NCBI RefSeq assembly: GCF_013745115.1
Contig: NZ_CP051151.1
Location: 1,054,001-1,118,000, forward strand
Origin: Hujiaoplasma nucleasis
GTDB lineage: Bacteria > Bacillota_I > Bacilli_A > Izemoplasmatales > Hujiaoplasmataceae
Direction: 5' to 3'
Length of the DNA stretch: 64,000 nt
Translations under genes and position numbers: made by a program
The notes under the pieces: generated by a model
What the model was told of the DNA's origin: nothing
What the model saw: the letters and a program-made list of their open reading frames with translations, nothing else
Databases searched by the model: none
In this document: positions 1 to 64,000 of the stretch, in pieces
Layout: every line of letters starts with the position of its first letter
Position numbering within the stretch: position 1 is the stretch's first letter

Positions 1-183
1 CTAAAAGCAAACAAAATTCAATTATATTATACGCCTAAGCACATTTTACTGCAATATGCATGGATATTTTTGTCTAATATTTATTGTATAAACTCTATTA
101 AGTAATTATGTGAACTCCATTTTCTCAAGTACTTTTTCTGCTTTATAAAACATATTGTATCGGTGGTAGTCTATTTAATAAAG

Positions 184-212
184 AAAAAAGCATCAGATCA
201 TTAATCTAATGC
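184..212 (-). terminator. Intrinsic terminator after the lipoprotein gene
   Basis: A 9-bp stem (190-198 with 204-212, one G-U pair, 5-nt loop) is followed on the minus strand by six Ts at 189-184. It lies about 50 nt past the stop of the lipoprotein gene at 266-766. Between 1 and 183 I see no supported gene, only a short open stretch without a start signal. Confidence 0.8.
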
Positions 213-265
213 TAGTCTTTTAGTTTTTTATTAGCTACTTTTTTTTATAATTATTACAACTTTTC

Positions 266-766
266 TTAATTATTTAGCGCATTGATGATTGCTGCTTCAA
301 GAGTATCTTGTTGAGAGGCAGTCAGTTCATTTGATGTTCTAATGACTAATGTTCCTAAGGCAACATGTGATCCACTAGCAAATATGGTTCCATCAAAGGC
401 ACTTAAATAGTCATTTCTTTTTTTAGCATCTTCTGCATTGGCATAGACTTCTATACTTCCGCCACCATCAGTTCCTGCTTCTAATGCGCTTGTTTCAGTA
501 TTACCTTCTACAAGATCATATAAGAAAAATAAAGCTCCCGTATAAGAACCATCTTTACCAAGATTCCCATTTGGATCATTTTCTTCAGTCACAATTTCAA
601 TCAAACTAATATGGTCTATTGATGAAATCGCATTGCGGACATCTTCTATTGCCGGATTATTAATAAGCGATTTTTCTGTTCCATCATCAGTACATCCCAT
701 AATAAGGCTTGATAACATTGTTAACAATAATAAATAAAAAATATTTTTCTTTAAAACATAAGCCAT
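266..766 (-). CDS. Small secreted lipoprotein, unknown function
   Basis: A 166-residue protein with a type II signal peptide: two lysines near the N-terminus, a hydrophobic stretch at about residues 9-24 and the lipobox LIMGC with Cys25 as the expected lipidated residue. The mature part is acidic and I recognise no domain. It probably sits on the outer face of the membrane. The start follows an AGAGGAAA ribosome site. It is a single-gene unit with its own terminator at 184-212. It is not obviously a member of the short lipoprotein family at 60.8-64 kb, because it lacks that family's GY and YKNL motifs. Confidence 0.75.
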   Translation of the reverse strand: MAYVLKKNIFYLLLLTMLSSLIMGCTDDGTEKSLINNPAIEDVRNAISSIDHISLIEIVTEENDPNGNLGKDGSYTGALFFLYDLVEGNTETSALEAGTDGGGSIEVYANAEDAKKRNDYLSAFDGTIFASGSHVALGTLVIRTSNELTASQQDTLEAAIINALNN

Positions 767-788
767 AATTTTTTCCTCTTTATCTTTC

Positions 789-862
789 TATAATATAAGT
801 CTTTTGGTCAATTGAATATTCAATTCTATATCAAAGCTATAAAATGATTATAATATAAGTCT
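789..862. repeat. 14-bp direct repeat upstream of lipoprotein gene
   Basis: The 14-mer TATAATATAAGTCT occurs exactly at 789-802 and again at 849-862, a spacing of 60 bp. The region lies just upstream of the lipoprotein gene at 266-766, so the copies could be regulatory sites or repeated promoter elements. There is no direct evidence for either. Confidence 0.5.
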
Positions 863-900
863 ATCAATCTAACAATAGAAATTTTCATCGCCAATAAAAA

Positions 901-1020
901 AACCTCCAAAGTATTGGACAATAACTAATCTACTCATAATCATTAAGATTACTTTCTTTTTTTTAGTGTCTACTTAAGAGGTATCATATCAATTTATTTT
1001 GGGTCTACTTTTGAGGGTTT
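901..1020. mobile_element. Possible 120-bp IS3-like deletion relic
   Basis: This is part of a 380-bp gene-free stretch (767-1147). Its ends form an imperfect inverted repeat: AACCTCCAAAGTATTGGACA at 901-920 and, on the other strand, AAACCCTCAAAAGTAGACCC at 1001-1020. A second partial copy of the motif (GTGTCTACTT, 966-975) lies inside. Ends of this style resemble IS3-family insertion sequences from low-GC Firmicutes. No transposase remains. The call rests on motif resemblance only. Confidence 0.35.
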
Positions 1021-1147
1021 GTTTCAAGATTGCTAATTTTATGTTTATAAGCAGGTGAGTCTTATGTGATAAGAATCTTGAAAGCATATCTAAAATAAAA
1101 CTATATAATAATTAATTAATATTCAAAATGGAAGAATTATTTAAAAA

Positions 1148-2812
1148 TTATTCATATTTTGCTTTTATATATTGTTCCCAATCATTTACGATCTCTTCCC
1201 AAGTTTTATTTGTTAAATCAGTGATAATAGATCTATTAGAAAAAGCGAGTTTGTAAGTTTCTTCACCATAAGTTTCAATAAAGTAATTATTTAAAGAAAT
1301 ATATAAAAATGTATGTTTAAATGGTCTATCCTTCTGAAAAACGTCATCGTATGATTCTGATAAATAGACATACATATCATAGAGTTCATTTCGGTCTTTC
1401 TCAAAATCAATTTCTCTATCATATATTTCTCCAAACATAGTAACCGCATTTTCCGGCTTATTAATTGAACCATTAAGTATTCTTGCATCTAAAATCAAAT
1501 ACTCATAATACTTTTTTTGATAATAAAAATCTTCTGAATAAAAACAAGCTACACCTTCTCTTAGCCATTCATCATTTCTTGTATCATAATCCATATAAGC
1601 ATATGTAATATAGTGGATATATTCATGGCTAAAACTGCGTACTGATCTTAGAAATATATGGCCACCCCTATTATAATAACTATTATCAACCTCTTCTATA
1701 TATATTTTTAAGTCTTTATATTCTACTGTACTATCCTTTAAAATATTATCTATTCTTGTCATTTCATTTTCAAATAGAATTATATTTTCTTTTAAACTCT
1801 TGTATGACTCAAACATAAAATCACCAAACAAACGTGTCTCAGTTCGACTACCATATGATTCATGCAAGAACCATGTTGCACGACTGGTATACCACTTTAC
1901 ATGATAATTTAAAGGATTTCTGTCAAAAAATATTGGATACTCATTCATAGCGATTTCATAAGCAAAACCATTGGTTCTTATATACCTATTAAGTCTTACA
2001 TTATATTCGCTTTCAAATTGATTATAATCACTGATATTTAAAAGTTCATCAAAACTTTTAATCCCTTCATTTTCAATGATATATCTAGCAAAATGCTGAG
2101 CGAAATCTTCCACATTTTCTAACAAATAACCAGAAGTATATGATTCATCTAATGTGGGAAAAGTCAAATCCATTAAATCTTCTCTCTCTTCCATTAGAAA
2201 ATATGAAATCACACTTTTATCTGTACGATTTTCTTCTTCAATATAGCTTAAATCAACAGATATATAAGAAGCTAAACCATAAATCAGTCCATAATTTGCA
2301 CTTGTTGAATAAAGGCCTAATAATGTATGAAAAACAGTATCAAATGAATTAATATGATCAATATTTAAATATACATGATTATTATAAGAATTTAAATAAT
2401 TAATATTATCTATAGATACATTATAAGTAATTTCCTTATCTTCTGTAATACCTCTAATTAATAAATAATCAACGATGACTTCAATATTATCTATGACATC
2501 TTCTTTAACAATATTGTCCTCTTCATCGAAAATATAAACAGCATTCATATCTTTTGATAACTCAATCAACTCAGAATCTATACAGGATCCATTTACTATT
2601 TCTTCATCATCAAGACATTCGATATCAAGATATTCAGTTGATGGATATTCAGTAAAAGGATAATCAGTATTAGGGGTTTCAGTTGATGGATATTCAGTTA
2701 AAGGAAGGTCGGTATCAAGATTTTCAGTTAATGGATATCTATCATTACATGATGTTAGTAAGAAAATACTAATTAATATTATTAAAAAAAATTTGATTTT
2801 GGATATCAGCAT
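1148..2812 (-). CDS. Lipoprotein with gluzincin-type zinc-metallopeptidase motif
   Basis: The protein is 554 residues from the ATG at 2812. A GTG at 2821 would overlap the GGAG ribosome site, so the ATG eight bases downstream of that site is preferred. The signal peptide ends in the lipobox LLTSC. A linker rich in Thr, Glu, Pro and Tyr follows, made of three 15-residue repeats. The C-terminal half contains HEYIH (about residue 396) and, some 20 residues on, WLREGVACFY, the HExxH...E arrangement of gluzincin peptidases. An earlier segment (about residues 155-190) has a similar layout, FHTLLGLY then LIYGLASYIS, but no HExxH, and may be a degenerate copy of the domain. It is expected on the cell surface. 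Substrate is unknown. Confidence 0.75.
   Translation of the reverse strand: MLISKIKFFLIILISIFLLTSCNDRYPLTENLDTDLPLTEYPSTETPNTDYPFTEYPSTEYLDIECLDDEEIVNGSCIDSELIELSKDMNAVYIFDEEDNIVKEDVIDNIEVIVDYLLIRGITEDKEITYNVSIDNINYLNSYNNHVYLNIDHINSFDTVFHTLLGLYSTSANYGLIYGLASYISVDLSYIEEENRTDKSVISYFLMEEREDLMDLTFPTLDESYTSGYLLENVEDFAQHFARYIIENEGIKSFDELLNISDYNQFESEYNVRLNRYIRTNGFAYEIAMNEYPIFFDRNPLNYHVKWYTSRATWFLHESYGSRTETRLFGDFMFESYKSLKENIILFENEMTRIDNILKDSTVEYKDLKIYIEEVDNSYYNRGGHIFLRSVRSFSHEYIHYITYAYMDYDTRNDEWLREGVACFYSEDFYYQKKYYEYLILDARILNGSINKPENAVTMFGEIYDREIDFEKDRNELYDMYVYLSESYDDVFQKDRPFKHTFLYISLNNYFIETYGEETYKLAFSNRSIITDLTNKTWEEIVNDWEQYIKAKYE
2635..2740. repeat. 45-bp coding tandem repeats in lipoprotein linker
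   Basis: A segment beginning CAGTT(G/A)ATGGATAT recurs at 2635, 2680 and 2725 with an exact 45-bp period. It encodes 15-residue Pro/Thr/Glu/Tyr-rich units just after the lipidated cysteine. A surface linker that can change length by whole codon repeats is a reasonable inference. Confidence 0.7.
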
Positions 2813-2891
2813 AAAAATCACTCCATTTTAAACTTACACCAACATTATACAAGACGTAAAGAGAAAAATAAACTCAATCACCTATATTAAC

Positions 2892-2980
2892 AAAAAAAGT
2901 TAGCAATTAAGCTAACTAATAAATTTAAGCTGGTGACACGTACAGGATTCGAACCTTTGAATGCATGCGTGAAAGGCATG
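2892..2980. repeat. Distal copy of 89-bp att-like repeat (tRNA-Glu 3' end plus terminator)
   Basis: This 89-bp stretch aligns without gaps to 4364-4452, with 77 of 89 bases identical by my count. It carries the tRNA-Glu terminator hairpin and the 3' part of the tRNA. The two copies are direct repeats 1,472 bp apart and enclose the AAA ATPase gene. This is the expected footprint of site-specific integration at a tRNA 3' end, although tandem duplication is an alternative. Confidence 0.75.
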
Positions 2981-3080
2981 CAATATAATATAGAATAAAT
3001 GCCAAATATAGGCTAAATATCGCTATGGCATTAAATTTGACCCCTATTTTAACCCCATAGATTTTTGATAAAAACCTTTC
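2925..3080 (-). pseudogene. Possible C-terminal remnant of a tyrosine integrase
   Basis: A stop-free frame of 51 codons runs from just past the ATPase gene through the truncated tRNA copy and ends at TAA (2925-2927). It contains the motif GVKIGVKFN, which resembles the C-terminal tails of phage-type tyrosine recombinases from Firmicutes. Such genes often read through their own att site. There is no start codon and no catalytic region. The call is inference from position and a short motif. Confidence 0.35.
2931..2980 (-). pseudogene. Truncated tRNA-Glu copy
   Basis: These 50 nt match the 3' part of the intact tRNA-Glu at 4403-4478, from the anticodon arm to CCA, including the TTC anticodon. 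The 5' half is replaced by unrelated AT-rich sequence. Four substitutions have broken the acceptor and T-arm pairing, so it is not a working tRNA. Confidence 0.8.
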
Positions 3081-3096
3081 TTAACCAAATTATATA

Positions 3097-4275
3097 CTAT
3101 TCTAAAAGAAAGTCTTCGATATTCTTATGTATGATGCCACTTTGTGAAAAATCTATTTTATCCATAGACAATACATATTTTTCAAAGTTGTCTTTTATAT
3201 GCTCATATACGCCAAATTCTCTGTTTCTGGTTTTATCAGTTTCTAATAAGTAACTCACTTGGTAATATTTGATATTTTTTCCTTTTTTTGCAACAAAATC
3301 AATTTCTTGTTCATTAACTTTTCCGATGTAAACTGTGTATCCTCTTCGTAAGAGTTCAACGTATACCATATTTTCTAATATCATTTCGATGACTTTTTCA
3401 TTATTTCCGACGATGGCTTCTCTGATTCCATGATCGGCTATGTAATATTTTTCTTCAGTTTTAAGTACTAATTTACCCATTAAATCATTTCTTCTTACTT
3501 TATAAATTAAAAAGGCATTTCTAATAACTTTTAAATAATTTAATATAGTATCCACTGAAACAGAAATTCTTTGGGACTTAAAATATTTAGATATAGAAAG
3601 TGCTGAAAAGGTTTTACCTGTATTATTAAAAACATATTCTATTAACTTTTCTAAAACAGTTGAATTTCTTATCTTGTTTCTATGAATAACATCTTGTAAT
3701 ACAGCTGAATTAAATGAGTCTCTTAGAACGTTCATTGATATTTCATAATCATAATCAAAAGCTGCAATCGAAGGCATACCACCATATGTAATATAATCGT
3801 TTAAACTTGCATTAGGTTTAAGTTGTCTAAACTCCTTAAAGGAAAAAGGATGAACTAAGATTTCAATATATCTTCCAGCTAAATAAGTTGATAAATCTGA
3901 TGATAATAAATCTGCATTAGAGCCTGTAACATATATATCAAACTGATCCATTGTGTGAAAACCATTCACTGCTTTCTCCCAATCTTTAACCCTTCCAACT
4001 TCATCAAGAAAGACATACAAGTTTCCTTGCTTGCCTTCACTCCAAGAGATAACTCTATCAGATAAATCTTTGTAATCTTGTATATCAAAATGCTCTGGTA
4101 ATTCAAAATTTAATTTTAGTATATGTTCTTTCTTAACATTGCTTTCCAATAACTCATTAATAAATAAATCCAATAAAACTGATTTACCAACCCTACGTAA
4201 ACCAGTTAATATTTTAATGATCGGTTTATCTTTATAATTATTTAATATATTAAGATATCTAATTCTTTTTATCAT
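3097..4275 (-). CDS. AAA ATPase with DUF4143 C-terminal domain
   Basis: The protein has about 392 residues. The N-terminal part has a Walker A motif GLRRVGKS (about residues 25-33) and a Walker B-like YVFLDEVG (about 90-97), typical of the AAA_14 ATPase family. The C-terminal part matches DUF4143 and ends with an EIDFVAKKG...QVSY segment that resembles a PD-(D/E)xK nuclease core with altered final residues. Family members are common in mobile regions; their biochemical role is poorly known. The second of two adjacent ATGs is chosen because the first lies too close to the GAGGTG ribosome site. The gene stands alone between duplicated tRNA-Glu ends and has paired operator-like repeats upstream. 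Confidence 0.85.
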   Translation of the reverse strand: MIKRIRYLNILNNYKDKPIIKILTGLRRVGKSVLLDLFINELLESNVKKEHILKLNFELPEHFDIQDYKDLSDRVISWSEGKQGNLYVFLDEVGRVKDWEKAVNGFHTMDQFDIYVTGSNADLLSSDLSTYLAGRYIEILVHPFSFKEFRQLKPNASLNDYITYGGMPSIAAFDYDYEISMNVLRDSFNSAVLQDVIHRNKIRNSTVLEKLIEYVFNNTGKTFSALSISKYFKSQRISVSVDTILNYLKVIRNAFLIYKVRRNDLMGKLVLKTEEKYYIADHGIREAIVGNNEKVIEMILENMVYVELLRRGYTVYIGKVNEQEIDFVAKKGKNIKYYQVSYLLETDKTRNREFGVYEHIKDNFEKYVLSMDKIDFSQSGIIHKNIEDFLLE

Positions 4276-4287
4276 CATACCACCTCT

Positions 4288-4346
4288 ATTTAGATTATAA
4301 TCGAAACAAATAGAAAAATCAATAAAAATTTAGATTATAATCGAAA
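4288..4346. promoter_or_regulatory. Paired 19-bp operator/promoter repeats before the ATPase gene
   Basis: The sequence ATTTAGATTATAATCGAAA occurs exactly at 4288-4306 and 4328-4346, starts 40 bp apart. Each copy contains the palindrome GATTATAATC, which also holds a -10-like TATAAT. Two identical palindromic sites on nearly the same helix face suggest a repressor site, possibly autoregulatory. That role is inference. Confidence 0.55.
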
Positions 4347-4363
4347 TTAATGTCGTCAAAAAT

Positions 4364-4390
4364 AAAAAAAGTTAGCATTATTGCTAACTT
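4364..4390 (-). terminator. Terminator of the rRNA-tRNA operon
   Basis: A 9-bp stem, AAGTTAGCA with TGCTAACTT around a 4-nt loop, is followed on the minus strand by a run of seven Ts. It begins about 13 nt beyond the 3' end of tRNA-Glu. A near copy sits at 2892-2918. Confidence 0.85.
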
Positions 4391-4402
4391 ATATGTTTAT
4401 GC

Positions 4403-4478
4403 TGGTGACCCGTACGGGATTCGAACCCGTGAATGCATGCGTGAAAGGCATGTGAGTTAACCGTTTCTCCAACGGGCC
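4403..4478 (-). tRNA. tRNA-Glu (UUC)
   Basis: A 76-nt cloverleaf with encoded CCA. The acceptor stem is GGCCCGT/ACGGGTC with one G-U pair, the T-loop is GGTTCGAATCC, and the anticodon is TTC in CCTTTCACG. It is the last gene of the rRNA operon and the likely attachment site for the insertion at 2892-4363. Confidence 0.95.
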
Positions 4479-4485
4479 ATATTAA

Positions 4486-4562
4486 TGGCGCCCCAACTAG
4501 GACTTGAACCTAGGACCCCATGATTAACAGTCATGTGCTCTGACCAACTGAGCTATTGAGGC
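4486..4562 (-). tRNA. tRNA-Asn (GUU)
   Basis: A 77-nt cloverleaf with encoded CCA. The acceptor stem GCCTCAA pairs with TTGGGGC, and the anticodon loop reads CTGTTAA with anticodon GTT. It lies between 5S rRNA and tRNA-Glu, 7 nt from the latter, and is part of the same transcript. Confidence 0.95.
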
Positions 4563-4576
4563 AAAGGTTAGAAAGA

Positions 4577-4690
<114 letters not shown>

Positions 4691-4721
4691 TTCTTTCAAA
4701 ACTGAATAAATTGTATTATGC

Positions 4722-7559
<2,838 letters not shown>

Positions 7560-7568
<9 letters not shown>

Positions 7569-7593
7569 GCTACAATTTATTCACTTTTCAAAG
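7560..7593 (-). other. Pre-23S processing stem, 5' arm
   Basis: On the minus strand this flank carries GTGAATAAATTGTA...GCAAAGTTAAG. The 3' flank at about 4693-4727 is its reverse complement with a short internal gap. Base pairing would bring the 23S ends together for RNase III-type maturation, as is known for bacterial rRNA precursors. Confidence 0.7.
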
Positions 7594-7661
7594 ATCTTTC
7601 TAAAATTTTTTTAAAAATTCGCGTCGCAAGGACTTTTTTTAAAGTCCGATAGACATTTTTT

Positions 7662-7749
7662 TATGAACTTTCTTTAGAAAGTTCTCTTTCTATGAACTTC
7701 ATTTATTGAAGTTCTCTTTCTATGAACTTTCTTTAGAAAGTTCTCTTTC
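7662..7749 (-). repeat. Three tandem hairpin repeats in the 16S-23S spacer
   Basis: Three 29-30 bp units (7662-7690, 7691-7720, 7721-7749) share TATGAACTT...AAGTTCTCTTTC. Each holds an 8-bp stem: GAACTTTC/GAAAGTTC in units 1 and 3, GAACTTCA/TGAAGTTC in unit 2. The changes in unit 2 are compensatory, so the hairpin is conserved rather than the sequence. A fourth hairpin, GGACTTT/AAAGTCC, lies at 7630-7647. The spacer holds no tRNA gene. Confidence 0.85.
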
Positions 7750-7760
7750 AAGAAACATAG

Positions 7761-7795
7761 TCCCTGAAAACCAAACATATACGATACTCAAAACG
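7761..7795 (-). other. Pre-16S processing stem, 3' arm
   Basis: The RNA of this stretch can pair over roughly 30 positions with the 16S leader at 9422-9455; the shared core is CGTATATGTT. Pairing of the flanks loops out 16S for maturation. Complementarity is seen directly; the role follows from known rRNA processing. Confidence 0.7.
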
Positions 7796-7797
7796 CT

Positions 7798-9345
<1,548 letters not shown>

Positions 9346-9421
9346 TTATTATATAAATTGTTTATTTAGCTCATTATTTTTTTACTCTTTGACGTTTTTT
9401 AAACTTGTCTTGTTTTTCTGT

Positions 9422-9455
9422 CGTTTTTCGTTCGTATATGTTCAGTTTTCAAAGA
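9422..9455 (-). other. Pre-16S processing stem, 5' arm (rRNA leader)
   Basis: The leader contains TTTGAAAACTGAACATATACG on the minus strand, complementary to the spacer segment at 7761-7795 across most of its length. The rest of the leader (9346-9491) is AT-rich and holds no gene. Confidence 0.7.
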
Positions 9456-9491
9456 CCATTTTCTTTACACGTCAGTGTGACGCGCTTATAT

Positions 9492-9520
9492 ATTCTATCA
9501 TAGCGAATATTTAAAGTCAA
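9492..9520 (-). promoter_or_regulatory. rRNA operon promoter
   Basis: The -35 TTGACT (9520-9515) and -10 TAGAAT (9497-9492) are separated by exactly 17 bp on the minus strand, about 145 bp upstream of 16S. It is a strong sigma-A type promoter. Between it and rseP (9521-9647) I see nothing else recognisable. Confidence 0.85.
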
Positions 9521-9647
9521 TCATTTTTGACCAGTTTTTTTAACTTTTTTTTATCCTATCCAACAAACCATCAAAACAGCAGCAAATAGGTGTAAAAGCC
9601 TTGTACTTCTTCATATTCGTGATATCTATTTTAATATAAAAGCGAAA

Positions 9648-11210
9648 TTATTTCAAGCCAAATAATCTCAAAATATCATGATAAGTTACATAAATCATTA
9701 ATCCAAGTAATAAAAAGAATACCGCAGTATGTAACAAGTTCTCAACTTTTTGATTTGGCTTTCTTTTGGTTATGGCTTCATAACCAATAAATACAATTCT
9801 CCCACCATCAAGAGCCGGTATCGGAAGTAGATTTAATATACCTAAGTTAACTGAAAGTAAAGCAATAAATGAAAAAAGAGCAATTAAACCTTGAGATGAT
9901 GCTTGTCTAACCAAAGAGAAGATACCAACAAAACCAGATAAATCTCTTATTCCAACTTCATCAGAAGCAAACAATAACCTTAAAGTTGAGAAAATAGAAG
10001 TACCGGCACCAAGAAAATTAGATGAAGCTGTTCCAAAAGAACCAAAAAAACTAAACTTCGTAGAAGATTCAATCCCTAGTCGCTTAAAATAAATATCATA
10101 GCCTTGTGTTTCTAAAACTTCTTGGCTATAAGCCTTATAAGTGAAAGTAAGACTTTGTCCATCCCTTTCAACCACGATAGTTGTTGGATTTTCTTCGCTA
10201 CTTCCATCAGCATAATTTTCAGCAAAAACAATTAAATCATCTAAAGTATTAAATGTTTGTCCATCAATACTAATAACTTTATCCCCTGACATTAATTCAG
10301 TATTGATATACAAGGGTTGACTTATGATTAAAGATTCTGATTTTCCATCTATAGAAAAACCTAAATTAAAGAAGAAATGCATAGGTTGAATCGTTTTAAC
10401 TAATTCTTGACCATTCCTTTCGATGACAAATACATATTCATTAACCCCTAAACTTAATTGTTCTACAACTGAATTTTCACCTTCAACCCATGAGTCGACA
10501 TTTACGCCATTGATTGAAATTATCTTATCACCTTCATAAAGAACTTGATCCGCTGGCAAGTTTTCTGATATACCACCAATCACAGTGCTTTCTTTATCAG
10601 CAACCCCGGCAAATAAACCTATCACTAAATAAATAAGAAAAGCTAAAACAAAATTCATTAAAGGTCCACCAAAGGTAGTTAAAAAACGATTACCTTTAGA
10701 TTTATCATTAAATCTTCTACCCTTAGGAGCGATTTGCATTTCATCCTTGGGATAAACATACATGGCTTTTTCATTAACCTTAAGGCCGTTAATGTTTAAA
10801 TTATCAACATCTGATAAATCAAAATCCTCAACAAGCGTTTCAATCATCTCAGGATATCTTTTATCTTTTATATTCAATACTATTTTGCTGATATTTTGTT
10901 TATCGTCTAGAACAAGACCAATTCTTTCACCGACTTTTACAACCTCTGCTTCTAACTCTTCACCAGCCATAGAAACAAAACCGCCAAAAGGAATTGCTCT
11001 AATAGAATATCTTGTTTCACCTTTCTTGATACTCCATAATCTAGGTCCCATACCAAAAGAATACTCATGACATAAAATCCCTGCTCTTTTCGCAAAGAAC
11101 AAATGGCCTAATTCATGAATACAAATAACCAATGATAAAACAAGTAAAAATATAATAATATTAATTGTTACATCCAAAACTGATGCAAAAAAACTTAAAG
11201 TATAAATCAT
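9648..11210 (-). CDS. rseP: RIP zinc metalloprotease (site-2 protease family)
   Basis: A 520-residue membrane protease that cuts transmembrane substrates inside the bilayer in regulated intramembrane proteolysis. The zinc site HELGH is at residues 32-36 in the first membrane segment, and NLLPIPALDGGR near the C-terminus supplies the third ligand. The middle carries one or two PDZ-like regions (about 205-265 and 300-360). It is longer than the usual 420-450 residues because of an insert between the first helix and the PDZ region. The start follows AGGAG at 7 nt. It is the last gene of uppS-cdsA-dxr-rseP, 10 nt after dxr, a conserved Firmicutes order. Confidence 0.93.
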   Translation of the reverse strand: MIYTLSFFASVLDVTINIIIFLLVLSLVICIHELGHLFFAKRAGILCHEYSFGMGPRLWSIKKGETRYSIRAIPFGGFVSMAGEELEAEVVKVGERIGLVLDDKQNISKIVLNIKDKRYPEMIETLVEDFDLSDVDNLNINGLKVNEKAMYVYPKDEMQIAPKGRRFNDKSKGNRFLTTFGGPLMNFVLAFLIYLVIGLFAGVADKESTVIGGISENLPADQVLYEGDKIISINGVNVDSWVEGENSVVEQLSLGVNEYVFVIERNGQELVKTIQPMHFFFNLGFSIDGKSESLIISQPLYINTELMSGDKVISIDGQTFNTLDDLIVFAENYADGSSEENPTTIVVERDGQSLTFTYKAYSQEVLETQGYDIYFKRLGIESSTKFSFFGSFGTASSNFLGAGTSIFSTLRLLFASDEVGIRDLSGFVGIFSLVRQASSQGLIALFSFIALLSVNLGILNLLPIPALDGGRIVFIGYEAITKRKPNQKVENLLHTAVFFLLLGLMIYVTYHDILRLFGLK

Positions 11211-11220
11211 TTAAAAACTC

Positions 11221-12372
11221 CTAACGATATTTTTGATAAATTTTCTTTTTTACCAAAGCATCTATTTGATAAATTTCTTCCAAAGAAGGATGATCAATTA
11301 CATGGTGTTCATCCATCATCTCTCTAATTATTTTTTCTATATCTAAAAATTGAATCTCTTTATGTAAAAACAAATCCACTGCAGCTTCATTAGCTGCATT
11401 TAAGACAGTTCTCATTGAACCACCTTTTTTGTAAGCATCCTTTGCTAAAGCTAAACAAGGATACCTATCTTCGTCCATCTCTTCAAATGTTAATTGGTTC
11501 ATTTTCATTATATCTAAAGCTTTAATATTTGTCTCAACTCTTGATGGATAAAACATAGCATAGGCAATCGGTAAATGCATATCTGGTTCAGAGAAATGAG
11601 CCACAATTGATCCGTCAATAAATTCTACCATAGAATGGACTAAAGACTCTCTATGAACAAAAGTATCTACTTTTCCAATATCAATATCAAACAAATAACA
11701 AGCTTCAATCACTTCAAAACCCTTATTCATCATGGTTGCTGAATCAATAGTAATTTTACTCCCCATAGACCAATTTGGATGGTTTAAAGCTTGATCAATA
11801 CTTACATTCTCTAAATCTTCTCTAGATAAATCTCTAAAAGATCCGCCACTGGCTGTAATGATTAAACGTTTTATATGGTCTTTTTTTTCATGATTTAAAA
11901 GTTGCCATAAGGCATTATGTTCAGAATCTATGGGATACAAATTAAAAGAATATTCTTTTTTTAAATCATTAATTAAATGTCCGCCAACAACTAAAGTTTC
12001 TTTATTTGCCAGTAAAATATCTCTTTCAATCTTTATAGCTTCAATGGTAGGTTCTAATCCAACCATGCCTACCAAAGCATTGATTAAATAAGCGTTTTTA
12101 TCTTCTTTATTGAATGAAGCTAGTTTTTTAAGCCCGTTTTTTCCATAATCAACCATTACATCAGGAAAAACATAAGAAAATTTTAAAGCAGATTCTTGGT
12201 CCTTAAGGACAACCATTTTTGGAGAAAACTCTTTAGTTATTTTAAGCAAATCCTCATACTGTGAGTAACCAGAAATAGCAATCAACTTAAACTCGTCTTT
12301 ATGTTTTCTAATAATATCTAATGTTTGTTTACCAATAGAACCCGTAGAGCCTAATAAATATATATGTTTCAT
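11221..12372 (-). CDS. dxr: 1-deoxy-D-xylulose 5-phosphate reductoisomerase
   Basis: This enzyme converts DXP to 2-C-methyl-D-erythritol 4-phosphate with NADPH, the committed step of the MEP isoprenoid pathway. The 383 residues include the nucleotide-binding GSTGSIG (8-14), the metal and substrate segments SEHNALWQ and ASGGSFRD, and HPNWSMGSKITIDSATMMNK. The length is normal for the family. The start codon overlaps the cdsA stop by one base (TAATG), which implies translational coupling. Its presence with uppS indicates that this organism makes its own isoprenoid carrier lipid precursors. Confidence 0.96.
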   Translation of the reverse strand: MKHIYLLGSTGSIGKQTLDIIRKHKDEFKLIAISGYSQYEDLLKITKEFSPKMVVLKDQESALKFSYVFPDVMVDYGKNGLKKLASFNKEDKNAYLINALVGMVGLEPTIEAIKIERDILLANKETLVVGGHLINDLKKEYSFNLYPIDSEHNALWQLLNHEKKDHIKRLIITASGGSFRDLSREDLENVSIDQALNHPNWSMGSKITIDSATMMNKGFEVIEACYLFDIDIGKVDTFVHRESLVHSMVEFIDGSIVAHFSEPDMHLPIAYAMFYPSRVETNIKALDIMKMNQLTFEEMDEDRYPCLALAKDAYKKGGSMRTVLNAANEAAVDLFLHKEIQFLDIEKIIREMMDEHHVIDHPSLEEIYQIDALVKKKIYQKYR

Positions 12373-13181
12373 TAAATCACCTGCAATACAATCATTAATA
12401 AAGCAGCTGCGAACATGGTTGAATCTAACCTATCTAATACCCCACCATGCCCCGGGAAAATATTAGAATAGTCTTTAATTCCCACTTCTCTTTTAAATTT
12501 AGAAGCAATTAAATCTCCTGCTTGTGAAACAATCGATAATAATATAGATAATAAGATCACCAAAATAAGGTGAATAGTAAATAAATCCATCACATAAGCA
12601 AAAAGAGTTCCAAATACCGCTCCAAAGACCAAACCGCCTACAGCTCCCTCGATACTCTTCTTAGGAGACACCTTAGGTATAAGCTTATGCTTTCCAAATT
12701 TAATTCCAATAAAATAGGCAAATGTATCCGTTAAAATAGTGATTATTAATAAGTAAAGAACCATCTCTAAAGAAACCATTCGCAAATAAGCCAAGCCTAT
12801 AAAGCCAATACTGGTATAAAATATCGCCAATACTGACAAAGCTAATTCACCACGATGCATTCTTTGATCAAATAAATATAAAATAAAATATAAAAAAACA
12901 ATGGTTAGTAAAGATAAGAATACTATTTTATAGTAATGCACAAAATTGAAAGATAAAACATTGATTAAAACAAAAGCAAATGTCAATAAGATAGGTAAAT
13001 AGTGATACCAATATAAGTCTTTATTATGTCGATGACACTTAATCATAAATTCATAAGCCGCCATCGTAGAAAGTAAAACAATACCCCCAGAGAATAAAAA
13101 GGCTAAATCACCTTCACCAAATATTAATACAGCCCCAAATAAGATAATAAGGATCGTGCCAGTAATTAATCTTGTTTTCAT
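12372..13181 (-). CDS. cdsA: Phosphatidate cytidylyltransferase
   Basis: CdsA makes CDP-diacylglycerol from phosphatidic acid and CTP, the branch point of phospholipid synthesis. The 269-residue protein has about seven to eight hydrophobic segments and the CDP-diglyceride synthase signature near the C-terminus (SQAGDLIASKFKRE then FPGHGGVLDRLDS). It overlaps uppS by 4 nt (ATGA) and dxr by 1 nt. The ribosome site is GGAGG. Confidence 0.95.
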   Translation of the reverse strand: MKTRLITGTILIILFGAVLIFGEGDLAFLFSGGIVLLSTMAAYEFMIKCHRHNKDLYWYHYLPILLTFAFVLINVLSFNFVHYYKIVFLSLLTIVFLYFILYLFDQRMHRGELALSVLAIFYTSIGFIGLAYLRMVSLEMVLYLLIITILTDTFAYFIGIKFGKHKLIPKVSPKKSIEGAVGGLVFGAVFGTLFAYVMDLFTIHLILVILLSILLSIVSQAGDLIASKFKREVGIKDYSNIFPGHGGVLDRLDSTMFAAALLMIVLQVI

Positions 13182-13906
13182 TGCTTTAATCCTCCAAAAC
13201 GTCTATTTCTTTTTGTATAATCAACCAATGCTTTTTCTAATTCTTTTTTTGAAAATGCAGGCCAATATGTCTTACAAAAATATAATTCAGCATAAGCTGC
13301 TTGCCATAATAAGAAATTAGATAATCTAATTTCACCACTAGGTCTAATTAATAGATCAAGCGGTGGTAGTTCTTTGGTATACAATCTTTCTTCAATCATG
13401 TCCTTAGTAATATCCTTGGCTTTAAGCTCTTTATTTTCAATCATTAGACCTATATCTTGTACAGCTTCTAAGATTTCAGTTTGTGAACCATAATCAAAAC
13501 ATATATTAAGGATTAAACCTTGTCTATCTTTAGTTCTTTCAGTAATACGTTCTAAAATTTCTCTATTTTCTTGACTTAATTTAGTTTTTCTTCCAGAAAA
13601 CATAACTCTAATATCATGGTTTTTAAATTCATCTTTAAATTTTTTTTCAAATTCACCAGGCAATTTCATTAAAAAATCAACTTCAGCTTGAGGCCTAGTC
13701 CAATTTTCAGTTGAAAAAGCATAAACTGAAAGCGCCTTAATGCCATAATCACTGGCAGCTATGGCGATGGTTCTTATATTTTCAACACCTCTTTGATGAC
13801 CATAAGTCCTTGGCATTCCTCTTTTTTTAGCCCAACGACCATTACCATCTAAGATAATAGCTATATGTTTAGGAATATTTAAGTCTTCTTCTCTTCTTTT
13901 AAACAT
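13178..13906 (-). CDS. uppS: Undecaprenyl pyrophosphate synthase
   Basis: UppS extends farnesyl diphosphate with isopentenyl units to C55 undecaprenyl diphosphate, the carrier for envelope glycans. The motif HIAIILDGNGRWAKKRG gives catalytic Asp20, and RPSGEIRLSNFLLWQ is the substrate-site signature. The start is placed at 13906 (242 residues): an ATG at 13927 lies only about five bases past the -10 box (13937-13932) and has no ribosome site, whereas AAGGTG precedes 13906 by six bases. It is the first gene of uppS-cdsA-dxr-rseP. Confidence 0.95.
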   Translation of the reverse strand: MFKRREEDLNIPKHIAIILDGNGRWAKKRGMPRTYGHQRGVENIRTIAIAASDYGIKALSVYAFSTENWTRPQAEVDFLMKLPGEFEKKFKDEFKNHDIRVMFSGRKTKLSQENREILERITERTKDRQGLILNICFDYGSQTEILEAVQDIGLMIENKELKAKDITKDMIEERLYTKELPPLDLLIRPSGEIRLSNFLLWQAAYAELYFCKTYWPAFSKKELEKALVDYTKRNRRFGGLKQ

Positions 13907-13985
13907 TTTAAACACCTTTTCTTTCATATAGATTATACAACATTTTATGTGATAATTCTATGATTTTAAACTTAGACTAGAATTT

Positions 13986-14020
13986 AAAAAAAGATACAAG
14001 ATTTGAATTCTTGTATCTTT
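13986..14020 (-). terminator. Terminator after frr
   Basis: An 11-bp perfect stem, AAAGATACAAG/CTTGTATCTTT, with a 9-nt loop is followed on the minus strand by a T run (13992-13986). It ends the rpsB-tsf-pyrH-frr operon just before the uppS promoter. Confidence 0.85.
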
Positions 14021-14032
14021 AAGCATCGTCAA

Positions 14033-14590
14033 TTATACATGCATGATATCATTTTGTTTTTCTTTTGCTAGTTCATCGATTCTTTCAACATATTTATCAG
14101 TTAATTTTTGAATTTCATCTTCATAGTATCTTAAGTCATCTTCACTGATTTCAGAAGCTTTTTCCATTTTCTTAAATTGAGAAATAGCATCTCTTCTAAT
14201 ATTTCTTATTGCGACCTTATCATCTTCAGCCATTTTATGTACTTCTTTAGCAGCTTGTTTACGGTTATCTTCAGTCATAGGTGGTAAAGATAATCTAACT
14301 CCAATACCATCATTTGAAGGTGTAACCCCTAAATTCGCTCCAAAAATAGCTTTTTCAATTTCAGATACTAATGTTTTATCATAAGGTTTAATATAAATTT
14401 GTGTAGCTTCTGGAACTGAAATTGAAGCGATTTGTGTAATTGGTGTTTCAACACCATAATATGAAACATGAACCTTTTCTAACATTTTTGGATTTGCCCT
14501 ACCACTTCTAACTTGTGAGAAAGCTTTGATTAAAGATTCAATCGTGTGTTTCATTCTATTTTCTGATTCTTTTAAAATTTCTTTTGGCAT
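14033..14590 (-). CDS. frr: Ribosome recycling factor
   Basis: RRF splits the post-termination ribosome together with EF-G. The protein is 185 residues from the ATG at 14590, the usual family length. A GTG at 14599 would overlap the AAGGAGT ribosome site and is rejected. The conserved VRSGRANP segment and the GVRLSLPPMTEDNR region are present. It starts 5 nt after the pyrH stop, and its ribosome site lies in the end of pyrH. It closes the rpsB-tsf-pyrH-frr operon. Confidence 0.96.
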   Translation of the reverse strand: MPKEILKESENRMKHTIESLIKAFSQVRSGRANPKMLEKVHVSYYGVETPITQIASISVPEATQIYIKPYDKTLVSEIEKAIFGANLGVTPSNDGIGVRLSLPPMTEDNRKQAAKEVHKMAEDDKVAIRNIRRDAISQFKKMEKASEISEDDLRYYEDEIQKLTDKYVERIDELAKEKQNDIMHV

Positions 14591-14595
14591 ATCAC

Positions 14596-15318
14596 TCACT
14601 CCTTATCGTTTTTAATTAATGTACCGATGTTTTCTCCAAGAATGGCTTTTTTAATGTTTCCTTTTTCATTCATATCAAAAACATAGATATCTATATTATT
14701 ATCATAACATAAAGCAGCTGCAGTTGAGTCCATAACATTTAAATTATTGTTTAAAATTTCTTTATGAGTAATATTATTATACTTTTTTGAGTCCTCAAAC
14801 TGTCTAGGGTCTTTATCATAAACCCCATCTGTTCCATTTTTTGCCATGTAAATGATTGAAGCACCAAGTTCAGCAGCTCTTAAAGCAGCCGTTGTGTCTG
14901 TAGAAAAATAAGGATTACCTGTTCCACCACCAAAGATAACAACCCTATCTTTATTTAAATGTGATAAAGCTTTTCTTCTAATATAAGGTTCAGCGACTTC
15001 AGGAATGTTAATAGATGTCATCACCCTTGTTTGAACACCAATGGCCTCTAAAGAATTTTGTAAAGCAAGTGCGTTCACGATGGTACCAATCATTCCCATA
15101 TAATCAGCACTAGATCGTTCAATACCCATTTCATCTGCTAGTTTTCCCCTGAAAATGTTTCCGCCACCAACAATGATTCCAATCTCATTTTGACCAAGGT
15201 CATAAGCAGCTTTAACTTCATGAGCAATCTCTTTAACTTTTTTTGGATCAACACCGATACCAGACTCTCCAGCAAGTGCTTCACCACTTAATTTAATCAT
15301 GATTCGTCTTTTAGACAT
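14596..15318 (-). CDS. pyrH: UMP kinase
   Basis: PyrH phosphorylates UMP to UDP using ATP; it belongs to the amino-acid kinase fold and is normally a hexamer. The 240 residues include [17 protein letters not shown] and [10 protein letters not shown]. The start at 15318 is chosen because AGGAGG lies 10 nt upstream and the length then equals the family norm; an in-frame upstream codon adds 13 unlikely residues. A hairpin between tsf and this gene may reduce its expression relative to the translation factors. Confidence 0.95.
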
Positions 15319-15346
15319 ATAATATAACCCTCCTATAAACTTGTAA

Positions 15347-15370
15347 AAAAAGGACAAAATTTGTCCTTTT
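15347..15370 (-). terminator. Hairpin between tsf and pyrH
   Basis: AAAAGGAC pairs with GTCCTTTT, followed on the minus strand by further Ts. It begins a few bases after the tsf stop and could act as a partial terminator inside the operon. Confidence 0.65.
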
Positions 15371-15372
15371 AA

Positions 15373-16263
15373 TTATCTTGATTGACTCATTACTTCTTCA
15401 GCAAAATTATCTTCTTTTTTCTCGATGCCTTCACCAACAGCTAAACGTTTAAATAAAGCGATTGATGAATTCGCTGATTTTAAGTATGACTTAATTGTTT
15501 CATCTGGGTTTTTAACATAAGGTTGACTTAATAAGCAAATATCTTGGAAGTTTTTATTCAAACGTCCAATAACCATTTTTTCAATAATGTTTTGTGGTTT
15601 TGGTTTATCTGATTCAGCATTTTCATTCAATGCTTGAGCCGTTAAGACTTCAGTTTCATGTTTAATAACTTCTTCAGAAATTTCATCTCTTGAAATGTAT
15701 TGTGGGTTTGAAGCAGCAATATGCATTGCAATATTTCTTGCGACTTCTTCGTTTTCACCATTTAAAACCACTACAGAAGCAATAGATCCACCAAAGTGAA
15801 CATAAGAACCAAAAACTTGATTATCTTCTTTTGTGATTAATTCATATCTTCTAAAAGTAATTTTTTCTCCAATAGTCGCTGTTTCAGATAATAAAACATC
15901 TTTTAATGCTTTTCCATCCACTTCAACTTCCAAAGCACATTCTTCACAAGGTTTCTTAGCTTCAATTAAAGCAGAAGCAATTTTCTTAACCAAAGCGGTG
16001 AACTTATCGTTTTTAGCAACGAAGTCAGTTTCACAGTTTAGTTCAAAAATGATTGCATGATTTCCATCTGTTTTTACTTCTACTAAACCTTCAGCAGCTA
16101 CTCTAGAAGCTTTTTTCTCAGCTTTAGAAATACCTTTTTCTCTTAACCAATCAATTGATTTATCAAAATCGCCATTATTTTCTACCAATGCTTTTTTACA
16201 ATCCATTAAGCCAGCACCAGTTTTTTCACGTAAATCTTTTACCATTTGTGCACTAATTGCCAT
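15373..16263 (-). CDS. tsf: Elongation factor Ts
   Basis: EF-Ts recycles EF-Tu from its GDP-bound state. The 296-residue protein has the N-terminal UBA-like segment VKDLREKTGAGLMDCKKAL and the core motif IFELNCETDFVAKND. Its length is normal. It sits between rpsB and pyrH in the standard bacterial order, with a GGAGG ribosome site and hairpins on both sides. Confidence 0.96.
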   Translation of the reverse strand: MAISAQMVKDLREKTGAGLMDCKKALVENNGDFDKSIDWLREKGISKAEKKASRVAAEGLVEVKTDGNHAIIFELNCETDFVAKNDKFTALVKKIASALIEAKKPCEECALEVEVDGKALKDVLLSETATIGEKITFRRYELITKEDNQVFGSYVHFGGSIASVVVLNGENEEVARNIAMHIAASNPQYISRDEISEEVIKHETEVLTAQALNENAESDKPKPQNIIEKMVIGRLNKNFQDICLLSQPYVKNPDETIKSYLKSANSSIALFKRLAVGEGIEKKEDNFAEEVMSQSR

Positions 16264-16290
16264 AATATTTCCTCCAATATCTAATTTTTT

Positions 16291-16313
16291 TTAAAAAGGG
16301 AGCCGTAGCCCCC
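16291..16313 (-). terminator. UACG-capped hairpin between rpsB and tsf
   Basis: On the minus strand GGGGGC-TACG-GCTCCC forms a six-pair stem (one G-U) with a UNCG-class tetraloop, then TTTTT. It lies directly after the rpsB stop. It probably acts as a leaky terminator or 3' stabiliser that sets the S2 to EF-Ts ratio. Confidence 0.7.
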
Positions 16314-16322
16314 TAATATTGA

Positions 16323-17339
16323 TTAAAGTGCTGTTTTAATTAATTCAATTAACTCAGCTTTTCTTAATGATGAGTATCCTGATAAATCATGTTCTTTTGC
16401 CATTTCTCTTAACTCAACAACTGTATGAGATTCAAGTTTAGCTTGTAATTCTTTATCATTATCTTTAACAGTTTCTTTAACTGCTTCTTTAGTTTCTTCT
16501 TTAACTTCTTTTTTCTCTGGTGCATTAGATACTTTAACAATTACTGGTTTAGATTCTTTTTTTACTTCTTCTTTAACTTCCTCTTTAACCGCTTCTTGTT
16601 TAAGTGCTTTTTTAGGTTGTTCAGGTTTAACTTCCTCTTTGCTTACAGGTTGATTTTGAGCATTTTTAGCTTCAATTACAGCATCAGCCATAACATCAAC
16701 AATTAATGAAATTGATCTTAAAGCATCATCATTTGCTGGAATGATATAATCTAAATCATCAGGATTACAGTTAGTATCAATGATACCAAATACTGGAATA
16801 TCTAATTTTCTAGCTTCTAAAATTGCATTTCTTTCTTTTTTAGGATCAATAATGAATAATGCTTGAGGCAATTTTTTCATTTCCTTGATACCTGAGAAGA
16901 ATTTCTCTAAGCGTGCGATGTCTTTTCTAAGTTGAACAACTTCTTTTTTTGGCAACAAATCAAATGTTCCATCTTTTTCCATCTTGTATAATGAATGAAG
17001 TTTATTGATTGAACGTTTTATTGTTTTAAAGTTCGTTAAGGTTCCCCCTAACCATCTTTGATTCACATAGTACTGTCCAGAGCGAATCGCTGCTTCTTGG
17101 ATCGGTTCTTGTGCTTGTTTTTTTGTACCTACAAACAATACTTCTCCACCTTCAGCTACGATATCAAACAAAGCTTTGTATGCATCGTCAATGAATTTAG
17201 ATGTTTGTTGTAAGTCGATGATATGGATCCCATTTCTTGAAGTAAAAATGTAACGATCCATTTTTGGATTCCATCTTCTAGTTTGATGTCCAAAATGTAC
17301 CCCTGCTTCTAACAGGCTTTTCATTGTAACAATTCCCAT
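16323..17339 (-). CDS. rpsB: Ribosomal protein S2 with C-terminal Rho-N/SAP-like extension
   Basis: The first 225 or so residues are a normal S2 ([22 protein letters not shown], with FIDDAYKAL and [13 protein letters not shown]). The protein is 338 residues, about 80-100 longer than usual. The extra part is a Lys/Glu/Val-rich linker (about 230-295) and a final 40-residue helical module with [14 protein letters not shown] and [10 protein letters not shown], which resembles Rho-N/SAP/HeH nucleic-acid-binding motifs. It is the first gene of its operon, with AAGGAGG and a 17-bp-spaced promoter. Function of the extension is unknown. Confidence 0.95.
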
Positions 17340-17450
17340 TTTTTAAATCCTCCTTTTGATTTTTATACCTCCACCTAATCATCGCTATTGTCACCTATTT
17401 TAGGCTCTTGACAAATCACTCATAGATGTGTGTATTTTAATGGCCAAATT

Positions 17451-17479
17451 ATTCTATCAAATTTTACCTAATAAATCAA
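17451..17479 (-). promoter_or_regulatory. rpsB promoter and about 105-nt leader
   Basis: -35 TTGATT (17479-17474) and -10 TAGAAT (17456-17451) have a 17-bp spacer. The leader (17340-17445) contains CCTAAAATAGG and a later TTAGGTGG that could form alternative pairings. An S2-dependent autoregulatory element is possible, but I cannot match it to a known motif. Confidence 0.75.
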
Positions 17480-17498
17480 GTAATTTTTATCAATGACC

Positions 17499-17945
17499 CT
17501 ATTTATCTGTAGAGCCAAATCCACCCAATCTTTTAAGTAAAGTATTGTCATTATCTGCTTTTAAATATTTCATAAAAACACCCTGAGCTATCCGCTCATT
17601 TTTTTTAATATGAACGTCTTGATCCCCAAAATTATAAAGAATTAAAGAAATCTCACCTTCATTATCTGGGTTGTTATAATAATCAGAATCAATGATTCCA
17701 ACACTATTGACCTTCAATAAATGCTTTTTAAAGCCTAGTGAACTTCTAGGATAGATTTGTAGAACTTCGTCGCTTTCCATATAAGCCTTAATACCAGTGG
17801 GCACAAAAGCGACTTCTTTTGCTTTAATGATCATATCTGTTCTAGAAGCTATATCATAACCTGCAGAACCTTTGGTTTTTCTTTCTGGTAGTATCAAGTC
17901 TTGATTTTTATATTTTTCAACGATTTCAAATCCTCTACGTCTCAC
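17499..17945 (-). CDS. dut: dUTP diphosphatase
   Basis: Dut hydrolyses dUTP to dUMP, keeping uracil out of DNA and supplying dTMP synthesis. All five trimeric dUTPase motifs are visible: GSAGYDI, PRSSLGF, GIIDSDY, ERIAQGVF and RLGGFGSTDK. It is 148 residues. The start is GTG, overlapping the atpC stop by one base (TAGTG). Its place as the last gene of an ATP synthase operon is unusual; with upp at the other end, the operon joins pyrimidine nucleotide handling to energy supply. No clear terminator follows. Confidence 0.93.
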   Translation of the reverse strand: MRRRGFEIVEKYKNQDLILPERKTKGSAGYDIASRTDMIIKAKEVAFVPTGIKAYMESDEVLQIYPRSSLGFKKHLLKVNSVGIIDSDYYNNPDNEGEISLILYNFGDQDVHIKKNERIAQGVFMKYLKADNDNTLLKRLGGFGSTDK

Positions 17946-18337
17946 TATAAACTTCCAGCCCCTGTCTGTTTAATTTGTTTTTGTAACTCTTTTTCCGCTT
18001 TTGCCAATTCGATATTACGTTTTTTATTCTCATTGATTCGGTCTTTTCTAATTTGCTCAAGATTTTCCATGGCTTGATCCTTAGACTTACCTATATATGC
18101 ATCTTGGGCAATGACACGAATTTGATTATTTCTATTTTCAACAATCCCATTAATCACCACCACAAAATAAACCAAATCATTTTGACATAATTTGATGTAG
18201 CCTGTATCAATGGTTGAAACAATAGGTAAATGGTCAGGCAAAATTTCGTAATTACCATTGTTAGAACTCGATACGATGATTGAATTTACGGTTTCTTTGT
18301 ACAATTCACCATCTGGTGTAACGATTGTAATATCCAT
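17945..18337 (-). CDS. atpC: F1 ATP synthase epsilon subunit
   Basis: This 130-residue subunit of the central stalk couples rotation to the c-ring and can inhibit ATP hydrolysis. The N-terminal beta-sandwich pattern is clear (VTPDGELY and LPDHLPIVSTI), followed by the helical hairpin region. It starts 6 nt after atpD and overlaps dut by one base. Confidence 0.93.
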   Translation of the reverse strand: MDITIVTPDGELYKETVNSIIVSSSNNGNYEILPDHLPIVSTIDTGYIKLCQNDLVYFVVVINGIVENRNNQIRVIAQDAYIGKSKDQAMENLEQIRKDRINENKKRNIELAKAEKELQKQIKQTGAGSL

Positions 18338-18343
18338 AGTTTC

Positions 18344-19765
<1,422 letters not shown>

Positions 19766-20620
19766 CTAATTAACTGCATTTGCACCACCGATAATATCGG
19801 TAAGTTCAATGGTTATTTGTGCTTGTCTTGCACGATTATAAATTAAATTTTGTTTTTGTATAATTTCTTTGGCATTGTCAGTTGCATTCTTCATCGCTGT
19901 CATTCTTGATGCATGCTCACTAGTTTTAGCATCTAAAATAATTCCATACAAAGTATTTTCTAAATAAATAGGTAGCAGAGACTGAACAACTTCATCAGCA
20001 CCTGGTTCAAAGACATAAGAAGACACCATGACCTTAGACTTAACCAAGTCCGTAATTGGCAATAACTGTTGCTCAGTCACATGTTGAGTCAACGTATTGA
20101 CATAGTCAGTGTAAATCATCACAATTTTATCCACACCTTTATCTAAATATAATTTAATAAAGGCTCTAGACATGGCTTGAAAATCAATAAATTTAATTTC
20201 ATCTCTAGAAGAAATTGATTCTTTATTCAATAAAGGATAATTTCTTTTCTTACAATAAGAATAAGCTTTATAACCTATAGTTCCTACGATAAAATCATGA
20301 GGATTGTCTTTTAAAATACTTTCAAAATACTTAAATATATTAGAATTATACGGACCAGCTAAACCCCGGTCACTGGCGATAAGAATATATCCAACTTTAT
20401 GAATATCCCTATGTTCTAATAGAGGATGCATAGCATCAGGGTTTGAAGACAATACATCTTCTAACAATCTTTTTACTTCATCTTTAATGGGTTGAAAATT
20501 ACGAAACTTCTTTTCAACTTTTCTTAGTTTAGAAGCAGAGACCATGTTCATCGCTTTGGTAATTTGCGATGTTTTCTTTGTTGCTTCTATACGCTTTTTG
20601 ATATCACGAAGTGAAGCCAT
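19766..20620 (-). CDS. atpG: F1 ATP synthase gamma subunit
   Basis: The rotor shaft of F1. The 284-residue protein has the N-terminal helix ASLRDIKKRIEATKKT...ITKAMNMVS and the C-terminal helix that ends with ARQAQITIELTDIIGGA, the parts that form the coiled-coil axle. The start is the second of two ATGs, 6 nt after AGGAGG. Confidence 0.95.
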   Translation of the reverse strand: MASLRDIKKRIEATKKTSQITKAMNMVSASKLRKVEKKFRNFQPIKDEVKRLLEDVLSSNPDAMHPLLEHRDIHKVGYILIASDRGLAGPYNSNIFKYFESILKDNPHDFIVGTIGYKAYSYCKKRNYPLLNKESISSRDEIKFIDFQAMSRAFIKLYLDKGVDKIVMIYTDYVNTLTQHVTEQQLLPITDLVKSKVMVSSYVFEPGADEVVQSLLPIYLENTLYGIILDAKTSEHASRMTAMKNATDNAKEIIQKQNLIYNRARQAQITIELTDIIGGANAVN

Positions 20621-20634
20621 CATCTGCCTCCTTT

Positions 20635-22146
<1,512 letters not shown>

Positions 22147-22149
22147 TCA

Positions 22150-22665
22150 TCATCCTATTAATGAAGATTTGATTTGTTCCAAAGAAGCATCAACTGTTTG
22201 ATCAATCACGCTTCCTTGATACTCTATACGAATGCCACCTATTATTGATGGCTGAATAACTTCATTAATGATTATTTTTTTATTCAAAACTTTTGTAAAT
22301 TTTTGGATTAATTTATCTTTATTTTCTTGACTTAAAGCTTTGTTAGAAAAGACAATTAATTCTCCTATATTTTGACTTTCATTTAACAATTCTTTATAAG
22401 CCTTAAGAATCTCTTCAACAAAATTAAAACGATTATTATCAATTAAAGCTTTAAAAAAATTAATAAGCAATTGATTATTTAAAACTTTTTCAATAACTTG
22501 ATGTTTTTCTTTATTTTCTATCTTAGGGTTTAAAAAGAACTTAAATGAATCATCATCCAAACCTTGAATCAGTTGATTCAATTCTTGGTAAATGATTTCA
22601 ATTTCTTTTTTTTCAGAAGCAAGCGAAAAAAGAGCTAAGGCATATTGTTTTGACGTATTGGTCAT
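22150..22665 (-). CDS. atpH: F1 ATP synthase delta subunit
   Basis: The peripheral-stalk subunit that ties subunit b to the alpha crown, 171 residues. It is divergent but shows the family layout: an N-terminal helical bundle (TSKQYALALFSLA) and a C-terminal segment with IIGGIRIEYQGSVIDQTV. It overlaps atpF by 4 nt (ATGA). Confidence 0.92.
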   Translation of the reverse strand: MTNTSKQYALALFSLASEKKEIEIIYQELNQLIQGLDDDSFKFFLNPKIENKEKHQVIEKVLNNQLLINFFKALIDNNRFNFVEEILKAYKELLNESQNIGELIVFSNKALSQENKDKLIQKFTKVLNKKIIINEVIQPSIIGGIRIEYQGSVIDQTVDASLEQIKSSLIG

Positions 22666-23198
22666 AGCTCTTCACTGCTTTCTATTTTATGGATAGTTAC
22701 ATTTTGAAATTCTGATTCATCAATTTTCTTTCCAATAACTTTTTCAGCCATTAAACTAGCAATTTGAACAACTTCTTTTTCTAATTCTTGTTTGGCTTTT
22801 TTTCTTTCAGCTTCGATTTCTTTGTGTCCATTATTAATGATAATCTCAGCTTCTTTTTTTCCATGGTCTATAAGTCTTTGACGCTCTTCTTCACCACGAG
22901 TTTTGGCATTATCAAAGTAATCTTTTGATTTCAATCTAATCTCTTTTAATTCTTCTTCTCTGGTATGCTTAAGTTCAACAGCTTCTTTACTAGCTTTTTC
23001 AGCGTCCCTTAATTCCTTTTCCATGATTTCTTTTCTTTTATCAAGAAATTCAGTTATTCGACCCCAGAAGAATTTTTTGACAATCAGCACTAAAATGATT
23101 GTAGCAGCTATTTGTACAATCATATCAAGTATATTGACACCCAAAGCTTGTTCAACAGCCGATTCTACACCAGAGACTAATCTATCTAATATTGTCAT
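22662..23198 (-). CDS. atpF: F0 ATP synthase subunit b
   Basis: The peripheral stalk: one N-terminal membrane helix (about residues 25-44) followed by a long, charged coiled coil rich in Lys and Glu. It is 178 residues. The AGGAGG ribosome site lies about 10 nt upstream. It lies between atpE and atpH. Confidence 0.94.
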   Translation of the reverse strand: MTILDRLVSGVESAVEQALGVNILDMIVQIAATIILVLIVKKFFWGRITEFLDKRKEIMEKELRDAEKASKEAVELKHTREEELKEIRLKSKDYFDNAKTRGEEERQRLIDHGKKEAEIIINNGHKEIEAERKKAKQELEKEVVQIASLMAEKVIGKKIDESEFQNVTIHKIESSEEL

Positions 23199-23236
23199 CA
23201 GGCCAAGACCTCCTTGTTGTTAAGATTTTTTTTCTA

Positions 23237-23521
<285 letters not shown>

Positions 23522-23549
23522 TTATTTATTTTTTTTATATAAACTGATT

Positions 23550-24245
23550 CTATGAATCAGTTGCTAATGAAATATTGATGGTTGATAACATTAAAAATAC
23601 AAAAGCTTGAATCAAACCAAAGAAAATATCAAATACGACATGCAAGAATACACCTGCAAATATCCCGAATAAACCTTGTAAGATACCTAATGAAAAAGTT
23701 AATATTGAATAAACCATTGTTGCAATAACAACCCCACTCAATAAGTTAACGAATAAACGTAAACCCATCGTAAATGGTGTTGATACTTCACCAATCAAGT
23801 TGATCGGCAACATAATCGGTGACATAAAAACAACAGGCCCCATTAAATTTTTCGCCTTAGTTTTTAGGGATATATATTTAAATTCTGCAATCTTAATGAC
23901 TATAAAAGTAATAACTGTAAAAGCTAAAGCCACAGCTAAATTTGATAAAGGTGGTGTTAAACCTACCAAAGAAATAGTGTTGGCTGTTGCTAAAAAGATT
24001 GTGATGGTGAATAAATAAGGACCAAAGAATTTAAATTTATCTTTTTCCATGTATTCAGACACAAAGTTATTGAAGGTATCAACCAACATAATACATCCAA
24101 ATAAAAAGCCCTTAGGCGTTTTTTTAGGATCTAGTTTCTTAATCTTCATACCAATAACAATTAATAAAACTGATAACAAGACAAATACTATAATGGTTGA
24201 TCTTGCGGCTGAAGATAGGGGTTCAAATAAAGTAAAATCATTCAT
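23550..24245 (-). CDS. atpB: F0 ATP synthase subunit a
   Basis: The ion-channel subunit. It is 231 residues from the ATG at 24245, which overlaps the atpI stop region and follows GAGGTG at a good distance; an in-frame upstream codon would add 17 residues inside atpI without a ribosome site. The conserved GLRLFVNLLSG helix with the essential Arg is present, and the C-terminal FGLIQAFVFLMLSTINISLA helix is typical. Confidence 0.94.
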   Translation of the reverse strand: MNDFTLFEPLSSAARSTIIVFVLLSVLLIVIGMKIKKLDPKKTPKGFLFGCIMLVDTFNNFVSEYMEKDKFKFFGPYLFTITIFLATANTISLVGLTPPLSNLAVALAFTVITFIVIKIAEFKYISLKTKAKNLMGPVVFMSPIMLPINLIGEVSTPFTMGLRLFVNLLSGVVIATMVYSILTFSLGILQGLFGIFAGVFLHVVFDIFFGLIQAFVFLMLSTINISLATDS

Positions 24246-24621
24246 CTTCTTCAACACCTCTTCGACTGAAAATAATAGACGTTGGTATAGCAACAATCAC
24301 AAAAGATAATAAACCAACAAAAGTTAAATACTCATTAAATTCTTCACTAGAATATGAGATATAAAGTATCAATCCCATAAAAGCATACCTAACAAGGAAT
24401 AAGATAACTTGTCTTCCCTTGATTTTATCTGGTTCATTTTGAAAAGTCGATTTCATAAATCGATAATTCATGGATTGAACCATCATCGATGCCCCAAAAC
24501 CTAATATGAAACTCAGTACGTCATCAAAATTCTTTGTAATCATATAAAGAACAAGCGAAAACAATATAGCATATGGCCAAGCCAATAAAAATGTTTTTTC
24601 AATGATGTCTTTATTTTTCAT
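24238..24621 (-). CDS. atpI: ATP synthase subunit I-like membrane protein
   Basis: A 127-residue protein with four predicted membrane segments, in the usual place before atpB. AtpI helps assemble the c-ring in other bacteria. The start at 24621 follows GGAGAGAACA at 6 nt and overlaps atpZ. Sequence identity is weak, so the call relies on hydrophobicity and position. Confidence 0.75.
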   Translation of the reverse strand: MKNKDIIEKTFLLAWPYAILFSLVLYMITKNFDDVLSFILGFGASMMVQSMNYRFMKSTFQNEPDKIKGRQVILFLVRYAFMGLILYISYSSEEFNEYLTFVGLLSFVIVAIPTSIIFSRRGVEEDE

Positions 24622-24847
24622 TGTTCTCTCCTTCTTTTTCAAACTTTAAAGCTCTTTTAATAAAATTTCTTAAACCAGCAAATATACCTAATATAACCAA
24701 TACATAGGTTAATATTGCCTTTTGATCAAATAATATACCATCCAACCATTTGCCTAAGAAATACCCAGCAATCATGGCCACAAAAGTTTCTATGAAAAAC
24801 TGAGTAATCATATTAAAAATAAGAAAAGCAGTTTTATGTGATTTCAT
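24611..24847 (-). CDS. atpZ: AtpZ-like F0 assembly protein
   Basis: A 78-residue protein with two membrane segments and a charged tail, as in the AtpZ/AtpI-family (PF09527) proteins encoded at the start of many atp operons. GYFLGKWLDG and LGIFAGLRNFIK are typical of that family. Start overlaps the upp stop by one base (TAATG), and the end overlaps atpI. Confidence 0.75.
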   Translation of the reverse strand: MKSHKTAFLIFNMITQFFIETFVAMIAGYFLGKWLDGILFDQKAILTYVLVILGIFAGLRNFIKRALKFEKEGENNEK

Positions 24848-25473
24848 TATTTTGTGCCAAACAACCTATCCCCACAGTCACCTAAACCAGGAACAATATA
24901 GCCTACCTCATTTAATTTTTCATCAATACTTACGATATAAATATCCACATCGGGATGAGCTTCTTGTAAAGCCTTGATACCTTCAGGACATCCTACAATC
25001 CCTACAAAACGGATATCTTTAGCCCCATAAGCTTTCACTTCATCAATGGCAGCTATGGCTGAGTTTCCTGTCGCTAACATAGGATCGACGATTAAAACAG
25101 TGGCTTGTTTAGTTTCAATAGGGAACTTAGCATAATATTTATTAGGTTTTAAAGTCTCTTCATCCCTATACAAACCTATATGACCAACCTTAGCAGTAGG
25201 TATTACATTTTGTATACCATCTACCATACCAAGTCCGGCTCTTAATATAGGAATAATAACCACGTCTTTAACCAAGACTTTTGCTTTAGTCTTAGTGATT
25301 GGTGTTTCAATATCAATCTCTTTAACTTCAAAATCTCTAGTGACTTCATAAGTGACCAAAGAACCAATTTCATTAACATTTTCTCTAAAGGTTTTCGTAT
25401 TGGTCGATTTATCTCTAATAATACTTAACTTGTGTTGAATCAACGGATGATCAAATACCACTACTTTACTCAT
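24847..25473 (-). CDS. upp: Uracil phosphoribosyltransferase
   Basis: Upp salvages uracil to UMP with PRPP. The 208-residue protein carries the PRPP loop [14 protein letters not shown] and the uracil-binding C-terminus [16 protein letters not shown]. It is the first gene of the long atp operon, directly behind a strong promoter. A upp gene before atpI-atpB is also known in other Firmicutes. Confidence 0.96.
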
Positions 25474-25532
25474 CTAATTGTTCCTTCCTTTATTAAAATA
25501 TGATTGTTTTTCAAAGAACCTTAAACATAACA

Positions 25533-25561
25533 ATTATAGCAAAAAGTCTTTGTTTTGACAA
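25533..25561 (-). promoter_or_regulatory. Promoter of the upp-atp-dut operon
   Basis: -35 TTGTCA (25561-25556) and a perfect -10 TATAAT (25538-25533) with a 17-bp spacer. The leader is about 55 nt. No other promoter of this quality is seen before dut, so the eleven following genes probably form one transcript. Confidence 0.85.
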
Positions 25562-25656
25562 TCTTTATTAAATATAAATTAACACTAGTTTTTCTTCAAC
25601 AATTTTATTCGTTTTCTATATGAATAGAAACTAAAAATCTACAACTTAAAAAGCAA

Positions 25657-26343
25657 TCAATTTATGCGTGTTTTTCGATAATCATTATTTTTTTCTCTAA
25701 TGACGTCTAAAATTTCACTAGGTTCTTTGACAATATATGAAGCCCTCGCTTGAACCAATTCCATTTCATCTCGAAAACCCCATAAGACACCAACACTTTG
25801 AACACCTGCGTTCAAAGCAGTTTCCATATCCGTTTTTGTATCACCAACATATAAAACTTCTGTTTTCTTAAGTCTTAATGTCTTAATCATTTTTCTTAAC
25901 AAAGCAGGATTGGGTTTGGCTTCTATCCCATGATGTTTACCATAGACTATAGAAAACAAATCTTCTTTAAAATACTTTGGCATTAAATCAATCACTTGTT
26001 CATGTGGTTTATTAGACAAAACACAAACTTTTATATCTTGAATTATTAATTCTTTCAACAAATCATTAATACCTTCATAAACCTTGGTTGTTTTAGATGA
26101 TTCATCTTTATATATTTCGTAATAATCTCGTAAAAGATCGTCCAATAAATACTTAGGTATATTTAAAGCTTCCATCACTTTAATCATTAAATGTTTGACG
26201 CCCTTACCTACATAAATTTTATAATCTTTCAAAGGCAAAGCTGGGTACGATCTTTTTTCTAAAAGTTTATTACAAGTATTTGCTATATCTTGAATGGTAT
26301 CTAATAAAGTACCATCTAAATCAAAAATCACGGCTTTAATCAT
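25657..26343 (-). CDS. HAD-family phosphatase, phosphoglycolate phosphatase-like
   Basis: A 228-residue HAD hydrolase with motif I DLDGTLLDT, motif II VLSNKP, the Lys of EAKPNPALL and motif IV VGDTKTDMETA. The helical cap after motif I fits the Gph/PgpP subgroup, which acts on small phosphoesters. The exact substrate cannot be read. It overlaps rnhB by 8 nt and ends the ftsK operon. Confidence 0.85.
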   Translation of the reverse strand: MIKAVIFDLDGTLLDTIQDIANTCNKLLEKRSYPALPLKDYKIYVGKGVKHLMIKVMEALNIPKYLLDDLLRDYYEIYKDESSKTTKVYEGINDLLKELIIQDIKVCVLSNKPHEQVIDLMPKYFKEDLFSIVYGKHHGIEAKPNPALLRKMIKTLRLKKTEVLYVGDTKTDMETALNAGVQSVGVLWGFRDEMELVQARASYIVKEPSEILDVIREKNNDYRKTRIN

Positions 26344-26986
26344 TATCTTCCTCCAAATCTAGTTGTAATTGTTTTAAGTACAAGTCTCTCACTGGTTTAT
26401 AGGACTTACGATGTATGGGACAAGGTTTTAATTTTCTTAATTGTTGCAGATGATATTTTGTAGGATAACCCTTATGTTTAGAGAATCCATATCCTGGATA
26501 AATAACATCATATTCTTCCATTAACTGATCTCTTTTTACCTTGGCTAAAATGGATGCTGCTCCAATACTAACTGATAAAGCATCTCCCTTAATAATGCTG
26601 GTTTCAGGTATACCCATATCTAAACTCATAGCGTCTATTAATAAGTAATCAGGTTTTACTTTTAAGGCATTAACAGCTCTTATCATCGCTAGTTTTGATG
26701 CTTGATAAATATTCAAATCATCAATTTCAGATTCATCACAGTAGCCATAGGCATAGGCTATGGCTTTTTCTTCAATCAGTTGACGCATACTTAATCTTTT
26801 TTTCTCACTTAGTTTTTTCGAATCATTAATACCTTCAATCTCTTGATCCAAATCTAAGATACAAGCACAAGCCAAGACACCAGCCGCTAAAGGACCACGA
26901 CCAACTTCATCAACCCCAGCAATCAACTTATATCCTTCTTTGATTAAAGCATGTTCATACTTATATAAATCATTGTGGTTTTTCAA
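26336..26986 (-). CDS. rnhB: Ribonuclease HII
   Basis: RnhB cuts RNA in RNA-DNA hybrids and removes single ribonucleotides. The signature GVDEVGRGPLAAG with catalytic Asp/Glu, NDSKKLSEKKR, and the later DALSVSIGAASILAK region are present. It is 216 residues and overlaps rbgA, its usual partner in Firmicutes. Confidence 0.95.
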   Translation of the reverse strand: MKNHNDLYKYEHALIKEGYKLIAGVDEVGRGPLAAGVLACACILDLDQEIEGINDSKKLSEKKRLSMRQLIEEKAIAYAYGYCDESEIDDLNIYQASKLAMIRAVNALKVKPDYLLIDAMSLDMGIPETSIIKGDALSVSIGAASILAKVKRDQLMEEYDVIYPGYGFSKHKGYPTKYHLQQLRKLKPCPIHRKSYKPVRDLYLKQLQLDLEEDND

Positions 26987-27821
26987 AACTCATCGCTCCT
27001 AAGGCACCATTTCTTAAATCATATAAAAACAAATTAAAAACTCTATCATAGTCAATTTCATTACCAGCCATAATTGCGCCTCTTTTGCGTCCTATCATGT
27101 CAATGATATCTATGGTTGTCATCTCATCTTTCACCATAAAACCATAACGTTTTTCTAAAGCTTTTGGATAATGCTTTCTTAAGTATTCTATACCATAGAT
27201 AACAACCTCATCCAAAGGAAGTATCTCATCTTTGATGGTTCCCATCAAAGCTAAACGAAAAGCTTGGTCTTGGCTTTGAAATCTAGGCCATAAAACCCCA
27301 GGATTATCAAAGAGTAATAAATCGTGTTCTGCCTTAATAAAAGTTTGTGTTTTAGTCACGCCAGGCATATTACCTGTTTTAACCTTATTTTTTCCCGCCA
27401 TATTATTTATAAACTGTGATTTACCAACATTAGGTACACCAATAACCATGGCTTTAAAATTTCTCTTTGCTTTACCTTTATTGATATCATCTTGATGTAG
27501 ATGACTTAATACTTTCATTGTTTTTTCGTAAACTTTTTGAGTGATATTATCATTCAATGAGTTACATAAAACATAGGGTATTTGTTCTTGATCATAATAT
27601 TTCATCCAAGCTTTTGTTAATGAAGGATCTGCTAAGTCGGTTTTATTAATAATCAATATCTTATCTTTTTTATGGGTAATTTCGTCCATCATCGGATTTC
27701 TTGATGACTCTGGTATTCTTGCATCAACAAGTTCATAAACAACATCAATAATCTTTAATTTTTCTTCTATAAGGCGTTTAGCCTTGGCCATATGACCAGG
27801 ATACCATTGTATTTGTTTCAT
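26970..27821 (-). CDS. rbgA: Ribosome biogenesis GTPase A
   Basis: A circularly permuted GTPase needed for late 50S assembly (YlqF in Bacillus). The order of motifs is G4 NKTD first (about residue 60), then G1 GVPNVGKS, G2 GVTKT and G3 DNPG. The N-terminal IQWYPGHMAKA is diagnostic. It is 283 residues from the ATG at 27821; an upstream TTG is rejected. Confidence 0.95.
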   Translation of the reverse strand: MKQIQWYPGHMAKAKRLIEEKLKIIDVVYELVDARIPESSRNPMMDEITHKKDKILIINKTDLADPSLTKAWMKYYDQEQIPYVLCNSLNDNITQKVYEKTMKVLSHLHQDDINKGKAKRNFKAMVIGVPNVGKSQFINNMAGKNKVKTGNMPGVTKTQTFIKAEHDLLLFDNPGVLWPRFQSQDQAFRLALMGTIKDEILPLDEVVIYGIEYLRKHYPKALEKRYGFMVKDEMTTIDIIDMIGRKRGAIMAGNEIDYDRVFNLFLYDLRNGALGAMSFEKPQ

Positions 27822-27840
27822 CAAATCACTCTTTCTAGTA

Positions 27841-28584
27841 CTAATTTAAATCTAAAATCACTTCACCTATTAATAGTTCTTTTGAAATCAAGCCAATATC
27901 TCGAGAATCACGAGAATTAAAACGGTTATCCCCTAAAACAAAATAGTAACCTTCTTCAATAATCCCATCATATGTAAAGGCATAAGTTGTAGATTCTATG
28001 AAGACATCATTAACCCAAACTTCATTATTTTCAATAACCAATAAATCTCCAGGAAGGGCAAGAACTCTTTTTATATACAATTTATCATATTCAAAAACAA
28101 TTACATCGAGTCTTTCAATATCGGTATGATAAGAAATTAAAACAACATCATCTGTTTCATAAGTAGGTTCCATACTGGCACCATCAACCACAGCCAAGGT
28201 AAATAACCATCCATTAAGAGTCATCATGATTAAAAAGAATATTGGTATGATAGAAAAAAAATCAAAAAAGTTATAAGATTTAATAAATTTTTCTTTGTCT
28301 ACGTCTTTTTTTCTATTGTAAATGTAGGAACCAATTAAACCTAAATATGATATTAGATATAAAAAAACAATCGCCAATAAAATCATTGAAATTAATTGAT
28401 AAGACCCATAAGCAGAAACACTATCTACTGACCGGTTAAATCTAAACAAAAACAAAGGATTGCTTTGAAAATGAATAAATAGAACAATGATTAAAATATT
28501 GATGAAGAAAAAACTGATGAGTCTTCTTTTTGTTTTTTTCATCAGTTTTTCATATTCATTTAAATGTAAATCTGTATTTTCCAC
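27841..28584 (-). CDS. lepB: Signal peptidase I with multi-span N-terminus
   Basis: LepB removes signal peptides at the outer membrane surface. The catalytic Ser is in DGASMEP and the general-base Lys in YIKRVLALPGD; the GDNRFNSRDSR box completes the S26 site. The 247-residue protein has three hydrophobic segments before the catalytic part, more than the single anchor usual in Gram-positives. The start is GTG, overlapping the ftsK stop (TAGTG). Confidence 0.93.
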   Translation of the reverse strand: MENTDLHLNEYEKLMKKTKRRLISFFFINILIIVLFIHFQSNPLFLFRFNRSVDSVSAYGSYQLISMILLAIVFLYLISYLGLIGSYIYNRKKDVDKEKFIKSYNFFDFFSIIPIFFLIMMTLNGWLFTLAVVDGASMEPTYETDDVVLISYHTDIERLDVIVFEYDKLYIKRVLALPGDLLVIENNEVWVNDVFIESTTYAFTYDGIIEEGYYFVLGDNRFNSRDSRDIGLISKELLIGEVILDLN

Positions 28585-30728
28585 TAATTCATTCCTTCGA
28601 AAATTTGACTCAATTGGTCATAATCAACCAAGACTTCTCTTGGTTTTGTACCAGCATTGGCTGAAACAATCCCAAACTTTTCTAAAGTATTTACAATATT
28701 ATTAGCCCTATTAAAGCCAATACCAAATTCTTGTGTGATTTTATTTAAAGAACATTTTCCTTCATCTACAACATAATTAGCCACATCTTTAAACAATTCA
28801 TCTATTTCTTCTATATCTGTTTGAGTCTTCATTTCCATAGATAATTTTTGATGAGTAAAAATATAATCCGGTTCCATTTGTTGTTTAATAAAATCTGTGA
28901 TTTTCTCTATTTCTTCAGGCGATAAATAAGCACCTTGTATACGTCTTACCAAACCATTTTCAGATAAAAGCATATCACCTTTACCCAATAACTTTTCAGC
29001 ACCTGTTTTATCTAAAACGACTGATGAATCCGTCGATGAAGGCACCCTAAAAGCAAATCTTGTTGAGATATTAGCTTTAATCGTACCCTTTAATATATCA
29101 GCTGAAGGTCTTTGAGTCGCTAATATGATATGAATACCCACGGCCCTTGATTTTTGGGTTAATTTTAAAATGCTTTCTTCAATTTCGTTGCCCCCACTTA
29201 AAAGCAGATCTGAAGCTTCTTCAACAATCACAACAATCCTTGGCATTTTTTCAAAATTCGGATCATTAAATCTTCTTTGATAATAATCAGAAACATTAAT
29301 AGCCTTAAATTTCTTTAAAACATCATAACGTCTCTCCATTTCACCAACCATCCATTTTAATGATTCAATAGCGATTTTTGTATCATCAATGATTGGGGTG
29401 ATTAAATGAGGTAAATCTGAAAATTGTTGTAAATCAACCTTTTTAGGGTCAATCAATAATAATTTTAATTCATCTGGTTTATTCCTAGCAATGAGTGAAA
29501 CAATTGTCGCAGCAATTGAAACTGATTTACCAGATTGAGTTGAACCAGCAACCAAACCATGTGGCATAGATTCTATTGAGGTATAAACCGGTAATGCATC
29601 AATATCCAAACCTACTGCCAACAATAAAGGATCTTTAGATTGGGTAAATTTAGGATGATCAATAACATCGCCAAAGAAAACAGGTTTTCTTGTTTTGTTT
29701 GGAACTTCTATACCAATGGTGTTTTTACCAGGGATAGGCGCTTCAATTCTTAAAGAAACAGCTGATAAATTCATTTGTAAATTATCAGAAATGCCTGTAA
29801 TCTTTTTCGTTGGAACACCAGAACCTAAGGACACTTCATAGCGAGTAACTGTTGGTCCCATGGTGTGATTGGTTACTTTCCCATCCACGCCAAAAGCAAA
29901 CATGGTTTCGTTAATCACTTCAGTGTTTTCTTTGACCCATGCAGGTTCTTCTTTTTCAGTTTCTTTGGTCTTTTTAAATAATGTTAATGGTGGTAATTGA
30001 TAATCAGCCATATCATTCTTAGGTAGATCAGGAACTTGTTCGGGTTGATATTCTTCATAATCAATATCTTCATCAAATTGAATATCTTCAACATCCATGG
30101 TCTTATTTTCAGCTTTTTCAAACAAGATATCATCTAAAGATTCTTCTTCATCTTCTTCAAATTGCAAAGGCATTGGATCTTTCTTTTCTTCTTGATTCAT
30201 CATTAGATCTTTTAAAACATCATCTTCTTCAACTTCATTAGCACTTAAATCTTCTTGATGTTTTTTCTCTGATTCAAAAAACTCATCCACAGGTACTGAA
30301 TGAATGTTTTTATGATCATTAATAATTTCTTCAGTATTGATCATATCTTCTTCTTGAACTTTCTTGTTTAAAGTTACATCATCATAAGATAAACCTTCTT
30401 CAGTATAAACTTTAGGTAAGGTTTTTTTATTAACAGAAATAAACTCATAATAAGAATGTCCAAATCTTTTTTTGGCCTCTTCTTTTGTTAAGCGTTTATT
30501 GGTTCTGAAAGCATCATATTTCTTATCTATATCTCCAGTACCTTTTCGGTCACTTGAAACAGAAATCACGTTCTTACCACTTGTTCCTGCAGGGGTTATA
30601 AAATCTTGTCTTAATCTTTTTTTATCTTCTACAGAAGTTATTTGTGGTATATAAAAAGGTCTATTATCTTTAGATCTCGTTGTTTTTGGAACAATTCTTT
30701 CATTGTTGAATTTCTTTTTAAAAAACAT
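28584..30728 (-). CDS. ftsK: FtsK/SpoIIIE DNA translocase lacking membrane helices
   Basis: The motor pumps DNA during chromosome segregation. The 714 residues comprise a long charged N-terminal region (1-260, many Glu/Asp) with no membrane helix, then the alpha-beta motor with Walker A GSTQSGKS, IVVIVEEASDLL and ATQRPSADILKG, and a C-terminal winged-helix gamma domain (LNKITQEFGIGFNRANNIV). The start at 30728 follows AGGAG at 7 nt. Most FtsK proteins have an N-terminal four-helix anchor; here the preceding gene encodes a separate membrane protein that may substitute. Confidence 0.93.
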   Translation of the reverse strand: MFFKKKFNNERIVPKTTRSKDNRPFYIPQITSVEDKKRLRQDFITPAGTSGKNVISVSSDRKGTGDIDKKYDAFRTNKRLTKEEAKKRFGHSYYEFISVNKKTLPKVYTEEGLSYDDVTLNKKVQEEDMINTEEIINDHKNIHSVPVDEFFESEKKHQEDLSANEVEEDDVLKDLMMNQEEKKDPMPLQFEEDEEESLDDILFEKAENKTMDVEDIQFDEDIDYEEYQPEQVPDLPKNDMADYQLPPLTLFKKTKETEKEEPAWVKENTEVINETMFAFGVDGKVTNHTMGPTVTRYEVSLGSGVPTKKITGISDNLQMNLSAVSLRIEAPIPGKNTIGIEVPNKTRKPVFFGDVIDHPKFTQSKDPLLLAVGLDIDALPVYTSIESMPHGLVAGSTQSGKSVSIAATIVSLIARNKPDELKLLLIDPKKVDLQQFSDLPHLITPIIDDTKIAIESLKWMVGEMERRYDVLKKFKAINVSDYYQRRFNDPNFEKMPRIVVIVEEASDLLLSGGNEIEESILKLTQKSRAVGIHIILATQRPSADILKGTIKANISTRFAFRVPSSTDSSVVLDKTGAEKLLGKGDMLLSENGLVRRIQGAYLSPEEIEKITDFIKQQMEPDYIFTHQKLSMEMKTQTDIEEIDELFKDVANYVVDEGKCSLNKITQEFGIGFNRANNIVNTLEKFGIVSANAGTKPREVLVDYDQLSQIFEGMN

Positions 30729-30729
30729 A

Positions 30730-31479
30730 TCAAGACTCCTTTTCGATGATTTCATCAAATTTTTCTTCTAAATCATCATCGTTAATCACTTCAGAAAAAC
30801 TTTTCGAATATATTTTATTGGTTTCTTCACCAACGACTGCGATGATATATTTACATACTTCCTTGGTTAAAACTTCAGTGGTAGGTTTTATAGCTAATCT
30901 TCTAAACCAATAAATCGGATTTGCGTAATTTAAAACTGTACGACTTGCGTTATAAAATTTAGAAATTTTTAATTTTCTACTTAGCTTCATGACTTTAGAA
31001 TTATCTACAGCTTTTTTCATATGTAGCATATTTACAATCGAAGAAATCCTATAACTCTTAAAATGCCTTAATATTTTTCCATTCACCATTTCTTCTAAAC
31101 GATTGGTAATATAACGATTAAGATCAATTAACTCTTCAATGGTAATTTCATAGATTGGATATCTAGATTGAGGAAAATAATGACTAGCTATTTCTTCTAA
31201 TAGTTCAAAACTTAAATCAAACGCAACTTTGAAATAAGCATTATCTGTAAGTCGAACGGTCTCTATCAGTTGATTTTGTTTCATTTCTATAAGTTCATAA
31301 ACTTCATGATCCTCTAAAGGTAACTGATTTAACATTCTTTTTCGATATCGTTTTTTCGAGTTCAATGTTGAAAACAATAAAAAAAACAAAAAGAATAAAA
31401 TAATTCCAGTTAAAACACCCAATAAAAAATTAAGGATGGTTGACAATTCAAATTGTAAAAACAATAATAATAGGTCCAA
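30730..31479 (-). CDS. Membrane-anchored protein before ftsK, unknown function
   Basis: A 249-residue protein with one strong N-terminal membrane helix (about residues 14-38) and a mixed, mostly helical cytoplasmic part. I recognise no family. Start is TTG at 31479, six bases after AGGTGG, downstream of a good promoter. Its stop is separated from the ftsK ATG by one base, so the two are tightly coupled. Because this FtsK has no membrane region, an anchoring role is a reasonable guess from position only. Confidence 0.7.
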   Translation of the reverse strand: MDLLLLFLQFELSTILNFLLGVLTGIILFFLFFLLFSTLNSKKRYRKRMLNQLPLEDHEVYELIEMKQNQLIETVRLTDNAYFKVAFDLSFELLEEIASHYFPQSRYPIYEITIEELIDLNRYITNRLEEMVNGKILRHFKSYRISSIVNMLHMKKAVDNSKVMKLSRKLKISKFYNASRTVLNYANPIYWFRRLAIKPTTEVLTKEVCKYIIAVVGEETNKIYSKSFSEVINDDDLEEKFDEIIEKES

Positions 31480-31504
31480 TCTTATCCACCTCGTTACTAT
31501 CTAA

Positions 31505-31533
31505 ATTATATCTTAAAAGACATATTTATTCAA
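31505..31533 (-). promoter_or_regulatory. Promoter of the ftsK operon
   Basis: -35 TTGAAT (31533-31528), -10 TATAAT (31510-31505), spacer 17 bp. It is divergent from the HAD gene promoter, and the two -35 boxes are 13 bp apart. Confidence 0.8.
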
Positions 31534-31546
31534 TCCATATAAACAT

Positions 31547-31586
31547 TTGCATAATTAAAATGCTTGTGAGATAATATTGTCACAAG
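31547..31586 (+). promoter_or_regulatory. Promoter with inverted-repeat operator for the HAD gene
   Basis: -35 TTGCAT (31547-31552) and -10 GATAAT (31570-31575) have a 17-bp spacer. A perfect 7-bp inverted repeat, CTTGTGA (31563-31569) and TCACAAG (31580-31586), encloses the -10 box. A protein bound there would block the polymerase. The 10-bp centre does not match Rex or CRP spacing. Confidence 0.7.
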
Positions 31587-31606
31587 TAATAAAGGAGACA
31601 AGAATT

Positions 31607-32443
31607 ATGTCAGAAAAAAAATATTTGTTTGTCCTAGATTTAGATGGAACAGTCTTGTATGATTTCGATTCTATTTCTCAAACTTTATGTCAATATATTC
31701 GCGAAATTCAAAACCAAGGACACAAAGTTATGATCGCAACAGGTAGACCCTATCGTTCTTCAAAATTTATCTATGAAGCTTTTGCCTTAGATACACCTAT
31801 AGTCAACTACAATGGGTCTTTAATCCATCATCCTTTAGACCCTAAGTTTAAACCTATTTCTTTATTGATTGAGAAAGAAATCATCTTCGATATTTTTGAT
31901 AAAAATCAGTCATTAATCAGAAATGCTTTTTCTGAACTTAACGATGATATCTATTTATATAAAAAAGAAAAAGCCATTGAACCCTTGTTGCATGCTGACC
32001 ATGCAACCAAGATAACCATAGGTCCTTTCCAAGATACAATCAAGGAAAATATTAATGGTATGATTATCATCGGTCACCAAGGTACAGGTCAAAAAATCAA
32101 AGATTATATTGATTTAAACTACCAAGGTCAAGTCTTATCAAGGATATGGAATTTATCAGGTGAATATGATTCTATCTTAGAAGTCTTCACACCCGAAGTT
32201 AATAAGGGTTCTGCCATTAAATACGTGGGAGAATACCTTAAAATACCAAGAGAAAACATCGTGGCTATCGGCGATGGCCATAATGATATCGAAATGATTT
32301 CCTATGCTGGAATAGGCGTAGCTATGAAAGATTCTCATCCTGAATTATTAGCGGTAGCTGATATAATCCTTGATTATAACTCAAGAGAAGATGGGGTATT
32401 TAGATTTTTAAATGATTTTTTAGAAAGCGAAAAGGATAGCTGA
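31607..32443 (+). CDS. Cof-type HAD phosphatase
   Basis: A 278-residue HAD hydrolase of the Cof subfamily (type IIB cap). Motif I is DLDGTV, motif II ATGRPYR, and the C-terminal motifs are NKGSAIKY and AIGDGHNDIEMI. Substrates are sugar phosphates or related compounds; none can be assigned. The ATG at 31607 follows AAAGGAGA; upstream in-frame codons overlap the promoter and are rejected. It is the only plus-strand gene in this part of the window. Its TGA stop is the loop of the shared terminator. Confidence 0.85.
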   Translation: MSEKKYLFVLDLDGTVLYDFDSISQTLCQYIREIQNQGHKVMIATGRPYRSSKFIYEAFALDTPIVNYNGSLIHHPLDPKFKPISLLIEKEIIFDIFDKNQSLIRNAFSELNDDIYLYKKEKAIEPLLHADHATKITIGPFQDTIKENINGMIIIGHQGTGQKIKDYIDLNYQGQVLSRIWNLSGEYDSILEVFTPEVNKGSAIKYVGEYLKIPRENIVAIGDGHNDIEMISYAGIGVAMKDSHPELLAVADIILDYNSREDGVFRFLNDFLESEKDS

Positions 32444-32454
32444 GCTATCCTTTT
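32430..32454. terminator. Bidirectional terminator, stop codon in the loop
   Basis: AAAAGGATAGC and GCTATCCTTTT form an 11-bp perfect stem whose 3-nt loop is the TGA stop of the HAD gene. It separates convergent transcription of that gene and ffh, which ends 7 nt beyond. Confidence 0.85.
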
Positions 32455-32460
32455 AACATA

Positions 32461-33861
32461 TTAAAATCTAAATCCACCTTTTCTCTTCATTTTATCTCGT
32501 CTTTCACTGCGAGACTCTTTTGGTTGGAAATTACCTTGAGCCATATTTTGTAAAGAATCAGGATTCATACCTTGCATACGTCTCATCAAGGTCTGTTGTT
32601 TTTCTAACATATCAACCAATTTATTTATTTCTGAATATGAACGGCCAGAACCTCTAGCAATACGATTTCTTCTTGAAGAAGAACGATTGATAAGTTCTGG
32701 TTTTTTTCTTTCCTCTTCAGTCATTGAACCAACAATAGCTTCAATATATTCTAATTGTTTATCATCAACTTTATCCATATTGCCAAGACTTTTCATACCT
32801 GGCATCATTTTTAAAATTCCAGAAAATTTACCCATTCTTTTGATCATTTTCATTTGTTTTAAAAGATCATTATAGTTAAATTTACCTGTCATCATTTTTT
32901 CCATCATTGATAAAGCTTCTTCTTCATCAATTTCTTGAGTAGCTTTTTCTACAAGAGACAAAATATCTCCCATACCTAAAATTCTAGAAGCCATTCTTTC
33001 TGGATGGAAGACTTCGATATCTTCTAACTTTTCTCCAGTACCAGAAAACTTAATAGGTACACCTGTCATTTTTCTAATCGATAAAGCAGCACCACCACGT
33101 GTATCTCCATCTAATTTAGTTAAAATACACCCCGTTAAATTTAAAGCTTTATTAAAGGTTTCTGCAACATTAACTGCATCTTGCCCTGTCATGGCATCTA
33201 CTGTTAATAATACTTCATCAGGTTTACTTAATTTTTCAATTTTTTGGATTTCGTCCATCATTGAATCATCAATATGTAAACGCCCTGCAGTATCAATAAT
33301 CACTAAATCATAGGCTTGTTCTTTAGCATATTTTAAACCATTTTTAACAATAGTTTCTGGATCAATCAATCCTTCTTGGTAGACTTCTATACCTAATTGT
33401 TGACCCACAGTTTGTAACTGTTCAATGGCAGCTGGACGATAAACATCGGCTGCAATCAACATTGGTTTTTTATTATGTTTGTTTTTTATAAAGTTTGCTA
33501 ATTTACCAGCTGTTGTGGTTTTACCAGCACCTTGTAAACCAACCATTAACATAACCGTCATATCATTGGTTTTTAAGTTAATTTCACTGGTTTCTTCACC
33601 CATAAGTTTTGTTAATTCATCATTTACAATTTTAACGACTTGCTCTCCAGGTTTTAATCCTTTAAGGATTTTTTCACCATAAGCTAAGACTTTAACATCT
33701 TCAGTAAATTCTTTAACAACCTTATAGTTGACATCGGCTTCTAATAAAGAGAGTCTAACCTCTCTCATCATTTCATCAATATCATTTTCTGTTAATTTTG
33801 CTTTTCCAGTTAGTCTTCTAAGCGCCATCTGAAAGCGGCCAGTTAAATCTTCAAATGCCAT
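32461..33861 (-). CDS. ffh: Signal recognition particle protein
   Basis: Ffh binds signal sequences and the SRP RNA. The 466 residues hold the N domain, the GTPase domain (GLQGAGKTTT, DTAGRLH, TKLDGDTRGG) and a Met-rich M domain that ends in basic residues. It follows ylxM by 3 nt. The SRP RNA gene itself is not seen in this window. Confidence 0.97.
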   Translation of the reverse strand: MAFEDLTGRFQMALRRLTGKAKLTENDIDEMMREVRLSLLEADVNYKVVKEFTEDVKVLAYGEKILKGLKPGEQVVKIVNDELTKLMGEETSEINLKTNDMTVMLMVGLQGAGKTTTAGKLANFIKNKHNKKPMLIAADVYRPAAIEQLQTVGQQLGIEVYQEGLIDPETIVKNGLKYAKEQAYDLVIIDTAGRLHIDDSMMDEIQKIEKLSKPDEVLLTVDAMTGQDAVNVAETFNKALNLTGCILTKLDGDTRGGAALSIRKMTGVPIKFSGTGEKLEDIEVFHPERMASRILGMGDILSLVEKATQEIDEEEALSMMEKMMTGKFNYNDLLKQMKMIKRMGKFSGILKMMPGMKSLGNMDKVDDKQLEYIEAIVGSMTEEERKKPELINRSSSRRNRIARGSGRSYSEINKLVDMLEKQQTLMRRMQGMNPDSLQNMAQGNFQPKESRSERRDKMKRKGGFRF

Positions 33862-33864
33862 ACA

Positions 33865-34191
33865 TTACACCTTCTCTAATTTTGATATTTTTTCTTTAAG
33901 ACCATCACTCAAAGACGAATCATTCAATAATTCATCCAATAATGTCTCTCTTTTCTCTTGTTTCTTTAAGAGTTTAAGTTTATTTTCATAATCTTCTAAA
34001 TATGAAGAAATTTTCTTAATTTGTAAATGAACTGCATTACGACTTACATGCATAATTTCAGCAATTTCAGACAAAGAATAATCTTCTCTAAAATAGTATT
34101 TAAAATAATCTTGTTGCTTATGGGTTAATAAGGGTTGATATAGATCAAATAAACTATTAAGCCTTACATAATCTTCTATTAAATAACTCAT
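33865..34191 (-). CDS. ylxM: YlxM-type SRP-associated DNA-binding protein
   Basis: A 108-residue protein with a sigma-70 region 4-like helix-turn-helix (YSLSEIAEIMHVSRNAVHLQIK) and a charged helical tail. Its place between ftsY and ffh is the standard Firmicutes arrangement, in which YlxM modulates SRP function. The second of two ATGs fits the AGGTG spacing better. Confidence 0.92.
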   Translation of the reverse strand: MSYLIEDYVRLNSLFDLYQPLLTHKQQDYFKYYFREDYSLSEIAEIMHVSRNAVHLQIKKISSYLEDYENKLKLLKKQEKRETLLDELLNDSSLSDGLKEKISKLEKV

Positions 34192-34199
34192 CATCTCAC

Positions 34200-35171
34200 C
34201 TATTCAAAAAAATCTGAGAATAAACCATAGATATAATCTTCAATATCGAAGTATTCTAAATCTGTAATTTTTTCTCCCATACCTACAAAAGAAATAGGGA
34301 TGTTTAATTTATTACGAATGGCTAATACAATACCACCTTTAGCTGTTCCATCTAATTTAGTTAAAACAACGCCACTGATATTAGTAACTTCTGAGAAAAT
34401 TTTTGCTTGTGATAAACCATTTTGACCTGTAGTTGCATCAATCACTAAATAAGTTTCGTAAACATTATTACCAGTTTCTCTTTCAATAATACGATTGATT
34501 TTACCAAGTTCATTCATTAAATTCTTTTTATTTTGTAAACGACCAGCAGTGTCTATTAATAAAACATCCACTTTAGATTCTTTAGCTTCTTTAATCGCAT
34601 CAAAAATCACTGAAGCAGGATCTGATCCAGCTTCTTTAGCGATCACAGGACAACCCACTCTTTCACCAAAAACCTTTAATTGATTAATGGCTCCAGCTCT
34701 AAAGGTATCGCCTGCAGCCAACATCACAGATTTTCCTTCTGACTTAATTTTATGAGCAAGTTTTCCAATGGTTGTGGTTTTCCCTGTACCATTAACTCCC
34801 ACAAATAAAATCACTGTTAAATCATCTTTATTATATCGGATGTTGGTATTAATAACCTGACCCTTTAAATATAATTCAAACATCTTATCAACAATTAAAT
34901 TCTCTAAGTCGATCGGTTGAGTAATTTCTTGTTTTTTTGCTTCTTCTCTTAATTCTTCAATGAATTCAACGACCGTATCAACGCCAACATCAGCCATAAT
35001 AAAAATCTCTTCTAAACGACCATATAGGTCATCATCAATGGTTTTTGAATTCTTAAGTAAATCTTTTAAAGATGATAAGGAATTATTCCTAGTTTTCATC
35101 ATCCCGATTTTATATTTTTCAGCTTTTTGTCTTTTCTCTTTAGAAGAAAAAAGTTTCTTAAAAAGGCCCAT
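34200..35171 (-). CDS. ftsY: SRP receptor GTPase
   Basis: FtsY receives ribosome-SRP complexes at the membrane. The protein is 323 residues with almost no acidic A domain: a short basic N-terminal helix (MGLFKKLFSSKEKRQ) is followed directly by the NG domains with GVNGTGKTTT, DTAGRLQ and TKLDGTAKGG. It leads the ftsY-ylxM-ffh operon. A -10-like TATACT (complement near 35210-35215) lies upstream, with a weak -35. Confidence 0.96.
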   Translation of the reverse strand: MGLFKKLFSSKEKRQKAEKYKIGMMKTRNNSLSSLKDLLKNSKTIDDDLYGRLEEIFIMADVGVDTVVEFIEELREEAKKQEITQPIDLENLIVDKMFELYLKGQVINTNIRYNKDDLTVILFVGVNGTGKTTTIGKLAHKIKSEGKSVMLAAGDTFRAGAINQLKVFGERVGCPVIAKEAGSDPASVIFDAIKEAKESKVDVLLIDTAGRLQNKKNLMNELGKINRIIERETGNNVYETYLVIDATTGQNGLSQAKIFSEVTNISGVVLTKLDGTAKGGIVLAIRNKLNIPISFVGMGEKITDLEYFDIEDYIYGLFSDFFE

Positions 35172-35246
35172 AAAGATACCTCGCTATCTATGTCAATGAA
35201 TCTTTTAATAGTATATCATAAAATAAGATTTGAATAAACTATTAAG

Positions 35247-35279
35247 AAAAAAAATCCATCTTATTAGAAGACGGATTTT
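35247..35279 (-). terminator. Terminator after topA
   Basis: A 12-bp stem (35251-35262 with 35268-35279, one G-U on the minus strand, 5-nt loop) is followed by a T run on the minus strand. Its position 95 nt past the topA stop leaves an unusually long 3' untranslated region. Confidence 0.8.
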
Positions 35280-35280
35280 T

Positions 35281-35374
35281 TAGGAAGGGTAAGTGCTCTC
35301 ACACTTTAAGGGAAATTTAAACTACATCATGTAGTTTATATAAAGTTTACCATATCATTTTGATGTTTTTGTGA
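35281..35374 (-). other. Structured 3' region of topA
   Basis: The stretch between the topA stop and its terminator contains the palindrome AAACTACAT/ATGTAGTTT (near 35319-35337) and a second stem AAGTG/CACTT (near 35291-35307). It may be a regulatory 3' UTR or small RNA, but no family is recognised. Confidence 0.35.
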
Positions 35375-37450
35375 TTATTGGCAATTTTTTCCATCAACAC
35401 AAAAAACATTACCTTCTTTATCTTTTACAACAACATTATCACATTGGTCACAGTTTTCTTTAACCACTTCATAAGGGCTAATATATTTACATTTAGGGAA
35501 TCTTGAACAACCTAAAAATTGATTGCCCTTGTTTTTTCCTGATTTAGCAGTTCTTAAAACAAGGGTTCCTTCTTTACATTCAGGACATTCAACCCCAGTA
35601 TCAAAAGCTTTTTCTTTAGTTTTTTCATTGGGTTTTATATATTTACATGTAGGAAAATTTGAACAAGCTTCAAATTTTCCATATCTACCCATCCTATAAA
35701 CCATAGGAGAGCCGCATTTCGGACACATTTCTCCTGTTTCTTCAGCTTCTACTTTTTCCATATGTTGTCTAGCGTGATCGACCAAAGGCATAAAATAGTC
35801 ATAAAATTCTCTTAATACTTTTAATTGTTTCTCATCACCTTCAGCAATATCATCTAATATTTCTTCCATATTTTTAGAATAATCCGCTGAAATAAACTCT
35901 TTAAAGAATTTCTCTAATTTTTCAATAGTCAGAGTCCCTTGTTCAGTTGGGAAAAATTTCTTTTCTTTGAACTCAACATATCTTCTTTTTATAATCGTAG
36001 AAATGGTTTGTGCATAAGTTGAAGGTCTACCAATTCCTAATTCTTCCATTTCTTTAATCAATCTAGATTCAGAATATCTAGCTGGAGGGCTAGTGAATAA
36101 TTGTTTATCATAAACTTCATCAGCTTTTAATTGATCGCCTTCTTTAAACTGAGATAAATCTAAAGCAGGTTGATTTTGTCTTTGATCAATATGTTCTAAG
36201 GCCTTTAAATATCCATCAAACAATTGTTTTGAACTTGTTGTTTTAAAAACTAAGCCATTATTTTCTAATAATAAGGTTGTGACTTCATTTTTTGAAGCCT
36301 TCATTAATGAAGCTAAGGTTTTATAATAAATTAAGCTATATAGTTTATATAATTGAGACCCGTTCTTTTGTTTACTTAAGGCTGATTTAATAGACTCAGG
36401 TGTTCGATAGATATCTGTAGGTCTAATCGCTTCATGGGCATCTTGAACATTTTGTTTTTTATGATCAGTTCGGTAGTATCCCAAATATTCTTTACCATAG
36501 TTTTCTTGAATATATTGCCGAGTTTTACTAACGAAACTTTCTGACAATCTGGTTGAGTCAGTTCTCGTATAAGTAATTAAACCAACAGTTTCATTACCGA
36601 TATCAATACCTTCATATAAATTAGATGCTAAAGACATAGTTTTTGATGAAGAATACCCATAACGACTAGAGGCTTGTTGCTGCAATAAAGATGTGGTTAA
36701 AGCTTTGTTTGGATTATTTTTGATTTGTCTTTTTGAAAGTTCACTTACTGTAAACAATTCATCTAAACGATCCAACAAGTCCTTGGATTCCTTAGCAGAT
36801 GAAATTTTAGGTTTTTCACCATCTATTTGATGAAGTCCAGCTTCAATATCTTTAAATTTTGCATAAATTTCATAATATTCTTCAGGAACAAAAGCCAATA
36901 TTTCTTTTTCTCTATCAACAATCAGTTTTAAAGCTGCCGATTGTACACGTCCTGCTGATTTAGATTTAATCTTACTTTGTAATAATTTTGATAATTTAAA
37001 ACCAATAATTCGGTCTAAAATTCTTCTTGTTTCTTGAGAAGATACTAAATGCTCATCAATATCTCTTGTATGCTGAAAAGCATTTAAAATGGCTTCTTTA
37101 GTAATTTCATTAAATTCAACACGGTATACTTTTTGATTTTTTATTTTTAAAGTTTCTTTAAGATGCCAAGAAATAGCTTCCCCTTCTCTATCAGGGTCAG
37201 TTGCTAAGTAAAGTTCTTCAGCGTCTTTTAAAGCCTTATTTAATTCAGATACTGTTTTATTCTTTCCAGAGATAATTTCATAGGTTGGTTGAAAATCCTT
37301 ATCAACATCAACACCTAATCCTCCCTTACCTTTTGTGGCTAAATCACGTATATGTCCTACAGATGATTTCACTTCATAGTCTTTACCTAAATATTGTGAA
37401 ATTGTCTTTGATTTTGTAGGTGATTCAACAATGACTAATTTTTTTGACAT
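35375..37450 (-). CDS. topA: DNA topoisomerase I
   Basis: Type IA topoisomerase relaxing negative supercoils. The 691 residues include the Toprim domain (LVIVESPTKSKTI, DPDREGEAISWHL), the catalytic Tyr in GLITYTRTDSTRLS, and three C-terminal zinc ribbons (MCPKCGSP, ECPECKEG, NCDQCDN). The last ribbon is short. It is a single-gene unit with its own promoter and terminator. Confidence 0.97.
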   Translation of the reverse strand: MSKKLVIVESPTKSKTISQYLGKDYEVKSSVGHIRDLATKGKGGLGVDVDKDFQPTYEIISGKNKTVSELNKALKDAEELYLATDPDREGEAISWHLKETLKIKNQKVYRVEFNEITKEAILNAFQHTRDIDEHLVSSQETRRILDRIIGFKLSKLLQSKIKSKSAGRVQSAALKLIVDREKEILAFVPEEYYEIYAKFKDIEAGLHQIDGEKPKISSAKESKDLLDRLDELFTVSELSKRQIKNNPNKALTTSLLQQQASSRYGYSSSKTMSLASNLYEGIDIGNETVGLITYTRTDSTRLSESFVSKTRQYIQENYGKEYLGYYRTDHKKQNVQDAHEAIRPTDIYRTPESIKSALSKQKNGSQLYKLYSLIYYKTLASLMKASKNEVTTLLLENNGLVFKTTSSKQLFDGYLKALEHIDQRQNQPALDLSQFKEGDQLKADEVYDKQLFTSPPARYSESRLIKEMEELGIGRPSTYAQTISTIIKRRYVEFKEKKFFPTEQGTLTIEKLEKFFKEFISADYSKNMEEILDDIAEGDEKQLKVLREFYDYFMPLVDHARQHMEKVEAEETGEMCPKCGSPMVYRMGRYGKFEACSNFPTCKYIKPNEKTKEKAFDTGVECPECKEGTLVLRTAKSGKNKGNQFLGCSRFPKCKYISPYEVVKENCDQCDNVVVKDKEGNVFCVDGKNCQ

Positions 37451-37472
37451 ATATTCTACCTCACTTCACTAT

Positions 37473-37502
37473 ATAATATAAAGACTTTTTTTGAAATGTC
37501 AA
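37473..37502 (-). promoter_or_regulatory. topA promoter
   Basis: A consensus -35 TTGACA (37502-37497) and -10 TATTAT (37478-37473), spacer 18 bp. Upstream, an AT-only inverted repeat (AATTAAAAT/ATTTTAATT, about 37551-37571) overlaps the end of prmC. Confidence 0.75.
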
Positions 37503-37568
37503 ATGCTTTCTCTTGAAAAATATTCAGAAAAAAAAGAAAATTTCTTTCTAATTAAAATAATATTTTAA

Positions 37569-38438
37569 TTAAATTTGATTTTCTTTCTTTTTTAAATTAA
37601 TTAAAACAAAGGTCATCCTATCCAGTCCTTGCATATCTTTTAGAGTAAAAACTTCAGCTTGTGGATAAGTTTCTTTTACCAGTTTATTAATCTCTTCAGC
37701 CTTATCATAAGCATGTTCAAAAGCCATCATGGCTTTATCTTTTAATATCGTTTTTGAGTCATTGATGATTTGTTTATAGAATTTTAAACCATCTTCCCCA
37801 CCAAACAAAGCTAAATGGGGTTCATTATCTAATATTAAAGGGTCTACTTGCTCAATGGTAGGAATATAAGGCGGATTAGATACTAAAATATCAAATTTTT
37901 GATTCTTTACAGGATCAATCATATCTCCTTGATAAAAATCAATATCAGCATTTAATAAATCAGCATTTTCTTTAGCTAATGCTAGAGCTTCATGAGATAT
38001 ATCCGTTGCGGAAACTTTAAAATGAGCTTCTTCTTTTGCTAAAGAGATAGCTAAACACCCAGATCCAGTCCCAATATCAACCAAGGATACTTGTCTATTA
38101 GAGAAATACTCATCGTATAACATTAAGACATTCGCAACCAATTCTTCTGTTTCAAATCTAGGTATTAAAGCCTGATCAGTGACTTTAAATTTATAACCAT
38201 AAAAATAGACATAGCCAATAATTTGTTGAACAGGTTTATTATGGTCTAAATATAAACTTAAAGCCTTATAAAATTCATCTTGGCTTTCTTGGGGCATAGG
38301 TTCATCATATTTTAAATATAAATCCGTGGGTTCTAACTTAGAAAAATGCAACATGAGTAACTCAGTTGCACTGGTTTCTTTATTGACTTTTCTAGTTTGT
38401 TTTTTTGCATCTTGTAAAACTTGTTTATAAGTAGCCAT
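37569..38438 (-). CDS. prmC: Release factor glutamine methyltransferase
   Basis: PrmC methylates the Gln of the GGQ motif in release factors. The 289-residue protein has the SAM site VDIGTGSGCLAISLA and the catalytic NPPY (VSNPPYIP). Its start overlaps the prfA stop by one base, and its substrate is encoded by the gene just upstream. Confidence 0.95.
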   Translation of the reverse strand: MATYKQVLQDAKKQTRKVNKETSATELLMLHFSKLEPTDLYLKYDEPMPQESQDEFYKALSLYLDHNKPVQQIIGYVYFYGYKFKVTDQALIPRFETEELVANVLMLYDEYFSNRQVSLVDIGTGSGCLAISLAKEEAHFKVSATDISHEALALAKENADLLNADIDFYQGDMIDPVKNQKFDILVSNPPYIPTIEQVDPLILDNEPHLALFGGEDGLKFYKQIINDSKTILKDKAMMAFEHAYDKAEEINKLVKETYPQAEVFTLKDMQGLDRMTFVLINLKKKENQI

Positions 38439-39502
38439 TATTGTTTTTCTAACTTTCTTTTTTGTTCTTCAGAAATTAAAGCTTCAATCACTGCTTCTAA
38501 TCTTCCATCAATAATACGGTCTAATTGTTGGATGGTTAGGTTAATGCGGTGATCAGTCACCCTGTTTTGTGGATAGTTATAAGTTCTAATTTTCTCTGAA
38601 CGATCTCCAGTACCAATCTTAGACTTTCTTTCTCCAGCTTCTTTTTCTTGAGCTTCTTGAAGCATTTTATCATAAAGTCTTGATCTTAAGATTTTTAAGG
38701 CAGAAGCCTTATTTTCATGTTGAGACTTCCCATCTTGACATTGAGCTACTGTATCTGTTGGTATATGGGTAACCCTAACCGCTGACTTGGTGGTGTTGAC
38801 TGATTGACCCCCTGGTCCAGAAGAACAATAAGTATCAACCCTAATGTCTTGCATATCTATTTCAAAATCAATTTCTTCAGCTTCTGGTAAGACAACAACA
38901 GTCGCTGTTGATGTATGAACTCTTCCAGAGGATTCAGTTTGAGGTACTCTTTGCACCCTATGAACCCCTGATTCATATTTCATATGAGAATATACACTAT
39001 CTCCTGAAACCATAAATTCAATTTGTGAATATCCACCAGCTTCTTTAGGTTCAGCTGATAAAACTTCTATCTTCCATTCCATGTGTTCAGCGTATTTACT
39101 ATACATTCTGAATAGGTCTCCAGCGAAAATATTAGCTTCATCTCCACCAGCTGCCCCTCTAATCTCAACGATAACATTTTTTTCATCATTAGGATCTTTA
39201 GGAATTAATAATAATTCTAACTCTTCTTCAAGTATTGGAATTCTATTGTTAATTTCTTCCAATTCCATCTCAGCCATTTCTTTAATTTCAGGATCAGTCT
39301 CTTTAGACATTTCCTTTAATCCATCCAATTGGCTTAATAATTGTTTATATTCACGGTATTTAACCACTGTTTTTTCTAATTTAGAATATTCTTTGGCTAA
39401 TTCTGTAACTTTTTTAATATCCGTGGCTACTTCAGGATTTGACATCTGCTTGCCAATCTCTGTATATCTTTCTTCTATTTGTTCTAATCTATCTGCTAAC
39501 AT
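38438..39502 (-). CDS. prfA: Peptide chain release factor 1
   Basis: RF1 ends translation at UAA and UAG. The 354 residues include the peptidyl-transfer motif GPGGQSVN and a normal C-terminus. It starts 1 nt after dnaB with a strong AAGGGG ribosome site. Because TGA is also a stop here, an RF2 gene should exist elsewhere. Confidence 0.97.
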   Translation of the reverse strand: MLADRLEQIEERYTEIGKQMSNPEVATDIKKVTELAKEYSKLEKTVVKYREYKQLLSQLDGLKEMSKETDPEIKEMAEMELEEINNRIPILEEELELLLIPKDPNDEKNVIVEIRGAAGGDEANIFAGDLFRMYSKYAEHMEWKIEVLSAEPKEAGGYSQIEFMVSGDSVYSHMKYESGVHRVQRVPQTESSGRVHTSTATVVVLPEAEEIDFEIDMQDIRVDTYCSSGPGGQSVNTTKSAVRVTHIPTDTVAQCQDGKSQHENKASALKILRSRLYDKMLQEAQEKEAGERKSKIGTGDRSEKIRTYNYPQNRVTDHRINLTIQQLDRIIDGRLEAVIEALISEEQKRKLEKQ

Positions 39503-39503
39503 A

Positions 39504-40835
39504 TTACCCCTTCAGTCCGCTATTAAATTCTCCAGAGAATTTAGAAGTGTTTTTGTTAAATAACAACTCAAAATCCCCAGGTTGTCCATGCCTGTTTTTA
39601 GCCACCACAAATTGTGTGATGTTTTGTCTTGATTCATCTTGTTTATCTTCTTCTTTAACATATAAGAAAATAATAATATCCGCATCTTGTTCAATAGATC
39701 CAGATTCTCTTAAATCTGACATTCTTGGTGTTTTATCTGGTCTTTGTTCAAGATTACGAGATAATTGCGAAAGCGCCACAACAGGCACTTTTAACTCTCT
39801 TGCCATTTCTTTTAATACCCGAGAAATTTCAGATACTTCCTGTACTCTATTTCCCTTATTATGTTGTGAACCACTTAATAACTGTAAGTAGTCAACAATC
39901 ACTAAATCTAATTTATTATCTTGTTTTAATTTACGACATTTACTTCTTAAATCCAATACTTGTACAGTACCAGAATCATCAAAATAGATATTTGAGCCTT
40001 TAAGATTATGAACACCTGTTTGTAATCTTTCCCACTCGTATTGTTTTAAATCACCTTTTCTTAAAGATGTATTATCTACAGATGAAACTGAAGATAACAA
40101 TCTCATCACCAATTGTTCTACACCCATTTCCAATGAGAAAAAGGCAATATGAGGTGCCTTAGGCAACATCCCAATATTCAATGCTAAATTTAAAGCAAAG
40201 GCTGTTTTCCCAATCCCTGGTCTAGCAGCTACAATTAATAAATCTGAAGGCTGTAAACCTAAGGTGTATCGGTTGAATTGGTAATAACCCGTATCTAGAC
40301 CACTAATTTCATTAGCATGTTGGGCTTGTTCAGCAATTTTAGCTAGAGTTTTCTCAGCAGCTTCTGCTATATTAACAAAATCAGTTGATCTTCTATCTTT
40401 AGTAATATTAAATATTTCTTTTTCTACTTGATCGATAAAATGAGGCGTATCTTCAACAGAACGGGAGGCTTCAATTAAAGATGTAAAACTTTCTTGAAGT
40501 TTACGTAAGACTGACTTATCTTTAACAATATTGATGTACTCCATCAAATTGGCAGTTGAAGGCACTACTGAAGAAAGGTAGACAATGTATTCTCTTCCAC
40601 CTGCTTTTTCTAAAGTATTAATATTTTCAAGGAAATTGCTGACGGTAATGGCATCAATAGAATTACCATTTTTAAATAACTTTAAAATGGCTTCATATAT
40701 CTCTTGATGTGAAGGATTATAAAAATCTTCTACAGTCAACTTATCCGCTATGGTTTTTATTTCGCTCTCACTGAAAAAGATGGAACCTAATACTGATTCT
40801 TCTGCTTCTTGAGAATATGGTGTCTTAATCTCCAT
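39504..40835 (-). CDS. dnaB: Replicative DNA helicase
   Basis: The hexameric fork helicase (named dnaC in Bacillus). The 443 residues have the N-terminal domain starting TPYSQEAEESVLGS and the RecA-like motor with Walker A AARPGIGKTAFALN and LDLVIVDYLQLL. It lies 9 nt after the rplI end, in the usual gdpP-rplI-dnaB order. No intein is present. Confidence 0.97.
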   Translation of the reverse strand: MEIKTPYSQEAEESVLGSIFFSESEIKTIADKLTVEDFYNPSHQEIYEAILKLFKNGNSIDAITVSNFLENINTLEKAGGREYIVYLSSVVPSTANLMEYINIVKDKSVLRKLQESFTSLIEASRSVEDTPHFIDQVEKEIFNITKDRRSTDFVNIAEAAEKTLAKIAEQAQHANEISGLDTGYYQFNRYTLGLQPSDLLIVAARPGIGKTAFALNLALNIGMLPKAPHIAFFSLEMGVEQLVMRLLSSVSSVDNTSLRKGDLKQYEWERLQTGVHNLKGSNIYFDDSGTVQVLDLRSKCRKLKQDNKLDLVIVDYLQLLSGSQHNKGNRVQEVSEISRVLKEMARELKVPVVALSQLSRNLEQRPDKTPRMSDLRESGSIEQDADIIIFLYVKEEDKQDESRQNITQFVVAKNRHGQPGDFELLFNKNTSKFSGEFNSGLKG

Positions 40836-40844
40836 AAATACCCT

Positions 40845-41291
40845 CTATTCTTTTTCTAATACTTGAACATCTATCGTTGCAACAACATCTTTATGTAACT
40901 TAACTTCAATATCAAAATTACCTAAAGAGTTAATTTTATCATCTAAAGCAATTTTACGTTTATCCACAATAATATTATGTTGTTTTTTTAGTTCATCAGC
41001 GATTTGTTTGGTATTGACTGAACCAAATAATTTACCAGTATCACCTATTTTTACATAAAGACTAATAGGACTCTTTTCGATTAATTCTTTAAGTTCTAAA
41101 GCTTCTTTATGAGCCTTGTCTTCTTTTTCTTTTTTTTCAGTTAAATCTCTCTCTAGAGCTTCCATATTGGCAGTATTGGCTTTGATTGCGTGTTTTGATG
41201 TTAACAAGTAATTGCCATAACCTGTAGCGACTTCAATCACATCACCTTTTTTACCTCTACCTTTAACATCTTTAATCAAAATGACTTTCAT
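40845..41291 (-). CDS. rplI: Ribosomal protein L9 from an internal start
   Basis: The 148-residue L9 begins MKVILIKDVKGRGKKGDVIEVA, the normal family start, with the N-terminal domain, the long central helix rich in Lys/Glu and the C-terminal domain. The ATG at 41291 has a perfect Shine-Dalgarno AAGGAGG (41306-41300) at 8 nt. Since every ribosome needs a soluble L9, internal initiation is the most likely source. It is nested in the gdpP frame. Confidence 0.9.
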   Translation of the reverse strand: MKVILIKDVKGRGKKGDVIEVATGYGNYLLTSKHAIKANTANMEALERDLTEKKEKEDKAHKEALELKELIEKSPISLYVKIGDTGKLFGSVNTKQIADELKKQHNIIVDKRKIALDDKINSLGNFDIEVKLHKDVVATIDVQVLEKE

Positions 41292-43292
41292 GGTCGTTTC
41301 CTCCTTATATGTACTTTCTATTAATTTTTCAATTTTATCTATAACTTCATCCGTATTTGAATTCTTAATTTGGGCAGCGGCATTATTTAAATGGCCTCCA
41401 CCACCAAATTTTTCCATCATCACAGACACATTAAAGTTGCTGACAGACCTAGCAGAAATTCCGATGGTTGAACCATCCAATTTACCCACAGCAAAAGCAG
41501 CGATGATGTTATCGATTTCTAATAATTCATCTGCTGTTTTAGCAAGTTGGACTCGATCAGTTGTCTCTACTTCATCCAAAGAAGTAATGGCAAATCTATC
41601 ATCAATAATTCTAGCTTTATTAACCAAATTTGATTTAGTTCTAATATCATCTAGTGATTCTCTTAAGATTAACCTAGCTTGTGATGGATCTGCGCCTAAA
41701 TTTCTTAATTTAGCAGCTGCTTCAAATGTTCTAGCGCCAGTTCTATGAGAAAAATTATTGGTGTCAATCATCATTCCCGCCAACATAATGGTTGCTTCAA
41801 ATTTATGAATTTCAATTTCATCTTCAAAAAAATCTACCAATTCAGTGACAAGTTCAACCGAAGATGAAGCATAAGGTTCAACATAGTTCATTAATAAATC
41901 CGGAATAGCTTCATGTATTCTTCGATGATGATCTATAACAATAATATTCTTTGTCTTATCTATCATCTCAGGTGCATTGGATTGAACTGGTGAATGATGG
42001 TCAACAATAATAAGTAAGGTATTTTGGTTAACCTTATTTAAAGCTTCTTGAGGTTCAATCACATATTCTAACAACTTAATATATTCATGTTCTAACATAT
42101 TAAATACTTTTTGTGTTGTTTGATCAATATCATCAAAATCAATAATGATTTTAATTGCCTTACCCTTGGCTATACCCATTTCCAATAAACCTATAGCCGC
42201 TCCTAAAGCGTCAATATCAGTTGTTTTATGTGGCATAATATATACATTCTCAGCTTCAGCAATATAATCGCTCAATGCATTTGAATTTACTTTTGCAGTA
42301 ATTTTAGAAGATTTTTCAACAGTATTAGAACGACCACCAAAAAACTTAATAGGTTGATTTTTAAAGTTAACAACCACTTGATCGCCACCGCGATCTATGG
42401 CTAACTTTAATGCTTCCTCAGCGTATTCACCAAGTCTTGATGCATCTTCATCAAAAGAGGCTATACCCATAGATAAGGAAACTCGAATATCCTTTTCTTC
42501 TGCTTTAGCAGTAATTTGATCTAAGATAGGGAAACCTTCTTCGATAAACTCATCAATTTTCTTACGATTAGTAATTATAATGGCCCTATCTACTCTTAAA
42601 GAAATAAAATAAATATGATTTTCTTCACACCAATGATTTAAAATCCCAAGTAAAGATCCTTCTATAGAAGATTTGGTTTGGTAATCCATATTGGTTGTGG
42701 CTTCTACATAGTTATCTAAAGATAAAATTCCAACAGCATTTTGATTCTCAAAATATTTCTTTTTTATTTCTTCTCTTTCAGTTACTTCAAAGAAATAAAC
42801 TGTCTTATTTTTAGGATAATGAACAGCATCAAATAATTTATCGTACAACTCCACCATAAATTTTCCAACACGTTTTTCAACATTATCACATAAGTCTTTA
42901 TTTAATAAACATAAAGGTCTTTCAACCAAAACATTAGAAAAATATTCTTTAGCAGCGTTATTGGCATAAGAAATATTGAAATCATCATCATAAATAATGA
43001 TACCAACCGGTAAATAGTTTAAAGCAATGTCTTCATTATTTAACTTTCTCTTATTAATAGCGTTGGTTTCTCTAATCTTTGTTTCAAGTTGTTCAATACG
43101 CAATCTTCTTTGTCTTGATATGTATTCAAATAATAAAATACCAATAAAAATAATGAAAATAACAATATTGAAAAAAGTATAAATATACAAATTATATAAG
43201 GGGTGAATAAAGTGAAAAACAAAAGATAATATCACCAATAAAACATAATTGAATGTCAGGAATATATGAAACTTATTAAAGAACTTTTTCAT
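40845..43292 (-). CDS. gdpP: In-frame fusion of c-di-AMP phosphodiesterase GdpP and ribosomal protein L9
   Basis: An 815-codon frame. Residues 1-667 are GdpP: two membrane helices (about 10-60), a PAS-like region, a degenerate GGDEF domain, and DHH/DHHA1 phosphodiesterase domains (DIDALGAAIG, IIVDHH, IDHHRR, GGGGHLNNAAAQI). In other Firmicutes this protein breaks down cyclic di-AMP. The final 148 residues are a complete L9. No stop codon lies between them; the junction codons contain a full AAGGAGG followed 8 nt later by the L9 ATG. So the frame may yield a membrane-bound GdpP-L9 fusion, a separate L9, or both. The start follows AGGAGAAA. Confidence 0.93.
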   Translation of the reverse strand: MKKFFNKFHIFLTFNYVLLVILSFVFHFIHPLYNLYIYTFFNIVIFIIFIGILLFEYISRQRRLRIEQLETKIRETNAINKRKLNNEDIALNYLPVGIIIYDDDFNISYANNAAKEYFSNVLVERPLCLLNKDLCDNVEKRVGKFMVELYDKLFDAVHYPKNKTVYFFEVTEREEIKKKYFENQNAVGILSLDNYVEATTNMDYQTKSSIEGSLLGILNHWCEENHIYFISLRVDRAIIITNRKKIDEFIEEGFPILDQITAKAEEKDIRVSLSMGIASFDEDASRLGEYAEEALKLAIDRGGDQVVVNFKNQPIKFFGGRSNTVEKSSKITAKVNSNALSDYIAEAENVYIMPHKTTDIDALGAAIGLLEMGIAKGKAIKIIIDFDDIDQTTQKVFNMLEHEYIKLLEYVIEPQEALNKVNQNTLLIIVDHHSPVQSNAPEMIDKTKNIIVIDHHRRIHEAIPDLLMNYVEPYASSSVELVTELVDFFEDEIEIHKFEATIMLAGMMIDTNNFSHRTGARTFEAAAKLRNLGADPSQARLILRESLDDIRTKSNLVNKARIIDDRFAITSLDEVETTDRVQLAKTADELLEIDNIIAAFAVGKLDGSTIGISARSVSNFNVSVMMEKFGGGGHLNNAAAQIKNSNTDEVIDKIEKLIESTYKEETTMKVILIKDVKGRGKKGDVIEVATGYGNYLLTSKHAIKANTANMEALERDLTEKKEKEDKAHKEALELKELIEKSPISLYVKIGDTGKLFGSVNTKQIADELKKQHNIIVDKRKIALDDKINSLGNFDIEVKLHKDVVATIDVQVLEKE

Positions 43293-43417
43293 AATTTTCT
43301 CCTACTTTCTTAATGATAGACTATTATAACATAGAATAAGTCATATTAAAATATGGGTCATTCTATCTAATCTATCATATTATACCATGAAGATTTAAAA
43401 ATTTATCTATTTTCAAA

Positions 43418-43441
43418 AGAAAAAGGCTCACATTGAGCCTT
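43418..43441 (-). terminator. Terminator after rpsR
   Basis: AAGGCTCA pairs with TGAGCCTT around a 3-nt loop and is followed by TTTTCTTTT on the minus strand. It separates rpsF-ssb-rpsR from gdpP, which has a -10-like TATAAT (complement near 43322-43329) and a weak -35. Confidence 0.85.
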
Positions 43442-43448
43442 AAAAAAT

Positions 43449-43688
43449 CTATTCTTTTACGTAAGGTAATAAAGCCATGAAACGTGCTCTTTTAATAGCT
43501 CTTGCCAAATGTTTTTGGTAATAAGCGTTGGTTCCAGTAACACGTCTAGGAAGAATTTTACCTCTATCTGAAATAAATCTTCTTAGTAATTCATGATCTT
43601 TGAAATCTATGTAAGCTATTTTGTTTTCAGTGAAATAGCATCTTTTACGACTTCTACGTCTATTTGATTTGAATCCTGGTCTTGCCAT
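43449..43688 (-). CDS. rpsR: Ribosomal protein S18
   Basis: A 79-residue small-subunit protein that binds next to S6. Conserved features include the basic N-terminus ([12 protein letters not shown]), [22 protein letters not shown] and [17 protein letters not shown]. It lies 15 nt after ssb. Confidence 0.97.
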
Positions 43689-43703
43689 AATAATCCTCCT
43701 TTT

Positions 43704-44123
43704 TTAAAATGGTAGGTCATCTTCAATATCATTGAAGTTGCCTGTATCAATTTTTTCTTCTTGTTTGTAGTTTTGACTTGGATTATTATCTTCTCTTTGT
43801 GATTTGCTATCAAGGAAAGTCACAGAGTCACATACGACATCTGTAGTATATCTTTTCGCATTGATTTTTTCATCCATGTACTCGCCAGTCTGAAGTTTTC
43901 CTTCAACTGCAACTAAAGAACCCTTTGAAACATAACGGGCAATATTTTCAGCTTGTTTTCTCCAAGCTGTACAGTTGATGAAATCAACATCTTTATCTCC
44001 ATTATTATTAGAATAAGGACGATTCACTGCAAGAGAAAAACTACAAACAGGAATGTTGTTATTGGTATGTCTTAATTCTGGGTCTCTCGTTAAACGACCG
44101 ATTAATACAACTTTATTAAACAT
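43704..44123 (-). CDS. ssb: Single-stranded DNA-binding protein
   Basis: The 139-residue OB-fold protein starts MFNKVVLIGRLTRDPELR and ends in the acidic tail DDLPF used to recruit repair and replication partners. The linker is short and polar. It sits between rpsF and rpsR, the common arrangement. Confidence 0.96.
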   Translation of the reverse strand: MFNKVVLIGRLTRDPELRHTNNNIPVCSFSLAVNRPYSNNNGDKDVDFINCTAWRKQAENIARYVSKGSLVAVEGKLQTGEYMDEKINAKRYTTDVVCDSVTFLDSKSQREDNNPSQNYKQEEKIDTGNFNDIEDDLPF

Positions 44124-44135
44124 TCTAATTTCTCC

Positions 44136-44426
44136 TTACATTTCGTCTCTTGCGATAACAATGTGACGAATAACATCTTCTTTGATTTTAATAACACGGT
44201 CAACTTCGTTCACTGCTTCGCTAGATGCTTGAACATCTAAGATAACATAGTAACCTTTTTTAAAGTCATTAATTTCATAAGCAAGATCTCTCATGCCCCA
44301 TTCAGTCACTTTAGGCTCTTGAGAATCGAATTTAGTAAAGATGTTATTTACTTCAGTAATTAACGCTTTTCTAGCTTCTTCTTCAAGATTAGGACGAATG
44401 ATGTACATAATTTCGTATCTTTTCAT
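44136..44426 (-). CDS. rpsF: Ribosomal protein S6
   Basis: A 96-residue protein beginning MKRYEIMYIIRPNLEEE. The start at 44426 has AGGAGG at 6 nt; a longer frame would read into the leader hairpins and is rejected. S6 and S18 form a heterodimer that in several bacteria binds its own leader. First gene of rpsF-ssb-rpsR. Confidence 0.96.
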   Translation of the reverse strand: MKRYEIMYIIRPNLEEEARKALITEVNNIFTKFDSQEPKVTEWGMRDLAYEINDFKKGYYVILDVQASSEAVNEVDRVIKIKEDVIRHIVIARDEM

Positions 44427-44449
44427 AGTATACCTCCTTTTGGTCTTTG

Positions 44450-44493
44450 GCTGCATTAGCAGCAAGGTTTTGCCGCCTAAGCAGCAAGGTTAA
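44450..44493 (-). promoter_or_regulatory. rpsF leader with two tandem 22-bp hairpin repeats
   Basis: Two adjacent 22-bp units (44450-44471 and 44472-44493) each hold a 5-bp stem with a 4-nt loop: GCTGC-TAAT-GCAGC and GCTGC-TTAG-GCGGC, preceded by AACCTT. They lie between the promoter and the ribosome site. They occupy the place of the S6:S18-binding leader known in other bacteria, but I do not see its conserved CCG, so a match is not claimed. Confidence 0.65.
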
Positions 44494-44505
44494 ATCACTT
44501 TTAGA

Positions 44506-44534
44506 ATTATATCATAAAGCCTTATTTTTGTCCA
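44506..44534 (-). promoter_or_regulatory. rpsF operon promoter
   Basis: -35 TGGACA (44534-44529), perfect -10 TATAAT (44511-44506), spacer 17 bp. The transcript leader is about 70 nt. Confidence 0.8.
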
Positions 44535-44535
44535 A

Positions 44536-44560
44536 TAAAAAAAGCGAGAAACTCGCTTTT
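44536..44560 (-). terminator. Terminator after lipoprotein gene
   Basis: AAAAGCGAG pairs with CTCGCTTTT around a 3-nt loop and is followed on the minus strand by a T run. It lies 15 nt past the stop at 44576 and ends right at the rpsF promoter. Confidence 0.85.
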
Positions 44561-44575
44561 AATTATTAATAATTA

Positions 44576-45214
44576 TTATTCTTTCTCACTTTGATTAAAA
44601 ATGCTAACAATGTCATCATAATGAGTCATTCTATTAGAAGGTACTAACAATAATAAAGAACCATTGATATGATCTTCTTCGACTTTTCCTTCTAATTGTG
44701 CTTGAATCACTTGACTCACTTCAAGAACTTCTCTTAAATATTCTTCAGAAGGAAATTCAATAATCACTGCAGTTTTGCTATCGATACTATCATCTTCTAA
44801 AGTTTCAAAATCGCCATAAACGTATACATTATAGTCCATTCCATCAATGACTTTTAAATCTACATCTTCTTCAAGTGTGAATGGTGTAAGATTTGTGAAT
44901 GCTTTATCTTCGATATCGTATTCAGCTAAGATTAAAGCTCTTAACTCTAAAGACATTCTATCTACTGGAATAAACATTGAAGTTGTTGAAACTTTATCAA
45001 CTGTAGGTTCAGCATTTTCTGTACTTTGAGCTTGAATTAAACGTTTATCCAAATCAAAGTTAACAGCAATTGAGTTTTTGTACGTATATTGATGATATCC
45101 CGCTTCTAAAAAATCTTCATCAACATTATTAATTTCTGATCCTGAACATGCTGTAACAGCCAATATAGCAAAAGCCATTACAAATGCTAAAAATACTTTC
45201 TTTAAATTTTTCAT
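44576..45214 (-). CDS. Lipoprotein of unknown function
   Basis: A 212-residue protein with signal peptide and lipobox ILAVTAC. The ATG at 45214 is preferred to an upstream TTG because it begins the lysine-rich signal (MKNLKKVF). Near the mature N-terminus FLEAGYHQY recalls the xxxGYxxx motif of the small lipoproteins at 60.8-64 kb, so a distant relation is possible. It is expressed from a consensus promoter as a single gene. Confidence 0.8.
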   Translation of the reverse strand: MKNLKKVFLAFVMAFAILAVTACSGSEINNVDEDFLEAGYHQYTYKNSIAVNFDLDKRLIQAQSTENAEPTVDKVSTTSMFIPVDRMSLELRALILAEYDIEDKAFTNLTPFTLEEDVDLKVIDGMDYNVYVYGDFETLEDDSIDSKTAVIIEFPSEEYLREVLEVSQVIQAQLEGKVEEDHINGSLLLLVPSNRMTHYDDIVSIFNQSEKE

Positions 45215-45261
45215 TGTCCACCGTCCTAAATTCAATAGATTATATCTATCTTGTCCTTAAA

Positions 45262-45290
45262 ATTATAACTTATAACCTAAATCTTGTCAA
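45262..45290 (-). promoter_or_regulatory. Consensus promoter of the lipoprotein gene
   Basis: Perfect -35 TTGACA (45290-45285) and perfect -10 TATAAT (45267-45262) with a 17-bp spacer: one of the two best promoters in the window, alongside that of rpsL. It predicts very high expression of the lipoprotein. Confidence 0.88.
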
Positions 45291-45327
45291 CATCTATATT
45301 TATATCTAAAATAAGAAAGAAAAGGAT

Positions 45328-46215
45328 TTATTTTTGCTTGATCTTTCGATAAGGAATCAACATTGAAACTTGCTTCTTGTAATCATTAAATCCTGGCCTA
45401 TTTTCTAGTTTCTTTTCCATCATAGGTATAGAAATAAATAAGAATAAAGCTATCATGGCTAGGGGATATAAAATATTCATATCAAGGGTCTTACTAATGC
45501 CCAAATACATTAAATAAACACCCACCCAAATTGATAATTCTCCAAGGTAATTTGGATGTCTTGAATACAACCATATGCCTCGATCAATAATTTGTGATTT
45601 GCTATCTCTGTTTTGTCTAAATTCATACATTTGCTTGTCAGCTAAAAATTGAATGGATGTCGCAAATAACATTAGAACAAAACCTAATATGATCCAAATA
45701 TTAATAGATCCACCCTTAATTATTACTTCATATGCATTGATTAATTGAATGTATACGACCAAGGTAGGTATCAAATGGATAGCGCCAAAATTAGACAATA
45801 AATAATATTTTGTAGTTTTTTCTTTTATGAGGTCATAACGCCAATCTTGTTCCTTAAAACCAGTCCAGTTTTTCCACCAATTATAAGTCAATCTAATGGC
45901 CCACAACATAATACCAACGATTAATAAAACAGTGGTTAAATCAATCATAACTGCTTGGTAATAAACCCACCACAAAATAATTACCGGAGGTATGACTGAC
46001 CAATAAGGATCATACATAGATGAGTTCTTAGTTATTAAACTGAAAGCGAAAATAACAATGGTCATCATAAGGTTTGCTACAAAGCTTAATAACAATACAT
46101 TATCAATTACTGATTCAAAAGCATAGAAAGAAATAATACCAACAATAAAAGAAATTAAGTAAGCGAGAATGAAAACATAACCTGTTTGTTTTTTAGTTAA
46201 CTTTAAGAAATCCAT
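45328..46215 (-). CDS. DUF1295 family membrane protein
   Basis: A 295-residue integral membrane protein with seven to eight helices. The C-terminal DRGIWLYSRHPNYLGE...WVGVYLM is the diagnostic motif of DUF1295, in the steroid 5-alpha-reductase/isoprenylcysteine methyltransferase-like superfamily. Such proteins bind NADPH or SAM and act on lipids; the substrate here is unknown. It lies 11 nt after the cinA-type gene, so they probably share a transcript. Confidence 0.85.
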   Translation of the reverse strand: MDFLKLTKKQTGYVFILAYLISFIVGIISFYAFESVIDNVLLLSFVANLMMTIVIFAFSLITKNSSMYDPYWSVIPPVIILWWVYYQAVMIDLTTVLLIVGIMLWAIRLTYNWWKNWTGFKEQDWRYDLIKEKTTKYYLLSNFGAIHLIPTLVVYIQLINAYEVIIKGGSINIWIILGFVLMLFATSIQFLADKQMYEFRQNRDSKSQIIDRGIWLYSRHPNYLGELSIWVGVYLMYLGISKTLDMNILYPLAMIALFLFISIPMMEKKLENRPGFNDYKKQVSMLIPYRKIKQK

Positions 46216-46226
46216 AGATACCCCTC

Positions 46227-46718
46227 TTATTTTTTCAAATATTCGATTAACTTATTAAAAGTAAAAATTAATGTTTGATAGCGTATCTCTTGTCTATCCC
46301 CATTAAAATGATGTTTCTCATTGATAATTTGTCCTTGATAATCTATACCAATATAAACTGTACCAATATCCAAACCATGATAAGTTCTTGGACCAGCAAT
46401 CCCTGAAACCGCCACCAAAATGTCCGCTTCAGATTGTTTTCTTAAACCCAAAAGCATTTCTTCAATGACTTGTTTGGAGTAAACTGTATATTGGTCAATG
46501 GTTGTTTTTTTACATTTCAATACATTTATTTTTGCTTGATCAGAATAGACAACAAAACTTTCTTTAAAGACTTTTGATGCATCTTCTATTCGAGTCAATT
46601 CACTGGCAAATAAACCCCCAGTCATTGACTCGGCAAAAGAAATTTTTAAATTCTTTTTAATTAATAATTGTACAAGTTGATAAGATAAATCAGAGATTTG
46701 TTGACTAGTGTCTTTCAT
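46227..46718 (-). CDS. pncC: CinA C-terminal family protein (nicotinamide-nucleotide amidase-like)
   Basis: A 163-residue stand-alone CinA C-terminal domain: FAESMTGGLFASEL carries the catalytic Ser region, and AVSGIAGPRTYHGLDIGTVYIG the second conserved block. Known members deamidate nicotinamide mononucleotide to recycle pyridine nucleotides. The sequence is divergent (Met for Cys in AESxTGGL, no GG after AGP), so activity is probable, not certain. Confidence 0.8.
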   Translation of the reverse strand: MKDTSQQISDLSYQLVQLLIKKNLKISFAESMTGGLFASELTRIEDASKVFKESFVVYSDQAKINVLKCKKTTIDQYTVYSKQVIEEMLLGLRKQSEADILVAVSGIAGPRTYHGLDIGTVYIGIDYQGQIINEKHHFNGDRQEIRYQTLIFTFNKLIEYLKK

Positions 46719-46726
46719 ACTTATAC

Positions 46727-47824
46727 CTAAACACTAAACCTAAAGTTAAATATATCGCCATCTTTGGCTTCGTAATTTTTCCCTTCAAGTCTATATTTAC
46801 CCATTTCTTTGGCTTTCGCTTCACTTCCTGCCATCATTAAATCATCAAAATGAATGGTTTCAGCTCTAATAAAACCTTTTTCAAAATCACTATGAATAAT
46901 ACCAGCACACTCAGGAGCTTTCATTCCGTCTTTAAAGGTCCATGCCCTAACTTCTTTTTCCCCTGCGGTAAAGAAAGTCCTTAATCCTAAAGTTTGATAT
47001 GATACTTTTATCAACTGATCTAAACCAGATACTTCCATACCCATCTCAGCCATGAATTCAAGCCTATCTTCTTCATCTAACGTTTGAAGTTCTTGTTCAA
47101 TTTTAGCACTAATAATAACTGTTTGAGCTTGGTCATTTACAGCCAATTCTTTTACTTGTTTAACATACTCATTTTCCATCTCAATTTCATCTTCAGCAAC
47201 ATTACATACATAAATCATAGGTTTAGCTGTTAAAAATGAAAAGTTTTTTATGATGGCTATGTCGTCCTTATCTAGTGGATAAGAACGAATAGGTCTTTCT
47301 TCTTTCAAGTGGGCTAAAAGATTGGTTAACAAATCAAATTCATGAACGATCAACTTATCCGCTTTTAAAGAAGCTTGTTTTTTTAGTTTAGGTAATCTTT
47401 TTTCTATAACTTCCATATCAGCAAAAATCAACTCAATAAGAATGGTTTCTATATCCCTTAAAGGATCTATAGAGCCATCTACATGGGTCACTTCATCATC
47501 ATCAAAACAACGAATGACTTGGACTATAGCATCTGTTGTACGAATATGAGAGAGAAACTGATTTCCTAAACCTTCACCCTTTGATGCTCCCCTTACAAGC
47601 CCAGCAATATCCCTAAATTCAAATCCAGTATAGATTGTTTTTTTAGGATGATACATAGCTTCTAGTGCTTTAATTCTGTGATCAGGAACTTCAACGACAC
47701 CAACATTAGGTTCTATGGTCGCAAAAGGATAATTTGCGGCCAAAACATTGGCCTTGGTGATGGCATTGAATAAGGTTGATTTACCAACGTTTGGTAAACC
47801 AACAATACCTGCGGTTAAACCCAT
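46727..47824 (-). CDS. ychF: Ribosome-binding ATPase YchF
   Basis: An Obg-related P-loop NTPase that prefers ATP and binds ribosomes. The 365 residues have G1 GLPNVGKS, the switch FRDIAGLV, a coiled-coil insert, and the C-terminal TGS domain ([17 protein letters not shown]). Its start overlaps the tatD stop by one base. Confidence 0.96.
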
Positions 47825-48612
47825 TATTTAGCCTCTTTCTTTAATTCTTCTAAGTTAAATAATTTGACTGTATTTTCATAAGTTTTTTCAGCCAATTCTT
47901 TAAAAGATATGTTTTTTATTTTAGCAATTTCCTTAGCAATAAATTCCACATTTCTTGGTTGGTTTTGTTTACCCCTATAAGGTACTGGAGCCAAGTAAGG
48001 TGAATCTGTTTCTACCAATAGCCTATCCATTGGAACAGAAGCCGCAACTTCTTTAGGTGTATTAGCATTTTTAAAGGTGACTGGTCCAGCCAAAGAAATA
48101 TACATATTTAAATCAATAAATTGTTGCATAGATTCTTTTGATCCTGAATAACAATGCATAACACCTGGAAGATCTTTATCTTTATATGTTTTAATTATTT
48201 GATAAGTATCTTCAGTAGCATCTCTCATATGAACTGATATAGGCATTTTATGTTTATTGGCTATTTGAATTTGTTTTATAAATAAAGCTTTTTGTTTATC
48301 CATTAAATTTTTATCCCAATGATAATCTAAACCAATTTCACCGATACCTTTTACTTTAGGATGAGATAACTTTTTTTCAATCCATTCTAAATCACTATCT
48401 TTTACGTACGATGCTTCGCTTGGGTGGATACCAATAAGTGCGTAAATTGAATCATACATATTAGCAAGTTCAATAGCTAATTTTGATGAATCAATATCAT
48501 AACCAACCACAACAAAGGCACTTACACCAACTGCGTTTGCCTTATCAATTAAGCTTTCTATTTTTGTAAATAATTGTTCATCATTTAAGTGAACGTGAGA
48601 ATCAATTAACAT
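47824..48612 (-). CDS. tatD: TatD family metal-dependent hydrolase
   Basis: A TIM-barrel hydrolase, 262 residues, related to 3'-5' DNA exonucleases. Metal-ligand motifs: DSHVHLND at the start, GEIGLDYHW, SVHMRDA, and LLVETDSPYLAP. It is 19 nt after tkt and overlaps ychF. Confidence 0.93.
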   Translation of the reverse strand: MLIDSHVHLNDEQLFTKIESLIDKANAVGVSAFVVVGYDIDSSKLAIELANMYDSIYALIGIHPSEASYVKDSDLEWIEKKLSHPKVKGIGEIGLDYHWDKNLMDKQKALFIKQIQIANKHKMPISVHMRDATEDTYQIIKTYKDKDLPGVMHCYSGSKESMQQFIDLNMYISLAGPVTFKNANTPKEVAASVPMDRLLVETDSPYLAPVPYRGKQNQPRNVEFIAKEIAKIKNISFKELAEKTYENTVKLFNLEELKKEAK

Positions 48613-48631
48613 AGGTCCTCCTTGTAATCAT

Positions 48632-50578
48632 TTATTCTTTTAAGTAGTCTTTAACAATTTTATTAACAGTAAAGCCAAAGAAATCAATAACTTCTTCTCC
48701 CTTACCGCTTCTTCCAAATTCATCGATACCATAGACCTTATGAGCAAATCTATACCATGACATTGAAGCACCCATTTCTATAGCGATAATATTTTTACAT
48801 TTTTTTGGTAATACTCTTTCTTGTATTTCTTTAGGCTGTTTTAAGAATAATTCTTGAGATGGCATAGAAACCACCCTTGTTTGTATATTATGCTCTTTGG
48901 CTAACTTATCTTGTACCTCTAAAGCTAATTCTAATTCAGATCCAGTAGCTATGAAAATAGCTTCAGCATGTTCATAGTCTTTAACAATATAAGCGCCTGT
49001 TTTAAAAGTATCATAATCTACTTTTGTTTTTGTTTGGATATTTTGTCTTGTAAGAGCAATGACAGTAGGTGTTTCTTTTGCTTCTAAAGCAAAACGTAAA
49101 GCATGTTCTACTTCATAAGCGTTACCAGGCCTTAATACATTGGTATTTGGCATGGCTCTAAACATGGTTAATTGTTCAATCGGTTCATGGGTTGGCCCAT
49201 CTTCTCCGACAGCTACTGAATCATGAGTGAAAATATATATAGATGGTATATGCATCAAAGCAGCAATCCTCATGGCTGGTTTCATATAATCAGAGAAAAT
49301 AAAGAATCCTCCACTAAAAGCTTTTAAATGATGTAAAGTCATCCCATTCACAATGCCAGCCATGGCATGTTCTCTAACACCAAAATTGATGTTTCTTCCT
49401 GTTCGGTGATTATAATCAAAATCACCATCAATACCTTTGGCTTTGGTTGAAGATGTTAAGTCTGCAGACCCACCAATCATATGTGGAATATGTTCACTAG
49501 CAAGCTGAATTAATTTACCCATAGTTGAGCGAGATGCTTCATTCAATCCAACCTTAGCATATTTAAACACTTCTTTAAAATCAATTGATAACTTGTTATC
49601 AATAATATCCTTAAATTGCTTATATAATTCAACATTCTTTTCTTTGACTTTTTCTAGAGTTTTCATCCAAGTCTTATAAGCACTTTGTCCTCTATCAATA
49701 AAACTTGTTCTAAATTCTTCATAGGCCTCATCGTAGACTTCAAACATGCCTTTATCATAAGCAAGGGCTTTTTTCATAGCCTCAGTTTCTTTAACCCCAA
49801 TTGGTTTACCATGAGATTCTGAAGTTCCTGCAGAAGATGCGCCTTCTCCAATGATTGTTTTTATTTCGATGAAAGATGGTTTATCCGATTGTTTAGCCGT
49901 TTCTATCGCTTTAGATATAGCATCTAAATCATGATGATCTTCAATCAATTGATAGTCCCAATTCATTGATTTTACTTTTTGTTCAATGTTATCTGATTGA
50001 GCCATATCAACCGGTCCATCTAGTTGAATATCATTAGAATCAAACAAGACAATTAATTTATTAAGTTTAAATCTACCTGCAATAGCCATAGATTCTAAGG
50101 TGATTCCTTCTTGCATATCACCATCTCCACATAGAGCGTAAGTATAATGATTTACAAGTTGGTATTCTTTGGTATTAAACTTAGCTGCTAAGTAACTTTC
50201 TGCCAAGGCATTTCCAACTGCCATTGACATCCCTTGTCCTAAAGGACCTGTTGTAGAATCCACTCCAGGAGTTTCTCTGTATTCAGGATGGCCTGGTGTC
50301 ATAGAATTTAATTGTCTAAATTCTTTAATTTGACTCATAGGTATATCATAACCAGCCAAATGCAAGGTTGAGTATAAAAGCGCTGACCCATGTCCTGCAG
50401 CTAAAAAGAATCGATCCCTGTTAAACCAAAGAGGTTCATTTGGATTAGCAATTAAATGTTTAGTATATAAGGTATAAACTGTGTTGGCAGCACCCAAGAC
50501 AATTCCTGGATGTCCACTATTGGCTTGATTGATCATATCAAGTCCTAAAAACTTCATTGATTGGATTGTTTTTTCCAT
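48632..50578 (-). CDS. tkt: Transketolase
   Basis: A thiamine-diphosphate enzyme of the pentose phosphate pathway. The 648 residues contain GHPG (residue ~22), the ThDP/Mg site GDGDMQEGITLESMAIAG and the pyrimidine-domain HDSVAVGEDGPTHEP. The length and start are normal. A -10 TATAAT (complement 50631-50636) lies upstream with a weak -35. Confidence 0.97.
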   Translation of the reverse strand: MEKTIQSMKFLGLDMINQANSGHPGIVLGAANTVYTLYTKHLIANPNEPLWFNRDRFFLAAGHGSALLYSTLHLAGYDIPMSQIKEFRQLNSMTPGHPEYRETPGVDSTTGPLGQGMSMAVGNALAESYLAAKFNTKEYQLVNHYTYALCGDGDMQEGITLESMAIAGRFKLNKLIVLFDSNDIQLDGPVDMAQSDNIEQKVKSMNWDYQLIEDHHDLDAISKAIETAKQSDKPSFIEIKTIIGEGASSAGTSESHGKPIGVKETEAMKKALAYDKGMFEVYDEAYEEFRTSFIDRGQSAYKTWMKTLEKVKEKNVELYKQFKDIIDNKLSIDFKEVFKYAKVGLNEASRSTMGKLIQLASEHIPHMIGGSADLTSSTKAKGIDGDFDYNHRTGRNINFGVREHAMAGIVNGMTLHHLKAFSGGFFIFSDYMKPAMRIAALMHIPSIYIFTHDSVAVGEDGPTHEPIEQLTMFRAMPNTNVLRPGNAYEVEHALRFALEAKETPTVIALTRQNIQTKTKVDYDTFKTGAYIVKDYEHAEAIFIATGSELELALEVQDKLAKEHNIQTRVVSMPSQELFLKQPKEIQERVLPKKCKNIIAIEMGASMSWYRFAHKVYGIDEFGRSGKGEEVIDFFGFTVNKIVKDYLKE

Positions 50579-50687
50579 GATTTCACTCCTAAATATTATT
50601 TAAATATAAACAAAAAATTTCACATATTATTATATCATAGTTCATATATTTAAAAAAGAAAAGACGAAGATAAAACTTAATAAAACA

Positions 50688-50717
50688 TAAAAAAAACACC
50701 CTTAAGAAAAGGGTGTT
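50688..50717 (-). terminator. Terminator after tuf
   Basis: AACACCCTT pairs with AAGGGTGTT around a 5-nt loop and is followed by seven Ts on the minus strand. It closes the str operon 12 nt after the tuf stop. Confidence 0.9.
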
Positions 50718-50728
50718 CAATTATAAAA

Positions 50729-51913
50729 TTATTTTAAAATTGTAACAACTGATCCAGCGCCAACTGTACGTCCACCTTCACGAATTGAGAACTTAGTTCC
50801 TTGTTCCAATGCGATTGGGTGAATTAATTCTACTTGCATTTCAATGTTATCTCCAGGCATAACCATTTCAACACCTTCAGGAAGTTGAATAACACCTGTG
50901 ATATCAGTTGTACGGAAATAGAATTGTGGTCTATAGTTAGAGAAGAATGGAGTATGACGTCCACCTTCTTCGTGGCTCAATACATAAACTTGTGCAGTAA
51001 ATAATGTATGAGGAGTCACTGAACCTGGTTTAGCGATAACTTGTCCACGTTCTACTTGGTCTCTTGAAATACCACGTAATAATAAACCTACGTTATCTCC
51101 AGCTTGTGCGTAATCAAGGATTTTACGGAACATTTCAACACCAGTAACAACTGCGTTTAATGTTTCTCTAATACCAATGATTTCGATTTTATCGTTAGTT
51201 TTAATTGATCCTCTATCTACTCTACCAGTAACAACAGTACCACGACCAGTAATTGTGAAAACATCTTCAACTGGCATTAAGAATGGTTTGTCAGTTTCTC
51301 TTTCTGGTTCAGGAATGTATGAGTCAACAGCAGCCATTAAGTCTAAGATTTTTTGTTCGTTATCTGCGTCGCCTTCTAATGCTTTTAAAGCAGAACCAAC
51401 GATGATTGGAGTGTCATCTCCTGGGAAGTCATATTCGTCTAATAATTCACGAACTTCCATTTCAACTAATTCAATTAATTCTGGATCATCAACCATGTCA
51501 GCTTTGTTTAAGAAAACAACGATTTTTGGAACACCAACTTGGCGTGATAATAAGATATGCTCTCTAGTTTGAGGCATAGTTCCATCTGCAGCAGATACAA
51601 CTAAGATTGCGCCGTCCATTTGAGCAGCACCTGTAATCATGTTTTTAACATAGTCAGCATGTCCTGGGCAGTCAACATGTGCATAGTGACGAGTTTCAGT
51701 TTGATACTCGATATGAGCAGTATTAATAGTTATCCCTCTAGCTCTTTCTTCTGGAGCAGAGTCAATTGAAGCATAATCTCTAACTTCTGAATATCCAGCT
51801 CTTGCAAGAACTGTAGTAATTGCAGCAGTTAAAGTAGTTTTACCATGGTCAACGTGACCAATTGTACCAATATTAACATGTGGTTTAGTACGTTCGAATT
51901 TAGCTTTAGCCAT
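50729..51913 (-). CDS. tuf: Elongation factor Tu
   Basis: EF-Tu delivers aminoacyl-tRNA to the ribosome. It is 394 residues with [21 protein letters not shown] and NKADM, and the normal three domains. It has its own promoter within the fusA-tuf gap as well as read-through from rpsL. Confidence 0.98.
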
Positions 51914-51973
51914 TTTTATATATCTCCTTTTTCTTAAATTATTTGTTTTTATAATGAATTGACATCATTATTT

Positions 51974-52002
51974 ATTTTATAACATTCTTTAAAATATTGC
52001 AA
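51974..52002 (-). promoter_or_regulatory. Internal tuf promoter
   Basis: -35 TTGCAA (52002-51997), -10 TAAAAT (51979-51974), spacer 17 bp, within the 109-nt fusA-tuf gap. It probably raises EF-Tu above EF-G. Confidence 0.7.
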
Positions 52003-52022
52003 TCAATAAATCAATAAGAGGC

Positions 52023-54092
52023 TTATTCCTCGTTATTTTTCATGATTTGTTCAGAAATATTTTTTGGTACCTTGTCATAATGCGAAAATTGCATTGTATG
52101 TGTTGCACGTCCTTGTGTATTTGAACGTAATGACGTTGCGTAACCAAACATTTCTGATAAAGGAACTTTTGCAGAAACTTTTTGTGCGTTTCCTTGCATT
52201 TCTTGTCCTTCAATTCTACCACGTCTAGCGGTTAAATCACCGATAACGTTACCAATATAATCATCAGGTGTAACAACATCTACTGACATAATTGGTTCTA
52301 AAAGCGCAGGTGCACCTAATTGTTTAACTTGTTTTAAAGCCATTGAAGCAGCAATCTTAAATGCCATTTCTGAAGAGTCAACTTCATGGTATGAACCATC
52401 ATATAAAGTGGCTTTAATGTCTAATAACGGATATCCCGCTAAAACACCACCAGCAAGTGATTCTTGAATACCTTGATCAACAACTTTAATGTATTCTCTT
52501 GGTACAGTACCACCAACAACTTTATCAACGAATTCATAACCTTTACCTGGGTTAGGTTCAAAGATCACTTTAACATGACCATATTGACCACGTCCACCAG
52601 ATTGTCTAACAAATTTAGCATCGGTATTGGCTGTTTGTGTAATGGTTTCACGGTATGATACTTGTGGGTTACCAACACTAGCTTCTACTTTAAATTCACG
52701 TTTCATTCTATCAACAATAATTTCTAAGTGAAGTTCACCCATACCTGAAATAATTGTTTGTCCCGTTTCATGATCAGTATAAGTTCTAAATGTCGGATCT
52801 TCTTCTGATAGTTTTTGAAGAGCTACACCCATTTTAGCTTGATCTTTTTGTGTTTTTGGCTCAATCGCTACTGAGATTACAGGCTCAGGGAAGTTCATTG
52901 ACTCAAGAACAACGTGTGTATTCAAACTACATAAAGTATCTCCTGTAATTGTATCTTTTAGACCAACTGCAGCTGCGATATCTCCAGAATAAACTTGATC
53001 AACTTCTTCTCTTGAATTCGCATGAATCTTAAGAATACGTCCAAGTCTTTCTTTCTTATCTTTTGAAGCATTGTAAATGTATGAACCTTTATTTACAACC
53101 CCAGAGTATACTCTAAAGAATGTAATACGACCAACGAATGGGTCTGTCATAACCTTAAATGCTAAGGCAACAAATTCTGCTTCATCTGTTTGTGGAACTG
53201 CTACTTCATTTTCGTTTTTATCATATCCTTTAATATTCGCAACCTCTGTTGGAGATGGTAAATAATCTAGGACAGCATCTAACATGAATTTAACACCCTT
53301 ATTTTTAAAGGCCGTTCCACATAATACAGGGAAAAATGTTACTGATAAAGTAGCTTTTCTTAAAGCAGCTTTAACCATTTCAACAGAAATTTCTTCACCT
53401 TCTAAGAAAGACATCATTAAGTCTTCATCATAATCTGATAAAGCCTCTAATAATCTTGATCTTCTTGCTTTAGCTTCGTCTAATAAATGCGATGGAATAT
53501 CTATTTCTACATACTCCTCGTTAATGCCTCCATCAAAATCATAAGCCTTCATCTCAACCAAATCAATAATTCCGCTAAAAGTGTCTTCAGCCCCAATTGG
53601 CCATTGAATCGCTTCAGCGTTTTCTCCAAGTCTATCTTGGATAGATTGTACTGCCCCAGCAAAATCTGCCCCAACCTTATCCATTTTGTTTGCAAAAACA
53701 ATTCTTGGAACTTTATATTCATTTGCCTGACGCCAAACTGTTTCAGTTTGTGGTTCGACTCCGGCTTGAGCATCTAATACCGTTACAGCACCGTCTAATA
53801 CACGTAGTGACCTTGATACTTCTACTGTAAAGTCCACATGACCTGGGGTATCGATAATATTAATTCTATGATTTTTCCAGAAAGCCGTCGTTGCTGCAGC
53901 AGTAATAGTAATTCCGCGTTCTTGTTCTTGTTCCATCCAGTCCATTTGTGAAGCACCATCATGTGTTTCACCCATTTTATGGATTTTACCAGTGTGATAT
54001 AAAACGCGTTCAGTTGTCGTCGTTTTACCAGCATCAATGTGTGCCATGATACCAATATTACGTGTTTTATCTAAACTATATTCACGTGCCAT
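52023..54092 (-). CDS. fusA: Elongation factor G
   Basis: The translocase of translation and partner of RRF. It is 689 residues: [37 protein letters not shown] and NKMDK mark the GTPase domain, and the C-terminal domains IV-V are complete ([18 protein letters not shown]). It lies 24 nt after rpsG. Other open frames within it are shadows. Confidence 0.98.
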
Positions 54093-54116
54093 AACTTGTG
54101 TTTCCTTTCCTAAAAA

Positions 54117-54587
54117 TTAAAATCTATAGTGAGCGAAAGCTTTATTAGCTTCAGCCATTCTATGCATATCTTCTTTTTTCTTAACAGATGCGCCTGTATT
54201 ATTAGCAGCATCCATAATTTCTTTTGCTAATCTTTCTTCCATCGTTCTTTCGTTTCTAGAACGAGAGTATTGTACCAACCATCTAAGACCTAAAGTTGTT
54301 CTTCTATCAGCTCTAACTTCACTAGGTACTTGATAATTTTGTCCACCAATTCTACGACTTCTAACTTCTAAGACAGGCATGATATTATTTAAAGCTTCAT
54401 TGAATACTTCAATAGGATCTTTACCAGTTGCTTCTTGTACACGGTTAAAAGCATTATATAAAATTGACTGAGCTGTTGTTTTTTTACCACCAATCATGAT
54501 GTTATTAATAAGTTTAGTTACCAATTTAGAGTTGTAAATTGGATCCGCTAAAACATCTCTCTTCGCAATTTTTCCTTTACGAGGCAT
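54117..54587 (-). CDS. rpsG: Ribosomal protein S7
   Basis: A 156-residue primary 16S-binding protein with [20 protein letters not shown] and [14 protein letters not shown]. It has AGGAGG upstream. In some bacteria S7 represses the str operon, but no S7 site is recognised here. Confidence 0.97.
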
Positions 54588-54625
54588 GATGCAATTCCTC
54601 CTTTCAAATTCTTCTTAAAATTAAA

Positions 54626-55036
54626 TTATTTAGGTCTTTTAGCTCCGTATTTAGAACGACCTTGTCTTCTTTTGTCTACTGCGGTTGTATCTAATGTACC
54701 ACGGATAACGTGATATCTAACACCAGGTAAGTCTTTAACACGACCTCCTCTAATCAATACAACACTGTGTTCTTGTAAAGAGTGTCCAATACCAGGTATA
54801 TAAGCATTAACCTCTCCACCATTTGATAAACGTACACGAGCATATTTTCTCAAAGCTGAGTTAGGTTTTTTAGGTGTCATAGTCGCAACCCTAACACATA
54901 CACCACGTTTTTGAGGGCTAGATTGATCGGTATAAACCTTCTTCAAACTATTAAACCCAATGTTTAACTGTGGAGATTTAGATTTCTTTGTTTTGTTAGT
55001 ACGTCCTTTTTTAATTAACTGATTAATAGTAGGCAT
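54626..55036 (-). CDS. rpsL: Ribosomal protein S12
   Basis: A 136-residue decoding-site protein with [12 protein letters not shown] and the [16 protein letters not shown] loop in the streptomycin-sensitive form (Lys retained). First gene of the str operon, AAGGAGG ribosome site. Confidence 0.98.
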
Positions 55037-55091
55037 TCACTTTCCTCCTTCCTACCACACACCCGGGAGGTGCGCTTTTGTCATTTTTATA

Positions 55092-55108
55092 AGGTTGCAG
55101 GGCAACCT
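55092..55108 (-). promoter_or_regulatory. str operon leader hairpin
   Basis: AGGTTGC-CCT-GCAACCT forms a 7-bp stem in the rpsL leader; a second GC-rich stem around ACCTCCCGGGT (55063-55080) lies just before the ribosome site. No T run follows, so they are not simple terminators. They may affect rpsL translation. Confidence 0.55.
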
Positions 55109-55138
55109 ATATTTTTAACTATATATTAAAGCGTTATT

Positions 55139-55167
55139 ATTATACACCACACATCTAGGCGTGTCAA
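55139..55167 (-). promoter_or_regulatory. Consensus promoter of the str operon
   Basis: Perfect TTGACA (55167-55162) and TATAAT (55144-55139), spacer 17 bp, about 100 nt upstream of rpsL. The leader holds two hairpins. Confidence 0.9.
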
Positions 55168-55220
55168 GCATTTCTAAACGCTATTTTAATAACCTATAAT
55201 ATTATACATGAATGCAAAGA

Positions 55221-55247
55221 AAAATCAAGGAAAAAATCCTTGATTTT
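55221..55247 (-). terminator. Orphan terminator-like hairpin between divergent promoters
   Basis: AAAATCAAGGA and TCCTTGATTTT form an 11-bp stem with a 5-nt loop; on the minus strand Ts follow. No gene on that strand ends here: rpsL starts to the left and mutT starts to the right. It may be the leftover end of a gene displaced by the mutT-helicase block. Confidence 0.6.
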
Positions 55248-55267
55248 AAGAAAAAATTAATTAATTT

Positions 55268-55297
55268 TTGACCAAATATTAATAATTAAAAGATAAT
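55268..55297 (+). promoter_or_regulatory. Promoter of the mutT-helicase pair
   Basis: -35 TTGACC (55268-55273), -10 GATAAT (55292-55297), spacer 18 bp. It lies about 70 nt before the Nudix gene. Confidence 0.65.
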
Positions 55298-55365
55298 ATA
55301 AAAAATCCTAAAATATCACTTACTTAAGAGTGTAAATATGATAAAATAAATGCAGGTGATAAATT

Positions 55366-55761
55366 ATGAAACATTATGAAGTAGTCGCGGCAGTATTCAC
55401 TGACGAGCAAGATAGAATATACTGTGCAAGAAGAAAAAATGACGGTGAGCTCGCTTCAAAATGGGAATTCCCAGGCGGGAAAATCGAAGCTGGCGAAACC
55501 AGTGAAGAAGCGTTAATAAGAGAAATCAAAGAAGAGCTATCTGCAGATATTGAAGTTTTAGACTATATAACAACTGTCAATCATCAATATACTTCTTTTA
55601 AATTAACCATGCATGCATATTATACGAAAATAAAAAAAGGAAATTTAGTCCTTAGTGAGCATACTGGTGAGAAATGGTTAAAAAGAAAAGACTTAATGAC
55701 TCTTGATTGGGCTCCAGCAGATATACCTATTGTTGAAATTTTAATGAAAAATATGGGGTAA
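55366..55761 (+). CDS. mutT: Nudix hydrolase, MutT-like
   Basis: A 131-residue (deoxy)nucleoside triphosphate diphosphatase. The Nudix box GGKIEAGETSEEALIREIKEEL is complete with all metal-binding Glu residues. The WEFPGGK lead-in is typical of MutT enzymes that hydrolyse oxidised purine dNTPs. Start follows AGGTGATAAATT. The helicase begins 5 nt later, with its GGGG ribosome site inside the end of this gene, so the two are translated together. Function within a paired system is inferred, and 8-oxo-dGTP specificity is not proven. Confidence 0.88.
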   Translation: MKHYEVVAAVFTDEQDRIYCARRKNDGELASKWEFPGGKIEAGETSEEALIREIKEELSADIEVLDYITTVNHQYTSFKLTMHAYYTKIKKGNLVLSEHTGEKWLKRKDLMTLDWAPADIPIVEILMKNMG

Positions 55762-55766
55762 ACACT

Positions 55767-58562
55767 ATGTTAAAAAGAATTGAAATTGAAAAGGCTCTAT
55801 TCAATAAAAAAATAGAGTCTTTTGTTTATAATCCTAATCTTGTTGTGAATAGAAACACTAAGAACATCAAAGACAGGATCATTCGTTTGCTTGAAGAAGC
55901 TGACAGAGTAGATATTGCGGTTAGTTATTCTGTTTGGTCCGGCTTGCAATTAATCTATGAAAAACTAAAAAAATTCAGTTCTGATAGCCGATTTATATTG
56001 ACCATTGAAGGATTTGTGACTGATCCAATATCTCTAAGGAAGCTAAACGAGCTTGATATGCAAGTGAAAGTCTATTCTCCGACAGACAAGGGAAAAGGAT
56101 TCCATCTAAAAACCTATTTTTTTGAGAAAAACGATGAAAGAAAAATTTTAGTAGGTAGTGCAAACATATCATCTAGAGCTTTTGGATTAGTCCATGAAAT
56201 GGCAATTGAAGTTGAAGCTAATAAAGATGGATATATAGTTGAAGAATACAAAACAACTTTTGAAGACCTTTGGAATGATAATTTCTCAGATATATTAGAT
56301 GACACTTATGTCAAAGGTTATGAGGAAATCTATAAGGATTATAAAAAATCACAACAATTCATTTATAATCTTTCTTTACAAAGCCAATTAATTAAACCAA
56401 ACCATATGCAAAAAGAAGCACTTGATAGGCTTGATGAAGAAAGAGAATCAAAAAAAGGGTTGGTAATTGCTGCTACAGGAACTGGTAAAACCTATCTCTC
56501 TGCTTTTGATGTTAAGCGTTTCAATGCAAAAAAAGTACTATTTTTAGTACATAATAGACTCATACTTACTTCTGCTATTGATACTTACAATCGCTTATTT
56601 GGTGATGATAAGACTCTAGAACTTACTTCAGATAATATAAGTGAAATAAATCATTACCCAATTATTTTCACCACTGATAAGACCGCTAAAGCACATCTAT
56701 ATAATAAAATTAGTGAAGATTACTTTGATTACATCATTTATGATGAGGCACACAAAATAGGAGAAAGCACACAATATTCAAAACTAATAGAGTACTTCAA
56801 GCCAAAATATACACTTGGTATAACAGCAACACCTGAAAGAACAAAAAATCCAGAATATCTATTTGAAACATTCGAGTATCATGTTCCCTATGAGATTAGA
56901 CTTTTAGATGCTATGAATTATGAACTTGTATGTCCTTTCACTTATTTCGGTTTAAACATTCCAGAAAGATTATTAGATTCAAACGAAAGATTCCATATAG
57001 ACGAATTAACTATTTATATGAAAAATCTTATAAATACAAAAGGGCACTATGGTGAAAAGTTAAAAGCCATTGTTTTTTGTAGAGATAAAAAAGAAGCTAT
57101 TGATGTTAATGATGGTCTTAACAAATTGGGATTTAAATCAATTGTTGCTATTAGTGGCGCAAATGAATTATCTAGAGATGACGTTGAGGAAGGGATTGTA
57201 AGTTTATCTTCTAACGAAAAAGGGACAATCGAGCTTATTTGTGTCGTTAATAAATTCAATGAAGGTATTGATATTCCGGAAATTAATACGATTTTCATGT
57301 TAAGAAACACATCATCATCAATTATCTACACCCAACAATTAGGTAGAGGGTTAAGAAGGACCTTTGATGAACATAAATTTGTTACAGTCTTTGATCTCAT
57401 CGGTAATTCAAAAAATGATTACTCAATTGCTCAGGTGTTAACTGGAAATCAAACCGCAGATAAAAGAGAATTATACAAACACGCAAATAATGGCTTCGTA
57501 ACGGTTTCACCTTTTATCAATGTAGATATAGAGAAAGAAGCTATGGATAAGATTATCAAATCTATATCCAATAACTTCAAAGTTAAGACCGAGTTAAGAA
57601 TAAAATTTGAAACAGAACTACATCGATATGAGTACATACCTACACTTAAAGAAATGTATATGGATCCGAATTTTTCTGATTTAGAACTATTACAATTACT
57701 CTATAAAGATTTCTATACACCATTTAGTAATTACTATAATAAGAAATATGGTATTGACCAAAACAATTTTTTCCTTAAGAACTTTTTTAGACTTATCACT
57801 CAATTTGTGCTTAGAGGTTATTCTAAAGAAATACTTAAAGATTATATAAACATATTAAAAGGTAATCAAGTCAATAATGATTTGCTAAAACGAATTCTTC
57901 TATTCAATGAGATTGATAACGGAATAGCAACATCTATATATTCTTCATACTATAAAAAAGGCAATAATTATATAAAAGTCTTTCAAAAGCATGGTTTATT
58001 TATCTCATTAAATAAAGATGTTAAAAATAAATTAGTAGAATTTCATGCCTTAAAACTCTTTGAAGAACACATCGAGCTCTTTGAAGAAATCCAAAAACAA
58101 GATAGTTATCATATGTCACCATTTGATTTAATAGATAAAGCTGAATATTTGTTTCACACAAATAGTAATAACTGTTACTTAAATGCAGTCGGAGAATATG
58201 TCGATAATGACCAAAAAAAGGTCTATTGCCCAATAACTATATCAAAAGTACGTAAAAATTACTCTAATCAAATATTGGATAACAATACCTTGATATATTG
58301 CACTCAAAAAAAGCCAACACTTGAAAAAAGTGTTCGAAAGGATAATGAACTCACAAATGGTAATTATAAATTTCATATATGTGCACGATTCCCTCACTTA
58401 GGATATGAAAGTACATCATACTTTAATTTAGGTGAAATTGAATTCCTATCCAAATCAAACACAATAAAACATCCTGATGGCGGATACTATCACGAACTTA
58501 CATTCAGAATAAAAGATCCTATTCCTAGAGAATTGCTTCAATACAAAGAAATAGATTATTAA
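55767..58562 (+). CDS. PLD nuclease-SF2 helicase-DUF3427 protein
   Basis: A 931-residue protein with three parts. An N-terminal phospholipase D-type domain (about 35-180) shows one HKD-like motif, HLKTYFF (113) with VGSANISSRAFG (129-140). The helicase core (about 205-560) has Walker A AATGTGKT (235-242), DEAH (326-329), ITATPERT (352-359) and motif VI QLGRGLRR (524-531). The C-terminal region (about 600-930) resembles DUF3427. The layout suits a DNA-handling enzyme; single-HKD proteins usually act as dimers. Proteins of this layout occur in restriction- and defence-like loci, but this pair's function is unknown to me. Strand and content differ from the neighbouring operons. Confidence 0.85.
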   Translation: MLKRIEIEKALFNKKIESFVYNPNLVVNRNTKNIKDRIIRLLEEADRVDIAVSYSVWSGLQLIYEKLKKFSSDSRFILTIEGFVTDPISLRKLNELDMQVKVYSPTDKGKGFHLKTYFFEKNDERKILVGSANISSRAFGLVHEMAIEVEANKDGYIVEEYKTTFEDLWNDNFSDILDDTYVKGYEEIYKDYKKSQQFIYNLSLQSQLIKPNHMQKEALDRLDEERESKKGLVIAATGTGKTYLSAFDVKRFNAKKVLFLVHNRLILTSAIDTYNRLFGDDKTLELTSDNISEINHYPIIFTTDKTAKAHLYNKISEDYFDYIIYDEAHKIGESTQYSKLIEYFKPKYTLGITATPERTKNPEYLFETFEYHVPYEIRLLDAMNYELVCPFTYFGLNIPERLLDSNERFHIDELTIYMKNLINTKGHYGEKLKAIVFCRDKKEAIDVNDGLNKLGFKSIVAISGANELSRDDVEEGIVSLSSNEKGTIELICVVNKFNEGIDIPEINTIFMLRNTSSSIIYTQQLGRGLRRTFDEHKFVTVFDLIGNSKNDYSIAQVLTGNQTADKRELYKHANNGFVTVSPFINVDIEKEAMDKIIKSISNNFKVKTELRIKFETELHRYEYIPTLKEMYMDPNFSDLELLQLLYKDFYTPFSNYYNKKYGIDQNNFFLKNFFRLITQFVLRGYSKEILKDYINILKGNQVNNDLLKRILLFNEIDNGIATSIYSSYYKKGNNYIKVFQKHGLFISLNKDVKNKLVEFHALKLFEEHIELFEEIQKQDSYHMSPFDLIDKAEYLFHTNSNNCYLNAVGEYVDNDQKKVYCPITISKVRKNYSNQILDNNTLIYCTQKKPTLEKSVRKDNELTNGNYKFHICARFPHLGYESTSYFNLGEIEFLSKSNTIKHPDGGYYHELTFRIKDPIPRELLQYKEIDY

Positions 58563-58584
58563 CAATATACTTAATCAGATAAAT

Positions 58585-58634
58585 AAAAAAGTTAGCAGTC
58601 ATATAAAAGAATATGTGATTTGCTAACTTTTTAA
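58585..58634. terminator. Bidirectional terminator after the helicase gene
   Basis: AAAAAGTTAGCA pairs with TGCTAACTTTTT, and an inner stem TCATAT/ATATGTGA extends it. The outer stem is nearly the same as the rRNA operon terminator at 4364-4390. From 58635 to 58780 I see no gene. Confidence 0.8.
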
Positions 58635-58781
58635 ATTTGGATATTTTTAAAATTATTCTGTTTATTAAGCAAACCATAGTATTTTTGAGAAGATTATGTG
58701 TAATGGTGCATTTCTTGATTTATCTCAAACAAGATAATAATTAAATTCAATCCGAGAAATTAAAGGTAATTTTCATAAAAT

Positions 58782-58816
58782 ATGTAATAATTACAAGATA
58801 TTTATAATAATCATCT
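58782..58816. promoter_or_regulatory. Two Fur/PerR-like boxes before catalase
   Basis: ATGTAATAATTACAA (58782-58796) has a perfect inner inverted repeat TGTAAT-A-ATTACA and matches the 7-1-7 PerR box TTATAATNATTATAA at 11 of 14 defined positions. A second site at 58802-58816, starting TTATAATAAT, also matches 11 of 14. The centres are 20 bp apart. Peroxide control of catalase by PerR is well known in Bacillus; here it is inferred from the boxes. Confidence 0.6.
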
Positions 58817-58845
58817 TCATATTTCTTTAGATTTACTAAGGTCTA

Positions 58846-58874
58846 TTTACTATAAAATATATATAACTTATAAT
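58846..58874 (+). promoter_or_regulatory. katA promoter
   Basis: -35 TTTACT (58846-58851), perfect -10 TATAAT (58869-58874), spacer 17 bp. It lies 30 bp downstream of the Fur-like boxes, so the boxes would act from upstream unless another start exists. Confidence 0.7.
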
Positions 58875-58907
58875 GAAGGTGATTTTAAATAAAAAAAGGA
58901 GGGCAAT

Positions 58908-60377
58908 ATGTCAAAAAAAGAAGATAAGAAAAAACTAACCAACTATGTAGGTGCACCAGTTTATGATAACGAAAATTCAATGACTACTGGTCCAAGAGGA
59001 CCTATGCTATTACAAGATGTATGGTATTTAGAAAAACTTGCTCATTTTGATCGAGAAGTCATTCCTGAAAGAAGAATGCATGCTAAAGGCTCTGGAGCCT
59101 TTGGTACATTTACAGTCACCCATGATATTACAAAATATACAAAAGCTAAAATATTTTCAGAAATAGGAAAGAAAACTGATATGTTTGTTCGTTTTTCAAC
59201 AGTCGCTGGTGAAAGAGGCGCAGCTGATGCTGAAAGAGATATTCGCGGATTTGCGATGAAGTTTTACACAGAAGACGGAAATTGGGATTTAGTAGGTAAC
59301 AATACCCCAGTGTTTTTCATCAGAGATCCACTACGTTTTCCTGATTTAAACAGGGCTGTGAAAAGAGATCCAAAAACCAATTTAAGAAGCGCTAAAAATA
59401 ACTGGGACTTCTGGACTCTTTTACCAGAATCATTACACCAAGTCACCATCACTATGAGTGATCGTGGTATTTCTAGATCTTACAGACATATGAATGGTTA
59501 TGGCTCTCATACCTATTCAATGATTAATGAAAACAATGAAAGAATTTGGGTTAAATTCCATTTAAAAACCAACCAGGGAATTAAAAACTATACAGACCAA
59601 GAAGCTGAGGAACTTGTAGGAAAAGATAGAGAAAGTCATCAAAACGACTTATTCTATGCCATTGAAAATAAAGATTTTCCTAAATGGACTATGTATATCC
59701 AAGTCATGACTGAAGAACAAGCAAAAAAACATCCTTACAATCCTTTTGATTTAACTAAAGTATGGTATAAAGATGAATTCCCATTAATAGAAGTTGGTTA
59801 TTTTGAATTAAACAAAAACCCAGAAAATTACTTTAGAGATGTTGAACAAGCAGCTTTTAATCCCGCAAATATTGTTCCTGGTATTGGACACTCACCAGAT
59901 AAAATGCTTCAAGGACGTTTATTCTCATATGGTGATGCTCAAAGATACCGATTAGGTGTTAACCATAATATGATTCCTGTAAACGCACCTAAAAACAAAA
60001 TGAACTCTTACCATCGTGATGGACTCATGCGTGTCGATGATAATGGAGGAGGTAAAACCCATTATTGGCCAAACAGTGATGGAGAATGGGAAGACAATAA
60101 AAATTTAAAAGAACCACCATTAAAACTTAATGGGGATGCATACAATTATGATTTTAGAGAAGATGATGATGACTACTTTACTCAACCAGGAAAACTCTTC
60201 AGATTAATGCCTAAAGATGAACAAGAGAGACTTTTCTCCAACACTGCTAGACATATGGGTGATATTCCTAAAGATATCAAAATACGGCATATAGTCCATT
60301 GTTATAAAGCTGACCCAGATTATGGAAAAGGCATAGCTGAGGCATTAAATATTCCTTTATCAGAAGCAGGATTATGA
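58908..60377 (+). CDS. katA: Haem catalase
   Basis: A 489-residue monofunctional catalase of the small-subunit type that converts hydrogen peroxide to water and oxygen. Distal His58 is in [11 protein letters not shown] and Asn131 in [10 protein letters not shown]; the proximal Tyr is in [19 protein letters not shown]-binding small-subunit catalases have this length. The ribosome site is AAGGAGGG. It overlaps the DUF454 gene by 4 nt (ATGA). The organism must obtain or make haem. A catalase is unusual in Mollicutes-like bacteria and suggests exposure to oxygen. Confidence 0.97.
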
Positions 60378-60793
60378 GAAAAAACATAAAAAAATATTTA
60401 TTTATCTTTCTTGGTTCAATTTCATTAGGCCTTGGAAGTATAGGTATCATACTCCCCCTACTTCCAACCACACCCTTTTTACTCTTAGCAGCTTACTTTT
60501 ATTTAAGAAGTTCTAAAAAATTATATGTTTGGTTACTAAATCATAGGATATTTGGCATTTATATTTATTCATACATTAATTTCCATGCCATTGATTTAAA
60601 AACAAAGATTAGTGCCTTATCTCTTTTATGGTTAAGTTTAACTATATCTATTGTTCTTGTTAATAAATTACTTGTTACACTCATATTATTAATCATAGGT
60701 CTATCGGTAAGCCTTCATATTTTATCTTTGAAAACCATGTCAAGAGATCAAATGATTAAAGAAAAAAATGTTAAACAAATTTGTTCTTCATGA
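60374..60793 (+). CDS. DUF454 (YbaN-like) membrane protein
   Basis: A 139-residue membrane protein with three to four hydrophobic segments and the family motif [21 protein letters not shown] near the N-terminus. Function is unknown in the family. It is translationally coupled to katA by an ATGA overlap, which hints at a shared oxidative or haem-linked role (inference). Confidence 0.85.
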
Positions 60794-60800
60794 AAATAAA

Positions 60801-60830
60801 AAATAAAGCTTTTCTCAAAAAGCTTTATTT
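60801..60830. terminator. Bidirectional terminator between convergent genes
   Basis: AAATAAAGCTTTT pairs with AAAAGCTTTATTT (13 bp, loop CTCA) with flanking A and T runs. It ends the katA-DUF454 transcript on the plus strand and overlaps the stop of the small lipoprotein on the minus strand. Confidence 0.88.
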
Positions 60831-61163
60831 TTTATTCCATGCGTTATTTAATTTATTTAAAACCTCTTCTTCAGCATATACAATCCAAAAATCATAGATT
60901 TGATTGTCTTTAACTTCAGGATGGTTTTCTAGATATAAATTTATATCTTCAACAAATTCAAATTGATATACATAACCTATAACTTGATCATCTTTTATAA
61001 TGTTGTATCTAAATTGAACAGATAAATCACAATAAGAAGTATCTTGTTTTTCAAGAACATAACCTTGATCTTCAACGACCTTTAAAAATGATTGTTTTGT
61101 ACAAGCTAAAAATATAAAGATCATTAAAGAAAAAATTAGAGTCATTTTAATCATTTTTTTCAT
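60825..61163 (-). CDS. Small lipoprotein, family of the right-end array
   Basis: A 112-residue protein with signal peptide and lipobox FLAC. After the Cys it has VVEDQGYVLEK, then a beta-strand-like VIGYVYQFEF and a C-terminal helix, the same order as the lipoproteins at 61.9-64 kb. Unknown function. It begins 1 nt after pcm and probably shares its transcript. Confidence 0.72.
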   Translation of the reverse strand: MKKMIKMTLIFSLMIFIFLACTKQSFLKVVEDQGYVLEKQDTSYCDLSVQFRYNIIKDDQVIGYVYQFEFVEDINLYLENHPEVKDNQIYDFWIVYAEEEVLNKLNNAWNKK

Positions 61164-61164
61164 G

Positions 61165-61797
61165 TTAACCTTCTTTCACCATAGGAACAAATCTTACACC
61201 ATCAAGTTGAATCTTTTTTATGTTTTGATTTGATTTTTCTATCATCAATAAATTTTGAAAGACATGATCACCAAGGGGTATTATTAGTTTTCCTGGGTCA
61301 TTTAACTGATTTATTAGAGATGTAGGTACTTCTTTAGGTGCACAAGATACTATTATTTTATCATAAGGACTATAATCTATTAATCCTTCATAACCGTTAC
61401 CTAAATGAAAGAAGATATTATCATAGGATAATTCTTTTAATATATATTTAGCTTGTTTATGTATATACTCATTAATTTCAATGGTATAAACATGCTTAGA
61501 TAGTTCAGCCAAAATAGCGGTTTGATATCCTGATCCCGTTCCTATTTCCAATACCCTGTCTGTCTTCTTAATGTTAAGCTTATCAATCATATAAGCTATG
61601 ATATATGGTTGAGATATGGTTTGATTAAAACCTATAGACAAGGGATAGTCTCCATAAGCAAAAGATTGATCAAATTTAGATACAAATAAGTGCCTTTTTA
61701 CCTTTAAGAAAGCATTGAGGATTCTTTCATCAACAATACCTCTCATCTTTATTTGATGATCAACCATATCTTTTCTTAAAATCATATAATCATTCAT
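61165..61797 (-). CDS. pcm: Protein-L-isoaspartate O-methyltransferase
   Basis: Pcm methylates isoaspartyl residues so that damaged proteins can be repaired. The 210 residues include the SAM motif VLEIGTGSGYQTAILAEL and the lead-in GFNQTISQPYIIAYM, both diagnostic. Start follows GGTGGG at 6 nt. It is coupled to the following lipoprotein gene. Pcm is uncommon in Firmicutes, so acquisition is possible. Confidence 0.93.
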   Translation of the reverse strand: MNDYMILRKDMVDHQIKMRGIVDERILNAFLKVKRHLFVSKFDQSFAYGDYPLSIGFNQTISQPYIIAYMIDKLNIKKTDRVLEIGTGSGYQTAILAELSKHVYTIEINEYIHKQAKYILKELSYDNIFFHLGNGYEGLIDYSPYDKIIVSCAPKEVPTSLINQLNDPGKLIIPLGDHVFQNLLMIEKSNQNIKKIQLDGVRFVPMVKEG

Positions 61798-61842
61798 AGG
61801 TATCCCACCTCTATGATACCACTAATAATTTAATATTTAAAT

Positions 61843-61875
61843 AAAACAGGTGTTTGAATTTCAAACACCTGTTTT
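61843..61875 (-). terminator. Terminator after lipoprotein gene 61877-62338
   Basis: A 15-bp perfect stem (61843-61857 with 61861-61875, 3-nt loop) followed by a short TTTTATTT on the minus strand. It adjoins the stop codon. Confidence 0.82.
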
Positions 61876-61876
61876 A

Positions 61877-62338
61877 TTATTGACCTTGAAAAGCATTAAT
61901 GACTTCAGTCCACTTATCTAATGGATAAACTAAATAATAATCATAAATTAAATCACTGCCTTTAAATCCATCATCAATATCACCTAAAGTACCAAACATC
62001 GATAGGACAAATTCCTCAGCTTTAGTTTGTGTCTCGAAATCAATAATAACAGCCTTGGCAATGCCATTAGAATCATAAACAACATATACTTTGACAGCTC
62101 CATATGCTTGCCATTGTTCTAATGAATAATCGGCTTGAGTTGAGTTTTTTTCATCAATAAAATTATCTTCTTCAACCAAGGTATATCCTGCATCAAAAAA
62201 TCTTTCTTGAACGACTTGAAAAGAACTTAAGGTAATATCCTCGGTTGAATATTGAGGACTTTCAGTTGGGTCTTGAGAACAAGATATCAATACAAACATC
62301 AACCCTAAGATAGATAAGCTCATTAATAATTTTTTCAT
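61877..62338 (-). CDS. Small lipoprotein, array member
   Basis: A 153-residue lipoprotein with lipobox VLISC. The start at 62338 begins MKKLLMSLS and follows AAAGGGAAACA; upstream codons are rejected. The mature part has VVQERFFDAGYTLVEE, then AVKVYVVYDSNGIAKAVIIDFE, and a C-terminal helix, matching the layout of the other array members with a longer insert. Unknown function. Confidence 0.78.
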   Translation of the reverse strand: MKKLLMSLSILGLMFVLISCSQDPTESPQYSTEDITLSSFQVVQERFFDAGYTLVEEDNFIDEKNSTQADYSLEQWQAYGAVKVYVVYDSNGIAKAVIIDFETQTKAEEFVLSMFGTLGDIDDGFKGSDLIYDYYLVYPLDKWTEVINAFQGQ

Positions 62339-62386
62339 TGTTTCCCTTTTAACTTTCAAATTAATATATTTATACTATTAATATAT

Positions 62387-62414
62387 ATTTTATCTTAAAA
62401 TCTTATTTTGACAA
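62387..62414 (-). promoter_or_regulatory. Promoter of lipoprotein gene 61877-62338
   Basis: -35 TTGTCA (62414-62409), -10 TAAAAT (62392-62387), spacer 16 bp. Each array gene seems to have its own transcription signals here. Confidence 0.65.
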
Positions 62415-62496
62415 TATCCTTTCATGTATTTATATAAATAATCTTATTCTTTTCAAAAATATAATCAATACAATAGGAAAAATGTTATTCATTAAA

Positions 62497-62537
62497 GAAA
62501 AAACTCTAAAATAGGCAATTAACCTTTTTTAGAGTTT
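62497..62537 (-). terminator. Terminator after lipoprotein gene 62543-62911
   Basis: AAACTCTAAAA pairs with TTTTAGAGTTT (11 bp, 15-nt loop), followed by Ts on the minus strand. Confidence 0.78.
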
Positions 62538-62542
62538 GTTAT

Positions 62543-62911
62543 TTATTCACCTTTAAATATTAATCTCAACTCTTCAGTAGAAGATTGAATATATAAGTTC
62601 TTGTATACATATTGTTCATAATCTTCTTCTTTAGCATTGATGTCATCAAAAACATTTTTCAAAGCTCTTTCACTAGAAAACTCATAAATTAATCCTACAT
62701 ACTCATCTTCAGGGTCATAGACCATGTAAAGGTTTTTGAATTTCATATCTTCATCCATATTTGGAAAATATTTTTCAAGATCTTCTTCGCTCAACTTTTC
62801 CATACTATAACCTTCACTCTCAAGCCTTTCTTGAACAGTATCTAAACCACTACACGAGACTAAGGTAAAAGTTATTATTAAAATAATAAAAAATAATCCT
62901 AACTTTTTCAT
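62543..62911 (-). CDS. Small lipoprotein, array member
   Basis: A 122-residue lipoprotein (lipobox TLVSC). The mature protein has VQERLESEGYSMEKL, the strand YMVYDPEDEYVGLIYEF and the C-terminal YVYKNLYIQSSTEEL. Motif order and length match the next gene (63003), both ending in IxKGE, so they are clear paralogues. Ribosome site AGGAGC. Confidence 0.78.
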   Translation of the reverse strand: MKKLGLFFIILIITFTLVSCSGLDTVQERLESEGYSMEKLSEEDLEKYFPNMDEDMKFKNLYMVYDPEDEYVGLIYEFSSERALKNVFDDINAKEEDYEQYVYKNLYIQSSTEELRLIFKGE

Positions 62912-63002
62912 AATAAAATGCTCCTATACTTTTCAGATATTTTTTATTATACATGACAAATCACTTTTTGTATAGAAAATATGAACCTATCAATAACTAA
63001 TC

Positions 63003-63368
63003 TTATTCACCTTTAATAATACTCATGACCTCTTCAGATAAAGTTATAACAAACAAATTTTTATGAATCAATTCTTCATAATCCTCTATTGATTCTCCTT
63101 CTTCTTCAATAATATCTTCAAGAACGCCAGCACTTTTAAATTCAAATATGGTTGCGACCCATATATCATTATCATTATATACATGATAGATGGCTTTTAT
63201 TGATTCCTCTTCACCTTGAAACTCATCGACATCATCTTCATCAACTTCTTCAAGACGATATCCTTCATCTTCCAATCTATTTTCAGCTGATCCCATAGCA
63301 CTACATCCGACTAATATAAAAGAAAAAGCTAAAAACATAAATCCAAATAATGCTTTTCTTAATTTCAT
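63003..63368 (-). CDS. Small lipoprotein, array member
   Basis: A 121-residue lipoprotein (lipobox ILVGC) with ENRLEDEGYRLEEVDEDDVDEF, YHVYNDNDIWVATIFEF and LIHKNLFVITLSEEV. The mature part is very acidic. The second of two ATGs gives normal spacing from GGAGG. It lies 27 nt after the next gene and may share its transcript. Confidence 0.78.
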   Translation of the reverse strand: MKLRKALFGFMFLAFSFILVGCSAMGSAENRLEDEGYRLEEVDEDDVDEFQGEEESIKAIYHVYNDNDIWVATIFEFKSAGVLEDIIEEEGESIEDYEELIHKNLFVITLSEEVMSIIKGE

Positions 63369-63395
63369 CATATATCCTCCCTATTTTATATTTAC

Positions 63396-63779
63396 TTAAT
63401 CAATGATATCAATTAAGTATTGAACATCTTCGTCTGGCAATCCAAGTGCTGTAAAATATAGGTTTTTATAGAATAGTCCAGCAGCTTCTTCTCTACTTAA
63501 TTCTATTTTTTCTAAGTATTCATCAATAGAATCTTCATCAATAAATTCAATCATGAGTGCAACTTGTAAATCATCAGAATCTTTAATTTCATAGACACTT
63601 TCGATATATTCTAGCAATTTAACTTGTATTAGACTATTGATTTCCTCATCAGACATTTCAACCACAGTGTAACCCTCTTTTTCTAACTTTGAAATGGCTG
63701 AATCAACGGTTGAACAAGCAACCACAGTAAATAAGAGTACAAACCCAATCATTAATTTTAATACTTTTCTTAATTTCAT
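63396..63779 (-). CDS. Small lipoprotein, recently duplicated array member
   Basis: A 127-residue lipoprotein (lipobox TVVAC) with ISKLEKEGYTVVEMSDEE, LQVALMIEF and GLFYKNLYFTALG. Upstream and downstream flanks match those of the truncated copy that follows, so this is one unit of a 411-bp tandem duplication. The second ATG is used. Confidence 0.78.
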   Translation of the reverse strand: MKLRKVLKLMIGFVLLFTVVACSTVDSAISKLEKEGYTVVEMSDEEINSLIQVKLLEYIESVYEIKDSDDLQVALMIEFIDEDSIDEYLEKIELSREEAAGLFYKNLYFTALGLPDEDVQYLIDIID

Positions 63780-63806
63780 CATATATCCTCCCTATTTTAT
63801 ATTTAC

Positions 63807-64000
63807 TTAATCAATGATATCAATTAAGTATTGAACATCTTCGGCTGGCCCTTCAAGTGCTGCAAAATATAGGTTTTTATAGAATAGTCCAGCAGCTTCT
63901 TCTCTACTTATTTCTATTTTTTCTAAGTATTCATCAATAGAATCTTCATCATTATATACAAGCATAATAGAAACTTGTAAATCATCAGAATCTTTAATTT
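63807..64000 (-). CDS. Small lipoprotein, array member, partial at window edge
   Basis: The C-terminal 64 codons or so of a further paralogue whose start lies beyond the window. Its end, AEDVQYLIDIID, is the same as in the previous gene, and most codons agree. The change GNAS to a proline-containing segment before the end is one visible difference. Confidence 0.75.
   Translation of the reverse strand, partial: IKDSDDLQVSIMLVYNDEDSIDEYLEKIEISREEAAGLFYKNLYFAALEGPAEDVQYLIDIID

Follow-up and report, generated by a model that had tools for sequence, protein, structure and literature searches.

How does a cell obtain ribosomal protein L9 when the codons for this protein form the last part of an enzyme gene, and what is the standing of the enzyme that is read through into them? 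This question is raised by a single minus-strand open reading frame, closed by a TAG stop, in which gdpP and rplI share one frame (Table 1). It lies in a 64,000-nucleotide stretch of the Hujiaoplasma nucleasis genome (NZ_CP051151.1, positions 1,054,001 to 1,118,000), here called the window. The order gdpP-rplI-helicase is usual in other Firmicutes (PMC5575661), and the window gene has the same gene order, domains and catalytic residues as the separate GdpP (YybT) proteins encoded beside rplI, but in those species a stop codon splits gdpP from rplI and in the window none does (PMC5575661; PMC3711813). The three genes have been reported to be co-transcribed in other species (PMC5575661; PMC3711813), so their shared expression probably predates the fusion. 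Translation fidelity falls when L9 is lost (PMC4399890).

The answer developed below, which can be held with considerable confidence, is that this one gene would give rise to both a fused GdpP-L9 protein and free L9, with the open frame kept by selection.

Layout of the fused gene and its catalogued relatives

The initial annotation had described GdpP and L9 as joined in frame without an intervening stop, and the length of the frame and the Pfam domains of both proteins bear this out. All six Pfam domains exceed their cut-offs. The order PAS, degenerate GGDEF, DHH and DHHA1 is that expected of a GdpP c-di-AMP phosphodiesterase, and it is followed by Ribosomal_L9_N (residues 668-713, PF01281) and Ribosomal_L9_C (residues 730-812, PF03948) within an L9 portion spanning residues 668-815. 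Residues H355, D359, D361, D431, D454-H455-H456 and D510, the last just past the DHH domain, are invariant in an alignment of 59 fused proteins, and we take them to be the metal-site and DHH residues of GdpP. The two N-terminal hydrophobic stretches are presumably membrane segments, a placement that follows from knowledge of GdpP. The window protein thus has the make-up of a GdpP, with c-di-AMP hydrolysis and membrane location as putative properties. Its L9 portion has the bL9 layout, in which a long helix (residues 707-740 in the AlphaFold model) lies between the N and C domains, in models that leave the arrangement of domains unfixed (pTM 0.44 for the window protein and 0.41 for that of genome G339). 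The nearest named relatives are Mycoplasmatota bacterium zrk2 and MAGs of Candidatus Izimaplasma / Izemoplasmatales.

Table 1. Features of the fused gene and its surroundings (window coordinates; residues are those of the fused protein)
Feature	Position	Strand	Basis
gdpP-rplI fused gene	40845..43292	-	ORF, 815 aa; NF011110 E=2.7e-195, residues 35-814
N-terminal helices, residues 1 to about 58, two hydrophobic stretches	43119..43292	-	sequence; AlphaFold helices 2-29, 35-93
PAS domain (PAS_GdpP), residues 87-170	42783..43034	-	PF21370
GGDEF_GdpP domain, residues 191-313	42354..42722	-	PF24898
DHH domain, residues 349-507	41772..42248	-	PF01368
DHHA1 domain, residues 576-659, with GGGGH motif	41316..41567	-	PF02272
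Junction, residues 660-667 (STYKEETT)	41292..41315	-	ordinary GdpP tail, no added linker
Shine-Dalgarno AAGGAGG, translated as GdpP-frame codons	41300..41306	-	sequence, 16S pairing
Predicted internal start codon of L9 (ATG), in frame	41289..41291	-	start codon in 163/163 single-copy fused genes
L9 (bL9) domain, 148 codons	40848..41291	-	TIGR00158, 129.5 bits, cut-off 58.6; genome's sole L9
Terminator-like hairpin between rpsR (upstream) and the fused gene	43423..43441	-	sequence analysis
Replicative helicase gene, 9 bases downstream of the fused gene	39504..40835	-	name from sequence reading
Release factor 1 gene, after the helicase gene	38438-39502	-	name from sequence reading

The genome, assembled as one contig of 1,808,583 bases, has L9 at one place only, and a whole-genome search found no second, separate L9 gene. 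The window's own 16S rRNA ends in ...GGATCACCTCCTTT, complementary to AAGGAGG, and the 3' end of its gene reads CACCTCCTTT; the positions first given for AAGGAGG and for the L9 ATG as codons of the GdpP frame proved exact. A regulatory RNA at the junction was considered and rejected, as there is no Rfam match and the window sequence is no more, and rather less, structured than its shuffles. Elsewhere in the window, a minus-strand rRNA operon (16S, 23S, 5S, tRNA-Asn, tRNA-Glu) occupies 4403-9345, a 29-base unit containing a palindromic core (GAACTTTCTTTAGAAAGTTC) occurs three times between its 23S and 16S genes (7658-7749), and a 45-base tandem repeat of 2.6 copies (2623-2738) falls mostly within the minus-strand ORF 1148-2821.

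The GdpP-L9 fusion is already catalogued by NCBIfam, under the name "putative bifunctional signaling protein/50S ribosomal protein L9" (NF011110, PRK14538). Its domain order is that of the window protein, which matches profile positions 52-835 of 838, GdpP and L9 being read in a single open frame along the entire profile. The match scores 651 bits against a curated cut-off of 707, which is passed by nearly all members of family f22 and by those of f12 and f16 among the matches listed. The window protein thus lies outside the curated cut-off, though it shares the architecture and falls in one clade with the catalogued proteins. The family name is silent on internal initiation, and among the papers searched none was found that describes the fusion or uses the NF011110 name. 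Evidence that one gene makes two products, and that its fused tail has a role of its own, appears not to have been given before.

Distribution and origin of the fusion

Within the window's order, 86 of 90 genomes match the fused protein. The full-length matches are one open frame, and the partial matches lie, as far as inspected, on short or broken contigs. Among the matches listed, L9 frames of about 810-885 residues, a length that marks them as fused, occur in families f1, f2 and f3 of this order and in f7, f12, f16, f18 and f22, and L9 frames in the other families checked are near 150 residues; per-family counts are of genomes among the matches listed or fetched, not totals. Apparent fusions in f9, f20 and f5 were rejected, as an in-frame stop lies between the genes at these loci. 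The two genes are separate at the Lachnospiraceae loci, and the fusion was found in none of 120 genomes of the phylum to which that family belongs (longest L9 frame, 403). In searches made without code 4 retranslation, there was no GdpP match beside L9 at the f6 loci L140, L141, L156, L158 and L160, no strong NF011110 match in genomes of f6 and f17, the small-genome families where fusions hidden by recoded TGA were sought, and no open frame upstream at the long f23 locus L181.

A missing stop codon in one genome could stem from a junction that was wrongly sequenced or assembled. Comparison of the junction with that of relatives, which the initial annotation had called for, revealed that the frame is likewise open in at least 163 genes from independent assemblies, several of them single-contig genomes. 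Because the fusion is present in the rest of the window's order and in five further families, a local sequencing error is excluded, and this explanation retains practically no probability. A further correction to the initial reading is that the fusion extends beyond this genome, as an architecture that is catalogued and spread across the clade.

In a tree of GdpP sequences (89 rows), all 69 fused proteins group together, and one separate, long-branched f5 protein sits at the base of the fused group without a settled position. The simplest reading of this tree is that the fusion arose once. The GGG(G/A)H motif is followed by 33-41 residues before L9 begins in fused genes, and separate GdpPs end 26-40 residues past the motif; this similarity identifies the junction as an ordinary GdpP tail.

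The probable internal start of L9 and the open frame

The intact Shine-Dalgarno sequence had been taken in the initial annotation as a sign that free L9 is still made from an internal start. This is very probably correct, given that the start codon, the Shine-Dalgarno sequence and an open mRNA are kept in 163 fused genes that have no second L9 in tandem, drawn from eight families, and that the first two decay beside a second L9. At the first L9 codon, 156 of these genes have ATG, six GTG and one TTG, with no other codon used. In the genes with a GTG start, GTG makes up only 3-15% of the valine codons of the same gene. The loci at which the L9 start is now TTG or GTG, and the fused frame reads leucine or valine, are L239 (genome G077), L209, L214, L215, L295, L297 and L298.

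Pairing of the Shine-Dalgarno sequence with the 16S tail has a mean energy of -10.2 kcal/mol over the 163 genes, with every value at or below -5.5, compared with a mean of -2.0 kcal/mol at 2735 other in-frame ATGs. Overall, these sites are stronger than synonymous resampling of the junction would give (Wilcoxon p 5e-21). Resampled sites are clearly weaker in f1, f2 and f7 and nearly as strong in f12, f16, f18 and f22 (few f22 genes were included, most having been added later), because the Gly-Glu peptide in the latter families itself encodes a purine-rich sequence; the codon-level evidence thus comes mainly from f1, f2 and f7. Peptide, frame and spacing all vary among the sites. The mRNA is also more open at the L9 start than at other ATGs (-3.3 versus -6.8 kcal/mol), and in 153 of the 163 genes it lies at or above the gene's own median. 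A start codon and a Shine-Dalgarno sequence are therefore conserved within the frame beyond the needs of coding, which is the pattern expected of a dual-product gene.

Free L9 could in principle also be obtained if a single polyprotein were made and a protease cut L9 from it. The junction is short and is modelled with lower confidence (pLDDT 67 around residues 661-670), but junction peptides vary so widely among families that no cleavage motif is visible, and proteolysis leaves unexplained why a start codon and a Shine-Dalgarno sequence are constant at the first L9 codon. Such processing is accordingly judged very improbable, and ribosomal L9 is most likely supplied by internal initiation.

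Genes that yield two in-frame products in this way include infB (IF2), cheA and clpB, in which a short product is started from an internal Shine-Dalgarno sequence and start codon alongside the long one. The fused gene differs from these in that its short product would be a whole ribosomal protein, formerly encoded by a separate gene. A ribosomal protein behind an enzyme is also found in some Firmicutes, where IspH is fused to ribosomal protein S1; the partners there are different.

If only free L9 and GdpP activity mattered to the cell, the loss of the stop codon could have been harmless and the tail an idle leftover. This would agree with a junction that is ordinary GdpP tail and with a tail that brings nothing recognisable to the active site. 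Yet no stop codon lies between gdpP and rplI in any of the 163 single-copy genes, a set chosen as open frames upstream of L9, for which the absence of separated near relatives rests on L9 frame lengths. Among the last 12 codons, about 6.7 are a single base change from a stop, and roughly 96 stop gains would be expected there if changes were free, an estimate that takes the length of an amino-acid tree for nucleotide changes per site and leaves constraint out of account. An idle tail is also at odds with the released tails described below, which in two lineages have kept their full length and show purifying selection, and this explanation is considered quite unlikely.

Genomes with a second L9 gene

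There are five genomes in which a second, free L9 gene directly follows the fused one: G333, G339 and G501 (genus g89, f7) and G159 and G516 (genus g86, f22), all of them draft assemblies, with listed contig numbers of 30 to 140 and contamination of up to 6%. The tandem loci are L166, L167, L168, L334 and L335. As the g89 and g86 groups stand apart in both the GdpP and the L9 trees, the second L9 was gained at least twice. In a further g89 genome, G163 (97% complete), neither L9 nor a strongly scoring GdpP was found, through either loss or an assembly gap; both occur in tandem in its relatives.

In the fused copies of these genomes, the Shine-Dalgarno sequence is lost in five of five (energies +0.4 to -2.4); those of the three g89 genomes have lost the L9 start codon as well (ACT, AAG, AAG). 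Each free copy starts with ATG, and Shine-Dalgarno energies there are -5.7 to -10.3. That the internal start decays where it is superfluous argues that it normally makes ribosomal L9. The tails released from this duty remain open over 146-150 residues, and both L9 Pfam domains are still recognised in them. Values of dN/dS for the fused L9 are 0.33 (G339-G501) and 0.11 (G159-G516), which indicates purifying selection in two close pairs; the distant tails of G333 and G501 give a value near 0.9, for which saturation is likely. The long helix is kept in the model of the G339 tail. Retention of a tail that is superfluous as L9, together with the lack of stops in single-copy genes, is an argument that the cell benefits from the fused protein. 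The initial proposal that some GdpP carries an L9 tail thereby gains indirect support as to the importance of the fused product; as to its actual occurrence, we infer from these patterns that both proteins are present in cells.

What the tail does is a more difficult matter. The initial annotation had raised the prospect of docking, in which the tail would hold the membrane phosphodiesterase at the ribosome by way of 23S rRNA and couple c-di-AMP breakdown to translation. The tail of single-copy species is a complete L9 that keeps on average 95% of 32 conserved positions, but production of free L9 from the same codons would by itself account for this conservation. Released tails keep 19-23 of these positions and free copies 26-27, and G24 and G90 are lost from all five released tails and kept in every free partner. 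Furthermore, the N terminus of L9 would have to bear a membrane protein over a hinge no longer than about five residues. The basic loop of the N domain is partly kept even in some released tails, so docking is weakened rather than refuted; the comparison does not support an anchor of this kind, which is rated as unlikely. Given the loss from released tails of residues retained by ribosomal L9, an action of the tail on the enzyme itself, in its assembly, stability or regulation, seems likelier than docking.

The course of events that best fits these observations would begin in an ancestor of the Bacilli clade, where loss of the gdpP stop codon may have let ribosomes on gdpP continue into rplI. 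The first product would be a full-length membrane c-di-AMP phosphodiesterase with a C-terminal L9 tail, and the second would be free L9 for the ribosome, initiated at the internal ATG by way of the Shine-Dalgarno sequence inside the GdpP tail. Selection would hold the internal start in genomes with no other source of L9, and would hold the open frame everywhere. Where a second, adjacent L9 gene was gained, the internal start decayed and the tail persisted. A more ambitious reading, offered tentatively as something possible rather than expected, is that the captured L9 has become a working domain of a clade-wide enzyme. In that case c-di-AMP breakdown might be tied to ribosomes or RNA, or controlled through a tail of the L9 fold, while the same codons serve as the sole ribosomal L9 and the tail becomes a domain in its own right after duplication.

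The findings carry a warning for annotation, since gene calls in these genomes may show L9 merely as the last part of a signaling protein and overlook its internal start. Across a large clade of Bacilli related to Izemoplasma, a ribosomal protein would rely on a start site located inside the coding sequence of an enzyme. Two duplication events have parted the two duties by natural experiment, and these may offer a route to the role of the L9 tail in a c-di-AMP enzyme.
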